Below, piece after piece: positions 1-54,647 of a DNA stretch of 54,647 bases. The stretch is taken from assembly GCA_021201395.1 (NCBI GenBank), contig JAJQFB010000045.1:1-54647 (forward strand), written 5' to 3'. The notes below the pieces were generated by a model, which searched no databases, had not been told where the DNA came from, and saw only the letters and a list, made by a program, of their open reading frames with translations. The first letter of the stretch is position 1, and each line of letters starts with the position of its first letter. Source of the DNA: Clostridiales bacterium. Lineage in GTDB: Bacteria > Bacillota > Clostridia > Lachnospirales > CAG-274. A program made the position numbers and the translations under genes.

Positions 1-6
1 AAATGT

Positions 7-38
7 ATCCTCTTGCCTAATACACAAGAGGATTTTTT
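7..38 (+). terminator. Rho-independent terminator
   Basis: The 9-bp perfect stem ATCCTCTTG/CAAGAGGAT (7-15 with 24-32) is followed on the plus strand by TTTTTT. The T tract lies only on the plus-strand side, so it most likely ends a plus-strand gene left of the window. Confidence 0.8.
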
Positions 39-47
39 AACGTCTGA

Positions 48-203
48 TTATTGACTGCTTACGATGGAACACTTGCTGCGTACCATATCACCTTTATCGG
101 TTATATAGCCGAAATTCAGAGCTGTTCCGAACGGAGTACAAGTTATGCGTTTAAAAGACTTGATTACAGAGTTTGCCCCCTTTATTTTTAAGATAAACTT
201 TTA
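48..203 (-). other. Possible 3' coding remnant downstream of uvrC
   Basis: Just past the uvrC stop, in another frame on the same strand, about 50 codons stay open and end at TAA (48-50). The translation ends in ...DMVRSKCSIVSSQ. The only ATG lies far downstream in it and has no ribosome-binding site. It could be the tail of a decayed gene or chance. I do not recognise the protein. Confidence 0.15.
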
Positions 204-2056
204 TTTTCGCCGTTTTTGTGAAAAAAGCTGTATACTGCCTCGGCGCTTCGCCGATCCATTCCCTCTACAGCTTCAAGCTCTTCGGGGCTTGCTTTTTTTA
301 TGCCCTCTATGTCGCCGAAGCGTTTTATGAGCCGTTTGCGTCTTATTTCACCTATGCCCTTTATATCGTCCAAAACGGAGTGAAACTCACGGTTTTCCCT
401 TGATTTTCTGTGATATTCTATGGCGAAGCGGTGAACCTCGTCCTGTATTCTCGTCACAAGCTTAAAGCCCTCGGAACTTAAGGGCAGGAGAACCTCTTTG
501 CCCTTGTATATAAGACCTCTCGTTCTGTGGCGGCTGTCTTTAACCATTCCGCAGACGGGAACATTTATATTAAGCACCCTTAAGGTCTGTTCAACAACAT
601 GTACGTGACCCTTGCCTCCGTCTATAAAAAGCACGTCCGGCAGAACATTAAATTTCGGCTTTTCGGTTTTTTCCTCTTTTTCCTTTTTATATCTCAAAAA
701 CCTCCTTGTTATAACCTCCTCCATACTTGCGTAGTCGTTGGGGCCGTAAACCGTCTTTATCCTGAACTTTCTGTAGTCGCTTCTTTTCGGCTTTCCTCCC
801 TCGAAAACCACCATTGAAGCCACAGACTCAAAGCCCTGTGTGTTTGAAATATCGTAGGATTCTATTCTGTTTATGTCGAAATCGGCTTCTATGGCTTCCT
901 TTATTTCCCTTAAGGCCCCCGTGGTTCTGCTCTGTTCACGCTTAAATTCATCGCCTAATTTATTTAAGAGTATGCCGGCGTTTTCGTCCGCCAAATGACA
1001 AAGCTTTTGTTTTCCGCCTTTTTTAGGTATATAAAGGCTGACTTTTTGGCCTTTCACCCCACTTAACCACTGTTCTATTATCTCTCTGTCCCCTATTTCA
1101 ACGGAGGTAAAAATTTCTTTCGGTATAAAGGGTGTTCCGCCGTAAAACTGCTTTATGAAGTTTTCAGCTGTTTCCTCTCTTGAGCATTCCTCGGGATAGG
1201 TCAGTATAAAATGTTCCCTGCCCACAAGCTTTCCGCCTCTTATAAAGAAAATCTGTATGACGGCCTCCCCCTCTGCTCTGGCTAAGCCTATTACGTCCCT
1301 GTCGCAGTCTGCCATATCCTCCACTACCTGCTTTTCCCCAAGTTTTTTTATGGCGGCTATGCTGTCACGGAGCTTTGCGGCCTTTTCAAACTCCAGACCC
1401 TCTGAGGCCTCAACCATTCTCTCTTCAAGCTCTTTCAAAATTTTGTCCTGCCTGCCGTTTAGGAAATCCTCAACGGCGTCTGTGTGGGCTTTATATTCCT
1501 CCTCGGAAACCTGCCCCGTACAGGGGGCTAAACACTTTCCTATATGATAATTAAGACAGGGTCTCTCCTTTCCTATGTCTTTGGGGAATTTCTTTCGGCA
1601 GCGTCTTAACTGCCAGACGTTGTTTATAATTTCAAGATTTTCCTTTACCATAGCGGAGCTTGTGAAAGGGCCGAAATATTTGGCCTTGTCCTTTCCCCTC
1701 TGTCTTGTCATAAATACTCTCGGAAACATCTCGTTTGAGGTCAGCTTTATATAGGGGTAGGTCTTGTCGTCCGTCAGCATAATGTTATACTTAGGACTGT
1801 ATTTTTTTATAAGGTTGTTTTCCAAAATAAGGGCCTCAACCTCAGAGTCCGTAACAATATACTCAAAGGAGGCCATATGGCTGACCATTGAATTAACCTT
1901 AATGCCCTTGCCGCTGCCTGACTGAAAATACTGCCTTACTCTGTTTTTAAGAATTTTGGCCTTGCCCACATAAATAACAACCTCGTCCTTATCTTTCATT
2001 ATATAAACCCCCGGCTTAGCCGGCAGCCCTTTAAGTTCCTTTTCAAAATCAAACAT
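188..2056 (-). CDS. uvrC: UvrC, excinuclease ABC subunit C
   Basis: Nuclease subunit of UvrABC nucleotide excision repair; it cuts DNA on both sides of a lesion held by UvrB. At 622 aa it has the usual family length. In order: N-terminal GIY-YIG domain (PGVYIMKD near residue 16, then VIYVGKAK); a cysteine cluster around residues 155-180 (RCRKKF...CLNYHIGKCLAPC); a UVR motif for UvrB contact near 205-240 (LEFEKAAKLRDSI); the RNase H-like endonuclease with ESYDISN, LFIDGGKGH and EVHRFAIEYHR supplying the Asp/His residues; and a C-terminal helix-hairpin-helix tail (IKGIGEIRRKRLIKRFG). GAGGTGA precedes the ATG at good spacing. It is divergent from trpD and appears to be a single-gene unit here. 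Confidence 0.97.
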   Translation of the reverse strand: MFDFEKELKGLPAKPGVYIMKDKDEVVIYVGKAKILKNRVRQYFQSGSGKGIKVNSMVSHMASFEYIVTDSEVEALILENNLIKKYSPKYNIMLTDDKTYPYIKLTSNEMFPRVFMTRQRGKDKAKYFGPFTSSAMVKENLEIINNVWQLRRCRKKFPKDIGKERPCLNYHIGKCLAPCTGQVSEEEYKAHTDAVEDFLNGRQDKILKELEERMVEASEGLEFEKAAKLRDSIAAIKKLGEKQVVEDMADCDRDVIGLARAEGEAVIQIFFIRGGKLVGREHFILTYPEECSREETAENFIKQFYGGTPFIPKEIFTSVEIGDREIIEQWLSGVKGQKVSLYIPKKGGKQKLCHLADENAGILLNKLGDEFKREQSRTTGALREIKEAIEADFDINRIESYDISNTQGFESVASMVVFEGGKPKRSDYRKFRIKTVYGPNDYASMEEVITRRFLRYKKEKEEKTEKPKFNVLPDVLFIDGGKGHVHVVEQTLRVLNINVPVCGMVKDSRHRTRGLIYKGKEVLLPLSSEGFKLVTRIQDEVHRFAIEYHRKSRENREFHSVLDDIKGIGEIRRKRLIKRFGDIEGIKKASPEELEAVEGMDRRSAEAVYSFFHKNGENKSLS

Positions 2057-2166
2057 AAGCTCACCTCTTGTTTTAAATTATATCATTTTAAAAATAAAAT
2101 TACAACCCTTATCAAAAATTCAAATTTTTAATTAAAATTTTGTGAAAAATTCAGGTAAAAAAATCC

Positions 2167-2195
2167 TTTACTTTAGGTAGGTTTTGGTGTATAAT
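2167..2195 (+). promoter_or_regulatory. Sigma-A type promoter for trpD
   Basis: TTTACT (2167-2172), a 17-nt spacer and a consensus TATAAT (2190-2195), 44 bp upstream of the trpD ATG. Confidence 0.6.
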
Positions 2196-2238
2196 AAAAT
2201 TAAGGACAAATGTTTTTCTGAAAGCGAGGATTTTTAAT

Positions 2239-3255
2239 ATGAAAGCACTTATAAAAAAGGTTGTGACAGGTCAAGACCTGACCTTTGACGAAGCAAAAGA
2301 CGCTATGAGCAAGATGTTAGGCGGCGGTGCCACCCACGCTCAAATAGCCTCTTTCTTAACGGCTCTTACGATTAAGGGCGAAACACTCGACGAAATAGTA
2401 GGCTGTGCTACGGTTATGAGGGAAAAGGCCGATCGGGTTTCTCCCAAAGGCAGACCCAACTATGTAGACCTTGTAGGTACAGGCGGCGACGGTACGTTCA
2501 CTTTCAACATCTCCACAACGGCGGCTTTTGTTGCCGCAGGAGCGGGCTGCAGCATTGCAAAGCACGGAAACCGTTCAATTTCTTCAAAATCGGGAGCCAT
2601 AGACGTTTTGGAAAAATTGGGCATAAACGTTATGCTTGAGGCTTCTCAGGTTGAAAAGTGTATCGAAGAAAACGGCATAGGCTTTATGTTTGCCCAGATT
2701 ATGCACAAATCCATGAAAGACGTAGGAATTGTAAGACGTGAGTTAGGAATAAGAACGATTTTCAACATCTTGGGCCCTCTTTCAAACCCCTCATGGGCCG
2801 AGGGCATGGTTGTAGGTGTTTTCAGCAATGAGCTTGTAGACCCTTTCTCAAAGGCGATGAAGATAATGGGTGTTAAAAATGCGCTTATTATGCACAGTGC
2901 AGACGGTATGGACGAGCTTTCCACCTCTTCAGACACTCTTGTGGCCGAAATTAAAGACGGCGAAATAACGACCTACACAATAACCCCGGAACGGTTCGGC
3001 TTTAAGAGAGCGGATATTTCCGACTTAAAGGGCGGCGACGCAGACTATAACAAGAACATAACACTTTCAATACTTAAGGGTGAGGAAAAAGGCCCCAAGA
3101 GGGATATAGTTCTTCTTAACGCCGCAGGCACCCTCTATGTAGGAAAGGCTGCTTCTTCCATTCAGGAGGGTATTAAGCTTGCCGCCGAGTCAATCGACAG
3201 CGGAGCCGCTTTAAAAACCCTTGAAGCCGTAAAGGAATTTACAAACAGAGTATAA
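2239..3255 (+). CDS. trpD: Anthranilate phosphoribosyltransferase
   Basis: Transfers phosphoribose from PRPP to anthranilate, the second step of tryptophan synthesis. The 338-aa length is typical. Visible family signatures: VGTGGDG PRPP loop (residues 79-85), NIST (90-93), KHGNRS (108-113) and the second metal motif GMDELSTSS. The start is the ATG after GCGAGGA. Oddly, no other trp gene lies in the window: neighbours are uvrC and a carD-type regulator, whereas trpD usually sits in a trpEGDCFBA operon. Either the rest of the pathway is elsewhere or this copy is an orphan serving another phosphoribosyl transfer. Every motif I can check favours true TrpD over the TrpD2/YbiB relatives. Confidence 0.93.
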   Translation: MKALIKKVVTGQDLTFDEAKDAMSKMLGGGATHAQIASFLTALTIKGETLDEIVGCATVMREKADRVSPKGRPNYVDLVGTGGDGTFTFNISTTAAFVAAGAGCSIAKHGNRSISSKSGAIDVLEKLGINVMLEASQVEKCIEENGIGFMFAQIMHKSMKDVGIVRRELGIRTIFNILGPLSNPSWAEGMVVGVFSNELVDPFSKAMKIMGVKNALIMHSADGMDELSTSSDTLVAEIKDGEITTYTITPERFGFKRADISDLKGGDADYNKNITLSILKGEEKGPKRDIVLLNAAGTLYVGKAASSIQEGIKLAAESIDSGAALKTLEAVKEFTNRV

Positions 3256-3299
3256 TTTAAGAATTTAAGGAAAAAATACAGTTATAAACATTTATAAAG

Positions 3300-3421
3300 A
3301 GACAATGTTTTTCTTGATCCCGTCCGGATAATAGGGCTTACCTTAAAGCCCGGGGAAGCCGGTTTTCAGATAAGCCCCTTCTATTGTAATGGCGCATTGA
3401 TAAAACGAAAGGAGGAAAATA
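3300..3421 (+). promoter_or_regulatory. Structured leader of the carD-family gene
   Basis: The 166-nt gap before the carD-family gene holds GGGCTTA (3334-3340). It can pair locally with AAGCCC (3346-3351) or, with 7 perfect pairs, with TAAGCCC (3371-3377). The pairings are mutually exclusive. The start codon follows AAAGGAGG. I do not recognise a known riboswitch class. Confidence 0.3.
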
Positions 3422-3907
3422 ATGTTTAACGTAGGTGATAAAATAGTTTATCCTATGTACGGTGCGGGCGTAATTGAGGAAATAGAGGAAAAGGAAATAG
3501 ACGGAAAGACCTGTCTTTACTATGCTATGATGCTGCCTGTGGGCAATCTTAAGATAACAATCTCCGTTTTAAAGGCGGAGTCTTTGGGGGTAAGATATAT
3601 TTCACCCTCAGAGGAGGTTCTCGATACCATAAGAACGGTAGGGCCTATTGAAATGTCGTCTAACTGGAACGAAAGATATAAGGATAATTCGGCACGAATT
3701 AAAACAGGAGAGCTTAAAAAGGTTGTAGAGGTTTTTAAAACCCTTATTTTAAAAGAAAGACAGAGAAGTCTTTCAAGTGTAGAGAAAAAAATGCTTAACA
3801 ACACAAAGCAGATTATTGTAAGCGAAATTATACTTTCCCAGGGGATGGAAAAATCCGAAGCGGAAAAATTATTATACGATACCACACTTACAAAGGTATC
3901 CACATAA
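3422..3907 (+). CDS. CarD/CdnL-family transcriptional regulator
   Basis: 161 aa. The N-terminal 60 residues form a CarD_CdnL_TRCF Tudor-like RNA polymerase-interaction domain (FNVGDKIVYPMYGAGVIEEIEE, then the strand LKITISVLKAESLGVR). The C-terminal half is helical and basic, as in CdnL proteins, where it contacts promoter DNA. Family members bind the RNAP beta subunit and stabilise open complexes at housekeeping and rRNA promoters. The ATG is preceded by AAAGGAGG. The gene is monocistronic: a strong terminator follows within 3 bp of its stop. Which genes it controls cannot be read from the window. Confidence 0.9.
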   Translation: MFNVGDKIVYPMYGAGVIEEIEEKEIDGKTCLYYAMMLPVGNLKITISVLKAESLGVRYISPSEEVLDTIRTVGPIEMSSNWNERYKDNSARIKTGELKKVVEVFKTLILKERQRSLSSVEKKMLNNTKQIIVSEIILSQGMEKSEAEKLLYDTTLTKVST

Positions 3908-3909
3908 AA

Positions 3910-3950
3910 AGAGAGGCAGGGCTTAAAATCAAAGTCCTGTCTCTCTTTTT
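3910..3950 (+). terminator. Rho-independent terminator after carD-family gene
   Basis: AGAGAGGCAGGGCTT pairs with AAGTCCTGTCTCTCT across a short A-rich loop (15 pairs counting two G.U), followed by TTTTTG. Confidence 0.88.
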
Positions 3951-4056
3951 GTCTTTATTTAAGGGGCGGCGGATGCAGGCTTGAGTGTACTTTTAAAATC
4001 TTAATAAAAATTATGAAAAAAGTTGTATGCTGCTGCAATTTTTTGACGATGACATC

Positions 4057-4085
4057 TTGAAAATGAAGAAAAAAGTTAATATAAT
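4057..4085 (+). promoter_or_regulatory. Sigma-A type promoter of the O-acylation operon
   Basis: TTGAAA (4057-4062), 17-nt spacer, TATAAT (4080-4085). It lies about 108 bp upstream of the lipoprotein ATG, which has its own AAGGAGG site at 4176-4182. The next terminator on this strand is at 9863, so the promoter probably serves six genes. Confidence 0.7.
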
Positions 4086-4193
4086 ATAAAGTGAGCATTT
4101 TTGTCGCCAAGCCCGAGGCTTAACAGCCAATCGGCAAAGAATGACAATTTATGAATAATTATATAGAAAATCAACAAGGAGGAAATTTTTGAA

Positions 4194-4847
4194 ATGAAAA
4201 GATTTATAGCTGTGTTTTTAGCGGCAGGTCTCTTATTAGGCGGCTGCGGCGGCAGTGAGGAAACAGCCGAACCCGAAACTGCAACCGAGACTGAAACAGA
4301 AACAGAAGCCCAAACCGAGGAAGAATCGGAAACAGCCGAACAAACCACGGCAGCAGAAACCCAAAACACAACAGCCGAAGAGACAACAGCGGCCGTAACA
4401 GAAGCACCAACCGCCGCCCCTGCGGAAGCCCAAACCGAGGCGCCCGTTCTTACGGAAAAAACAGTCCTTTCCTGCGGCGAGCTTTACACAAAGTGCGTTG
4501 AAAGCGGTAATTTTGTTGAGCTTGTGGCCTGCGACAGCGACTATGTTATGAATTATTTCGGCATAGACACAACCGCTCTTAAGGGCTATGCCGTTGGGGA
4601 AGCCCTTGAAGCCATTAAGGCCGATGCCCTGCTTCTGTTTGAAGCAAACAGTGAAAGCGAAGCGGCTGAAATAAAGGCCAAAATGGACGACTATTTGACA
4701 AGAAAACAAAACGAGCTTGAAAACTACAACGCAGAGGGCTATAAAAAAGCAGCAGCCGGAATAGTAGGCTCTTCGGGCAATTATGTCTATGTTATAATCT
4801 GTGAAAATTCTTCGGCCGTTTTAAATATAATCGAGGAAAATATCTAA
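4194..4847 (+). CDS. Secreted lipoprotein with acidic Thr/Glu-rich linker (DUF4358-like C-terminus)
   Basis: 217 aa. A lipoprotein signal peptide ends in the lipobox LLGGC (Cys18), so the mature protein should be lipid-anchored on the outer membrane face. Residues about 21-95 are a low-complexity Glu/Thr/Ala linker. The last 120 residues form a compact domain (YVMNYFGID...ALLLFEANSESEAAEIKAKMDDYL...NYVYVIICEN) that resembles DUF4358, tentatively. Its stop codon directly abuts the MBOAT start, so the two are probably translationally coupled. First gene of the operon; a substrate-presenting or scaffold role for the acyltransferase is an inference from position only. Confidence 0.75.
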   Translation: MKRFIAVFLAAGLLLGGCGGSEETAEPETATETETETEAQTEEESETAEQTTAAETQNTTAEETTAAVTEAPTAAPAEAQTEAPVLTEKTVLSCGELYTKCVESGNFVELVACDSDYVMNYFGIDTTALKGYAVGEALEAIKADALLLFEANSESEAAEIKAKMDDYLTRKQNELENYNAEGYKKAAAGIVGSSGNYVYVIICENSSAVLNIIEENI

Positions 4848-6266
4848 ATGGTTTTCAGCAGCTTAGAATTTTTGTTTTTGTTCCTGCCTGTATTTTTGAC
4901 GGTATATTATATCGTCCCCTTTAGGGCAAAAAATTTAATACTGCTGACGGGGAGCCTTATTTTCTACGGCTGGGGAGAGCCTAAATACATACTTCTTTTG
5001 CTTATACTTTCCTTTACGGGGTATATATGCTGTCTTGCTATGGAAAAAACCCGTGAAAACAGACTTATAACAAGGCTTGTTTTGATTCTTTCCCTTGCAG
5101 TCTGTTTAGGCGCCCTTATGTATTATAAATATTTCGGCTTTATTGTCGAAAATTTAAGCAGACTTTCTTTCTTTAATATTGAAATAAATGCTCCGGCTCT
5201 GCCTATAGGGGTCAGCTTCTTTACTTTCCAGATTTTGAGCTGCTGTATAGACGTCTATTGGGGCAGGGTCAAGGCGGAAAAAAGCATAATTGATTTTGTG
5301 TGCTATGTAAGTATGTTCCCTCAGCTTATAGCCGGCCCTATAGTAAGATTTTCCGACATAAGCAGGGAGCTTCACGAAAGAACCCACAGCCTTGACAATT
5401 TCTTAAACGGAGCCTCGAGACTTCTTATAGGAATTTTCAAAAAGGTTCTCATAGCCGACAGAATCGGCACCCTGTGGACGGTTATTAAAGCCGGAGACTA
5501 CGGAGAAATGTCGGTTTTGACGGCCTGGCTCGGTATAATCTGCTTTACGCTGCAGCTTTACTACGATTTCAGCGGCTACGGAGATATGGCCATAGGCATG
5601 GGGCGTATGATGGGCTTTAACTACCTTGAAAACTTCGACTACCCCCTGTTTTCAAAATCCATAACGGAATTTTGGCGCAGATGGCATATGTCCCTGTCAA
5701 GCTGGTTTCGGGATTATGTGTATATACCCTTAGGGGGAAACAGGTGCAGCAAGGCAAGGCACATATTGAACATTTTTATAGTTTGGGGTCTTACGGGAAT
5801 TTGGCACGGTGCCTCTTGGAATTTTCTCATATGGGGGCTTTACTACGCCTGTCTTTTGGCCGGAGAAAAATATATATGGGGGAAAGCTCTTAAGAAGCTT
5901 CCCTCGGCTGTAAGACACCTTTACTCTGTCTTTATTGTGGTCGTAGGCTTCGGCATCTTCGACCTGACGGGCTTAGGGGAAATTTTGAGCTATTTTAAGG
6001 TGCTTTTCTTCGCAGGGAGCAATCCCTTAATAGACAGAGCCTTTCTGTATAACATAACAAACGGCGGTGTTATCCTTCTTATGGGAATTATTTTCTCCGC
6101 TCCCCTTTACAGGCTTTATATAAACCGCTGTCAAAGTATTGAAAAAAAGGGAGTAAAATATGCCCTTTTGTTCGGAGACGGGGTCATAAGGCTTGTTTTG
6201 TTCGGGGCGGCGGTTTCCTTTATGGTAAGCAGCTCCTACAGTCCTTTCCTGTATTTCAGATTTTGA
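4848..6266 (+). CDS. MBOAT-family membrane O-acyltransferase (AlgI/DltB-like)
   Basis: 472-aa polytopic membrane protein of the MBOAT family, which moves acyl groups across the membrane to extracellular acceptors (alginate in AlgI, teichoic acid in DltB, peptidoglycan in PatA). Diagnostic segments: QLIAGPIVRF (residues 159-168), YYDFSGYGDMAIGMGRMMGF (238-257), the WRRWHMSLSSWFRDYVYIPLGG block with His280, and GIWHGASWNFLIWG with the invariant His320. Length and topology fit AlgI-type members. The ATG follows the upstream stop with no gap, and GAGGAAA lies in the upstream reading frame. The gene after it encodes an AlgJ-like DHHW protein, the usual partner. The acceptor glycan is not evident. 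Confidence 0.92.
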   Translation: MVFSSLEFLFLFLPVFLTVYYIVPFRAKNLILLTGSLIFYGWGEPKYILLLLILSFTGYICCLAMEKTRENRLITRLVLILSLAVCLGALMYYKYFGFIVENLSRLSFFNIEINAPALPIGVSFFTFQILSCCIDVYWGRVKAEKSIIDFVCYVSMFPQLIAGPIVRFSDISRELHERTHSLDNFLNGASRLLIGIFKKVLIADRIGTLWTVIKAGDYGEMSVLTAWLGIICFTLQLYYDFSGYGDMAIGMGRMMGFNYLENFDYPLFSKSITEFWRRWHMSLSSWFRDYVYIPLGGNRCSKARHILNIFIVWGLTGIWHGASWNFLIWGLYYACLLAGEKYIWGKALKKLPSAVRHLYSVFIVVVGFGIFDLTGLGEILSYFKVLFFAGSNPLIDRAFLYNITNGGVILLMGIIFSAPLYRLYINRCQSIEKKGVKYALLFGDGVIRLVLFGAAVSFMVSSSYSPFLYFRF

Positions 6267-6276
6267 GGTGAAGCCT

Positions 6277-7374
6277 ATGAATAAATTTTATATTCTGCCC
6301 TCTGCTGCTGTGGTGATTTTGCTTATCGCCTTTATAATATCTCCCAAAAAGGAATTTTCCGAAAACGAAAACAGATATTTACAAGACTTCCCTGAGCTTA
6401 ACTCGGAAACGCTTTTAAGCGGAGATTTTACCGGGGGGTTGGGAACCTATATAGAGGATCACTTTCCCTTAAGAGACGGCTTTATGGAGCTTAACGGAAT
6501 TTTTTCCGTCTATGCTTTGGGTCAAAAGGAAATAAACGGTGTTTATGTAGGAGAGGACGGCTGTTTTTTAGAGAAATATTCGAAGCCGGAAAGGATTAAC
6601 GAAACGGCGGAGAAGATTAACAGTCTGACGGAAAAAACGGACAGCAAAATTTACTGTGCATTGGCGCCTACGGCGGCGGAAATATATAAGGAAAAGCTTC
6701 CTGCCTTTGCGGAGGAAACAGGCCAGCTTGAGGCACTTAAAGAATATTATTCCCTTATAAACGCCGATAATATAGACATCTGCACTGCACTTTACGAAAA
6801 TAAAGAGGAAAAGCTATACTATAACCTTGACCACCACTGGACGGCTAAAGGCGCATACATAGGCTACAGAGAAATAGCCTCGGAAATGGGTCTTGAGCCT
6901 TTTGATGAGGATTTCTTCGACATAGAACAGGTGACGGACAGCTTTAAGGGGACAATATATTCAAAGGTAAATATGGGAGCGGATCAGGCGGACACTATGG
7001 AGGTTTACAAAAGCGGAACAGACTTTACCGTAAGCTACACCGACACGGAAGAAACAACGGACAGCTTTTACAATTTTGACTATTTAGACCAAAAGGACAA
7101 ATACTCTATGTATTTAAACAACCTCCACTCCCTTATAGAAATAACAAACAACTCACAGGGAGCCCGGGGAAATCTGGCGGTTATAAAGGACAGCTATGCA
7201 AATTGTCTTATACCCTTTCTTGCGGAGCATTACAAAACCGTCTATGTCTTTGACACAAGATATTACAGAGGGTCTGTTTGCAGCTTTATAAACGAAAACA
7301 AAATTGAAGATGTGCTTGTATTATACAACCTGAACACCATTGATGAGGATTTGGGGATAGACGGCATATATTAG
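6277..7374 (+). CDS. DHHW-family (AlgJ/AlgX-like) membrane-anchored protein
   Basis: 365 aa. One N-terminal membrane anchor (residues 2-22), then the family hallmark SENENRYLQDFPEL. The DHHW motif is at residues 185-188 and a KDSYAN segment near 305 corresponds to the Asp-Ser region of AlgJ/AlgX SGNH-like enzymes. These proteins work with an MBOAT to acetylate extracellular polysaccharide. Start choice: an in-frame GTG at 6268 lies inside the GAGGTG ribosome-binding site (6265-6270), so the ATG at 6277, six bases beyond it, is preferred. It begins 10 bp after the MBOAT stop, which supports co-expression. Its acceptor is unknown. Confidence 0.85.
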   Translation: MNKFYILPSAAVVILLIAFIISPKKEFSENENRYLQDFPELNSETLLSGDFTGGLGTYIEDHFPLRDGFMELNGIFSVYALGQKEINGVYVGEDGCFLEKYSKPERINETAEKINSLTEKTDSKIYCALAPTAAEIYKEKLPAFAEETGQLEALKEYYSLINADNIDICTALYENKEEKLYYNLDHHWTAKGAYIGYREIASEMGLEPFDEDFFDIEQVTDSFKGTIYSKVNMGADQADTMEVYKSGTDFTVSYTDTEETTDSFYNFDYLDQKDKYSMYLNNLHSLIEITNNSQGARGNLAVIKDSYANCLIPFLAEHYKTVYVFDTRYYRGSVCSFINENKIEDVLVLYNLNTIDEDLGIDGIY

Positions 7375-7385
7375 GAGGAATTATA

Positions 7386-8156
7386 TTGAAAAAGAAAATT
7401 TTTGCGGTTTTTCTTGCCGCATTTTTCTCGGTATCGGCTTTAACCCGGGGAACAGCCCTCGGGGATACGGGGGCGGCCGCCGTTACATATACAAAGCCCA
7501 TACCGGATATGCCCGTATATGACAGTGAAACAGACTCTTTTTTTGAAAATTCCGTTTTCTGCGGAGATTCCCTTATGCAGGGGTTTGAGATGTACTGTCA
7601 ATACAGGGGAGAGGGCTTCCTTTCAGACCCTCTGTTTTTGGCGGCTGCAAGCTTTTCATTAAAGCAGGCAATAGGACCTGTTACCTCTTCCACTCTTCAC
7701 CCTTTATATCAGGGGGAAAAGCTTTCGGTTGAGGACTCCATTGCAAAGTGCGGAGCGGAAAAGGCCTTTCTGTTTTACGGTATGAATGATTTGGTTTGGA
7801 CTGAGCCCGAGGACGCCGTAGAGGAGTATAACACCCTGATTTTCAGGATACACAACAAGGCGCCCGATGCCAAAATTTACATAATAGGAGCCACCTATAT
7901 TTATGCCCCGGCTCAGAGATTTTCAAGCGGATATACAAATGAAAATATGAGAATTTTTAACGACACTATGTATAAATATTGTCAGAACTATGACTATATT
8001 GAATTTATAAACATAGGCGACAGGCTTATAGACGAAACAAACGGCCTGAGAAGCGAATACACCTCAGACAATTATGTACATATGACTATGGCGGGCTATG
8101 ATGTCTGGGTTAAGGTCTTAAGAGCCTATGCAAGAGATTTTACGGCAGATGAATGA
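7386..8156 (+). CDS. Secreted SGNH/GDSL-family hydrolase, paralogue 1
   Basis: 256 aa with an N-terminal signal peptide (KKKIFAVFLAAFFSVSALT). SGNH blocks: FCGDSLMQGF with the nucleophile Ser62, GMND (132-135) with the oxyanion Asn, and a C-terminal His232 in SDNYVHMT. The acidic partner is at -4 from His (Asp228), not the usual -3. The start is TTG, seven bases after AGGAGG (7373-7378). First of three tandem copies sharing phrases such as EFINIGDRLID and NTLIFRIHNKAP. Following MBOAT and DHHW genes, it may add, remove or proofread acyl groups on an exported glycan. No lipase-type features are seen. Confidence 0.85.
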   Translation: MKKKIFAVFLAAFFSVSALTRGTALGDTGAAAVTYTKPIPDMPVYDSETDSFFENSVFCGDSLMQGFEMYCQYRGEGFLSDPLFLAAASFSLKQAIGPVTSSTLHPLYQGEKLSVEDSIAKCGAEKAFLFYGMNDLVWTEPEDAVEEYNTLIFRIHNKAPDAKIYIIGATYIYAPAQRFSSGYTNENMRIFNDTMYKYCQNYDYIEFINIGDRLIDETNGLRSEYTSDNYVHMTMAGYDVWVKVLRAYARDFTADE

Positions 8157-8202
8157 CTGCTCAAAGGAGGAATTTCCGAAATGAAAAAAAACACTGCTGC
8201 TT

Positions 8203-8994
8203 ATGATTTCCTGTCTGCTTGCCGGAAGCATAAATATATTTGCCGATGAAGCAGCAAACTCAACAACAAACGAAACCTACGTAGAGGGAACAAGCTATGC
8301 AAAACCAATCCCCGATATGCCTATATATGACAGCGAAACCGACGCTTTCTTTGAAAATTCCGTTTTCTGCGGAGATTCCCTTATAGACGACTTTAAACGG
8401 TATTGTATGGCAAAGGGCAGCGGCTTCCTTTCGGAACCTCTGTTTTTGGCGGCTACAAGCTTTTCTCTTATGCAGGCTATAGGCCCCGTTACCTCAACAA
8501 CCTTCCACCCCCTATATCAGGGCGAAAAGCTTTCCGTTGAGGATTCCATGGCAAAATGCGGAGCGGACAGAGCTTTCCTGTTCTTCGGTATGAACGATTT
8601 GGAGTGGACGACACCCGAAAAGGCCGTTGAAGAATATAACACGCTTATATTCAGAATACACAACAAGGCTCCCGAAACAAAGCTCTACATAATAGGACTA
8701 ACCTATATTTACGATTCGGCTCAAAAATATGATTCCGGCTTTACAAACGAAAATATGAGAATTTTCAACGACACTATGTATCAATACTGTCAGAAATATG
8801 ACTATATCGAGTTTATAAACATAGGGGACAGGCTCATAGACGGCACAAACGGCCTTAAAAGCGAATATGTTTCCGACGGCATAGAGCATATGACAACCGC
8901 AGGCTATGACGTATGGACAAAGGTTTTAAGAGCCTATGCAAAGGATTTTACGGCGGCGGAAGCCAAAGAGGCCGAGACTGCCGAACAGCAATAA
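8203..8994 (+). CDS. Secreted SGNH/GDSL-family hydrolase, paralogue 2 (start disrupted by an A8 tract)
   Basis: Very close to paralogue 1: same GDSL, GMND and C-terminal DGIEH blocks. The ATG at 8203 has no ribosome-binding site and gives a truncated signal peptide. A well-placed AGGAGG (8165-8170) and ATG (8181) lie upstream, but the ATG is followed by eight A residues and reads out of frame, stopping after 22 codons. With seven A residues the frame joins and yields a normal signal peptide, MKKTLLLMISCLLAGS, like that of paralogue 3. So the intended start is probably 8181. This could be slippage or phase variation, a real mutation, or a base-calling error. Acts outside the cell if expressed. 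Confidence 0.8.
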   Translation: MISCLLAGSINIFADEAANSTTNETYVEGTSYAKPIPDMPIYDSETDAFFENSVFCGDSLIDDFKRYCMAKGSGFLSEPLFLAATSFSLMQAIGPVTSTTFHPLYQGEKLSVEDSMAKCGADRAFLFFGMNDLEWTTPEKAVEEYNTLIFRIHNKAPETKLYIIGLTYIYDSAQKYDSGFTNENMRIFNDTMYQYCQKYDYIEFINIGDRLIDGTNGLKSEYVSDGIEHMTTAGYDVWTKVLRAYAKDFTAAEAKEAETAEQQ

Positions 8995-9031
8995 AGCATT
9001 AGAGCAATTTAAGCAGAAAGGAGAAGTTAAT

Positions 9032-9817
9032 ATGAGAAAAACGGCAATTCTTGTGATTATTTGTATGCTTATGGGGAGCATAAACGTTTTTGCAGGGGAA
9101 AACAGTCTTTTAAATTCAGAGGGCGGTATTATTGAAGCAAGCTATGTAAAGCCCATACCGGACACCTCAGTATATGACGCAGAAACCGATGCCTTTTTTG
9201 AAAAGTCTGCCTTTGTGGGGGATTCCGTTATGCTTGGTTTCCAAAGATATTGTCAGACTAAGGGAAGCGGCTTCCTTTCCGACCCTCTTTTCTTAACCTC
9301 GGGAAGCTTTTCACTTTGGGAGGCCGTAAGCCCCGTTTCCTCAGGCTCTCTTCACCCCATATATCAGGGTCAGAGTATGCTCGTTGAGGGCGCAATAGCC
9401 AAAAGCGGAACGGAAAAGGTTTTTATACAGCTCGGCACAAACGACATAGGCTGGAAAACAATAGATGAAACCGTACAGAATTACAACGACCTTATTTTCA
9501 GGATTCGCACTAAAGCTCCAAACGCCAAAGTGTATGTAATAGGGCTTACATATATGTACGGCCCCTCACAGAAAACAAACTTAAATAATGCCAATATGCG
9601 TACATTTAACGATACTATGTGTCAATACTGTGAAAAATATGACTATATGGAATTTATAAACATAGGCGACAGGCTTATAGACGATGACGGAAACCTTAAA
9701 AAGGAATATACCTCCGACGACTATGTACATATTTCAACAGAGGGCTACGATGTTTGGGTAAAGGTTTTAAGAGCCTATGCAAAATACTTTACCGAAACAG
9801 AACAAAACGCAGAATGA
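9032..9817 (+). CDS. Secreted SGNH-family hydrolase, paralogue 3
   Basis: 261 aa. The start is the ATG at 9032 behind AAAGGAG (9017-9023), giving the signal peptide MRKTAILVIICMLMGSINVFA. A longer in-frame extension would run into paralogue 2 and is rejected. It is more diverged than paralogues 1 and 2: block I is GDSV, block III is GTND, and the C-terminal block SDDYVHIS has Asp at both -4 and -3 from His. So it is the only copy with a textbook DxxH. Last gene of the operon, followed by a strong terminator. It may have a different acyl or glycan specificity from its neighbours; that is inference. Confidence 0.86.
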   Translation: MRKTAILVIICMLMGSINVFAGENSLLNSEGGIIEASYVKPIPDTSVYDAETDAFFEKSAFVGDSVMLGFQRYCQTKGSGFLSDPLFLTSGSFSLWEAVSPVSSGSLHPIYQGQSMLVEGAIAKSGTEKVFIQLGTNDIGWKTIDETVQNYNDLIFRIRTKAPNAKVYVIGLTYMYGPSQKTNLNNANMRTFNDTMCQYCEKYDYMEFINIGDRLIDDDGNLKKEYTSDDYVHISTEGYDVWVKVLRAYAKYFTETEQNAE

Positions 9818-9862
9818 AATAAGTTATAAAAATACCGAAAATTATAATTACCGAAAAAAAAC

Positions 9863-9903
9863 AAACCGCTCTGATATAATAAGCAGAGCGGTTTAATTTT
9901 TTT
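9863..9903 (+). terminator. Rho-independent terminator ending the O-acylation operon
   Basis: AAACCGCTCTG / CAGAGCGGTTT perfect 11-bp stem with a 10-nt loop, followed by AATTTTTTT. Confidence 0.92.
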
Positions 9904-9973
9904 ATATATAAAAATATATAAAAATTTTAGGTAAAAGCTGTAAATTTTGTAGATAAATTACGCTTTTATGAGG

Positions 9974-10002
9974 TTGAAAAAGATTTTTAGGTATGTTAAA
10001 AT
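9974..10002 (+). promoter_or_regulatory. Sigma-A type promoter for typA
   Basis: TTGAAA (9974-9979), 17-nt spacer, TAAAAT (9997-10002), 46 bp before the typA start codon. Confidence 0.65.
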
Positions 10003-10048
10003 AATAGGGATTACGTATTAACTTAATTTACAGAAAAGAGAGATATTT

Positions 10049-11878
10049 ATGCTTCAAAAAAGAGACGACATCAGAAATATAGCCATAATTGCCCATGTTG
10101 ACCACGGCAAAACCACCCTTGTGGACGAGCTTTTAAAGCAAAGCGGAACTTTCCGTTCCAATCAGGTTATAAGGGAGAGAGTTATGGACTCGGGGGACAT
10201 TGAGAGAGAAAGAGGAATAACAATTCTTTCCAAAAACACCTCCGTTTATTATGATGATGTTAAAATAAATATAGTTGACACCCCCGGCCACGCCGACTTC
10301 GGCGGAGAGGTTGAGAGAGTTTTGAAAATGGTAAACGGCGTTGTTTTGGTTGTAGACGCTTTTGAGGGCGCTATGCCCCAGACGAAGTTTGTGCTTAAAA
10401 ATGCCCTGTCGTTGGGGCTGCCCGTTGTTGTCTGCATAAACAAAATAGACCACCCCGAAGCAAGACCCGACGAAGTGGTAGACGAGATTTTGGAGCTTTT
10501 CATAGAGCTTGAAGCCAGCGATGAACAGCTTGACTCCCCCTTTGTTTTTGCCTCAGCAAAAGAGGGAAAGGCCGGAGCCACCTTCGAGGAGGCTATGGCG
10601 GCTGAGGATATGAAGGTTCTTTTCGACACAATAGTTGAACACATTCCCGCTCCCGAGGGCGACGATGAAGCAGGGCTTCAAATTCTCGTTACTACTATAG
10701 ACTACAACGACTATGTGGGAAAAATAGGCATAGGCAAGGTTGAAAACGGGGTTATAAAAACAGGCGATGAGGTAGCCATAGTAAACCACCACGACCCTGA
10801 CAAAATGGAAAAAATAAAGGTAACAAAGCTCTATGAATTTGAGGGTCTTGAAAGAATAGAAATTAAAGAGGCTTCCGTAGGGGCTATTGTGGCGGTTTCG
10901 GGTATGCCTGAAATTCACATAGGCGACACAATCACCTCTGTTTTAAACCCTATGCCCCTTGAATACAACAAAATCTCGGAGCCTACCTTAGCTATGACCT
11001 TCAGTGTAAACGACAGTCCCTTTGCAGGGCAGGAGGGCAGGTTTGTAACAAGCCGCCATCTCCGTGACAGACTTTTTAAGGAGCTTAACACAGATGTTTC
11101 GCTGAGAGTTGAAGAAACGGATATTGCCGAGTGTTACAAGGTTTCCGGCAGGGGCGAGCTTCACCTCTCCATCCTCATAGAGACTATGAGAAGAGAGGGC
11201 TATGAGTTTCAGGTTTCCCATCCCGAGGTTCTCTATAAGACGGAAAACGGCAAAAAGCTTGAGCCTGTTGAAATTGTGACTATAGATGTTCCCGAAGAAT
11301 ATGTAGGGGCGGTTATTGAAAAGCTGGATACGAGAAAAGGCGAGATGACAAATATGTCCCTTTCAAAGGACGGCTACACGAGGCTTGAATTTAATATTCC
11401 CTCAAGAGGCCTTATAGGCTACAGAAACGAATTTTTAACCGACACAAGAGGCACGGGCATAATGAGCACTCTTTTCAGCGGCTACGAACCCTATAAGGGC
11501 GACGTTTTCTCAAGAACACAGGGCTCCCTTATTGCCTTTGAAAACGGCGAGTCCATTACCTACGGGCTTTTTAACGCACAGGAAAGAGGCGACCTGTTTA
11601 TAGGCCCCGGCGTAAGAGTTTACAGCGGTATGGTAGTGGGAAAACACTCCCGTTCAGGGGATATTGAAGTAAACGTATGCAAAAGAAAACAGCTTACAAA
11701 CACAAGAGCAGCCGGCTCCGACGAGGCCTTAAAGCTTACGCCCCACTTAAATATGAGCCTTGAACAGTGCATAGACTTTATAGCGGACGATGAGCTTGTG
11801 GAGGTTACGCCTCAAAATCTGAGAATAAGAAAGAAGCTTCTCGACCCGGTTGCAAGAAGAAAGGCACACAGAAAGTAA
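10049..11878 (+). CDS. typA: Translational GTPase TypA/BipA
   Basis: 609-aa ribosome-associated GTPase that assists 50S assembly and stress or cold adaptation. G1 AHVDHGKTT (near residue 15), switch I around RERGITI, G3 DTPGHADFGGEVER, G4 NKID and G5 SAKEG are all present. Then come the EF-G-like domains II, III and V and the TypA-specific C-terminal domain (SRGLIGYRNEFLTDTRGTGIM, NTRAAGSDEALKL). Full family length with no missing motif. The start is the ATG after a GAGAG site; a typical promoter lies upstream. The flippase gene follows after 33 bp and may be co-transcribed. Confidence 0.97.
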   Translation: MLQKRDDIRNIAIIAHVDHGKTTLVDELLKQSGTFRSNQVIRERVMDSGDIERERGITILSKNTSVYYDDVKINIVDTPGHADFGGEVERVLKMVNGVVLVVDAFEGAMPQTKFVLKNALSLGLPVVVCINKIDHPEARPDEVVDEILELFIELEASDEQLDSPFVFASAKEGKAGATFEEAMAAEDMKVLFDTIVEHIPAPEGDDEAGLQILVTTIDYNDYVGKIGIGKVENGVIKTGDEVAIVNHHDPDKMEKIKVTKLYEFEGLERIEIKEASVGAIVAVSGMPEIHIGDTITSVLNPMPLEYNKISEPTLAMTFSVNDSPFAGQEGRFVTSRHLRDRLFKELNTDVSLRVEETDIAECYKVSGRGELHLSILIETMRREGYEFQVSHPEVLYKTENGKKLEPVEIVTIDVPEEYVGAVIEKLDTRKGEMTNMSLSKDGYTRLEFNIPSRGLIGYRNEFLTDTRGTGIMSTLFSGYEPYKGDVFSRTQGSLIAFENGESITYGLFNAQERGDLFIGPGVRVYSGMVVGKHSRSGDIEVNVCKRKQLTNTRAAGSDEALKLTPHLNMSLEQCIDFIADDELVEVTPQNLRIRKKLLDPVARRKAHRK

Positions 11879-11911
11879 CCGTTATATAATAAGATAGGAT
11901 TGTGGTATTTT

Positions 11912-13531
11912 ATGGGCAGGAAAAATAAAAAAACAGGCGGCTCTTTTATAAAACAGGCGGTTATTTTGGCCGCCGCAAGTATGATTGTCAGGCTTTTGGG
12001 CTTTGCCTACAGAGTTCCCCTTACAAATATGATAGGCGACGAGGGAAACGGCATATACGCCGCCGGATACTACATCTACACCTTTTTCCTTATATTAAGC
12101 TCCTCAGGCCTGCCTGCGGCTATTTCAAAGATGATTTCCGAAAAGGCGGCTGTAGGGGAATACAAAAATGCAAATAAAATTTTCAGGGTATCTCTTTTTG
12201 TCGCCGGTACCTTAGGCCTTATAGGAACGGCGGTTATGTTTTTCGGCGCCGAATGGCTTGCAGAGCTTATAGGCAGTCCCCGAAGTGTCTACACTCTTGT
12301 AAGTCTTGCCCCTACGATTTTTATCTGTGCAATTATGTCTGTATACAGAGGCTGGTTTCAGGGGCTTAATACAACGGTGCCTACGGCGGTTTCACAGGTT
12401 GTGGAGCAGATTTTCAATGCCTTTTTCAGCATTTTTCTTGCATGGCTTTTAATAGGCTACGGCATAGAATGGGGTGCAGCCGGAGGAACAATGGGTACGG
12501 GAATAGGTGCTTTTGCAGGCCTTATAGCCATAGTCATTTTCAGCCTTGTTGCAAAGAAATATTATAAGGAAATGTTTTCGGAGGACAAGGGCGGCTATGC
12601 CGTTGAGGAGGCAAGAAAAATCGCCGCAAGGCTTTTTAAAACCACCGTACCCATTATAACGGGTACGGCCATCTTCTCAATGACAAACATTATAGATATG
12701 AAAATGGTTATGTCCAGACTTGCCGCAAGCGGAGCCTTTACTTCACAGCAGGCCGACATTCTCTACGGTCAGCTTACGGGAAAATATGTTACCCTTACAA
12801 CTCTTCCCGTGTCTATTTCAACCGCTTTGGCAACGGCGGTTCTTCCCAACATTGCCGCAAGTGTTGTTATGAGGGACAAAAAAGCCGTAAAGGCAAAGGT
12901 AAACACCTCTCTCAGGCTTACTATGACAATTTCAATTCCTGCGGCTATAGGTATGGGGGCTTTAGCCAACCAAATTTTAAACCTCCTTTTCCCAAGCTAT
13001 CCCGAAGGGGGCGAGCTTTTAGCTATAGGGGCAATCAGTATAATTTTCCTCGCCCTTTATCAGATAGAAACGGGAATTTTACAGGGAATGGGTCACGTCT
13101 ACAGACCGGCCTTAAATGCTCTTATAGGGGCTGCTATTAAGATACCCCTTAATTATGTACTTATTGTAATACCGGAGATTAACGTAAAGGGCGCCGTTAT
13201 AAGCACAATCGGCTGTTATGTGGCAGCTTCGCTTCTTAATATGTATGCCCTTAAGAAAGCCGCCGATATAAAATATGACTTTGTTTCAATTATAATAAAG
13301 CCCCTCATAGCCTCTCTCGTTATGGGAGTTGGCTGTCTAAGCTTATATAAGCTTATGTATAAGGCTTTGCCCTCAAATTCCATTTGCACCATACTTGCCA
13401 TTTTAGCCGCAATAGTAATTTTTGTTGTGGTTCTTGCCCTTTTAAAAGGCTTTAAACGGGAGGATCTTATACTCCTGCCTATGGGCGGCAAAATGATTTC
13501 AATATTGGAAAAATTCAGGCTAATAGACTGA
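11912..13531 (+). CDS. MurJ/SpoVB-type lipid flippase (MOP superfamily)
   Basis: 539 aa, about 14 hydrophobic segments. The N-terminus (GGSFIKQAVILAAASMIVRLLGFAYRVPLTNMIGDEGNG) is the signature of the SpoVB/YtgP polysaccharide-biosynthesis branch of the MOP superfamily. Members flip lipid-linked cell-wall precursors (lipid II) to the outside; SpoVB does so for spore cortex, YtgP for vegetative wall. Which role applies cannot be decided here. The start is ambiguous: the ATG at 11912 is preferred, while an in-frame TTG at 11900 would overlap the weak AGGAT site. It follows typA with no terminator between. Confidence 0.88.
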   Translation: MGRKNKKTGGSFIKQAVILAAASMIVRLLGFAYRVPLTNMIGDEGNGIYAAGYYIYTFFLILSSSGLPAAISKMISEKAAVGEYKNANKIFRVSLFVAGTLGLIGTAVMFFGAEWLAELIGSPRSVYTLVSLAPTIFICAIMSVYRGWFQGLNTTVPTAVSQVVEQIFNAFFSIFLAWLLIGYGIEWGAAGGTMGTGIGAFAGLIAIVIFSLVAKKYYKEMFSEDKGGYAVEEARKIAARLFKTTVPIITGTAIFSMTNIIDMKMVMSRLAASGAFTSQQADILYGQLTGKYVTLTTLPVSISTALATAVLPNIAASVVMRDKKAVKAKVNTSLRLTMTISIPAAIGMGALANQILNLLFPSYPEGGELLAIGAISIIFLALYQIETGILQGMGHVYRPALNALIGAAIKIPLNYVLIVIPEINVKGAVISTIGCYVAASLLNMYALKKAADIKYDFVSIIIKPLIASLVMGVGCLSLYKLMYKALPSNSICTILAILAAIVIFVVVLALLKGFKREDLILLPMGGKMISILEKFRLID

Positions 13532-13547
13532 TTGTAAAAAAACGGTA

Positions 13548-13576
13548 TTGCAAAAGAGTTTAAAATATTATATAAT
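13548..13576 (+). promoter_or_regulatory. Strong promoter of the rubrerythrin gene
   Basis: TTGCAA (13548-13553), 17-nt spacer, TATAAT (13571-13576). The -10 is within the palindrome ATTATATAAT, a weak match to a PerR-type operator. A small hairpin (TATATTCCC/GGGATATA, 13602-13622) follows in the leader. Confidence 0.68.
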
Positions 13577-13653
13577 CAAAACAGCACACATATTAGGTAT
13601 ATATTCCCAAAAGGGATATAAGCCGAAAATAAATTTAAAGGAGGAAATTTAAA

Positions 13654-14193
13654 ACGGCAAACAAATATGCAGGAACAAAAACGGAAAAAAATCTCTGGGA
13701 AGCCTTTGCAGGCGAATCTCAGGCAAGAAACAAATATACCTTCTTTGCTTCCGTTGCAAAAAAGGCAGGCTATGAACAGATTGCCGAATTATTCCTTAAA
13801 ACGGCTGCAAACGAAAAGGAACGCGCAGAGCTTTGGTTTAAGGCTTTAGGGGGAATCGGCGACACGGCGGAAAACCTTTTGGCGGCTGCCGAGGGCGAAA
13901 ACTACGAATGGACGGATATGTATGACAGAATGGCAAAGGAAGCCGAGGAAGAGGGCTTTAAGGCTCTTGCGGCTCAGTTCAGAGGCGTAGCGGCTATTGA
14001 AAAGCTTCACGAGGAACGCTACAGGGCTCTGCTTAAGAATGTTGAAACCTTACAGGTATTCGAGAAGAGCGGTATTCAGGTTTGGGAGTGCAGAAACTGC
14101 GGCCATGTTGTAATCGGAACAAAGGCCCCTAAGGTATGTCCCGTATGTGCCCATGCTCAGAGTTATTTTGAAATAAAAGCCGAAAATTATTAA
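13654..14193 (+). CDS. Rubrerythrin with ACG start and His-to-Arg metal-ligand change
   Basis: 179 aa: a diiron ferritin-like domain then a C-terminal rubredoxin-like domain with CxxC...CxxC (CRNCGH, CPVCAH). Rubrerythrin is an NADH-linked peroxide reductase of anaerobes. The only start placed correctly for AAAGGAGG (13637-13644, nine bases) is ACG at 13654, where ATG is expected (then [17 protein letters not shown]). An in-frame TAA lies just upstream and no ATG/GTG/TTG is nearby; the next TTG (13879) would delete half of the diiron site. Second anomaly: the ligand motif reads NEKER (codon 57, CGC at 13822-13824) where the family has NEKEH. Both fit single transitions. Either weak initiation and an impaired site, incipient decay, or sequence error. 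Confidence 0.8.
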
Positions 14194-14216
14194 TCTTTAT
14201 AATTTACACATTAAAA

Positions 14217-14270
14217 GGGCTGCCGGAAAACAGGTAAGATAAACTGTTTTCGGCAGCCCCTGTTTATTTC
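14217..14270 (+). terminator. Terminator after rubrerythrin
   Basis: GGGCTGCCGGAAAACAG pairs with CTGTTTTCGGCAGCCC (one bulged C) around a 10-nt loop. The following CTGTTTATTTC is only moderately T-rich. Confidence 0.72.
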
Positions 14271-14272
14271 GG

Positions 14273-14509
14273 TTTGCTGCAATTATATCTTCTCAAAAAT
14301 CGCTGAATAATCGGGTTTTTAAACACCGCTTTTAACAATAGTTTATCTTCGGCGCTAAAGCTTTTTTACTGTTGAGTTTTGGCGTACCGATTTTCAACAC
14401 ACCTCAGTCACCGTGGGATTGCAGCAAAAAAATATTGCCACACTTTTTATAAATACAAATTGTGCTTTACCGATGCAGCACGGTGACAGCTCCCCTTAAA
14501 AGGGAGCCT
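14273..14509. repeat. Non-coding stretch with palindromic repeat-like segments
   Basis: The 14271-14596 gap has no gene. It contains an 11-bp perfect inverted repeat (TTTGCTGCAAT 14273-14283 / ATTGCAGCAAA 14418-14428). It also holds CCTCAGTCACCGTG (14402-14415), whose TCACCGTG is complementary to CACGGTGA (14479-14486), and then GCTCCC...GGGAGC. The combination CCTCAGTCAC / GTGACAGCTCCC / GGGAGCC resembles dispersed intergenic repeats of gut Clostridia, from memory and unverified. Here the arms are about 63 nt apart. Confidence 0.45.
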
Positions 14510-14523
14510 TAGGATAATATAAA

Positions 14524-14560
14524 GACGAAAAAATGCCGCCTTCGGAAAGAAGTGGCATTT
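14524..14560 (-). terminator. Terminator of the ABC-importer operon
   Basis: Read on minus, AAATGCCACTT pairs with AAGGCGGCATTT (one bulge, one G.U), followed by TTTTTTCGTC. It lies 37 bp past the stop of the last permease gene. Confidence 0.8.
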
Positions 14561-14596
14561 AATATTTTACTTAATTAATATTTAAGTTTGGGTTTA

Positions 14597-15472
14597 TTAT
14601 TCCTTAACGGCACCCATTGTAACACCCGTCATGAAATACTTCTGGCAGAAAGGATAGATAAACAGGAAAGGAATGATTGCTATGATGATAGCTGCGTTCT
14701 TAACTGTGTTAAGAGATGCGTTGTAGTTACCGTCAAAGGTAAAGGTATCATCGATAACGAGTGTTCTTAACTTAACCTGGAAGTTGTACTTAGCCGTATC
14801 TGAGATATAGATTACGTAATGAACGTATTCTGACCAGAAAGCTACGGCGAAGAACAAGCCGATTGATGCAAGAGCAGCCTTTGAAAGAGGAAGAACGATA
14901 CGGAAGAAGATTCCGTAAGGTGAACATCCGTCGATTTCAGCAGCCTCGAACAGAGCGCGGGGAAGCTGTTCAAAGAAAGATCTCATAAGTACCAAGTTAT
15001 AAACGTTCATTGATAAGGGGAAGATAACCGCAAACAGCGAGTTATAGAGCCCGATAGCCCTTATAACCAAGAACAGAGGGATAGTACCTGCGTTAAACAT
15101 CATTGTGAAAAGGAACATATAACCGAAGAATTTGTTTCCGGGCATTTCCTTCTGAATAAGTATGTAAGCACCGATTGCGGAAAGAAGAAGACCGATAAAT
15201 GTTCCGACGATTGTGGTGTAAACCGATACACCGAAAGCTCTCAAATATTCGGTGCCACCCTTTACCAGAATGTAAACATAACCGTCTACAGTGGGGTTGG
15301 AGGGCCACAGATTGAAGCCGTATACGGTATCGCCGTTAAATGAATCCGACAAAACCTTGATAATAGGGAGGATCATACAAGCCATAAGGAGAGTCATAAA
15401 GATAAAGTTGAATATAGCAAATATTGATCTTCCTCTATATCTCGGGTCGGTTAAACTGAATTTATATACCAT
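14597..15472 (-). CDS. Carbohydrate ABC transporter permease (LplC/YtcP type)
   Basis: 291-aa inner-membrane permease of the CUT1 family with six predicted membrane segments. The EAA loop that docks the ATPase reads AAEIDGCSPYGIFFRIVLPLS. The N-terminus (RYRGRSIFAIFNFIFMTLLM) and C-terminus (QKYFMTGVTMGAVKE) match the LplC/YtcP subgroup. Third gene of an importer operon, 18 bp after the first permease. No ATPase is encoded nearby; CUT1 importers of this kind commonly share a housekeeping MsmX-type ATPase encoded elsewhere. Substrate unknown, probably an oligosaccharide. Confidence 0.93.
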   Translation of the reverse strand: MVYKFSLTDPRYRGRSIFAIFNFIFMTLLMACMILPIIKVLSDSFNGDTVYGFNLWPSNPTVDGYVYILVKGGTEYLRAFGVSVYTTIVGTFIGLLLSAIGAYILIQKEMPGNKFFGYMFLFTMMFNAGTIPLFLVIRAIGLYNSLFAVIFPLSMNVYNLVLMRSFFEQLPRALFEAAEIDGCSPYGIFFRIVLPLSKAALASIGLFFAVAFWSEYVHYVIYISDTAKYNFQVKLRTLVIDDTFTFDGNYNASLNTVKNAAIIIAIIPFLFIYPFCQKYFMTGVTMGAVKE

Positions 15473-15490
15473 TATGCTAAACCCCCTTTA

Positions 15491-16462
15491 TTATACAAGA
15501 CCGTAACCACGGACTCTCTTAGAGATGTTGTCCGTAATTATTACAAGGATAAGAGATACAATGGACCTAAAGACACCGATTGTTGTAGAATAGCCGTAGT
15601 TGGGAAGACCTACTGTGGGCTTAAGACCTACACGGTATGTATAAGTACCGATAACGTCAGCAACTGAGTAAACAGCCGAGTTATAAAGCACGAATACTGA
15701 TTCGAAGATGTTCAAAACCCTAGCAAGGTTAAGAATGAATACAACGAGGATTGTGTTGCTGATTGAGGGAAGCGTAATGTTAAGAGTCTGCTGCCATCTG
15801 TTGGCGCCGTCGATTTCGGCCGCTTCGTAGTAATCGGGAGAAATACCCGCAAGAGCGGCGATATAGATAACGGTACCCCAGCCTATTTCTTTCCAACGGT
15901 CGATAACGTAGAATACTATTCTCCAACAGTTCTTCTGGGTCAGCCAGTCGGTTTGCTCGAGAGATGTTGCATCAATAAGATGCAAAGCATAGAGAATCTG
16001 GCTTAAAAGGCCGTTGGGCTGTAAAAGGAGCATGAATATAGATGCAACAACTACCCATGAAAGGAAGTGAGGCAGGTATAATACTGTGTTTATAACTTTC
16101 TTAACCATGGCCCTCTGAATTTCGTTAAGGAGAAGGGCTACTACTACCGATGTAACCGTAGCAAGAACTAAGTTTACGCTGCTTATGATAAGCGTGTTTT
16201 TAAACGACGACCAGAAAGTCGGGTCGGAAAACAGCTTTTGGAAGTTTGCAAGTCCAACAAACTGAGCCGCTTTTCCGTTGGGCTTGTAGTTGGTAAATGC
16301 GAATGTGATACCGTACATGGGAGCATAGTAGAAAATGAAGAGAACTACTACTACGGGCAGGAACATAAGGTAGAAGCCCGCATATTTCTTCATTCTGACC
16401 CAAGCTGACGGTTTCTTGACAATAATATGGTCGTAATTACCTTTTTGTACAGGTTGAGACAT
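15491..16462 (-). CDS. Carbohydrate ABC transporter permease (LplB type)
   Basis: 323-aa permease, partner of the LplC-type protein encoded just downstream. A basic N-terminal tail precedes the first membrane segment (YAGFYLMFLPVVVVLFIFYYAPMYG is split by this family's PMYG signature). The EAA motif is YYEAAEIDGANRWQQTLNITLPS. The C-terminus (SDNISKRVRGYGL) is typical. The two permeases should form the heterodimeric channel; the gene lies 37 bp after the binding-protein gene, in the usual LplABC order. Confidence 0.93.
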   Translation of the reverse strand: MSQPVQKGNYDHIIVKKPSAWVRMKKYAGFYLMFLPVVVVLFIFYYAPMYGITFAFTNYKPNGKAAQFVGLANFQKLFSDPTFWSSFKNTLIISSVNLVLATVTSVVVALLLNEIQRAMVKKVINTVLYLPHFLSWVVVASIFMLLLQPNGLLSQILYALHLIDATSLEQTDWLTQKNCWRIVFYVIDRWKEIGWGTVIYIAALAGISPDYYEAAEIDGANRWQQTLNITLPSISNTILVVFILNLARVLNIFESVFVLYNSAVYSVADVIGTYTYRVGLKPTVGLPNYGYSTTIGVFRSIVSLILVIITDNISKRVRGYGLV

Positions 16463-16499
16463 TTAATTCACCCTTTCTGAGATTTATCTGAAATTATTA

Positions 16500-18125
16500 T
16501 TAATCACTTACAAGAGAAGCTATTTCCGCTTCTACGGAAGCTTCGTCATAATCGCCGTTAAGTGTCTGATAGATAATGGATCTCTGTCTTTCCGTTTCGC
16601 TCGCGTAAAGAGCAAGAGCATCATTTACGGACATCTTTTCGATAACGATATTTGAAAGAAGCTGCTGCTTAGATGTTTCAACATCGGGAAGCTGCTCGGC
16701 AACCGTAGAGTCCATAATCGGCAGCTCATAGAGAATAGAGTCTGCATCGAACATAGCAAGTGAGTTTGTAATTCTTTCGTCAATCTCGAAAGGATCGTCA
16801 AATTCGGTAATTGAAAGAGCAGCGTCAAAGAATGACTTCTCGAATTCTGTGTTTGAGTCAGCCATTGTGGGAAGAGCCGTAGCCTTTGTAATTGTACCGT
16901 CGGCAGCTCTTTCGTCAACAGTGTAGTGAACGTCTTCTACGCCATGAGTGAAAAGAAGCTGGCCTTCGCCGCCGTCATGTGAATAGAGAATGAAGTTTTC
17001 AAATACTTCTTCCGGATGCTGACAGAAGTTTGTAATAACATAAGCGATTGCGGGACGCTCAATGTAATATTCCTTTTCCATATCGAATGAGGGAAGCGGA
17101 ATCATTACGGCTGTGTCGTCTTTCTGCTGTAAGTTCTTGTCAAGAGTTCTGTTCCATGTACCTGCCCAGTAATTGAAGCAGCCGACGATACCGCTCTGGA
17201 ATTTATCACGGCAGGTTGATGTCTTGTTTGAAATAGCCTGAGGGTCGATTACGCCCAAATTCCAAGCCTCTTCGATTCTTAAGAGAGTGTCTTTCATTTT
17301 CTGAGTTAAAACGCCGTCTATATACATTCCCTTATCTTTATCATAGTGGATATCCGGGCGGGCATCCTGATAAAATTCTCTCAAGTAGATTTCATAAGGA
17401 GACTCTGTTGAGATAAGACCGGCAACCGTTAAAGGATATATCTGCTGTCCTGCATATTTTTCCTTAAAGGAAACGCCGTGTGCGTCCTCAACTTCGCTGT
17501 TTCCTATATCCTTAAATGCAACAAGCATTTCAAGGAACTCATCATAGTTTGTGGGCTCGTCGATTCCCAAAGCGTCCATCCAGTCCTTGCGGACATAGGT
17601 TATGGTTCCGTTTCCTCTTTGGTTGGGGAAGCCGTAGATACGCTGTGTAGCCTCGGGGTCGCTTGCCACATCGCCGTCTGTTCTCATACCTTCAATGTAT
17701 TTTTCCATTGCTATACCGGAAGCCTTAAGGTCTGAAGCTTCCCAGGCGTCTGTCATATCCCAGAGAACGCCCTCTGCCGCATATGACGGATAGTAAGTGG
17801 AGCCGAGCTCTATAACGTCGGCAGGTTCTTCAGCTGCAAATGTAATACCTACTTTTTCATAGTACTGATTGTGTTCGGGCTTTTCAATGGTAAGCTTAAT
17901 TCCCGTAAGCCTCTCATATTCGGCGCAGAACTCTGCATGACCGTTGTTCTCGGTTAAGATTGTGGTAGCCATAACGGAGATGCTCTCAGGCTCATCTGCA
18001 ACGCCGTCTCCGTCTGCATCAATAAGAGCAACGTCTTGTTTAGAACTGCCACAGGCTGAAAGACCCGAAACCGTTAACAAAGCAACCGCAATCGTTGCGG
18101 CCTTTGTTAAAATGTTCTTTTTCAT
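16500..18125 (-). CDS. Extracellular solute-binding lipoprotein (LplA-type, CUT1 importer)
   Basis: 541 aa. The signal peptide ends at the lipobox LSAC (Cys25), so it is anchored outside the membrane. The large two-lobe type-2 periplasmic-binding fold of the LplA/YtcQ group fits its length. Just after the anchor, residues 36-45 (DADGDGVADE) match a calcium-binding DxDxDG loop, an uncommon place for one and possibly a rigid Ca-dependent spacer. First gene of the operon with two permeases. It may be induced by a glycan through a YesMN or AraC-type regulator, but no such gene is in the window. Confidence 0.92.
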   Translation of the reverse strand: MKKNILTKAATIAVALLTVSGLSACGSSKQDVALIDADGDGVADEPESISVMATTILTENNGHAEFCAEYERLTGIKLTIEKPEHNQYYEKVGITFAAEEPADVIELGSTYYPSYAAEGVLWDMTDAWEASDLKASGIAMEKYIEGMRTDGDVASDPEATQRIYGFPNQRGNGTITYVRKDWMDALGIDEPTNYDEFLEMLVAFKDIGNSEVEDAHGVSFKEKYAGQQIYPLTVAGLISTESPYEIYLREFYQDARPDIHYDKDKGMYIDGVLTQKMKDTLLRIEEAWNLGVIDPQAISNKTSTCRDKFQSGIVGCFNYWAGTWNRTLDKNLQQKDDTAVMIPLPSFDMEKEYYIERPAIAYVITNFCQHPEEVFENFILYSHDGGEGQLLFTHGVEDVHYTVDERAADGTITKATALPTMADSNTEFEKSFFDAALSITEFDDPFEIDERITNSLAMFDADSILYELPIMDSTVAEQLPDVETSKQQLLSNIVIEKMSVNDALALYASETERQRSIIYQTLNGDYDEASVEAEIASLVSD

Positions 18126-18167
18126 ATAAATCCCCCTTTGTATAAATTAGGTAATTTTGTATAAAAC

Positions 18168-18240
18168 TATTGCACTGTGGAAAGTCGAAAGATAAATGTG
18201 CAATAATTAGTCTATTAATATAATACTCTTTTTTAGTCAA
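18168..18240 (-). promoter_or_regulatory. Candidate promoter and operator of the ABC-importer operon
   Basis: On minus, TTGACT (plus positions 18235-18240) is followed 17 nt later by a poor -10, TAATAG. Downstream is the 8-bp inverted repeat TATTGCAC/GTGCAATA (18168-18175 and 18198-18205, 22 nt apart), a plausible regulator site or leader hairpin. The rest of the 355-bp gap (18126-18480) holds only AT-rich DNA and the terminator of the next gene. Confidence 0.35.
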
Positions 18241-18373
18241 TTTGTAAAGGGATTTTTAAAACTTTTTTTAAATTTTTTTAAAAATTTATGAAAACCGCAT
18301 AATAAAGGGCAAAACTGAGCTTAAATTTTTTAATGTTTTGTGACTGCGAAAAAATCACCATACATTTTTTGCC

Positions 18374-18405
18374 AAAAAAACGGCAGACTGCTGTGCAATC
18401 TGCCC
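18374..18405 (-). terminator. Terminator after the DUF378 gene
   Basis: On minus, GGGCAGA / TCTGCCG form the stem around an 11-nt loop, followed by TTTTTTTGGC. Confidence 0.75.
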
Positions 18406-18480
18406 GAAAAACAATGGACGGCCATAGGGAGCTTTTTATAAATATGCAAATATTCCCATGAGAAAACCAAACATTGAACT

Positions 18481-18708
18481 TTAGTTTTGCTGTTCCATAA
18501 GGCGGCTTTCGCCTATACGGGAATACATTGTAAGTGCGTAAAGACCGCAGAGACCCACAAGACCGTAGATTATTCTGGAAATTACGGAGCTCATACCGCC
18601 GAAAAGAACAGCTATTAAGTCAAACTGGAAAAAGCCTATAAGCCCCCAGTTTACCGCTCCTATTATTATAACCGTCAGTGCCGCCATGTCATAAGGCTTA
18701 GTATTCAT
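18481..18708 (-). CDS. DUF378-family small membrane protein (YuzA-like)
   Basis: 75 aa with two membrane segments. The family pattern is clear: ALTVIIIGAVNWGLIGFFQFDLIAVLFG, then IIYGLVGLCGLYAL (quoted in parts: GAVNWGL and VGLCGLY are the conserved pieces). Such proteins are widespread in Firmicutes and have no established function. GGGAGGTA precedes the ATG. It is monocistronic with its own terminator. Confidence 0.85.
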   Translation of the reverse strand: MNTKPYDMAALTVIIIGAVNWGLIGFFQFDLIAVLFGGMSSVISRIIYGLVGLCGLYALTMYSRIGESRLMEQQN

Positions 18709-19062
18709 AGAAAAATACCTCCCGTCAAATTTATTTATCCCTTTATTAGACTGTCCCGAATAATTTTTTTATAAATAGAAATTTTCGGAAATATATTTTT
18801 ACTTACATAGTGTAAATATAATATGCCGCCCGGCGGTTTACCGCACACTCAACAAATGTTTATAACGGGTCTTTTGCCGATTTAAAGCTTTATAAATTCA
18901 GTTTGTATGCTTTTCCTATTCTTCATATATTTTGTTGTAACCGAATCGCTGAGGCTTGGCAGGGGCCGTCGGCCGTGCCGCAACGTGGCGTGGCCGGTGG
19001 CCCCGTCCCGCCCCCTTTGGTTCGGCTTTTATGACCTACGGGAATAAAAGACGAGCGTTTCA
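18709..19062. other. 354-bp intergenic region with a GC-rich island
   Basis: No gene is seen. The first 240 bp are AT-rich and would contain the minus-strand promoter of the DUF378 gene, which I could not pin down. Positions 18951-19025 are strikingly GC-rich compared with the flanks and hold a long hairpin, listed separately. A further inverted repeat CTTTTAT/ATAAAAG lies at 19026-19032 and 19044-19050. Confidence 0.6.
18962..19004 (+). ncRNA. GC-rich 19-bp hairpin, possible structured RNA
   Basis: GGGGCCGTCGGCCGTGCCG (18962-18980) pairs without interruption with 18986-19004 around a 5-nt loop. Fourteen pairs are Watson-Crick and five are G.U wobbles (68/98, 69/97, 75/91, 76/90, 80/86). The wobbles are only allowed in plus-strand RNA; on minus they would be C.A mismatches. 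There is no T tract after it, so it is not a standard terminator. Neither promoter nor family was recognised. Confidence 0.3.
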
Positions 19063-19945
19063 TTATTTCCTTTTGCCGACAAAAATATCCGCCTGTATAA
19101 AAAGCCCCGAAATTATCATAACAAGCCCTGCAAAGGCGTAAATACTTATTTCCTCATTGAGGATTATTTTTCCGAAAACAATGGCAAGAAAGGGTGTAAA
19201 ATAGACAATATTCGAAACCTTTGCCGTGTTTCCTCCCACAAGAGCCATACACCAGAACAAATAAGCAAAGGCGCTTGTGAAAACACCTATCCAGACTATG
19301 CCCAAAACCGTCAGAGCGGAGCTTACGGGAACAAATTCCCCTGAAAAAAGCAGTATTATCCCCGAGGCGGCGGCGGAAACCATATAGTAAACAGTCATTG
19401 CACAGTATTGGTTATAAACCTTTTTCTTATTAAGGGCGGAAAAAGCCCATAGCACAAAGCCGCCCCCAAACAGGCGAAAACTCCCTTTAAATTACTTAAA
19501 TCAAGAGAGGACAAATCTCCCCTTGTCGCTATAACCACAATACCCGAAAATGAAACTATAACCGCCGCAAGCTTCCTCAGTGTAAATTTTTCCTTTAAAA
19601 TAATACAGCAGAAAACCACGGTTGTTATAGGCCAAAGGTAATTTATTATACAGGCCTCTTGGGAGGACAAATTCGCTATTCCGTAGTTATACAGAGCCGT
19701 ATACAGGAAAATCCCCAAAAGGCCGAAAGAGATCAATGTTATTATATCCCTATACCCGTATTCTTTAAAATGTTTTATGTTCCCCGAAAAAATGTTACAA
19801 GCCCGAGAACAAAAGCGGCTGTAACCGAGAAAAAAAACAAAAGCTCCGTCTCCGGCAGGGCATTGTTAAAGAGCAGCTTGCTTACGGGGGAAAGTGTCCC
19901 CCAGAGTACAGCCGCCGTCAGTGCCAAAATAAATTCTTTCTTCAT
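19063..19945 (-). pseudogene. EamA/DMT-family transporter, two frameshifts
   Basis: A ten-segment drug/metabolite (EamA) permease split into three frames. The start is the ATG at 19945 behind GGAG: KKEFILALTAAVLWGTLSPVSK. After FVLGLVTFF the frame breaks at an A6 tract (19787-19792, plus strand). One more base restores SGNIKHFKEYGYRDIITLISFGLLG. A second break at an A5 tract (19440-19444) is also repaired by one base, restoring GLFSALNKKKVYNQY. The repaired protein would be 294 aa, the normal family size. Both are one-base contractions of homopolymers, so this is a recent pseudogene, a phase-variable gene or an assembly artefact. Substrate unknown. Confidence 0.85.
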
Positions 19946-19958
19946 AGTTTTATACTCC

Positions 19959-20001
19959 GAAAAACAGGGCTCTTGCGGATTTCTCCGGCAAAAGCCCCTG
20001 T
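19959..20001 (-). terminator. Terminator of metE
   Basis: On minus, ACAGGGGCTTTTGC pairs with GCAAGAGCCCTGT (one bulge), followed by TTTTTCGG. It lies 20 bp past the metE stop and makes metE monocistronic. Confidence 0.85.
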
Positions 20002-20020
20002 CAGCTTAATTTATCGGTAA

Positions 20021-22294
20021 TTATTTATATTCTTCTCTTAATTCTTTTGCGGCGGCAACAAGATTTTCAAGGCTGGGCTTTGTTTCCTCCGTGCCTCTTG
20101 TCTTAAGGCCGCAGTCGGGATTAACCCAAAGCTTTGAAACGGGAATCTTAGCCGTCATATTGTTAAGAGCCGATTTAATTTCTTCCTTAGAGGGTATACG
20201 GGGCGAATGAATGTCATAAACGCCGGGGCCTACCTCCGTGCGGAAGTTATTTTCTTTGAGTGAATCAAGAATCTGAAGATCGGAGCGTGAAGCCTCAAAG
20301 GTTATAACGTCGGCGTCCATATTGTCGATTGCCTTTATAATATCCGTAAATTCACTGTAGCACATATGTGTATGAATCTGCGTTTCCGCCTTGACACCGC
20401 TGTGAACAAGCCTGAACGCCGGTATAGCCCAGTCAAGGTAGTCGCTGTCCCAGTCTGTGCGTCTTAAGGGAAGCTTTTCTCTTAAAGCGGCCTCGTCTAC
20501 CTGAATAACCTTTATGCCGTTGGCCTCAAGGTCTAAAACCTCGTCGCGAATGGCAAAGGCAATCTGATAAGCACATTCCTTAAGGGAAATATCCTCTCTG
20601 AGGAAAGACCAGTTAAGTATGGTAACGGGTCCCGTAAGCATACCCTTCATAATATGGTTTGTAAGACTCTGGGCATAAACCGACCACTCAACCGTAATAG
20701 AACTTTCTCTTGATACATCGCCCCAAACAACGGGAGGCTTAACACAGCGTGTTCCGTAGGACTGAACCCAAGCCTTTTCCGTAAAAATGAAGCCCTTAAG
20801 CTTTTCGCCAAAATATTCAACCATGTCGTTTCTTTCATATTCGCCGTGAACGAGAACGTCAAGGCCGATTTCCTCCTGAAGCTCAATACATTCCTTAATT
20901 TTATTCTTATTAAAGGCTTTATATTCTTCCTCTGTAATATTGCCCTTTCTTAAGGCTGTTCTGTTTGCTCTTACGTCAGAGGTCTGAGGGAAAGAGCCTA
21001 TTGTTGTTGTGGGGAAAAGAGGCAGCTTAAAACGCTCTTTCTGTACCTTTTCTCTTTCTTCAAAGGCCGGCAGACGTGTAAAGTCAGCTTCCTTAACAGA
21101 AGCAACTCTTTCCTGAACCGCCTTGTCCGAAGCCTTTCTGTCCTCGTTAAATACGGCGGTGTTTTTCTTATATTCCTCTGTTTCTTTGGGAGAAGCCGCC
21201 GAAAGAATATTCTTAAGTTCCTTAAGTTCGCCTAATTTTTCCTCCGCAAAGGCAAAATGCTTTGTATATTCCTCTGAAAGCTTGGTTTCGTTCTTAAGGG
21301 TATAGGGAACGTGAAGAAGTGAGCAGGAGGTATTTAAAACTATTTCTCCGCAGACGGGCTTAATCTGTGAAATTATGTCCGCTGTTTTTGCATAGCTGTT
21401 TCTCCAGATGTTCTTTCCGTTTACAACTCCGGCAAAGAGAACCTTGTCCTTGGGGAAGCCCTTTTCCTTTACGAGGGAAAGCGTCTTTTTGCCCTCAACA
21501 AAGTCAAGGCCTATGCCGTCAAAATCAAGAGCCGTTACATCGTCATAGCAGTCTCTTATGTCGCCGAAATATGTTTGAAGAAGAAGCTTAACGCCGCTCT
21601 TTGCGCCTAAAATAATCTTATAAAGGTCTTTGAAAAGGGCGATGTCATCTGCCGTTAAATCCTTAACAAGACAGGGCTCCGCAAAGCTTATCCACTCTGC
21701 TCCCAAACAGGCAAGCTTCTTAACAGCTTCCGTATAGGCCTCAGCCGCCGCTTCCGCAAAGTCCTTTTCCGTCTTTTTGCCTATATATCTCGTAAGCTTA
21801 AGAAGCGTAAAGGGGCCTATTAAAGCCGGAACCGTTGTTATGCCTTCGTTTTTGGCTTCGGCAAATTCCTCAAAGGGCTTTGTTCCTACAAGTTTAACTT
21901 CTGTATCGTCGCTTATCTCCGGAACCATATAGTGGTAGTTTGTATTAAACCACTTTTTCATAGCCAAAGCCTTAACATTTCCCTTTTCGCCCTGATAGCC
22001 TCTTGCCATAGCAAAATATGTGTCAAGCTCGGAAAGCTTTAGTTCTCTGTAGCGGTCGGGAATTATGTTTAAAAGAACCGCCGCATCAAGGAGATTGTCA
22101 TAGTATGAAAAATCGTTTGAGGGTATGAAATCAATCTCGTTTGCCGTCTGTATGCTTAAATTAGCCGCTCTTAAATCTGCGGCTGTTTCGTTAAGCTCGC
22201 CGGCCGAAACAGTGCCTTTAAAATATTTTTCCGATGCAAATTTTAATTCTCTTAAGGAGCCTACTCTCGGGTAGCCTATTATTGATGTTTTCAT
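20021..22294 (-). CDS. metE: Cobalamin-independent methionine synthase MetE
   Basis: 757 aa, full length. It transfers the methyl group from methyltetrahydropteroyl-triglutamate to homocysteine without B12. The N-terminal barrel begins [18 protein letters not shown]. The catalytic C-terminal barrel shows [12 protein letters not shown], the zinc ligands His and Cys in THMCYSEF, Glu in ITFEASRSD and Cys in [10 protein letters not shown]. Alone between its own promoter and terminator. No SAM riboswitch, T-box or cobalamin riboswitch is recognisable in the roughly 290-bp upstream gap, so control is not evident. Start ATG after AAAGGAT. Confidence 0.97.
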
Positions 22295-22323
22295 TTTTAT
22301 CTTTATCCTTTCTGAAATAGAAT

Positions 22324-22352
22324 ACTATATTAATACCGATTATTAAAATCAA
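22324..22352 (-). promoter_or_regulatory. Candidate promoter of metE
   Basis: On minus, TTGATT (plus 22347-22352), 17-nt spacer, TATAGT (plus 22324-22329), about 30 bp before the start codon, leaving a very short leader. Confidence 0.5.
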
Positions 22353-22515
22353 AAATAAGTATACCAGTAAAATAGGAATATGTAAAATACCAAAAAATAA
22401 TGGTTCGATATAGCTTTTGACTATAACAAATACATTCCCGCAATTTTCGTCTTGTGATAATATCAGCTTTTCAAACAAAACAATTCAAAAACAAAACCGA
22501 TTTTTAAGAATTATC

Positions 22516-22544
22516 TTGAAAATAACAGCAGAATTTATTATAAT
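22516..22544 (+). promoter_or_regulatory. Consensus promoter of the DUF4250-nitrilase operon
   Basis: TTGAAA (22516-22521), exactly 17 nt, TATAAT (22539-22544). The DUF4250 start codon is 45 bp downstream. Confidence 0.75.
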
Positions 22545-22588
22545 TATATTAATTCTATTTTAATCAGCAACAAAGGAGTTGGAGTAAA

Positions 22589-22762
22589 ATGCTGCCGAAA
22601 GACCCGGTTATGCTTTTAAGCTTTGTAAACACCAAATTAAGAGATGAATGTCCATCACTTGAGGAGTTTGCCTATGACTACGGCATAAGACCCGAAGAAA
22701 TCAGGGCTTCTCTCAGGGCTATAGATTATGAATATGACGAAGACTTGAATAAATTTATATGA
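22589..22762 (+). CDS. DUF4250-family small protein
   Basis: 57 aa: begins MLPKDPVMLLSFVNTKLRDE and ends IDYEYDEDLNKFI, which matches DUF4250 proteins of Clostridia. Two predicted helices are joined by a loop; no catalytic motif and no known function. AAAGGAG lies upstream (22573-22579) with an unusually wide ten-plus-base gap that includes a second GGAG. First gene of a four-gene operon under a near-consensus promoter. Confidence 0.82.
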   Translation: MLPKDPVMLLSFVNTKLRDECPSLEEFAYDYGIRPEEIRASLRAIDYEYDEDLNKFI

Positions 22763-22798
22763 TTTAATACAATTATGTGATTGCGGAGGAGAAATAAA

Positions 22799-23359
22799 AT
22801 GGAAATGACTGTATACAGAGGCAGACCCGAAAACACGGAAGGCAGACTCTTAAAGGAAATTAAAGCCTATAACCTTCTCGATAGCTTAGGTATAGATTAT
22901 GTAAGAATCGACCATCAGCCCACGGCTACAATAGAGGCCTGCTTCGAGGTTGAAAAGCTTTTGGGAACGAAAATTTGCAAAAATCTTTTTCTGACAACCG
23001 CCAATAAAACCCACTTTTACCTTTATTTTGTTCAGGGCGATAAGAAATTTAAAACCGCCTATGTTTCAAAACAAGCCGGCTGTTCAAGGCTTTCCTTTGC
23101 AGCGGAGGATTATCTCGAAAAATTTCTTGACTTAACCCCCGGTTCAGTAACGGTTTTAGGGCTTATGAATGACAGGGAAAACAATGTCAGGCTTTTAATA
23201 GACGAGGACATTTTAAAACAGGAGTATGTAGGTATGCACCCCTGTATAAATACCTCAAGCATAAAGCTTAAAACAGAGGATTTAATTAAGAAGCTTCTTC
23301 CGGCTATGGGTCACGATTATACGGTTATAAAGGCTGTAAAATCAAACAAGGAGGTATAA
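22799..23359 (+). CDS. ProX/YbaK-family aminoacyl-tRNA(Pro) deacylase
   Basis: 186 aa. Resembles the PrdX/ProXp editing enzymes that hydrolyse mischarged Ala- or Cys-tRNA(Pro). Visible: an N-terminal helix, then YVRIDHQPTATIEACFEVEKLLGTKICKNLF (in parts HQPTATIEAC and KNLFL), KTAYVSKQAG, and VTVLGLMND with the family's GMHPCINTSS end segment. The ATG at 22799 follows GCGGAGGAG directly; an in-frame TTG at 22781 sits in front of that site and is rejected. The HAD gene follows after 3 bp. Housekeeping quality control is likely; the exact tRNA error is not determined. Confidence 0.85.
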   Translation: MEMTVYRGRPENTEGRLLKEIKAYNLLDSLGIDYVRIDHQPTATIEACFEVEKLLGTKICKNLFLTTANKTHFYLYFVQGDKKFKTAYVSKQAGCSRLSFAAEDYLEKFLDLTPGSVTVLGLMNDRENNVRLLIDEDILKQEYVGMHPCINTSSIKLKTEDLIKKLLPAMGHDYTVIKAVKSNKEV

Positions 23360-23362
23360 ACG

Positions 23363-24184
23363 GTGGATTACAAATTGGTTGTGTGCGACTGTGACAATAC
23401 GCTTATAGACGGCAGGGGCTATATTCCCAAAGACAACATAAGAGCTATAAGAAAAATAATGGAAAAAGGCGTCAAATTTGTAATAGCAACCGGCAGAAAC
23501 GACCTCCTTGTTCTGGACTATGCAAATGAAATAGGGGGAGACATAACCCTTATAGGCTGCAACGGAGCCACCATAAGAAACATAAACAAGGGCATTACAT
23601 ACAGAAACGAGCCTATACCCAAAGACAGCCTAAAGAAAATATTTGACTGCCTTGACAAAAATGAGTTTGGCTTTAAGGCCTATACAATAGATAAAAGCTT
23701 TGTAAGAGGGCTTGATTTGGGAAACAAAATAAGGAAGCTTACGGGAAGCTATTATGAAAATGTAAAGGATTTTGAAGTTACTCCCATAAAATACGGCGAA
23801 GAAATTATAAACGAGGGTGTTTTAAAGGTTGTGGCAATAGACAAAAAAGAGGAGCTTTTGAAAATACAGAATGCTCTTAGGGGTACAAGGGGTATAAACG
23901 TTGTATTTTCCGCCGAGGTCTGTCTGGATATGATTTCCGAAAAAGCCTCAAAGGGTTCTGCAATGCTTAAGCTTGCGGAAGAATTAGGCATAAGCCCCTC
24001 GGAGATTGCGGCTTTCGGCGACAGCGAAAACGATTTGTCTATGCTTACGGGCGCAGGACTTTCGGTCTGTATGGAAAACGGAACGGAGGAAGTAAAAAAG
24101 CACTGCAAGATGATAACAAAAACAAACAACGAAGCCGGAGTGGCCATAGCCCTCGACAAAATTTTCGGGCTTAATATGTATTGA
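23363..24184 (+). CDS. HAD-family Cof-type phosphatase
   Basis: 273 aa. HAD motif I is CDCDNT (nucleophile Asp9, acid Asp11), motif II is IATGRN, and the acidic motif IV is FGDSENDLSML. The C2-type cap inserted between motifs II and III marks the Cof subfamily, which dephosphorylates sugar phosphates, FMN or pyridoxal phosphate. The start is GTG at 23363 with AAGGAGGT seven bases upstream. It lies between the ProX-like and nitrilase genes in one operon; substrate unknown. Confidence 0.9.
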   Translation: MDYKLVVCDCDNTLIDGRGYIPKDNIRAIRKIMEKGVKFVIATGRNDLLVLDYANEIGGDITLIGCNGATIRNINKGITYRNEPIPKDSLKKIFDCLDKNEFGFKAYTIDKSFVRGLDLGNKIRKLTGSYYENVKDFEVTPIKYGEEIINEGVLKVVAIDKKEELLKIQNALRGTRGINVVFSAEVCLDMISEKASKGSAMLKLAEELGISPSEIAAFGDSENDLSMLTGAGLSVCMENGTEEVKKHCKMITKTNNEAGVAIALDKIFGLNMY

Positions 24185-24193
24185 GGTGATAAT

Positions 24194-24982
24194 ATGAAGC
24201 TTGCCCTTTGTCAAACAGACATAATTTGGGAAAATAAGGAAGATAACCTAAAAGCCGCAGAGGTTTTTATAAAGGAAGCCGCCGAAAATGAAAGTGATTT
24301 TATCGTTTTTCCCGAAATGAGCTTTACGGGCTTTACGGTAAACGTTGAAAAATGCGGAGAGGCTTTTGAAAGCTCCGAAACTCTGAACAGCGTTATGGCT
24401 ATGGCGGCGGAGAATAAAATCGCCGTTGGCTTCGGTATGATTGTAAGAGAAGAGGGCAAAAACCTAAACCGTTTTGTGATTGTTGATGGCAAGGGTGAAC
24501 TTTTGGGCTTTTACGATAAAATACACCCCTTTTCTTACAGCCCCGAGGGTCGGTTTTTCACAGGCGGCGAAAGGCTTTTAACCTTAAAAATAGGAGACTG
24601 CCGCCTTTCCTGCTTTGTATGCTATGACCTGCGTTTTCCCGAAATTTTTACTGCCGCCGGGGACGGAAGCGACCTTTTTGTTGTTATTGCAAACTGGCCC
24701 GCAAGCCGCATAAGCCAGTGGAGCGCTCTGCTCAGAGCAAGAGCAATAGAAAATCAGTGTTGCATTGCCGGAGTAAACAGAACAGGAGAGGGAGACAGCA
24801 TAGTCTACAACGGCAAAACCGCCGCCTTTGACTGTTACGGAAACCTTTTGGCCGAAAGAGATTCGGCACCCGGCATAACCTACTGTGAAATTATCCCCGA
24901 TAACGTAAGCTATTACAGAAATAAATTCAGAATGCGTCCCGACAGGCGGACGGAGCTTTATTCACGGCTTTTTAAAGCGTAA
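24194..24982 (+). CDS. Nitrilase-superfamily amidohydrolase (omega-amidase-like)
   Basis: 262 aa carbon-nitrogen hydrolase. The Glu-Lys-Cys triad is visible: Glu41 in VFPEMSF, Lys109 in FYDKIHPF, Cys143 in CFVCYDLRFPE. The segment YDLRFPEIF followed by ANWPASRISQW fits the Nit2/YafV omega-amidase branch, which removes toxic alpha-ketoglutaramate-type amides. That assignment is by resemblance only. The start ATG is preceded by GAGGTGAT. Last gene of the operon; a bidirectional terminator follows. Confidence 0.9.
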   Translation: MKLALCQTDIIWENKEDNLKAAEVFIKEAAENESDFIVFPEMSFTGFTVNVEKCGEAFESSETLNSVMAMAAENKIAVGFGMIVREEGKNLNRFVIVDGKGELLGFYDKIHPFSYSPEGRFFTGGERLLTLKIGDCRLSCFVCYDLRFPEIFTAAGDGSDLFVVIANWPASRISQWSALLRARAIENQCCIAGVNRTGEGDSIVYNGKTAAFDCYGNLLAERDSAPGITYCEIIPDNVSYYRNKFRMRPDRRTELYSRLFKA

Positions 24983-24984
24983 GC

Positions 24985-25016
24985 AAAAGGGGCGGAAGCA
25001 AACTCCGCCCTTTTTT
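24985..25016. terminator. Bidirectional terminator
   Basis: AAAAGGGGCGGA / TCCGCCCTTTTTT stem-loop between convergent genes. The plus-strand T run is the better one; on minus it would act on the HD-domain gene's own end only weakly. Confidence 0.85.
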
Positions 25017-25596
25017 ATTTTTCGAGCCAGCCTTTTTCAACGGCTTCGTTTATAATTTTAAGGTAATAGTTTACAATATTTTTATGTCCTTTCATTACCT
25101 TTTCTTTTCCCTTTTCGAGAACCTGACGGCAGTTTACACCGTGTTCCTGCCACGCACTTCCCTCGGACAAATAATTAAGTATAACGGGCTGAAACCTGTC
25201 CATAATGTTTGCAAAACGTGACTCCCTTGACTTGTTTTCTTCAAATTCAAGCCACAGCCCCTTAAGCTTCGCTCCCTGTTCTCCCAAAGGGGAAAATATC
25301 CTTTCCGCCGCCGCAAGCTCCCTTTCCTCTCTGTCTTTGTTTGCCTCTGTGTCGTATAAATAGGTGTCCCCGGCATAGATTTCAACCATATCGTGTATAA
25401 GAAGCATTTTAAGACACTTTAAAATATCCGTTCCCTCCTCCGCATACTCCGAAAGAACAACGGCATAAAGACACAAGGACCATGAATGTTCCACGTCGTT
25501 TTCTTTTCTGCCGAAAGGCAGGGGCGACTGACGCACAATATTTTTAAGCTTTTCCGCCTCTGTTAAAAAATTCATCTGTTTTTCAAATTTATCCAA
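25015..25596 (-). CDS. HD-domain hydrolase (YfbR-like)
   Basis: 193 aa. Metal-binding HD-superfamily signature: His in VEHSWSLC, the His-Asp pair in LLIHDMVEIYAGDT, and a distal Asp in NIMDRFQPV. The HD_3 subgroup contains 5'-deoxynucleotidases of the YfbR type, which feed nucleotide salvage; exact substrate not shown. It starts at TTG 25596 after GGAGGGG. It stands alone, convergent with the nitrilase operon and divergent from the L,D-transpeptidase gene. Confidence 0.85.
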   Translation of the reverse strand: MDKFEKQMNFLTEAEKLKNIVRQSPLPFGRKENDVEHSWSLCLYAVVLSEYAEEGTDILKCLKMLLIHDMVEIYAGDTYLYDTEANKDREERELAAAERIFSPLGEQGAKLKGLWLEFEENKSRESRFANIMDRFQPVILNYLSEGSAWQEHGVNCRQVLEKGKEKVMKGHKNIVNYYLKIINEAVEKGWLEK

Positions 25597-25759
25597 ACCT
25601 GTCCCCTCCTGATTGTAATATATTTATCATCTATTACATAATAACATATTTTATGTGTTTTGTCACCTGTTTTTGCACTGATGAAAGCTTATGTCATAGC
25701 TTCGGCCTTTTCCGAATAGCATATAACATATAAATAAAAGGATTCGGATAATAAATAAT

Positions 25760-26530
25760 ATGCGGAGTGTGTATACGGCTTTTTTATTTATAATGCTTGT
25801 AATGGCGGCGGTGCCTCTTTACGCAGGGAGTATTAATCGGGAGTATACAAAAGAGGAGATTAAGTCTGCGGCGAAAAAGGTTGTTCCCTCTCCGGTTTAC
25901 GGAGAGATTAAAAAGGGAACAGAGCTTTATGCTTCTCCCTCTGAGGACTCAGCCTTTGAAGAAGCTTTAAATAGGGAGAGAGTTCTTATTTTAAAGGATT
26001 TTTCTCTTATGTGGTATTACATAGAGGCCGACAGCGGCAAGGCATGGGTCAAAGCCGAAGATATAAAAATCCCCTCGGATTCCCTTACAGCCAATGACAG
26101 CCTGACAAACAGGGAGATAGAGTGTTATATAAACACGGGAGATTTTAAGAGCAAAACCGACAGGCTCATTTGGGTGGACATACACCGCCAGCGGATTTAC
26201 ATACTTAAAGGAGAGGACGGCGGCTTCCGTCTTGAAAAACGACTTGTCTGCGGAACGGGCAAAAACATCTCCCCTACAACGAGAGGGCTTTTCGAGATTT
26301 CCGACAGGGGAGAATGGTTTTACTCACTCAGGCTTAAAAGCGGAGCAAAATATTGGGTAAGATTTAACGGAGCCTATCTTTTTCACTCCGTGGCTATGGA
26401 CAAGGAGAGAAACATAACCGACCCCGCCTTAGGCAGACGCTGTTCAAACGGCTGCGTAAGGGTTTCCGTAAAAGACGCCGAATATATCTATAAAACAATT
26501 CTCGCCGGAAGTACCGTATGGGTCAATTAA
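25760..26530 (+). CDS. L,D-transpeptidase (YkuD domain) with SH3-like region
   Basis: 256 aa, secreted (signal peptide through about residue 22). Residues 45-105 look like a bacterial SH3-type domain (GTELYASPSEDS, WYYIEADSGKAWVKAED). The YkuD catalytic domain spans about 133-256 with His209 (YLFHSVAMD) and nucleophile Cys232 in CSNGCVRVS. It cross-links peptidoglycan 3-3 or attaches proteins to the wall, and is resistant to most penicillins. The ribosome-binding site AAAGGA is farther than usual (17 nt). An inverted repeat TCCGAAT/ATTCGGA (25711-25717, 25742-25748) precedes it and could be a regulatory site. Confidence 0.92.
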   Translation: MRSVYTAFLFIMLVMAAVPLYAGSINREYTKEEIKSAAKKVVPSPVYGEIKKGTELYASPSEDSAFEEALNRERVLILKDFSLMWYYIEADSGKAWVKAEDIKIPSDSLTANDSLTNREIECYINTGDFKSKTDRLIWVDIHRQRIYILKGEDGGFRLEKRLVCGTGKNISPTTRGLFEISDRGEWFYSLRLKSGAKYWVRFNGAYLFHSVAMDKERNITDPALGRRCSNGCVRVSVKDAEYIYKTILAGSTVWVN

Positions 26531-26685
26531 TCATCGCTTCCCCAACCTTTTTCACAAAAATTAAGAAAAAAAGAAGTATATTTTATATAAATTTTAACTT
26601 TTCTTTTTCAGATAAATGTATTATAATTAATACAGATATTTATAAATGCAAAAACATTAAAATTTTTTACGGAGGATACAAGTAA

Positions 26686-27987
26686 ATGAAGAAATCATTA
26701 AGACTTTTAGGAACATCTCTTCTTCTTTCTTTTGCTCTTGCTTCTTCGTCAATGTCGGTTGCGGCCTTTGCCGATGAAACAGATGATACAGAAGCAACGG
26801 AAGAGACCGAAGAAACAGAGGACGAAGCGGAGGAAGAAACCGAAACGCCGGAAATGGATTTTTCCGATGTAGACAGTGAAACGGAAGCCGGAGCGGCCAT
26901 CGCGAAAATGTATGAAAACGGCTATATAACAGGCTACACTGACGGAACTTTCCGCCCCGACGGAAGCATTACCCGTGCAGAGCTTGTGAGAATAGTAAAC
27001 CAGACTCTCCGGCTTGAAAGGATCAGTGAGGACACAGTAAGCAGCTATTCCGACGTAGAGGAAGCAGCCTGGTATTATGAAGATATTATAATCGCTCAGG
27101 AGCAGGGCTATGTTTCGGGTTTCCCCGACGGAACTTTCCGCCCTAACGAAAACATAACCCGTGAACAGTTCTGTACAATACTTTCACAGTTCTATTCATT
27201 CTCACCTCTTGAAAGCTATACCGAGGTTGTTTCAGACGAAATTTCGGGCTGGGCAGAGGACTATGTATATGCCGTTCTTTCCTACGGTATTATGAACCTT
27301 GAGGACGATAACGCTTTCAGAGCAACGGAGAACATTACAAGAGGCGAGGTTTGCCTTGCTATGGTTAATTTCATAATCACAGACGAGGGCGAGGTCAGCG
27401 ACATACTTTCCTCTATTATAAGTGACACCGAATCCTCCTCTACGGGAAGCTCCTCAAGCTCAAGCGGCTCTTCAAGTTCAGGCGGCGGCTCATCTTCCGG
27501 CAGCTCCTCAAGCTCTTCAGGCTCAAGCAGTTCTTCCTCTTCAAGCAGCGAGACGACAACAGAGAGCGACAGTGAAACAACAACCGACGGCGACACGGAA
27601 ACAACAACCTCTTCAAGCTCAAGCGGAAGTTCATCATCTACAACAGACTCTACAACAACCACAACCGAGACGGAAACCGAAACCACAACAATAGACAGCG
27701 AAACCCTTGCAGCGGTTAAGAGCGTTTACAACAGTCTCCAGTATGCCCAGATAAACGCCACAAACAGTTCTGTTAAGAGCTTTATCAAAAACATAAGGGC
27801 ATATTTAAAGAGCTATATGAACGACCCCTCAATGGATATAGACGCAGCAGCAGATGATATTATTTCACAGTACAGAAGTCTTTCAACGGAGGAAAAGGCT
27901 TTAGCTCAGGATCTTATACTGGAATATTGCTCACTGACCCAGCTTATGGATCTTAAGAATACGCTTCTTCCGAATTATACGATATGA
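26686..27987 (+). CDS. S-layer homology (SLH) domain protein with Ser-rich linker
   Basis: 433 aa, secreted (signal peptide to about AFA at residue 29). An acidic Thr/Glu stretch (31-56) leads to three SLH repeats: 59-105 (FSDVDSE...GYTDGTFRPDGSITRAEL), 121-167 (FPDGTFRPNENITREQF) and 185-230, which lacks the conserved GxFxP core and may bind poorly. SLH domains bind secondary wall polymers. Then a Ser- and Thr-rich linker (about 246-350) and a helical C-terminus. The start follows GGAGG. It ends in a 4-bp ATGA overlap with vanZ, so the two are co-translated. Confidence 0.92.
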   Translation: MKKSLRLLGTSLLLSFALASSSMSVAAFADETDDTEATEETEETEDEAEEETETPEMDFSDVDSETEAGAAIAKMYENGYITGYTDGTFRPDGSITRAELVRIVNQTLRLERISEDTVSSYSDVEEAAWYYEDIIIAQEQGYVSGFPDGTFRPNENITREQFCTILSQFYSFSPLESYTEVVSDEISGWAEDYVYAVLSYGIMNLEDDNAFRATENITRGEVCLAMVNFIITDEGEVSDILSSIISDTESSSTGSSSSSSGSSSSGGGSSSGSSSSSSGSSSSSSSSSETTTESDSETTTDGDTETTTSSSSSGSSSSTTDSTTTTTETETETTTIDSETLAAVKSVYNSLQYAQINATNSSVKSFIKNIRAYLKSYMNDPSMDIDAAADDIISQYRSLSTEEKALAQDLILEYCSLTQLMDLKNTLLPNYTI

Positions 27988-28469
27988 TGAAGTTTACAAA
28001 AGATATAAAAGATATCAGAGTAAGGGCTGTTTTTGCAGCCCTTACGGTTTTAATGCTCCTGTTTATATTCGGTATGTCGGCCTTTGACGGAGATTCCTCC
28101 TCCGAGTTAAGCGGCGGCCTTTTGGAATATATAAATCTGCTCCTTTCCAAAATAGGGCTCGATTCTTCCCTGACAGACCATATTTTGAGAAAAGCGGCTC
28201 ACTATACGGAATATTTTATATTGGGCTGGCTTTACCTGACAGACGTCTTAAGCTGGACAGGCAGCCTTAAAAAATCTCTGATTTATCCCCTGCCGGCAGG
28301 CTTTGTTACGGCTTGTCTCGATGAATTAAGCCAAAATTTTTCAGAGGGAAGAAGTCCGGGGATAGCCGATGTTTTTATAGATTTTTTGGGAGTTTTTACG
28401 GCCGTTTTAATATTTGCCGTCATAATTATAATAATAAAACACAAAAAAGGGGAACCTTTAAGCCTATAG
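27984..28469 (+). CDS. VanZ-family membrane protein
   Basis: 161 aa with four membrane segments. VanZ motifs are clear: RKAAHYTEYFILGWL (the HF.EY element), then LDELSQNFSEGRSPGIADVFIDFLG. VanZ confers low-level teicoplanin resistance in enterococci; family members occur widely in Firmicutes and their role is unclear. The start overlaps the SLH gene stop (ATGA), and two ATGs in tandem (27984, 27987) are possible starts. Pairing with an S-layer protein suggests an envelope role. Confidence 0.9.
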   Translation: MMKFTKDIKDIRVRAVFAALTVLMLLFIFGMSAFDGDSSSELSGGLLEYINLLLSKIGLDSSLTDHILRKAAHYTEYFILGWLYLTDVLSWTGSLKKSLIYPLPAGFVTACLDELSQNFSEGRSPGIADVFIDFLGVFTAVLIFAVIIIIIKHKKGEPLSL

Positions 28470-28496
28470 GAGCTTTGGGTTCCCTCTTTGATTTTT
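28446..28496. terminator. Terminator between vanZ and ftsH (convergent)
   Basis: AAAGGGGAACC and GGTTCCCTCTTT form the stem (one bulged base), overlapping the vanZ stop. T-rich runs flank it, so it may serve both strands. Confidence 0.65.
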
Positions 28497-28501
28497 CTTG
28501 A

Positions 28502-30388
28502 TTACAGGTCTGTCTGCTCGGGCTGTGCTTCTTCGGTTTCGCTTTCAGCGCCGTAACGCTTAACAAGCTCTCTGAATTCATCGCCCGTTACTTTTTCCTG
28601 TTCCATAAGAAGCTCGGCGGATTTATGGAGAAGCTCCATATTGTCTGTAAGTATTTTTTCCGCCTTATCGTAACAGCGGTTTATAATATTCTGTATCTCG
28701 CTGTCTATTTTTCTGGCATAGTCCTCGCTGTAGTTCATAGTATGGCCTATGTCCTTGCCTAAAAAGACCTGATTGTCATCATCGCCGTATCTTATGGGCC
28801 CCACAAGGCCGCTCATACCGTATTTTACAACCATATTTCTGGCCATTTCCGTGGCTCTTTCTATGTCGTTTGAGGCTCCCGTTGTAACGTCCCCGAAGAT
28901 AAGGGCTTCCGCAACCCTGCCGCCGAAGAAAGAAACAATCTGATTCTCAAGGTAAGATTTTGTGTGGTACATTTTGTCCGCAGGCAGGGGCATGGTATAG
29001 CCGCCGGCTCTGCCCGTGGGAATAACCGAGATAAGATGTACAGGGTCTAAATCGGGAAGAACCTCGTGTATTATAGCGTGACCCGATTCGTGATAGGCCG
29101 TGATTTTCCTTTCCTTTTCACTTATAACCCTTGACTTCTTTTCAACCCCTACTCCTACCTTTATATAGGCCTTGTTTATGTCCTCCATATCAAAGGCTCT
29201 TTTGTTCTTTCTTGCCGCAAGGAGAGCCGCCTCATTAAGCAGGTTCTCAAGATCCGCCCCTGTAAAGCCCGGTGTTGTTTTTGCCACCGTTTTAAGGTCA
29301 ACGGAGGGATCCATTTTTTTGTTTCTGGAGTGAACCTTTAAAATATCCTCTCTGCCCCTTAGGTCGGGAGTGTTTACAACGGTCTGTCTGTCGAAGCGGC
29401 CGGGTCTTAAAAGAGCCGGGTCGAGAATATCCGGGCGGTTCGTAGCCGCAACAATTATAATTCCCTCGTTTGCTCCGAAGCCGTCCATCTCAACCAAAAG
29501 CTGGTTAAGGGTTTGTTCCCTTTCGTCATGTCCGCCCCCTAAGCCTGCGCCTCTGCGGCGGCCTACGGCGTCTATCTCGTCTATGAAAACAAGACAGGGA
29601 GAATTTTTCTTTGCCTGTTCAAAAAGGTCTCTTACTCTCGAAGCACCTACGCCTACGAACATCTCAACAAAGTCCGAGCCGGAAATAGAGAAAAAGGGTA
29701 CTCCCGCTTCTCCGGCTATGGCCTTTGCCAAAAGTGTTTTTCCCGTTCCCGGAGGGCCTACAAGCAAAACCCCCTTAGGTATTCTTGCGCCTATTTCAGT
29801 AAATTTTTTGGGAGCCTTAAGGAAATCCACAATTTCCTCCAAATCAAGCTTTTCCTCGTCAAGACCGGCCACATCGTTAAAGGTTACCTTCTTACTGTCG
29901 GCGTCAAAGAGCCTTGCTCTGCTCTTTCCGAAATTCATCATCCTTCCGCCGCCCTGACTTTGCTGCATTATCACCATAATGACGATAATTCCTGTTACAA
30001 CAATAATAACGGGGAAAATATAGCTTATTATGGAAGCGCTTCTGTCAGTAGGCAGGGTCGTAACGGTTAAATCACTGTTTTCCGCCACAATACCGTTTAG
30101 GGTATTCATAAAGGCGGAAACACTTACAAGCTCAACGGTATAGGAATAATTATCCTTTATAATTACGGCCTCTCCCGTGTCAGAGCCGTCTCCGTCCTGC
30201 TGTATGCTTACGTTTATAACCTCGCCGCTTTTTAAATCGCTTATAAGCTCAGAATAAGTATATGTTTTTGTGCTTTCGGCGGAGCTGTCCCCGGAAAGAC
30301 TTCCGTAGCCGCCGTAGCCCAATATAAGCATCATTACCAAAAAAACAACAGCATATATTATAAGTGCTTTAATTGTATCGTTTTTCAA
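28502..30388 (-). CDS. ftsH: FtsH, ATP-dependent membrane zinc metalloprotease
   Basis: 628 aa. Two N-terminal membrane segments flank an extracytoplasmic domain (residues 7-26, 120-141). AAA+ ATPase: Walker A GPPGTGKT (211-218), Walker [10 protein letters not shown], second region of homology [17 protein letters not shown]. Zinc site HESGH (433-437). It degrades unstable membrane proteins and, in sporulation, SpoVM-regulated targets. The start is TTG, seven bases after AAGGAGG. It is the last gene of the spoIIE-tilS-ftsH group. Confidence 0.97.
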
Positions 30389-30439
30389 AGCTCAACCTCC
30401 TTAAACCTATTGTAACTATATCATTATAACACATTTTTT

Positions 30440-31792
30440 TCAAAAAACAAGACTTATGTATAAATAAATGCCCTTATTTTCGGTAAAAAATCCGTATCCC
30501 TTTTTAAGTCCCAAAACAGCCGCCGCATTTTCTCCCGAAATAAGTATGGGATATTTGTGCCTTTCCTCCGAGGGTATCTTTTTTTCGGAATAAATTTTCT
30601 TAATGTCCTGTCTACCGCCTTTTATGGGAAGCTTATCCCCGGGAAGCCTTGTGCGCAGCCTTAAGGGAAGCTTAAATTTCTCCTTTTTTAATATTCCGTA
30701 CTCCTTTTCCTCTCTTTTTTCTCTTGTAAGCAAAACCTTAAGCCCTGCTTCGGCTATAAAAACCTCTTTTTCAAGCTCAAGCTCATAGTCATATTCCCTT
30801 GCTTCCCGGCCGCAGCGGCCTATAATAAGCCTGCCAAATTCCTTTCGCCCCTCCAAACCCTCTATAAGGGAAATTTTTTTGCCGTTTTCACCCCTGCAAA
30901 GCCTCTTTAAATCCTCAATATGCTTATATTCTATATCCTGACCCTTTTTTGTAAGAGGCAGACAGGCAAGCCTTAAAACTCTGCCTATTAAAACATTGTT
31001 TTCGCCCTTGAGCCTGCCGCAGTCGATTGCAATTCGGTCTTTCCTTTCTTCAAGAATAACCCTTTTATAGGCCTTTCGGCTTTCTTCCTCTATAAATTCG
31101 TTTTCAGCTCTTAAAATAAGGGAGCTTCTGTAAAGAGCCTCAACAATGTTTGGATTAAAGCTCTTTTCAAGCTCCGGCAGAAGCTTAAGCCTTATTCTGT
31201 TTCTCGTGTACTCCGTTTTTAAATTGGTGCTGTCGGTTATATATTCAATATCACCTAAATATTCCTCTATTTCCCCTCTTGTGACACAGAGCAGGGGTCT
31301 TATTATTTTATTCCTTTTGGGTAAAATCCCCCCGAGTCCCTTAAGCCCCGTTCCTCTTAAAAGCCTTTGGAGCATAGTCTCTGCATTATCGTTTTTGTTG
31401 TGGGCAAGGGCAATTCTTTCGGCTTCTTTTTTTTCGGCGGCCTCTTCAAAAGCTCTGTAGCGGTAAACCCTGCCGCATTCCTCCTCCGTTAAGCCCTCGG
31501 TTTTAGCCAAGGCAGGTATATCATAGGAATAACACAAAAGCTCAACACCTAAATCTTTACAGAGAGAAGCAACAAAAGCCTCATCTCTTAAGGCTTCCTC
31601 ACCCCTTATATTGTGGTTAATATGTACCCCGTAAAGCTTAAGCCCGTATTCAGATTGAAGCTCAATAAGAACCCGAAGCAGACAGACAGAATCCGCTCCT
31701 CCGGAAATACCTATAACAACTCCGTCCCTGTATTCCAAAAGCCCGTTTTCTATAATAAATTTCCTAATTTTATCAACCATATCAAAACCCAT
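30440..31792 (-). CDS. tilS: tRNA(Ile)-lysidine synthetase TilS
   Basis: 450 aa. PP-loop ATPase SGGADSVCLLRVL near residue 30. It converts the wobble cytidine of tRNA(Ile)(CAU) to lysidine so it reads AUA; essential in most bacteria. The N-terminal domain shows GVHINHNIRGEEA and the AHNKNDNAETMLQRLLRGTGLKGL segment (in parts HNKNDNAETML). The C-terminal TilS domain contains LPGDKLPIKGGRQDIKKI. The start is unclear: ATG at 31792 or the ATG at 31780 that matches the family (MVDKIRKF). In Bacillus, hpt lies between tilS and ftsH; here only 51 bp separate them. Confidence 0.93.
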   Translation of the reverse strand: MGFDMVDKIRKFIIENGLLEYRDGVVIGISGGADSVCLLRVLIELQSEYGLKLYGVHINHNIRGEEALRDEAFVASLCKDLGVELLCYSYDIPALAKTEGLTEEECGRVYRYRAFEEAAEKKEAERIALAHNKNDNAETMLQRLLRGTGLKGLGGILPKRNKIIRPLLCVTRGEIEEYLGDIEYITDSTNLKTEYTRNRIRLKLLPELEKSFNPNIVEALYRSSLILRAENEFIEEESRKAYKRVILEERKDRIAIDCGRLKGENNVLIGRVLRLACLPLTKKGQDIEYKHIEDLKRLCRGENGKKISLIEGLEGRKEFGRLIIGRCGREAREYDYELELEKEVFIAEAGLKVLLTREKREEKEYGILKKEKFKLPLRLRTRLPGDKLPIKGGRQDIKKIYSEKKIPSEERHKYPILISGENAAAVLGLKKGYGFFTENKGIYLYISLVF

Positions 31793-31855
31793 TTCTCAAA
31801 AAAATTTGCACGCCCGAATCCTACGTTACCATTATACCCTAACCACTCCCCAAAA

Positions 31856-34168
31856 TCAATAAATTTTTGCAACAAGCACTGTAATGTCGTCAAGAATAAG
31901 CCCTCTGTAATTATGCTTTACAACCTCGAACAGTGTTTCGCAAAGTCTGGGGTAAGAAAGTGTCGCATATTCCTCTATTGTGTTTATAAGACCGCCCAAG
32001 GCCCGCCCCTCGGCCTTAAAGGAGTCCGCCGCTCCGTCGGTCACCATAATTACGGTATCGTTCTTCTTAAGCTTATATTCCGAAATTTGAGGGCTTATTT
32101 CCGTAAGAATCCCCATAGGCAGGCTTTCCCCCTTAATTTCCGTCACCTTTCCGTTTCTCAATATATATGTGGGGCAGGCGGCGGTCTTTATAATGGAAGT
32201 GTCGCCGCTGTAGAGATTTATTATACAGGCGTCAAGAGTCGCAAAGCTTTCTTCGCTTGCGTTTATCTCAAGACAGGTGTTTATAAGCCTTATGGAAGCT
32301 TCCTTTGAAAAACCCGAGGATATAAACTCCCTGAAAAGGTCGAGAGAGGCGGCGCTTTTCTCGCTTGCGGCTTTTCCGCTGCCCATACCGTCCGAAAGAG
32401 CGAGGAGATAAGTTCCGTCCTTAAGCTTCGTAAAGGTGTGGTTGTCTCCGGAAACACGTTTTCCGCTTTTAGGCTCCTTAAAAATTTTAACTCCCACGTG
32501 AAGCCTGTTTTTCCCTATAAACCGAATTGTGCATAAGTCCTTATTATATTTGTCATAAACCGCAATTCCTCCCTCTTTCATAATTTTTTCGGTACTGTTG
32601 TCGTTTATAACCTCTATAATTCTGTCGGTGTTAAGCTTTGTACAGTCACAGTTTCTCATTGTAACCAAAATTTCAAGCCGCCCTCCGGCTGTTCTTCCGG
32701 CGGAAAGGGACTTAACGTTAATTCTCTCGTCCTTAAGACAGTTAAGAAGCTTAAGGCTCATTTCCTTGTCAAAGGACAGGTCGCTTCTGAAGCTGAAAGA
32801 CAGATTAAAGAGAAGCTCCGCTACGGACTCAATATAACACTTCATAACGGCTCTTGTTTTTCTTGGTCTGTTAAGCCAAACAATGTTGAGATGCTCCGTT
32901 TCCCAAACCTTTTCCGCCGTCTGAACAAAGGTTGAAAAGGCCATACAGGAACGCTTGAAATCGTAGGATATACGGGAAAGGTCTATATATCCGTTTTCTT
33001 CCATATTTATGAACATTTTGCAGATGGCGTCGTATGTAACATAATAATTTTTATCCCAACAGAAGCTCTTAAGACTGCACCCCAAGCACATCCTCCTTGC
33101 CGCCTCGTCGGTCATTCTGTTGTATATGTTCTCCTGCTGCTCCTTTTCTCTGTAATCCGTAAAGGCAGCACCTAAGCTCCTAAATGAAAAAGAGTAGCTT
33201 TTAAGGGTATTTTCAACCATAGTGTAAACCTGTTCTATATACTCCTCGGGCTCCCTTACTCCCGTATTGAAAACAGAGCTTAATCTGTAATAAATTCTGT
33301 CGGGAATAAACAAAAACAGTGTGGATGAAAAAACGGCTCCGCTGACATAGCTCCTTTCAAGAAGAGAAGAGTCAAATTTAAGGGTCAGCAGGAACAAGCC
33401 CACCACAAAAATAAATGCCGCAAGACCCCTGTTCTTTCCTTTAACAAAGCCCGTCAGGAAGCCGCTTAAGGAGAGAGGAGGGAAAAGGCTAAGTTCACCG
33501 CCGCCCTGCATAATAAGCATAAAGGCCAGACAGCTGCCGCAGCAGGCTCCTGCCGCAGAACCGAATTTATAGGAAACCGTAAGCAAAAAGAGTGCCGCAA
33601 GTATGACAGAAACCTCCGCCCCGAAAATAATAATATCCTCCGTTCCGCAGATTACAACCCCTGCAATTACAATAAGACTTATGACCTCCTCTGTTGTAAT
33701 AAGCCGTTTGGGGCGGCGGGGGTCAATAAGGCCGAAGCCCCTGTCCAAAACATAACTTACGAAAAAGGAAAATAAGGCCTCTACTGTATTTACAAAAAGA
33801 TAGTAGGCCGAAAAGCCGTAAAAAATGCCGAAAATTCCTCCTCCTAAGGCCACGGCTCCGAGGGGAACAAGGCCTACGGAAAAATCTCTTTTGGGAAACT
33901 TCTTTGAAACCAAAGGATTGACAAGCAGGAAACAGACAAAAATAAAGAAATATTTACATATGTACAAATTAAGCCCCCTTGAAGCCATTCCCAAAAGAGA
34001 AGCAACGCCGCAGACCGCCCCAAGCCCCGGCCCGAAACAGGCGCAGGCCGCATAAGCAAAGGGCGAGAAAAAGCCGAAAAGCCTGACTCTTCCGAAGAAA
34101 AAGCAGATAACAACAGGCAGTATATTATATATTTTTATGTAATCAAAAGCTATTTTTATATTTTTCAA
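31856..34168 (-). CDS. spoIIE: SpoIIE, stage II sporulation phosphatase
   Basis: 770 aa. About ten hydrophobic N-terminal segments, a central region (about 300-560) and a C-terminal PPM phosphatase (ALSDGMGSGKAASEKSAAS, then IMVTDGAADSF supply metal-binding Asp). SpoIIE dephosphorylates SpoIIAA in the forespore to release sigma-F, and sits at the polar septum. The length is slightly below the 827 aa of B. subtilis. The start is TTG after AAGGAGGGA. It is the strongest sign in the window that the organism sporulates. tilS lies 63 bp downstream on the same strand. Confidence 0.95.
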   Translation of the reverse strand: MKNIKIAFDYIKIYNILPVVICFFFGRVRLFGFFSPFAYAACACFGPGLGAVCGVASLLGMASRGLNLYICKYFFIFVCFLLVNPLVSKKFPKRDFSVGLVPLGAVALGGGIFGIFYGFSAYYLFVNTVEALFSFFVSYVLDRGFGLIDPRRPKRLITTEEVISLIVIAGVVICGTEDIIIFGAEVSVILAALFLLTVSYKFGSAAGACCGSCLAFMLIMQGGGELSLFPPLSLSGFLTGFVKGKNRGLAAFIFVVGLFLLTLKFDSSLLERSYVSGAVFSSTLFLFIPDRIYYRLSSVFNTGVREPEEYIEQVYTMVENTLKSYSFSFRSLGAAFTDYREKEQQENIYNRMTDEAARRMCLGCSLKSFCWDKNYYVTYDAICKMFINMEENGYIDLSRISYDFKRSCMAFSTFVQTAEKVWETEHLNIVWLNRPRKTRAVMKCYIESVAELLFNLSFSFRSDLSFDKEMSLKLLNCLKDERINVKSLSAGRTAGGRLEILVTMRNCDCTKLNTDRIIEVINDNSTEKIMKEGGIAVYDKYNKDLCTIRFIGKNRLHVGVKIFKEPKSGKRVSGDNHTFTKLKDGTYLLALSDGMGSGKAASEKSAASLDLFREFISSGFSKEASIRLINTCLEINASEESFATLDACIINLYSGDTSIIKTAACPTYILRNGKVTEIKGESLPMGILTEISPQISEYKLKKNDTVIMVTDGAADSFKAEGRALGGLINTIEEYATLSYPRLCETLFEVVKHNYRGLILDDITVLVAKIY

Positions 34169-34188
34169 AGCAATCCCTCCTTGCCTAC

Positions 34189-34222
34189 ATTATATTTCAC
34201 TTATCCCAAAACACATATCGAA
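34189..34222 (-). promoter_or_regulatory. Candidate spoIIE promoter with a Spo0A-like box
   Basis: On minus, a TATAAT -10 (plus 34189-34194) has no good -35 at 17 bp. Instead TTCGATA lies 21 nt upstream (plus 34216-34222), one mismatch from the 0A-box core TTCGACA. Widely spaced, Spo0A-dependent promoters of this shape are known for Bacillus spoII genes. This is weak evidence. Confidence 0.35.
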
Positions 34223-34281
34223 TTTTGCCGCCGTATTCACTAAACCATAAGCAACTTTTTACATTTTTCCTGTGATAGCAT

Positions 34282-34310
34282 TTGACAAAGCGGCTGTTTT
34301 GGGGCATAAT
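34282..34310 (+). promoter_or_regulatory. Sigma-A type promoter for tmcAL-topB
   Basis: TTGACA (34282-34287), 17-nt spacer, CATAAT (34305-34310), divergent from spoIIE and 39 bp before the tmcAL start. Confidence 0.68.
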
Positions 34311-34349
34311 TAAAGAGATGATTTTTTAAAGCTTAAAGGAGAGACGCTT

Positions 34350-35540
34350 ATGCCAAAGGGAGCGGCTGTTGCGGCGGAATTTAATCCTCTGCATATGGGA
34401 CACAAATATATAATGGCTCAGGCAAAAGCCGAAACGAGGGCTGATTTTTTGGGCGTTGTTATGAGCGGAAGCTTTACCCAAAGGGGGGAGCCTGCGGTTT
34501 TTGACAAGTTTTTAAGGACAAAGGCGGCTCTTTTAAACGGAGCGGATATTGTTTTGGAGCTGCCTGTTATTTATGCCACGGGGGCGGTGGATGTTTTTGC
34601 AAAGGGATGCTGTTCGGTTTTGGAAAATTCCGGCATATTTGACTGTATGGTTTTCGGCTGTGAGGCGGATAATACAGAGGAGCTTTCCCGTGCGGCGGAA
34701 ATTTTGGCTATTGAACCCCCTGCCTTTAAAAAAGCTCTTAACGAAAATTTAAAAAAGGGCTTAAGCTTCCCCAAGTCAAGGGAGTCAGCCCTGAGAGCGG
34801 TTTTTCCCATTGATTCCGAAACACTATCCTCGCCCAACAATATTTTGGCTCTCGAATATATGAAACAGCTTAAAATAACAGGCTCCGGCCTTGTCCCCGT
34901 AGGCATAAAACGTCAGGGTTCAGGTTATAAAGATGATAAAATAGGAGAGGGCTTTGCCTCCGCCGCCGCTGTCAGAAAGGCTCTCTATGAAAAACGGGAG
35001 TGTGAAATAAGGGGTGCGGTGCCTGAAAATGTATTTGATATGTATATGGAAGAAAGCCGAAAAAGGCTTCCCGATTTAAATAATTACGGAGAGGCTCTCA
35101 GGTATGTAATACTTAAAAAAGGCCCTGAGGGCTTAAGAGAAATCTGCGATATTACAGAGGGGCTTGAAAATAAAATTTATAAAAGCTCCGATTTTGACAG
35201 TGTTGAGGGGCTTATTGACAGGCTTAAATCCAAGAGATATACAAGAACAAAGCTTACAAGAGGGCTTCTTCATATTCTTTTGGATATTAAAAGGGAAGAT
35301 GTACTGACAGACAGACCTCTGCCCTATATAAGGGTTTTAGGTATTAAAAGAGAAAAAACAGGGCTTTTAACCTTTCTTTCGGAAAATTCACAGGTTCCCG
35401 TATTAATAAATATAAAGAAAGATATTGAAAAGCTGTCTGTATGGGGCAGGGAGCTTTTTAAAAAGGAAGCCTTTGCTTCGGATTTATATAATCCCGAGAA
35501 AAAAGCCGAGGATTACACAAAGGGTCTTATAATTGTATAA
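34350..35540 (+). CDS. tmcAL: tRNA(Met) cytidine acetate ligase TmcAL (YlbM-like)
   Basis: 396 aa. The nucleotidyltransferase-like N-terminus has EFNPLHMGHKY (HxGH at residues 15-18), SGSFTQRGEPAVFDKFLRTKAAL and LELPVIYATGAVD, all family hallmarks. The enzyme activates acetate with ATP to form N4-acetylcytidine at the wobble position of elongator tRNA(Met). The C-terminal half is helical, with RGLLHILLDI near 310. The start is the ATG after AAAGGAGAG. topB follows after 30 bp with no terminator, so they are probably one unit. Confidence 0.93.
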   Translation: MPKGAAVAAEFNPLHMGHKYIMAQAKAETRADFLGVVMSGSFTQRGEPAVFDKFLRTKAALLNGADIVLELPVIYATGAVDVFAKGCCSVLENSGIFDCMVFGCEADNTEELSRAAEILAIEPPAFKKALNENLKKGLSFPKSRESALRAVFPIDSETLSSPNNILALEYMKQLKITGSGLVPVGIKRQGSGYKDDKIGEGFASAAAVRKALYEKRECEIRGAVPENVFDMYMEESRKRLPDLNNYGEALRYVILKKGPEGLREICDITEGLENKIYKSSDFDSVEGLIDRLKSKRYTRTKLTRGLLHILLDIKREDVLTDRPLPYIRVLGIKREKTGLLTFLSENSQVPVLINIKKDIEKLSVWGRELFKKEAFASDLYNPEKKAEDYTKGLIIV

Positions 35541-35570
35541 TATTTTGATATAGATAAAAGGATTGATAGT

Positions 35571-37691
35571 ATGAAATCACTTGTAATAGCGGAAAAGCCC
35601 TCTATGGGTCGTGACATAGCGAAGGTTCTAGGAGCCGACAACAAGGGCGACGGCTTTTTATATAACGACAGTTTCATAGTAAGCTGGGCTTTCGGCCATT
35701 TGGTAGAGCTTTACGACCCCGAGGATTACGATGAGGGGCTTAAAAGGTGGAAAAGGGAAACCCTCCCCATTATACCCGATGAAATAAAGCTTAAGGCCTC
35801 TAAGGACGGCAAAAAACAGCTTAATATTCTTAAAAAGCTTATGAACGACAAAGAGGTTGACCGCCTTATCTGCGCCACCGACGCAGGCCGTGAGGGAGAG
35901 CTTATTTTCAGGTATATATACAAATTTTTAAAGTGTAAAAAGCCCTTTTCCCGTCTTTGGATTTCCAGTATGACCGACAAGGCCATAAAGGACGGCTTCG
36001 ACAGCCTTAAGGACGGGGGAGAGTACGACCTGCTCTACAACAGTGCAAAATGCCGAAGCGAGGCGGACTGGCTTGTAGGCATAAACGCCACGAGAGCCTT
36101 TACCCTTAAGTACAATGTGCTTTTAAGCATAGGCCGCGTACAAACTCCCACGCTTGCCATAATATGCGAAAGACAAAAGGAAATAAATGCCTTTGTTCCC
36201 GAAGATTATTTTGAAGTAACGGCGGATTTCGGCGAATATAAGGGCCTTTGGGCGGATTTAAAGAAAAACAGCTCCAAGGTAAAAACCGAGGAAGAGGCGG
36301 CTGAAATCATAGCGGAAACAAAGGGAAAAGAGGGCTTCGTAAAAAATGTTAAAAACGAGGAAAAGTGGCAGGCTCCCCCACTTCTTTACGACCTTACGGA
36401 GCTGCAGAGGGACGCCAACTCAAAATTCGGCTTTTCCGCACAGAAAACACTTTCTATAGCCCAAGAACTTTACGAAAAGCGGAAGATGATAACCTACCCC
36501 AGAACCGACAGCCGCTATCTCTCAGACGATATGATACCCAAAATACATTCTACCCTAAGGCTTCTCTCTCTTACAGACACCTACAGGGAAATGGCCGAAA
36601 GAGTAGCAAGCCTTGAGAAGCTTCCTCTGTCAAAGAGGATTATAGACAACCCAAAAATAACCGACCACCACGCCATAATCCCCACAGACGGCAGGCTCCG
36701 CCCGGAGGCCTTAAGCGATGAGGAATTTAAGGTTTTCGACCTTATAGCAAGGCGGTTTACGGCGGTTTTCTACCCCTATTACGTCTATAACACAACCACA
36801 ATAATAACGGAGGTAAACTCCCACAGCTTCGTCACAAAGGGTACAACCGTAAAAGACCCGGGGTGGACGGCTTTAAACATAGCCGGAAAAAAGGAGAAAA
36901 AGGAAGAGGTTCTTCCAAACGTAACAAAGGGTCAGCCCCAAAGGGCGGTTAAGGTTACGAAAAAGAAAAAGCAGACAAAGCCCCCGGCTCTGTATACAGA
37001 AGCGGCTTTACTTTCCGCTATGGAAAACGCAGGCAGGTTTGTGGAGGACGAGATCTTAAAGGAACAGCTTAAGGAAAACGGTTTGGGAACCCCGGCCACC
37101 AGAGCCGGCATAATAGAGCGGCTTATTGCCGTAAAATACATAGTCAGAAAGGGAAAGAGCCTTGTTCCCACGGAAAAGGGAATGAAGCTTATTGAGGTCT
37201 GCCCTAAGGAGCTTAAAAGCCCCGAAACCACAGGCCGTTGGGAAAAGGGGCTTCGCTCCGTTTCAAAGGGGAAGATGGAGCCCGACAGGTTTATGGGCAG
37301 CATAAAACGCTATGTGAATTTCCTTGTAGCTAATCCCTTTAACACAAACACGGGGGTTGTTTTTGCCGCCGAGGAGATAAAGGCCTCTAAAAAATCCGCC
37401 GCAAAGACCTTCGGTGCCTGTCCTTTCTGCGGCCGGCCCGTTTTGGAAAACACAAAGGCCTTTTACTGCGGAGGCTGGAGAAACGGCTGTAAATTTACTG
37501 TTTGGAAAGACGAGCTTAAGACCTACGGCGGAGAGGTAACGGGAGTTTTAATAAAAACCCTGCTTAAAGAGGGAACGGTTAAGGACGTCCCCCTGACACT
37601 GCCCCAGACGGGAGAAAAATGCAGGGCGGACATAATTATTAACAAGGACATAAAGGGTCTTTTGGAGCTTAAAAACCTTAAAAGAATTTAA
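35571..37691 (+). CDS. topB: DNA topoisomerase III
   Basis: 706-aa type IA topoisomerase; relaxes or decatenates DNA through a single-strand 5'-phosphotyrosine link. Toprim domain: AEKPSMGRDIA with Glu8, and TDAGREGELI (104-112). Catalytic Tyr309 is in MITYPRTDSRYLSDDM. The core also shows SIGRVQTPTLAII and ITDHHAIIPT (in parts DHHAIIPT). A single C-terminal zinc-ribbon-like domain has ACPFCGRPV...FYCGG. Length is typical of chromosomal TopB, so no plasmid origin is implied. Confidence 0.95.
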   Translation: MKSLVIAEKPSMGRDIAKVLGADNKGDGFLYNDSFIVSWAFGHLVELYDPEDYDEGLKRWKRETLPIIPDEIKLKASKDGKKQLNILKKLMNDKEVDRLICATDAGREGELIFRYIYKFLKCKKPFSRLWISSMTDKAIKDGFDSLKDGGEYDLLYNSAKCRSEADWLVGINATRAFTLKYNVLLSIGRVQTPTLAIICERQKEINAFVPEDYFEVTADFGEYKGLWADLKKNSSKVKTEEEAAEIIAETKGKEGFVKNVKNEEKWQAPPLLYDLTELQRDANSKFGFSAQKTLSIAQELYEKRKMITYPRTDSRYLSDDMIPKIHSTLRLLSLTDTYREMAERVASLEKLPLSKRIIDNPKITDHHAIIPTDGRLRPEALSDEEFKVFDLIARRFTAVFYPYYVYNTTTIITEVNSHSFVTKGTTVKDPGWTALNIAGKKEKKEEVLPNVTKGQPQRAVKVTKKKKQTKPPALYTEAALLSAMENAGRFVEDEILKEQLKENGLGTPATRAGIIERLIAVKYIVRKGKSLVPTEKGMKLIEVCPKELKSPETTGRWEKGLRSVSKGKMEPDRFMGSIKRYVNFLVANPFNTNTGVVFAAEEIKASKKSAAKTFGACPFCGRPVLENTKAFYCGGWRNGCKFTVWKDELKTYGGEVTGVLIKTLLKEGTVKDVPLTLPQTGEKCRADIIINKDIKGLLELKNLKRI

Positions 37692-37815
37692 AAAGGCCTT
37701 TTGCCGGGGAAAATAATTAAATTTTTATGAAAACTATGGATTTATATGTAATTTTGCGTTATACTATAGAATACGGAAAAAGAAAGTAATAAAAAATTAA
37801 TTTTCGGAGGCGGCT

Positions 37816-39210
37816 ATGAAAAAGAAAACATTTTTACTTTTAACGATTTTTATAATGGTTCTTACACAGAGCTTTATACTTAACACATACGGCTACACAA
37901 GTATTGTAAGAGTGGGGCTTACAACAAACTTCTACGGTTTATCCTCTGTTGACATAGGAGGTCAAAGTCTTACGGCAGGCTACTCCACAGGCAGCAGCTT
38001 TTATGATATAGGATATTTTGATTTTTCACAGGGGGCTCAGGCTTCTAAGTCCTACGCATATTACATAGCCGTAGGGGGAAGCTTTTCCGATTTTGACAGC
38101 GCTAAGGCCTACAGCTTAGGTCTTACGGGCTACAGCTCCGTTCCCGCCTATAAGGGAAACGGAATCTGGAACGTATACATAGGCCCCTATGAATCCCGGG
38201 AAAGAGCACAGGCCGCAAGCCAAAACTATCCCTATGACGCCCTTGTCTGCGTTCCGGGGGTATATACAGTGTCTGTTTCGGCTGTATCCGGCGACAGCTT
38301 CATATATGACTACAGCGGCGGCTGTTTTGCCGTGGCCGGAGACAGCTATACAAAAATAGGAAGCTCCTCCTACAGGGGATACATTGAATTTTACCCCGAG
38401 GGGTCGGGCTTTACGGCTGTAAACGTTGTTTCCCTTGAAACCTATCTCTGCGGTGTTGTACCCTCGGAGGTGCCCGGCGAGTGGAACGAGGAAGCCCTTA
38501 AGGCACAGGCCGTAGCCGCAAGAACCTACATATTAAACAGGCTTGAAAGCGGAACGGGGGAATCCGCAGGCTATGATATTTGCGACAATGCCCACTGTCA
38601 GATGTACACGGGAACCGCAAGCGAAGCCGCTTCAACCACCGCCGCCGTAAACGCCACGGCAGGTCAGGCTATAACCTATGAGGGGCAGCTTATAAATGCC
38701 GTTTATTCCTCCTCAGCCGGCGGAGTAACAGACGACAACGTAAACGTATGGGGAAACGACCTGCCCTATCTTAAGAGTGTACAGGAAATAGAGGGAACAG
38801 AGGTAGTAGAGTGGGAGCGTACATATACCTTTTCCGAGCTGACAAACCTCCTTGCGGCAAACGGCGCAGGCATAGGACAGCTTGTGTATGTAAGTCTTGA
38901 AAGAAGCGGTAACGGCAGAGTTTACTCTATGACCTTTTCGGGAAATCAGGGAACCTACACAATCGAAAAGGAAAATGTAAGAACCTTTTTCAACTCAAGC
39001 TCTCAAGGCTCCCTTATGAGCAGGGTTTTTGACATAAGCTTCATCTACAATGACAACAGCAGCGAATTTACACTTGAAATAAAGGGAAAGGGCTGGGGTC
39101 ACGGCGTAGGCTTAAGCCAATACGGTGCAAAATCTATGGCCGAGGCAGGCTATACATATGAAGAAATTCTCAAACACTACTACACGGGAGTTGAAATTGT
39201 TAATTATTGA
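37816..39210 (+). CDS. Secreted SPOR-SpoIID/LytB-domain protein
   Basis: 464 aa. Signal peptide through about residue 27, an N-terminal region of unknown fold, a SPOR-like domain (about 72-150; [30 protein letters not shown]) and a SpoIID/LytB domain (about 195-464). The latter shows [28 protein letters not shown] (in parts VPSEVP and [10 protein letters not shown]), ACC-type Cys residues [12 protein letters not shown], and the end [17 protein letters not shown]. SpoIID lyses denuded or intact glycan strands; LytB modifies amidase activity. It may be a vegetative paralogue rather than SpoIID of the engulfasome. The start follows GGAGG. queA is 1 bp downstream. Confidence 0.9.
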
Positions 39211-39211
39211 T

Positions 39212-40249
39212 ATGAAAACATCTGATTTTTACTATGAGCTGCCGCAGGAACTTATAGCCCAGAGGCCTCTTTCCGACAGGTCGGCTTCGAGGCTTTTGGT
39301 GCTTGACAAAAACAGCGGCAAAACAGAACACAAAATATTTAAGGACATAAAGGAATACCTTAATCCGGGGGACTGCCTTGTCGTAAACGAAACGAGGGTT
39401 ATTCCCGCCAGACTTATAGGTGAAAGGAAAAACACAGGGGCGAGGGTGGAAATTTTGCTTTTAAAGAGAATCGACACCCGCAGGTGGGAAACACTTGTTT
39501 ACCCCGGAAAAAAGGCCAAGCCCGGAAATGTTATCTCTTTCGGGGGCGGTCTTTTGGAGGCTGAGATTGAAGAGGTTGTAAACGACGGAAACAGAATCGT
39601 CAAATTCAGCTATGAGGGGATTTTTGAAGAGCTTTTGGACAGGCTGGGTCAAATGCCCCTGCCGCCATATATAACCGAAAAGCTTGAGGACAAAAACCGC
39701 TATCAAACCGTATATGCCAAAAACGACGGTTCCGCCGCAGCCCCTACGGCAGGGCTTCACTTCACAGAGGATCTTCTTAAGGAAATAGAGGATATGGGGG
39801 TTAAAATAGCCCGTCTTACCCTCCACGTAGGTCTGGGAACATTCCGCCCGGTCAAGGTTGAGGACGTTTCAAGCCACAAAATGCACTCTGAATTTTACTC
39901 TCTTTCACAGTCTCAGGCGGATATTATAAACGAAACAAGAGAAAAAGGCGGCAGAGTCGTCGCCGTAGGCACCACCACCACAAGAACCCTTGAATCCATA
40001 GCGGACGAAAGGGGCAGGGTAACGGAAAAAAGCGGCTGGACAGACATTTTTATATATCCCGGCTATAAATTTAAGCTTGTGGATAACCTTATTACAAATT
40101 TTCATCTGCCCGAATCCACTCTTGTTATGCTTGTAAGCGCCCTTGCCGGAAAAGAAAACATAATGAGAGCCTATAAAGAGGCCATCGACAGAAAATACCG
40201 CTTCTTTTCATTCGGAGACGCTATGTTTATTACAACATTAGATGTATAG
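39212..40249 (+). CDS. queA: tRNA preQ1 S-adenosylmethionine ribosyltransferase-isomerase
   Basis: 345 aa. It makes epoxyqueuosine from preQ1-tRNA using SAM. Family motifs: [19 protein letters not shown] at the N-terminus, [18 protein letters not shown], and [10 protein letters not shown] with [11 protein letters not shown]-like [11 protein letters not shown]. The start chosen is the ATG at 39212 because it matches family N-termini. It has no close ribosome-binding site, while a TTG at 39197 lies six bases after GGGAG and would add five residues. The gene starts one base past the SpoIID-like stop, so coupling is likely. tgt and other queuosine genes are not nearby. Confidence 0.94.
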
Positions 40250-40356
40250 TTTTTACTGAATATTATGATGTTATGGAGAATCGGCTGTGAATAATTTCAG
40301 AGAACTTATTGATGAATATAGTATAGAGAGATTTTTTGGGGGCAGGTGGTTAAGCT

Positions 40357-40947
40357 ATGGAAAAGATTTTATTTTTGGGGGACAGTCTGACGGACTGCGA
40401 AAGGCTTTACAGCCCAGACGGTTTGGGAGAGGGATATGTTAAACTTCTGAGTAAGAGGCTTCCCTACAGGCTTGTAAACAGAGGCTTTAACGGCTTTACC
40501 GCCGCAGACGTAAACAGGCAGCTTAATATTTTTTTACAGGATTCGCCTGAATATATAAGTCTGCTTGTGGGGGTAAACGATGTTCCCTCTGTTTTGGGGG
40601 ACACAAACACTGCTTTTAACAGATTTTCAAAAAGCTATGAGAGCATATTGCAGGGGCTTTCGGCCTACAGGGACAATACTCTTATAATTATTCCCTTTAT
40701 ATTTACAACTCCTGCGGAATTTATTTTGTGGCGGAAAATACTGGGTGTTATGAACAATGAGATAAAAAGGCTCTGCAAAAAACACAGCTTTAAAAATATT
40801 TTGGATATGGAGGCGGTTTTCGCAGAGGAAGCTTCGGCAAGAGGAGAAGCCGCCCTGACCGTTGACGGAATCCACTTAACCGAAACAGGCCACGAAATTT
40901 TAGCGGAAAACTGGCTTAAGGCCTTTAAAAACATAACAGAAAAATAA
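40357..40947 (+). CDS. Cytoplasmic SGNH/GDSL-family hydrolase
   Basis: 196 aa, without a signal peptide. Block I ILFLGDSLTD (Ser10), block III GVNDV (Asn in the oxyanion hole), block V DGIHLT with Asp and His in the standard DxxH spacing. Members are esterases of broad substrate range. It differs from the three secreted SGNH paralogues in length and sequence. A short leader frame at 40287-40442, in another frame with its own GGAG, overlaps its start; see findings. It is the last gene before a terminator. Confidence 0.87.
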   Translation: MEKILFLGDSLTDCERLYSPDGLGEGYVKLLSKRLPYRLVNRGFNGFTAADVNRQLNIFLQDSPEYISLLVGVNDVPSVLGDTNTAFNRFSKSYESILQGLSAYRDNTLIIIPFIFTTPAEFILWRKILGVMNNEIKRLCKKHSFKNILDMEAVFAEEASARGEAALTVDGIHLTETGHEILAENWLKAFKNITEK

Positions 40948-40951
40948 TATA

Positions 40952-41000
40952 AAAAAGGTTATATGCACAATCAAACAAAATCCTGCATATAACCTTTTTA
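40952..41000. terminator. Bidirectional terminator
   Basis: AAAAAGGTTATATGCA / TGCATATAACCTTTTT perfect 16-bp stem with a 16-nt loop, between convergent genes. Confidence 0.9.
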
Positions 41001-41019
41001 TATTTATATTATTATTCTG

Positions 41020-42978
41020 TCACTCTATAACACCCTGAAACCTAAGGCCGTAATAGCTGTTTTCCATATAGGCGTAAAGGCCGCTGTAAAGGCTGTCCTC
41101 CTGCCATATTTTAACAGGCAGTATAACCACACCGCCGCCCATTTCTATTTTAAGCTCCCGGAACATTGAGGGGTCTGTGTTGTCTATGATTTCCTCGGAA
41201 ATAATCTCCGTTTCCTTAGGGTCGGAAATGTCGTACATAGTCATTTTTATTGAGGGATAAGCTATACTTTCCTCTTCGGGGCTGTCCTCCTCAGACAAGC
41301 TTTCTTCCTCCGATGGTTCGGAAGCTTCCTCAAGGGCTGCCATTTCCTCGGGTGTTATCTGCGTAAATCCTATAATCCTGTTGTCGCTGTAAAGATACAT
41401 TTTTTCATCGGGAATATCAAGATTTCCCAAAATTTCACCTGTTTTTGAATCTATAACGGCAATGTTATCCTCTTCAAGGGCGAAAATACGCTTTTCCCCC
41501 TCTGTGAGACTTCGGGGATTTATATCAAGGTTTGGATTAAGGGCGCTTACGTCCAAAAGACTGTCAAGAACATATATATTTGAGGTTTTGTCATTGTTTT
41601 GTGTTATAAAAACAGGCTTTTCTCTTGCTGTAAGAGCCGCTGTTCCCTCGATTCTCGTTTTTCTTTGGAAAACAACCTCGCCTCTTTCAAAACTCAGCTT
41701 ATATACGTTTGAATGGGCTTCATCGCTGTCGCCGTAGATACGGTTATTATCTGCTTCGGCTGCATATATGCCGCTTTCACAGAAGGTAAAGCTGCCGTCC
41801 GTACCGAAAAAAGATGAAATTACGGCAGGCTCGCTTAATTTGTTTAAGTTTATGCCGCAGATATTTAAAATGCCACCGCCGCTGACTTCGGGGAAATATC
41901 TCATATTTTCATAGTCCGTGGGGACAAAGCCGTTTTCGTCCTCTGCACTCTCCTCAGGAGTGCTGAGAGTACAGAAATAGAAATAGCCGTCACTGTAAAG
42001 AACGCCCTCAGGGCTTCCCTCCATAGCAACATATTTCCTTATAATGCCGTATTCACCGCTCATATCTATCAGGCAAAAAGCCGCCTTGTTTCCCTTAGTG
42101 CCGCTTACGCAGACATAGCCCTGACTGTAGTCTATTTTTTCAGCCGAAAAGCCTGTAGGCAAAACAAGAGAGCAAAGCCTGTTGTGTTCCCCGTAGGGAA
42201 GATCGTCCGCCTTTATAACTCTTCCGCCGGCTGTATAATACACATATTCGTCTTGACAGATTATATATAAATCCTGTTCGGTTTCGGTCTGCAAATATAC
42301 ATATTCATCTTCGGTTTCTTCATTTTCTTCGGCTTCTTCCCCGTCCTCGGGATAAAGTGACATAACCGTACTGTAGGACCCTGCGGCAGGGAGATTATAA
42401 ACAAGAGCCTTAACCTGTTCTATTGATTCCGTTTCCGTCTCGGCGTCAAATATGTTTTCGGTATTGCTTATTATAATAAGGCCGTCATAGTAAAAAAGCT
42501 CAAAGTCGAAAACCTCCACGAATGTCCTTACGGGAACGTAACAGTCCTCCCCGAAAATCTGAGGAGCATATTCAATTTCAATATTTCTGTCTCTTTCGGC
42601 GTCTGAAATAACCGCCTGGCTGCTGCCTATATTCATAACGAGAGCCATATTGTTATATTTTATTGTGGCCTGAGAGGTTTTATCGCTGTATGAGGTTAAA
42701 GCGTTAAAGCCGTTTTTGTAAAAGCTTAAAGGGAGATAGGTTATATTGTTTTCCACAACAGGGGTTCGGCTGGTATTGTTTTCGTCTATAAAGGTCTGGT
42801 TTCTGCCCTTAAGCATAACGGAGCTTTCGTCGTATATAACAACGGCCTCCTCAAGCCTTTCGTTAAGCTTAACGGACACAAACTCCCTTTTCCCGTTCCC
42901 CATAAGCTGTACCGCAAGAATAACCAAAACAAATATAAAATATATTACAAGAATATATATAGGCAGCTTTTTATTCAT
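41020..42978 (-). CDS. Membrane-anchored protein: copper-amine-oxidase-like stalk domain plus probable beta-propeller
   Basis: 652 aa. One N-terminal anchor (residues 6-24), a copper-amine-oxidase N-terminal-like stalk domain (about 40-155; GEDCYVPVRTFVEVFDFELFYYDG is its conserved part, RTFVE with FYYDG), an acidic Glu-rich break (about 208-225), then repeated strand-rich units (LYSDGYFYFC, ESGIYAAEADNNRIYG, VYLYSDNRIIGF) consistent with a secreted beta-propeller. A further Ser/Glu-rich insert lies near 570. Function unknown; probably an envelope or wall-binding protein. The start is the ATG at 42978, six bases after AAAGGGTG; upstream in-frame TTG is rejected. It follows the FtsEX-M23 genes after a terminator. 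Confidence 0.75.
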   Translation of the reverse strand: MNKKLPIYILVIYFIFVLVILAVQLMGNGKREFVSVKLNERLEEAVVIYDESSVMLKGRNQTFIDENNTSRTPVVENNITYLPLSFYKNGFNALTSYSDKTSQATIKYNNMALVMNIGSSQAVISDAERDRNIEIEYAPQIFGEDCYVPVRTFVEVFDFELFYYDGLIIISNTENIFDAETETESIEQVKALVYNLPAAGSYSTVMSLYPEDGEEAEENEETEDEYVYLQTETEQDLYIICQDEYVYYTAGGRVIKADDLPYGEHNRLCSLVLPTGFSAEKIDYSQGYVCVSGTKGNKAAFCLIDMSGEYGIIRKYVAMEGSPEGVLYSDGYFYFCTLSTPEESAEDENGFVPTDYENMRYFPEVSGGGILNICGINLNKLSEPAVISSFFGTDGSFTFCESGIYAAEADNNRIYGDSDEAHSNVYKLSFERGEVVFQRKTRIEGTAALTAREKPVFITQNNDKTSNIYVLDSLLDVSALNPNLDINPRSLTEGEKRIFALEEDNIAVIDSKTGEILGNLDIPDEKMYLYSDNRIIGFTQITPEEMAALEEASEPSEEESLSEEDSPEEESIAYPSIKMTMYDISDPKETEIISEEIIDNTDPSMFRELKIEMGGGVVILPVKIWQEDSLYSGLYAYMENSYYGLRFQGVIE

Positions 42979-42996
42979 AATTAACACCCTTTAATA

Positions 42997-43035
42997 AAAC
43001 ACACAAATGGACGACTCGTAAACAAAGCCGCCCAT
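42997..43035 (-). terminator. Terminator of the ftsEX-M23 operon
   Basis: On minus, ATGGGCGGCT and AGTCGTCCAT pair (10 bp with two G.U) around 9 nt, followed by TTTGTGTGTTTT. Confidence 0.7.
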
Positions 43036-43077
43036 TATGCGGAAAAATTTCTGATAATTTCTGAAAATTTTAAATTA

Positions 43078-44280
43078 TTACAAATACGGGTTGGGGTCTA
43101 CATACTGGCCGTTTATTCTGACCTCAAAGTGGAGGTGGGCTCCCGTTGAATAGCCTGTGGAGCCTGCCTTTGCTATAACCTGACCCCTTACTACGGTTTG
43201 GCCTACAGATACGCAGAGGGTGGAATTATGGCCGTAGAGGGTTGAAAAACCGCCGCCGTGGTCTATAATTACACAGTTGCCGTAGCCGTTTCTTACGCCG
43301 GAGTAAATAACCGTTCCGTCGTCGGCGGCAACTATATCCGTTCCGTAGGGCGCTCTCATATCAAGGCCTGAGTGGAACTCGCCCGACCCTGAAATAGGGC
43401 TTGACCTATAGCCGTATACATCGTTTATGATACCTACATATGCCGGAACAGGCCAGAGGAACCGGCCGCCGCCGTAGCTGTAGATTTTGTTTGAACTTGA
43501 ATATGAATATGAGGCTGAATTGGCTGCCGCTGCCGCTGCCGCCTGTCTGGCCGCTTCGGCTTCGGCTTCCGCCTTTTGTATCAGGGACTTTATGTATTCG
43601 TTATCCTCTTCAAGATCCGCAAGCTGCTGGTTATAAGTGGCTTCGTCTGAACTGAGCTTTGAAATAAGCTCAAGCTTCTCCTGAACCTTGCTGTCAAGCT
43701 CTGACTTTTTTGCGGCTGTTTGGGCTGTTAAAACCTCAAGCTCGTTTTTATAGTCCTCTATTTCCGTTACCTTTGTGTTTATAAGGGTTTCGAGAGCCTG
43801 AAAATCCGCCAAAAGGTTGTTGTCATAGTCCACAATCCTGCTGACATATTCCATACGGTTAAGATAATCGCTGAAGCTGTCTGCGTTGAGCAAAATCTCC
43901 AAATAGCCTACGTTTCCCTCTTCATACATAACCCTGATTCTGCTTTTAAGGGTTTCATACTGGGCTTCTCTCTGTGCCGTGGCTGCGTCAAGCTCCGCCT
44001 GTGCCGCCGCAAGGTTTGCGTTTGTGTCGTCAAGGTTTTGAACCAGCTCTTCATATTCCGAGTTGACCTGATTAAGCTCGTTGTCAAGCTTTTCAACCTC
44101 GTCTTTAGCCGTAGATTTTTGAGCCGCAGTATCATCAAGCTGACTTTGAACCTCGTCCATTTTTTCTTCGTTCTGCTCCAGTTCTTCTTTATAGGCGGAT
44201 ATATCGTCCGCAAGACTTAGGGTAATGTTCCCTGCGGCCACAAGAGCAGCCATTGAAATTACCAAAATTTTTTTCTTCAT
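43078..44280 (-). CDS. M23-family murein hydrolase with coiled coil (EnvC/PcsB-like position)
   Basis: 400 aa. Signal peptide (KKKILVISMAALVAAGNITLSLA), a long coiled coil (about 28-240, Glu/Leu/Asp heptads), an Ala-rich hinge (AEAEAARQAAAAAAANSA near 240-255) and a C-terminal LytM/M23 endopeptidase. Zinc ligands are visible: His303 and Asp307 in HSGLDMRAPYG, and His384 in HLHFE. FtsEX controls amidase activators of this kind (EnvC, PcsB, CwlO) by ATP-driven conformational change. It lies 18 bp after ftsX, which supports that partnership. Confidence 0.92.
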   Translation of the reverse strand: MKKKILVISMAALVAAGNITLSLADDISAYKEELEQNEEKMDEVQSQLDDTAAQKSTAKDEVEKLDNELNQVNSEYEELVQNLDDTNANLAAAQAELDAATAQREAQYETLKSRIRVMYEEGNVGYLEILLNADSFSDYLNRMEYVSRIVDYDNNLLADFQALETLINTKVTEIEDYKNELEVLTAQTAAKKSELDSKVQEKLELISKLSSDEATYNQQLADLEEDNEYIKSLIQKAEAEAEAARQAAAAAAANSASYSYSSSNKIYSYGGGRFLWPVPAYVGIINDVYGYRSSPISGSGEFHSGLDMRAPYGTDIVAADDGTVIYSGVRNGYGNCVIIDHGGGFSTLYGHNSTLCVSVGQTVVRGQVIAKAGSTGYSTGAHLHFEVRINGQYVDPNPYL

Positions 44281-44298
44281 TAGTATTCACTTCCCGAA

Positions 44299-45756
44299 TT
44301 AAACTCTTAAATATTTTCTCATTGAGCTTGCTGAGCCTATTATTCCCAAAAGCATACCGAATATTATCGTAACGGGGGCTACATATATAAATATATCCAT
44401 AACGCTCTTAAATTCAACTATGTTGACAATAAAAGGCCATTTCTCGCCTATAAGGTGTATACACTCCGTATAGCCGAAGAAGCAAAGCAAGGTGGGAATT
44501 ACAGAGCCTATAAAGCCTATAAGCATACCCTCTATAACAAAGGGCCATCTTATAAACCAGTCTGTAGCGCCTACATATTTCATAATATTAATCTCGTTCT
44601 TTCTTATAACAACGGTAAGACGTATTGTGTTCATAATTATTGCTATGGAAATAACGCAGAGAATAGCCACAACTATAAGGCTGAAAATTCTGACGGCGGT
44701 GTTTATCTGAACAAGATAGGACGCTTCCTCCGTTGCGTGTCTTATTTTCTCTATTCCCTTATATTCATACTCGCCTATACCGTATTGTGAAGCGTCATAC
44801 TGATCTGTTCCGGCAACTCCGCCGTCGTTTTCACTTGAGCTGTAGCCTGAGCCGTCAATCTGAACATTTCCCCCTGCGGTAGCCGCAACGGCACTGTTCA
44901 TAGTGTCTAAAAGCTCCTGAGAAACGGTTGCGGGCTGGGTTGTCGGTTCTATTATTTCGTTTTCGGCTTCGGCTGTTGCTGCTTCGGCTGCGGTTTGAGC
45001 TTCTGTTTGGGCTGCGGCTGTTTGAGCCTCGGTTACGCTTGCTTCCGCATTTTCTCCCTCGGCTTCAAGGTCGGCCTGTGCGCCGCTTGTTACGGTTTCC
45101 GTGGCGGCTTCCGGGGCAGATGTTTCAGCCTGAGCCTGAGCCGCGGTTTGGGTTTCGGCTGCGGTTTCGCCCTCTGTTGTTTCGGGTTCAACTATGCCTA
45201 ATTCCTCCGCTTGTTTGCGTGTAATTTCGTTTCCGTTTTCATCGAGATATATTCTCTCTATTCCGTCGTCCTCTTCTTCGGCGGCGGCTGTGCTGTTAAG
45301 CTCCGTTTCAACGGAAACCCGGAGCATCTTAAGAGTCGCAACAACATCCGCCTGATACTTAGCGCCATCAAGGCTTATTTCATAGGAGGCCGGAATGGGA
45401 TTGTCGTCCCTTAAGCCCTCCAAAATAGAAGGGTTTTCCCATGTACTCATAGCATCGTCTAAATTGTCATCGGCTGACTTATATACAACCTCGGTTACAT
45501 GGTCTATGGCTCTTATGCTTTCGCCTATTTCCTCCGCCATTTCGTCGGTAACGTCAGAGCCTAAGAAAACAGTTATGCCTATTGTTTTCTCAATCTGTTC
45601 AAGCATATAGTCTATATTAAGACATATGCAGAGGGACAGAATAAGTATAAAGGAACAGGCCGCAACGGTGGCTATAGCGGCAAGGGACATAAAGCCGTTT
45701 TTAAACATACCTTTCATGCTCTGTCCCAAGTGATATTTAAAGGTTCTAAGCTTCAT
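44299..45756 (-). CDS. ftsX: FtsX, with a large acidic insert in the extracellular loop
   Basis: 485 aa against about 300 in B. subtilis. TM1 (residues 26-48), extracellular domain, then TM2-TM4 (about 354-378, 405-430, 455-478) as in FtsX. Residues about 154-331 (44764-45297) are extra: an Ala/Glu/Thr/Gln-rich low-complexity run with few aromatic residues, inserted in the extracellular domain between VATLKMLRVSVE and EYKGIEKIRHATEEA. The core FtsX sequence on both sides is intact (SYEISLDGAKYQADVVATL; IRLTVVIRKNEINIMKYVGAT). It overlaps ftsE by 11 bp. It relays ATP hydrolysis by FtsE to the wall hydrolase outside. Confidence 0.95.
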   Translation of the reverse strand: MKLRTFKYHLGQSMKGMFKNGFMSLAAIATVAACSFILILSLCICLNIDYMLEQIEKTIGITVFLGSDVTDEMAEEIGESIRAIDHVTEVVYKSADDNLDDAMSTWENPSILEGLRDDNPIPASYEISLDGAKYQADVVATLKMLRVSVETELNSTAAAEEEDDGIERIYLDENGNEITRKQAEELGIVEPETTEGETAAETQTAAQAQAETSAPEAATETVTSGAQADLEAEGENAEASVTEAQTAAAQTEAQTAAEAATAEAENEIIEPTTQPATVSQELLDTMNSAVAATAGGNVQIDGSGYSSSENDGGVAGTDQYDASQYGIGEYEYKGIEKIRHATEEASYLVQINTAVRIFSLIVVAILCVISIAIIMNTIRLTVVIRKNEINIMKYVGATDWFIRWPFVIEGMLIGFIGSVIPTLLCFFGYTECIHLIGEKWPFIVNIVEFKSVMDIFIYVAPVTIIFGMLLGIIGSASSMRKYLRV

Positions 45757-46441
45757 CGTTATAACCGCCTTCCTCTACATCGCTTATGAGAACACCGTTA
45801 TCCAAATGAATTACACGCTTCCTCATTTTATTAACTATGTCTTTGGCATGGGTAGCCATAACTACGGTTGTTCCTCTTGAGTTAATCTCCTTTAAAAGCT
45901 CCATAATTTCCCAAGCCGTGTCAGGGTCTAAGTTTCCCGTAGGTTCGTCGGCTATGAGTATGGGGGGCTTGTTTATAACCGCTCTCGCAATGGCCACCCT
46001 CTGTTCTTCGCCGCCTGAAAGCTGATCGGGGTAGGCGTTTGCCTTTTTGTGGAGGCCTACAAGAGAAAGTGTCTGGGGAACGGAACGTCTTATGCTTTGG
46101 TTTGAGGCTTCTATAACCTGCATGGCAAAGGCCACGTTGTCATAAACCGTTTTTGAGGGAAGAAGCCTGAAATCCTGAAAGACACAGCCTATTTTTCTTC
46201 TTAAATAAGGCACCTTTTTCCTTTTTAAAACGGAAAGCTGAGTGGAATCTATATAAACCTCTCCCGTTGTGGGTTCTATTTCTTTAAGGAGAGTCCTTAT
46301 AAAGGTGGATTTTCCGGAACCGGAGGAGCCTACAACAAAGACAAACTCCCCCTTTTCTATTTCTATTGAAAAATCTTTAAGACCCAACGCCCCGTTTTCG
46401 TAAATTTTCGTTACGTTCTGCATTGAAATCATACTGCTCAA
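45746..46441 (-). CDS. ftsE: FtsE, cell-division ABC ATPase
   Basis: 231 aa. Walker A GSSGSGKST (near 38-46), ABC signature LSGGEEQRVAIARA, Walker B ILIADEPTGNLD, and the switch His in VVMATHAKDIV. It partners FtsX to drive wall hydrolysis at the septum or side wall. The start may be TTG 46441 or the ATG at 46432 (MISMQNVTKIYENG). First gene of the ftsE-ftsX-M23 operon. Confidence 0.95.
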   Translation of the reverse strand: MSSMISMQNVTKIYENGALGLKDFSIEIEKGEFVFVVGSSGSGKSTFIRTLLKEIEPTTGEVYIDSTQLSVLKRKKVPYLRRKIGCVFQDFRLLPSKTVYDNVAFAMQVIEASNQSIRRSVPQTLSLVGLHKKANAYPDQLSGGEEQRVAIARAVINKPPILIADEPTGNLDPDTAWEIMELLKEINSRGTTVVMATHAKDIVNKMRKRVIHLDNGVLISDVEEGGYNDEA

Positions 46442-46578
46442 AACTATTCATTCCTTTTTTTCTTTTTGTTACGCTGTATATTATCACAGCTTAGTTAAAA
46501 TTGACTTATTTTATTATTAAATTTTATTAATCGCCACAGATAGGGAAAACACGGGTTTCCTGTTGTTTTTTTACGGCC

Positions 46579-47670
46579 TTAATATCTGAAATTTTCTTTA
46601 AAGGTCATATATTTTGAAACCATAAGCATAATCTTAAAGACTATGGCGTCGTCGAAATTCCTAAGGTCAAGCCCTGTCATCTTCTGGAGCTTGTCAAGAC
46701 GGTAGACAAGGGTGTTTCTGTGGAAGTAGAGCTGACGGGAGGTTTCCGAAACGTTTAAGTTATTGTCGAAAAGCTTATTAACCGTAGTCAGGGTTTCCTC
46801 GTCAAACTGATCCATACTGAGACCGTGGAGAACCTCGCTTATAAACATCCTGCAAAGAGGTGTGGGAAGCTGGTAAATAAGCCTGCCTATGCCTAACTGC
46901 TTATAATTTACAATGTGCTGAGATTCTTCGAAAATTCTGCCTACTTCGAGGGCCATCTTCGCCTCTTTATAAGAGGAAGAAACATTTTTAAGGTCCTTAA
47001 CGTCCGTTCCTATGGCAACGTAAATATTGCTCATTGCTTCGGCTGTCAAGGTATCGTAAATTGTTTTGGCTATGTTCTCTATTTCCGCCCTGTCATCGGT
47101 TTCCTTAAGCTCCTTAACGAGTATAATACTCTTTTCGTCAACGGCGGTAACAAAATCCTTTATTTTGGTGGGGAAGATGTTCCTTACTATTTCGACTATG
47201 TTAAGCTCCTTGTCAATTTCCGTTTCTATAAGGTAGACAATACGTCTTACATTGTTTTCTATGTGAAGCTTCTTAGCTCTTGAGTATATATCAACAAGGA
47301 GCAGATTGTCAAGCAAAAGATTCTTGATGAAGTTGTCCTTGTCATATCCTTCCTTGTAGGCTACCAAAAGGCTCTGAATCTGGAACGCCGCCATTTTGCC
47401 TATTCTGAAAGTTTCCTCGTCCTCACCCTTTATTAAAACGATATATTCTATGCTGCCTCCTTCAAAAACCTTGAAATACTGGAAGCCGGCTACAAGCTGG
47501 TTTTCAGCCGGAGAGTCTACGAAAAGCTCTATGCTCTCTATAACCTGATTCTGCATATTTTCCTCTGTGGAGGCTACAACCTTTCCCTCTCTTTCAACAA
47601 CGGAAAGCTCACGCCTTGTTATATTTTTAAGTCCGTCTATTGTGGTTTGTAAAATCTGGTTTGATATCAA
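46579..47670 (-). CDS. PucR/CdaR-type helix-turn-helix regulator
   Basis: 363 aa. The C-terminal PucR helix-turn-helix is clear: NVSETSRQLYFHRNTLVYRLDKLQKMTGLDL (in parts NVSETSRQL and HRNTLVYRLDKL). A GGDEF-like middle region (about 130-250) and a PucR N-terminal domain precede it. Such regulators control purine, diacid or carbohydrate use; the target is not visible. The start chosen is TTG at 47670, spaced from AAAGGGAG; a GTG at 47679 sits inside that site. It is a single gene. Confidence 0.83.
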   Translation of the reverse strand: MISNQILQTTIDGLKNITRRELSVVEREGKVVASTEENMQNQVIESIELFVDSPAENQLVAGFQYFKVFEGGSIEYIVLIKGEDEETFRIGKMAAFQIQSLLVAYKEGYDKDNFIKNLLLDNLLLVDIYSRAKKLHIENNVRRIVYLIETEIDKELNIVEIVRNIFPTKIKDFVTAVDEKSIILVKELKETDDRAEIENIAKTIYDTLTAEAMSNIYVAIGTDVKDLKNVSSSYKEAKMALEVGRIFEESQHIVNYKQLGIGRLIYQLPTPLCRMFISEVLHGLSMDQFDEETLTTVNKLFDNNLNVSETSRQLYFHRNTLVYRLDKLQKMTGLDLRNFDDAIVFKIMLMVSKYMTFKENFRY

Positions 47671-48070
47671 TACCTTCACTCCCTTTATATAGATTTAAAA
47701 CTTGGGAAGCCTTTCTTCCCTGTTCTGCATGCCTAATTTATATTTTATAACAAAACCGGGAAAAAAGAAAGAGAAAGTTATTAATTTTTTTAATTTTTTA
47801 ATAATTTTTTGCCCTGCACGGCAAATTTACGGAAATTATATTCGAATATTATGCCTGTTAAGGGAAATTAAGGAAATGATTTGCGATTTAAAGACTTTCC
47901 CGTCCGTGCCGCTGCCGCCCTTATACAAACCGGTTATAAAAAATCCGTAAATCAGCAAAATTTTTCTTTAAATATTTTATATTTATGGTATAATAGAAGA
48001 GAATGCTCGTAGGTTGATTTTAACCTGCGGAGAAATAAAGATTAACCTATTATTACAGGGGGTATTTGTC
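47671..48070. other. Divergent intergenic region upstream of zapA
   Basis: No gene is seen. It holds the leader of the PucR-type gene, with a GGGAAG/CTTCCC hairpin (47703-47720), and an AT-rich middle. An extended -10 promoter (TGGTATAAT, 47986-47994, no clear -35) fires toward zapA. A leader hairpin (CTCGTAGGTT / AACCTGCGGAG, 48006-48032) follows. Confidence 0.55.
47986..47994 (+). promoter_or_regulatory. Extended -10 promoter of the zapA operon
   Basis: TGGTATAAT. The sequence 17 bp upstream, CTTTAA, is a poor -35, as expected for an extended -10 promoter. Confidence 0.5.
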
Positions 48071-48784
48071 GTGGACACAGACAACGTTAAAAAACAGATT
48101 GAGGTAGTTATAAACGGCAAGGTTTACAGACTGTCAACAACAGACAATGAAGATTATATAAAGTCCGTTGCGGAGTATGTCAACAGAAAATACACTGAAA
48201 TAGCAAGGGAAACATCTTCCGTAACAAGACTTTCGGAGCATTTTCCCGTTCTGCTGGCTTTAAACATAGCCGACGACCTTTTTAAACAGTCGGCGGAGAG
48301 CGGAGAAAATCTCAAAGAAAAATCCGACCTCGAAAACAGAATTTTTAAACTTGAAAACGAGTTTAAGGCCGCCGAGGCTTCTATAGGCGAAAAGGAAAAG
48401 GCTCTTGAGGCGGCAAAGCTTGAGGGCGAAAAGCTTAAAGATGACCTTAAAGCAAAGGAAGAGGCCGAAAAGGCAGCAGAGGCCTTAAAAGAGGAAAACA
48501 AGCGTCTTTCGCTTATTATAACGGACGCAGGGCTTATTCCGCCTACTCCCGATAAAAACGGAAGAATAAAGGACAAGGACAAGGACAGAGAAACCCTCCT
48601 TAAGGAGCTTAACGACATAAAATCGGAAAACGGAAGAACAAAGAAAGAAAACAGGAGCCTTTCGGAAAGGCTTAAGGCGGTTGAGGAGGAGCTTGCTCTT
48701 TTTAAAACAGCCCCGACAGGAGCTTCCGAGGCGGCTTCGGAGCCTAAAACACCTGTAAAAGCACAAAAAACCGTAAAGAAGTGA
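48071..48784 (+). CDS. zapA: ZapA, FtsZ-ring associated protein (long form)
   Basis: 237 aa. The ZapA domain (about 5-95) shows VVINGKVYRLSTTDNEDYIKSVAEYVNRKY and LLALNIADDLFK (quoted in parts VINGKVYRL and VNRKY). The rest is a long charged Lys/Glu/Ala coiled coil, much longer than the roughly 85-110 aa of Bacillus ZapA. It cross-links FtsZ filaments at mid-cell. The start is GTG at 48071 behind CAGGGGGT; upstream in-frame ATG at 48014 has no ribosome-binding site. Overlaps the U32 gene by 4 bp. Confidence 0.9.
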   Translation: MDTDNVKKQIEVVINGKVYRLSTTDNEDYIKSVAEYVNRKYTEIARETSSVTRLSEHFPVLLALNIADDLFKQSAESGENLKEKSDLENRIFKLENEFKAAEASIGEKEKALEAAKLEGEKLKDDLKAKEEAEKAAEALKEENKRLSLIITDAGLIPPTPDKNGRIKDKDKDRETLLKELNDIKSENGRTKKENRSLSERLKAVEEELALFKTAPTGASEAASEPKTPVKAQKTVKK

Positions 48785-51108
48785 GTGCCTTGACGGAATT
48801 GACGGAATATGAAATATTAGCCCCCTGCGGAAGCCCTGAGGCCGTTTACGGAGCCGCGGCCGCCGACTGTGACAGCATATATATAGGTGCAAAGGCCTAT
48901 AACGCAAGGGCTCTTGCCCGAAATTTTGAGAATGAGGAAATAAAGCAGATAATAGATTTTTGTCACTTAAGGGGCGTAAAGGTTTATATAACCTTTAACA
49001 TATTGTATAAGGACGCCGAAACAGAAGATTTGCTGAAATCGGCGGCGGAGCTTTATTCTTACGGAGCCGACGCCTTTATATGTGCCGACATAGGCATAAT
49101 GCAGGTTTTTAAGGAGTATTTCAAGGGCTTGAAAATAAACGCAAGCACACAGACCACAGTCCACAATTCGGATACTGCCCTTGCTTTCAAGGAGATGGGC
49201 GTTGACAGGATTGTTCTTTCAAGGGAGCTAAGCCTTAAGGACATAAGGGCTGTTTATGAAAAAACAGGAAACAAGCCCGACCTTGAGGCCTTCGTTCACG
49301 GGGCGCTTTGCGTCTGTTATTCGGGCAGGTGTCTTTATTCCTCTTTCGTGGGAGGAAGAAGCGGAAACAAGGGCCGCTGCGCCCAGCCCTGCCGAATGGA
49401 ATACAGCCTTTTGAGAGAGGGAAAGGAAATTGCAAAAGTGCCTCTCCTGTCCCCAAAAGACATTATGACGGCGGAGCATATTTACGATATGATAAGGGCA
49501 GGAGTAAAAGCCTTTAAAATAGAGGGAAGAATGAAAAGCGTCCCCTATGTTTTTGAAACCGTAAAAACCTACAAAAAATATCTTGAAGCCGCCGTTAAGG
49601 CAAAGACCGACAGTAAAATAACCCTTGAGGATAAAAATAACCTTTTGCAGGTTTTCAGCCGCGGCGGAGAATTTTCGGAGGGGTATCTCTATACCCCTAA
49701 GGGAAAGGATATGCTTTCCGAAAATGTCAAAAACAGCGGCAGGGAAATAGGCTTTGTCACAGCCTCAGACAAAAAGGGCTGTTATATCAAGTTTTTTGAA
49801 GCTCTTCACTGCGGCGACGGCATAGAAATTTTCGGCAGAAATCAAGGCACGGGAATTTCAAAAAAAATAAATCGTGGTCAAACGGCCTATTTTAACCTAA
49901 AGGGCAAAAAGGGTGACCGGGTATTCCTGTCCTACGATAAAGCTCTTACAGACAGCCTTAACAGAGAAGCGGCTCTTGACAGCGGGAAAAGAGAAATCGA
50001 GGGAAGCTTTAAAGCAAGGCTCGGAGAAAGAACGGAGTTAAGCCTTAAAACAAAAGAAACCGAAGTTACGGTTTTAGGCGAAAAACCTCAAAAAGCCGAA
50101 AACCGCCCGACTTCAAAAGAAGAAATCATAAGCCGTCTTTCAAAGACGGGAAATACGCCCTTTAAAACAGACAAGCTGACCGTTCGGGCTGATGATGATA
50201 TATATATTCCCGTAAAGGAGCTTAATGCCTTAAGACGGGAAGCCTGCGATAAGCTTTCGGAAGAAATCGTAAAAAGCTATGAGAGAAAAGCCCCTGCTTT
50301 GCCGCCGAAGCCTGTTTTGGAAAAAACAGCCGAAAAGCCCTTTATATCGGCAGAAGTGACAAGGGCGGAACAGCTTAAGGCAGTTTTAAAAAGTAATATA
50401 AAGAGAATTTATATAAATGACATAAGCCTTGTAAAGGAGGCTCTCGGGGTCAAGGATAAAGAGATTTTCTATGCCCTGCCCCATATTGTAAGAGAGGAAA
50501 GCCTTGAGAGAGTGTTTGAGGAGGTTAAAAGCCTCGAAAACACCGAAATCACGGGCTTTCTCACAAGGAACCCGACGATGCTTAAAACCGGTAAAAAGAT
50601 AATCTGCGACCATACCTTAGGGGTGTTTAATTCCTATACGGCAGAAAGGCTCTTAAAGGACTATAGTGGGATAACTCTTTCAACGGAGCTTGACCTTAAG
50701 GAGCTTAAGCCCCTCTGCGCTGAGGGAAGTGAAATTATTGTCTACGGCAGACTGCCCCTTATGACTACGGAGCAGTGTCCCATAGGGAATTTTGTCGGAA
50801 ACAACAGGGGAAAGAGGTTCTGTTCCCTTAAGAATAGGGCAGGGGGCTTTTCCATTAAAGACAGAACAGGGGCTCTTTATCCCTTAGAGCCTTGCTGTGA
50901 AGCCTGTTTTTGCAAAATTTTAAGCAGCGAGCCTGTTTTTGCCCCTGAGGCTTTAAATCTTAAACCATCTTCCTTTAGGCTCATATTTACAATGGAAACC
51001 GAGGAAGAAACAGTCAAAATAACGGATTATTTTACGGATATGCTTAAAAACACAAACATCAACAAACCAACGGATATAAAGGGAAGATCTCTTAAGGGAG
51101 TAAGGTGA
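48781..51108 (+). CDS. Peptidase U32-family protein (tRNA/rRNA hydroxylation type), with DUF3656-like C-terminus
   Basis: 775 aa, the long clostridial form. Despite the peptidase name, relatives RlhA and TrhP/TrhO act in hydroxylation of 23S rRNA C2501 or tRNA U34. The U32 signature HGALCVCYSGRC is at about 174-185, followed by CAQPCR, which gives the cysteine set likely to hold an iron-sulfur cluster. The N-terminal half is a TIM-like barrel (ILAPCGSPEAVYGA). The C-terminal half has more cysteines (CCEACFC). Start GTG 48781 overlaps the zapA stop (GTGA), so the two are coupled. Confidence 0.88.
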   Translation: MSALTELTEYEILAPCGSPEAVYGAAAADCDSIYIGAKAYNARALARNFENEEIKQIIDFCHLRGVKVYITFNILYKDAETEDLLKSAAELYSYGADAFICADIGIMQVFKEYFKGLKINASTQTTVHNSDTALAFKEMGVDRIVLSRELSLKDIRAVYEKTGNKPDLEAFVHGALCVCYSGRCLYSSFVGGRSGNKGRCAQPCRMEYSLLREGKEIAKVPLLSPKDIMTAEHIYDMIRAGVKAFKIEGRMKSVPYVFETVKTYKKYLEAAVKAKTDSKITLEDKNNLLQVFSRGGEFSEGYLYTPKGKDMLSENVKNSGREIGFVTASDKKGCYIKFFEALHCGDGIEIFGRNQGTGISKKINRGQTAYFNLKGKKGDRVFLSYDKALTDSLNREAALDSGKREIEGSFKARLGERTELSLKTKETEVTVLGEKPQKAENRPTSKEEIISRLSKTGNTPFKTDKLTVRADDDIYIPVKELNALRREACDKLSEEIVKSYERKAPALPPKPVLEKTAEKPFISAEVTRAEQLKAVLKSNIKRIYINDISLVKEALGVKDKEIFYALPHIVREESLERVFEEVKSLENTEITGFLTRNPTMLKTGKKIICDHTLGVFNSYTAERLLKDYSGITLSTELDLKELKPLCAEGSEIIVYGRLPLMTTEQCPIGNFVGNNRGKRFCSLKNRAGGFSIKDRTGALYPLEPCCEACFCKILSSEPVFAPEALNLKPSSFRLIFTMETEEETVKITDYFTDMLKNTNINKPTDIKGRSLKGVR

Positions 51109-51112
51109 CTGT

Positions 51113-52648
51113 ATGATTGAAATGCTTATATTTCTGTCAAAATATCTATTCATAATACTTATAGCTGTATTCTGCCTACAGTGCGGTTATTTAATCTCAA
51201 AGGGCAGACAGATGGACTACCCCTCTGCGGAAAACACGGGGGCGGTTAAGCTTCAAAGAGTAACCATGATATTGTTCCATGTTTTGGCCTACGCTATGCT
51301 TTATTTTAATTCGGATATACCCTTAAAGGATTATATGGTTACGGCTCTTGGGGGTCTTGCCCTTATTATGGCGGTTCCCCCTTTTATAAGGGTTGTTTAT
51401 AATAAAATAAACGGTCTTATTATAAACTGTATGTATTTTCTTATGGACTTAAGCCTTGTAATTCTTCAAAGGCTTAACCCTGACTATGCCCTTAAGCAGC
51501 TTATATTTTTCTTTATAGGCTCCGGTTGTATTCTTTTAATATATCCCGTATTGAAGTACGGCAAAAATCTCCATAAGCTTAAATACTTATATTTAGGTGT
51601 GGGTTTTCTGCTTCTTGTTTTGACCCTTATTTTCGGAACCACCACAAGAGGCGCCACAAACTGGATATACATAGGGGACTTCTCCTTTCAGCCCTCTGAG
51701 ATTGTAAAGCTTATGTATGTGTTTTACTTTGCCTCTGTTTTTTCAAAGAAAGTGACGCTGAGAGAAACAATATTACAGCTTATTATAGGCCTGATTTTTG
51801 TCTGTATTCTTGTTGTCCAGAGGGATTTGGGTTCCGCTCTCATTTTTTTTATGACCCTCATTATAATGGTGTTCATATCCACGGGGAATGTGCCTGTTGT
51901 GTTGGGCAGCTTAATCTGTGCCTGTGCAGGGGCTGTAGGAGCCTATAATATGTTTTCCCATATTCAGGTGAGGGTCGCCGCCTGGCTTGACCCCTGGAGC
52001 GACATAGGCAACACCACCTATCAAATTGCCCAGTCCCTTTTTGCCATAGGAAGCGGCGGTCTTTGGGGCAGCGGCTTAGGTAAAGGCTACGCCTCTTCAA
52101 TACCCATTGTGGAAAGCGATTTTATATTTTCGGCAATTTGCGAGGAGTTCGGCCTGATTTTTGCCGTATGCGTAATATTTATATATCTGACAATATTCTA
52201 CTGCAGTGTGAGAAGTGCACTGAATACCGAATCTAAGTTTAATGCCGTTCTTGCTTCGGGCTTAACGGGGCTTATATGCTTCCAGACCTTTCTCATAATA
52301 GGGGGAGTAACGAAGTTTGTTCCCCTTACGGGGGTAACCCTGCCTTTTGTAAGCTACGGCGGAACGTCGGTTGTTATATTGGCAATTATAATAGGTATTC
52401 TGCTTTGGATATATGTTCCCAAAACGGAATTTTCCGAGGAAAAATACGGAACAGACGAGGTTCCGAAAAAACACAGACAGAGAAGAGCTGCAAGAGCCGC
52501 TTCGGAGGCCGAAACCGCAGGAAACAGGACGGCATCACGTACATCAGGCAGACAAACAGCTTCGGCAGCTTCGCCCCGTCAAAGGTCACACTCAGACGAT
52601 GAAGAAGGACCTTTAAGTAAAAGAGTAAGGGGGCGGAGAGATGAATAA
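51113..52648 (+). CDS. FtsW/RodA/SpoVE-family SEDS glycosyltransferase
   Basis: 511 aa, about ten membrane segments. SEDS motifs: VVQRDLGSALIFF, ESDFIFSAICEEFG (Asp of the active site) and LPFVSYGGTSV. It polymerises lipid II into glycan strands with a cognate class B PBP. The N-terminus has two extra membrane segments before the core. The C-terminus carries a basic, Arg/Ala/Ser-rich tail of about 65 residues (from about 447) that is unusual and probably cytoplasmic. Which of FtsW, RodA or SpoVE it is cannot be told. It overlaps the PBP gene by 8 bp, marking it as the partner. Confidence 0.93.
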   Translation: MIEMLIFLSKYLFIILIAVFCLQCGYLISKGRQMDYPSAENTGAVKLQRVTMILFHVLAYAMLYFNSDIPLKDYMVTALGGLALIMAVPPFIRVVYNKINGLIINCMYFLMDLSLVILQRLNPDYALKQLIFFFIGSGCILLIYPVLKYGKNLHKLKYLYLGVGFLLLVLTLIFGTTTRGATNWIYIGDFSFQPSEIVKLMYVFYFASVFSKKVTLRETILQLIIGLIFVCILVVQRDLGSALIFFMTLIIMVFISTGNVPVVLGSLICACAGAVGAYNMFSHIQVRVAAWLDPWSDIGNTTYQIAQSLFAIGSGGLWGSGLGKGYASSIPIVESDFIFSAICEEFGLIFAVCVIFIYLTIFYCSVRSALNTESKFNAVLASGLTGLICFQTFLIIGGVTKFVPLTGVTLPFVSYGGTSVVILAIIIGILLWIYVPKTEFSEEKYGTDEVPKKHRQRRAARAASEAETAGNRTASRTSGRQTASAASPRQRSHSDDEEGPLSKRVRGRRDE

Positions 52649-54425
52649 GAATATTAAAATAACATTCTGGATTCTTTTTGCAATGTTTGCCGCTCTTATA
52701 ATACATCTTTGCTACTTTACCGTAATCGAAGCCCCTACGGCGGTAAACAACCCCTATAACCTCCGTCTTGCCTCGAAAGAAAGTTCTATTAAAAGAGGAA
52801 ACATAGAGGACATAAACGGAGTTGTTATTGCGGAAAGTGTTTTAGAGGAGGAAAGCTATACAAGGCAGTATAACTATCCCCGAATGTATTGTCATATTAC
52901 GGGCTATACGGATATGGGAAAAACAGGGGCGGAGAGCGCATATAACGCCGAGCTTTTGACCCTGCATAACGAAACCCTGCAAAAATTTCTGTATATAATG
53001 ACAAATAAGGTTTTTAAAAACGGAAACTTTTCCCTTACGGGCTTTGACGGCTTTGACTGCGTAATTGAAGAGGCCTATGCTATGGACGGTTTCAGCCCCG
53101 ATTTTGACGGAGATACAGGAGGATTTGACGGCTTCGGCGAAAATAACGGAAACGGCTTTGATTACACGGCTTCGGGAAGCGGAGCAGAGGCGGAAACAGA
53201 GGATATATCCGAGGAAGCGTCAGAAGAAATAACCGAAGAAACATCGGAAGAAACAACGGAAACAGTCTTTGAGGACGATTCCGAGATAGGCTCGGAAATA
53301 AAGGATATATATGAAAATATAGAATCAAGCCCCACGCCGGATTTAGACACCATATATTCCGACGGATATGAGTCGGAAAACGATTTTTTTGCACCCTTAA
53401 AGGACGGCTTTGTTTTGGAGGGGAACACGGTTGTTTTGTCGGTTGACCACAGGATTCAGGAAAAGGCCTATGAGCTTTTGGGGGAAAGGAAAGGCTCCAT
53501 TGTTGTTTCCGATGTAAACACGGGAATGATAAAGGCTATGGTGTCCTATCCCAACTATGACCCCGGTTCAATAGCCGATAACTGGGAATATCTTACTACG
53601 GACGAGGAAAATACTCCCCTTTTAAACAGGGCAAGTCAGGGGCTTTATACCCCCGGTTCGATTTTTAAGATAGGAATGGCTCAGCTTTTAATAGACACAG
53701 GGCAGGAGGATATGACCTTTGAATGTTCCGGAATAAACCATTTCGGGAATAAGACGCTGAGGTGTTACAATGAAACGGTTCACGGACACATTAATTTAAG
53801 AGATGCTTTTAAGCAGTCCTGCAACGGTTTTTTTGCTCAGGCCGCCTTAAACCTTATGGCGGACCGCCTTATAACACAGGCCAAAAACTTAGGCTATAAC
53901 AGTGATTACGATTTCCCTCTGGAACACTCCATAAGTGTGTTTAAGCTTACGGAGGAGGCGGATAATTCGGAGCTTACGGACACGGGAATAGGACAGGGGA
54001 AAACTATGGTGACACCCCTGCATATAAATATGATAACGGCGGCTGCGGCAAACGGAGGCATAATGTATACTCCGCAGATTACGGCAGCGGTTAAAAGCTA
54101 TAACGGCAGCATAATAAAAGAATATGAGCCTGAGGAAATGGGCAGGGTTATGTCTGAGGAAACCTCGGTAAAGCTCAGAGAGCTTATGAGGGCGGTTGTT
54201 TCAGAGGGAACGGGAACCCTCGCCGACAGCAGTCAAATTGCAATAGCCGGAAAAACGGGAACGGCGGAAAACGGTACGGATAACGACCATATATGGTTTA
54301 CCTGTTTTGCGCCCTATGAAAACCCCGAATATGCCGTGACTGTTATGCTTGAGTATACCGGAACAAGCAGCAAGGCCACACCTATAGCAAAAGAGCTTTT
54401 GGAGTATATAAATACTTTGGAATAA
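52641..54425 (+). CDS. Class B penicillin-binding protein (PbpA/PBP2-like) with acidic insert
   Basis: 594 aa. An N-terminal membrane anchor (residues 8-27) and the PBP dimer domain, in which residues about 180-235 form a Glu/Ser/Thr-rich disordered insert. The transpeptidase domain has SIFK (Ser340), SCN (393-395) and KTG (538-540). Such PBPs cross-link the strands made by their SEDS partner, encoded just upstream with an 8-bp overlap. The start is the ATG after GGGGGCGGAG. It ends 15 bp before a palindromic element. Confidence 0.93.
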   Translation: MNKNIKITFWILFAMFAALIIHLCYFTVIEAPTAVNNPYNLRLASKESSIKRGNIEDINGVVIAESVLEEESYTRQYNYPRMYCHITGYTDMGKTGAESAYNAELLTLHNETLQKFLYIMTNKVFKNGNFSLTGFDGFDCVIEEAYAMDGFSPDFDGDTGGFDGFGENNGNGFDYTASGSGAEAETEDISEEASEEITEETSEETTETVFEDDSEIGSEIKDIYENIESSPTPDLDTIYSDGYESENDFFAPLKDGFVLEGNTVVLSVDHRIQEKAYELLGERKGSIVVSDVNTGMIKAMVSYPNYDPGSIADNWEYLTTDEENTPLLNRASQGLYTPGSIFKIGMAQLLIDTGQEDMTFECSGINHFGNKTLRCYNETVHGHINLRDAFKQSCNGFFAQAALNLMADRLITQAKNLGYNSDYDFPLEHSISVFKLTEEADNSELTDTGIGQGKTMVTPLHINMITAAAANGGIMYTPQITAAVKSYNGSIIKEYEPEEMGRVMSEETSVKLRELMRAVVSEGTGTLADSSQIAIAGKTGTAENGTDNDHIWFTCFAPYENPEYAVTVMLEYTGTSSKATPIAKELLEYINTLE

Positions 54426-54439
54426 AGGAAATGGTAACA

Positions 54440-54599
54440 GTTCAGCCAAATCACTCGCAAAGCGTCTGCTTCACATCCGCCATCGTTACACGACTCATTT
54501 TTTGCTCGTTATTTGGCGTTCCGCTCGTGCTTTATTTGGATAAACTTCTTTAGGAAACAAGTTCCCACAGAATTTTCTCCAAATAAAGCACGGCTGAAC
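54440..54599. repeat. Nested palindromic element
   Basis: GTTCAGCC (54440-54447) pairs with GGCTGAAC (54592-54599). Inside, GCCAAAT (54445-54451) and ATTTGGC (54511-54517) begin a long imperfect hairpin (further paired AC/GT and GCAAA/TTTGC). A 15-bp perfect stem CGTGCTTTATTTGGA / TCCAAATAAAGCACG spans 54526-54592. No gene or target-site duplication is seen. It resembles a MITE or repeat element with a three-way junction. Confidence 0.5.
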
Positions 54600-54647
54600 C
54601 AATGTCATTTAGTTAACATAACAAGATGAATAGCAAATTCTTCCATT

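Follow-up and report, generated by a model that had tools for sequence, protein, structure and literature searches.

What process joins a lipoprotein, an MBOAT acyltransferase, a DHHW protein, and three SGNH proteins in one run of bacterial genes? This question is raised by a contig of a Clostridiales bacterium (JAJQFB010000045.1, forward strand; genome G000), whose full stretch of 54,647 nucleotides we refer to as the window. The initial annotation had described the run as a possible glycan O-acylation cassette with three secreted SGNH paralogues.

Layout of the operon and its probable acylation genes

Six co-directional genes on the plus strand lie within positions 4194-9817 of the window, separated by intergenic gaps of 0-37 nt. 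They encode a DUF4358 lipoprotein, an MBOAT, a DHHW protein, and three tandem SGNH proteins and form a single operon. A promoter-like site (TTGAAA-17-TATAAT, 4057-4085, plus strand), recognized by consensus match only, is the best such match in the region (11/12). RNA folding places an intrinsic terminator at 9862-9903 on the same strand, with a hairpin at approximately 9862-9895 followed by U's (-19.8 kcal/mol, z -6.83); a simple scan had overlooked it because of its long loop. The bracketing of all six genes by a promoter-like site and a terminator, much as originally proposed, is upheld. The upstream carD gene has its own terminator (3905-3951). Together with carD, the neighbors of the cassette are trpD, uvrC, typA, and a flippase-like gene, and no polymer synthase gene was found beside it. 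Further along the window, a gene for an S-layer protein that has three SLH domains and a linker rich in Ser/Thr (26686-27987) adjoins an L,D-transpeptidase gene (25760-26530). The DUF4358, MBOAT, DHHW/ALGX, and Lipase_GDSL_2 domains of the cassette exceed their curated Pfam cut-offs.

The MBOAT gene (4848-6266) encodes a protein that matches PF03062 (E 3.5e-26) and aligns with DltB, including the His of the WHG motif, here the candidate catalytic residue His320. Its C-terminus reads SPFLYFRF, in which FLYFRF spans residues 467-472 and contains the predicted acyl shuttle Tyr469. The FXYXXF pattern closes every full-length cassette MBOAT that we examined, nearly always as FLYFRF and otherwise as the variants FLYFKF and FMYFKF; the MBOAT reading frame at locus L088 stops short of the motif. 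The Tyr of the PatA FXYXXF motif is auto-acetylated and the acetyl group is then handed to an SGNH protein, and the same logic is reported for DltX (PMC12148441). D-alanylation by a Dlt system was rejected for the cassette, since the MBOAT scores 160.6 bits against the DltB equivalog model TIGR04091, far below the cut-off of 375, and genes for DltA, DltC, DltX, or DltD were not found beside it. The same genome encodes a second MBOAT system (L041, G000:C117, 8083-10567), consisting of an MBOAT that ends in FIYFQF and, after it, a protein with weak DUF1574/DltD similarity.

The following gene (6268-7374) very probably encodes a PatB1/AlgJ-type O-acyltransferase, i.e., the extracytoplasmic SGNH-superfamily partner adjoining the MBOAT. 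Its product scores 101 bits against PF14286 (cut-off 25; E 1.1e-28) and matches the Bacillus cereus PatB1 structure 5v8d (E 4.4e-22), with the DHHW motif (residues 188-191) and the KDS motif (Ser309 in KDSYAN) both aligned. The two motifs were also found in 14 homologues. Because the MBOAT ends in FXYXXF and the DHHW and KDS motifs align with those of PatB1, we consider it very probable that the cassette specifies an MBOAT-SGNH machine for transmembrane acylation of a cell-envelope polymer, which agrees with the polymer O-acylation function assigned to it in the initial annotation. By analogy to known systems, the acyl group is most likely acetyl, which would make the reaction an O-acetylation.

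In the mechanism that we propose, the MBOAT would use His320 to take an acyl group from a donor in the cytoplasm, which is probably acetyl-CoA, and would load it onto its own Tyr469. This Tyr would then pass it to Ser309 of the DHHW protein, which is anchored in the membrane. We infer both steps, from the donor to the MBOAT Tyr and from this Tyr to the DHHW Ser, with good support from homologues whose mechanism has been tested. With less certainty, a secreted SGNH enzyme may act at the end of the route, either as a second terminal transferase, in the position of AlgX/WssF, or as a trimming esterase, in the position of Ape1. Likewise with less certainty, the DUF4358 lipoprotein may serve as a non-catalytic docking partner in the position of AlgF/WssG.

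The lipoprotein (4194-4847) combines an LGGC lipobox and an acidic Glu/Thr-rich linker, in which 20 D/E residues face a single K/R residue across 75 positions, with a C-terminal domain that the initial annotation had left unnamed and that belongs to DUF4358 (PF14270, E 4.5e-17). Its structural model (pLDDT 88, pTM 0.83) found no match at E<=0.001 in a fold search of the PDB. Since DUF4358 matches no known fold, the AlgF-like role is suggested by gene position alone. A second DUF4358 lipoprotein is solitary in many relatives and lies away from MBOAT/DHHW genes (L074, 3165-3728; L075, L077, and L097-L099). The open-access literature that we searched contains one passing mention of DUF4358 only; this family without known function now gains a functional context and a testable partner.

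Conservation and gene order in relatives

The initial annotation had made its reading depend on whether the neighboring genes stay together in relatives, and they do so in the genus, in sister genera, and in other families. DUF4358, MBOAT, DHHW, and SGNH genes occur together in all nine genus members; in one of these, G004, a DUF2130 gene lies between the MBOAT and DHHW genes (L046, 10774-12171). In two sister genera, eight genomes show the order SGNH-DUF4358-MBOAT-DHHW, as does G024, mostly with an NAD-epimerase gene upstream; a PAP2 gene follows downstream in most genomes of these two genera. Exceptions are G031, where the cassette is interrupted by a contig end, and G017, where the SGNH gene is located elsewhere. 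All four genes are also present in other families of the order (G044, G065, and G088). Families f9 and f17 have the SGNH-DUF4358-MBOAT-DHHW order, a divergent four-gene version is found in family f6 and in G137, and the cassette of G086 is split over contig ends. Gene order thus shifts among the relatives, with linkage retained. Other genomes, those of family f2 among them, carry DUF4358-MBOAT-DHHW with no adjoining SGNH gene (G037, G061, G142, G104, and G082). As the f2 genomes, G104, and G082 have the trio without an SGNH gene beside it, the SGNH component is not indispensable.

Among 61 genomes, the SGNH family is present in 22, the DHHW family in 22, and both in 20, a co-occurrence with a hypergeometric p of 8e-12 when kinship is ignored. 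Co-occurrence with SLH/CsaB, by which a secondary cell wall polysaccharide might have been recognized as the target, was uninformative: SLH/CsaB is found in 59 of the 61 relatives, with or without the cassette, yet is missing from the cassette carrier G044.

Origin, disruption and role of the SGNH copies

SGNH1 (7386-8156, TTG start) encodes a signal peptide and a GDSL-like domain (PF13472), and SGNH3 (9032-9817) a signal peptide and a GDSV domain (PF13472, E 3.8e-17). The start of SGNH3 is position 9032, which has a Shine-Dalgarno sequence of its own, and not the mechanical ORF start at 8936. Between them lies SGNH2 (8181-8994). Another GDSL-family SGNH protein, encoded at 40357-40947 of the window, has no evident signal peptide and is apparently unrelated to the cassette.

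The SGNH trio, initially seen as the defining feature of the locus, is not shared by most relatives. Most genus members possess a single SGNH gene, tandem pairs are present in G003 and G004, and only the window genome has three. The triplet is a lineage-specific amplification by duplication, one SGNH gene being the usual state. G000, G003, and G004 each have an additional SGNH copy elsewhere, behind genes for a VWA-like protein (DUF2201), a MoxR-like AAA protein, and an LRR_5 protein (L040, L045, and L047). Since these three genes precede the whole cassette in other genus members, the arrangement points to a relocation of the cassette in which one SGNH copy stayed at the old site. A phylogenetic tree separates the SGNH1/2-type, the SGNH3-type, and the left-behind copies. 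The SGNH3 clade is common to the three species (support 100/100), which places its split before their separation; SGNH1 and SGNH2 look like the products of a later duplication (88/86). Pairwise dN/dS among the SGNH copies, disrupted ones included, is 0.11-0.31, with dS near saturation, and is approximately 0.17 for SGNH2 versus SGNH1. These ratios indicate purifying selection on all SGNH copies.

As assembled, every tandem array contains one disrupted copy. In SGNH2, the Shine-Dalgarno sequence and the ATG at 8181 lead through a run of eight A's (8184-8191) into a short dead frame. The body frame is open only from the ATG at 8203 and so lacks the beginning of the signal peptide, whose codons are offset by one base from the body frame across the run. 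Of the three secreted SGNH proteins described initially, the SGNH domains are real, but the SGNH2 body as assembled is not in frame with its start and signal peptide. Copy 2 of G003 is broken close to the signal peptide, at a T7 run (L044, ~5150-5185, minus strand), and copy 2 of G004 is stopped by a TGA codon at residue 135 (L046, ~8300, minus strand). In total, disruption affects 3 of 7 tandem SGNH copies but none of the 36 cassette genes that lie outside tandem arrays in the nine genomes (Fisher p 0.003).

The disrupted copies may reflect decay, slippage or phase variation, or assembly error. General assembly error may have broken them, but the disruptions are confined to tandem copies. We consider it rather unlikely that the array is a redundant duplication in decay, with dosage as its only role. 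The loss of frame or the premature stop in one copy of each of the three species, set against the intact non-tandem genes, is what such decay would produce; however, the dN/dS values speak for long constraint even on the disrupted copies, and the SGNH3 lineage is common to three species. Still less probable is a switch in which homopolymers close to the 5' end of the gene (A8 for SGNH2 and T7 for G003 copy 2) turn the secretion of single paralogues on and off. Two of the three disruptions do lie at such tracts near the signal peptide, the one-base frame offset across the tract would suit slippage, and constraint on the disrupted copies persists. On the other hand, contingency loci usually have longer tracts than the 7-8 seen here, the G004 disruption is a TGA codon within the gene body, assembly error is possible in these metagenome-derived genomes, and each species is represented by one genome.

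SGNH1, SGNH2, and SGNH3 all keep the catalytic Ser, Asn, Asp, and His. These residues (Ser62, Asn134, Asp228, and His232 in SGNH1 numbering) are invariant across 30 aligned sequences, and the GDSL/SGNH blocks I (GDS), III (GxND), and V (Asp, His) are present. Divided specificities had been derived from the GDSL/GDSV difference and from an Asp at -4 versus -3 in the paralogues, and neither feature carries that distinction. The fourth residue of GDS-x is free to vary in the family (L, I, V, and R), and the Asp at -4 (D228 of SGNH1) forms one column common to all three proteins, to which SGNH3 adds a second Asp at -3. The residue before the catalytic His is Glu in SGNH2 and Val or Ile in almost all relatives. 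Because the SGNH1/2 and SGNH3 lineages parted long ago, they may still differ in function.

The SGNH enzymes may be terminal transferases, the reading we slightly prefer, or editing esterases that remove acyl groups added by the MBOAT and the DHHW protein, as Ape1 does beside PatA/PatB, a reading that we hold to be a serious contender. The structure prediction envisaged in the initial annotation yielded a confident AlphaFold model of SGNH1 (pLDDT 88, pTM 0.88) with PDB matches to SGNH acylhydrolases. In the Foldseek search, PAF-acetylhydrolase-like proteins and sialate O-acetylesterases ranked at the top, ahead of PatB (rank 39) and OatA (rank 49), and the profile matches are likewise to sialate O-acetylesterases and other acylhydrolases. 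These matches, the intact catalytic residues, and the shared logic of addition and removal in Gram-negative patA-patB-ape1 clusters (PMC12148441) all favor editing esterases. By contrast, the part list and gene order of the cassette are closer to WssFGHI, and the stretch that follows the second strand (A-S-F-S-L) shows by eye no clear block II Gly, as in PatB/OatA, in a register that is not fixed. No clear Gly of the oxyanion hole is found at the expected block II place in the genus, and alignments to solved structures begin after this block. A Gly-to-Ser change in block II may point to transferase activity but, with the register not fixed, does not amount to proof. We give little credence to the most elaborate scenario, a four-component Clostridia machine with a DUF4358 lipoprotein as a novel type of adaptor, an SGNH second-stage transferase, and slippage-switched tandem paralogues that would vary acylation of the surface polymer from cell to cell.

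Comparison with known acylation systems

No description of a DUF4358-MBOAT-DHHW-SGNH unit was found in the open-access literature, a provisional result since subscription papers lie largely outside it. To this extent the cassette is undescribed, as the initial annotation had it; the further claim of an arrangement without parallel does not stand, because WssFGHI and AlgXFIJ are made up of the same parts. MBOAT/DHHW pairs are known in the literature from B. cereus and C. difficile. In the Bacillus cereus group, PatA1/PatB1, which acetylates the secondary cell wall polysaccharide, similarly pairs an MBOAT with a DHHW-family transferase. It is reviewed as a two-protein system (PMC9487903), whereas the cassette adds a lipoprotein and a GDSL-family SGNH protein, and its target would be some envelope polymer. 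CcsH/CcsI of the Clostridioides difficile cellulose locus provide an MBOAT/DHHW pair within the Clostridia (PMC7710045). They always adjoin ccsA/ccsZ and have no described DUF4358 or SGNH partner, whereas the cassette pair has no adjoining synthase. An acetylated cellulose locus of the ccs/wss type was rejected, as neither a cellulose synthase nor a glycosyl hydrolase gene lies beside the cassette.

The cluster of the Gram-negative peptidoglycan system PatA-PatB-Ape1 encodes, like the cassette, an FXYXXF MBOAT, a transferase of the SGNH type, and one more SGNH enzyme (PMC12148441). PatB is of the DUF459 type and not of the DHHW type, and the carbohydrate-binding module of Ape1 was not seen in the cassette. 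The alginate proteins AlgI/J/F/X correspond to the cassette in comprising an MBOAT, an AlgJ-like transferase, an accessory protein, and a second SGNH enzyme. They differ in that AlgX bears a carbohydrate-binding module and in that the cassette has no adjoining alginate synthesis genes.

WssF-WssG-WssH-WssI, the system behind acetylated cellulose in Pseudomonas fluorescens, likewise combines an SGNH protein, a small accessory protein, an MBOAT, and an AlgJ-like transferase (PMC4148444, PMC10302187), and its order equals that of the sister genera, SGNH-DUF4358-MBOAT-DHHW. WssF, the SGNH member, is an uncharacterized protein proposed to be the terminal transferase (PMC4148444, PMC10302187). In contrast to Wss, the cassette has no adjoining cellulose synthase, the DHHW (PatB1) family replaces AlgJ, the DUF4358 lipoprotein takes the place of the AlgF-like protein, and some species carry an SGNH array. 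The four-gene unit and its DUF4358 partner are the more durable findings, over the triplet. They extend the MBOAT-SGNH scheme of Gram-negative peptidoglycan, alginate, and cellulose systems, and of Dlt, to a conserved four-gene unit of the Clostridia.
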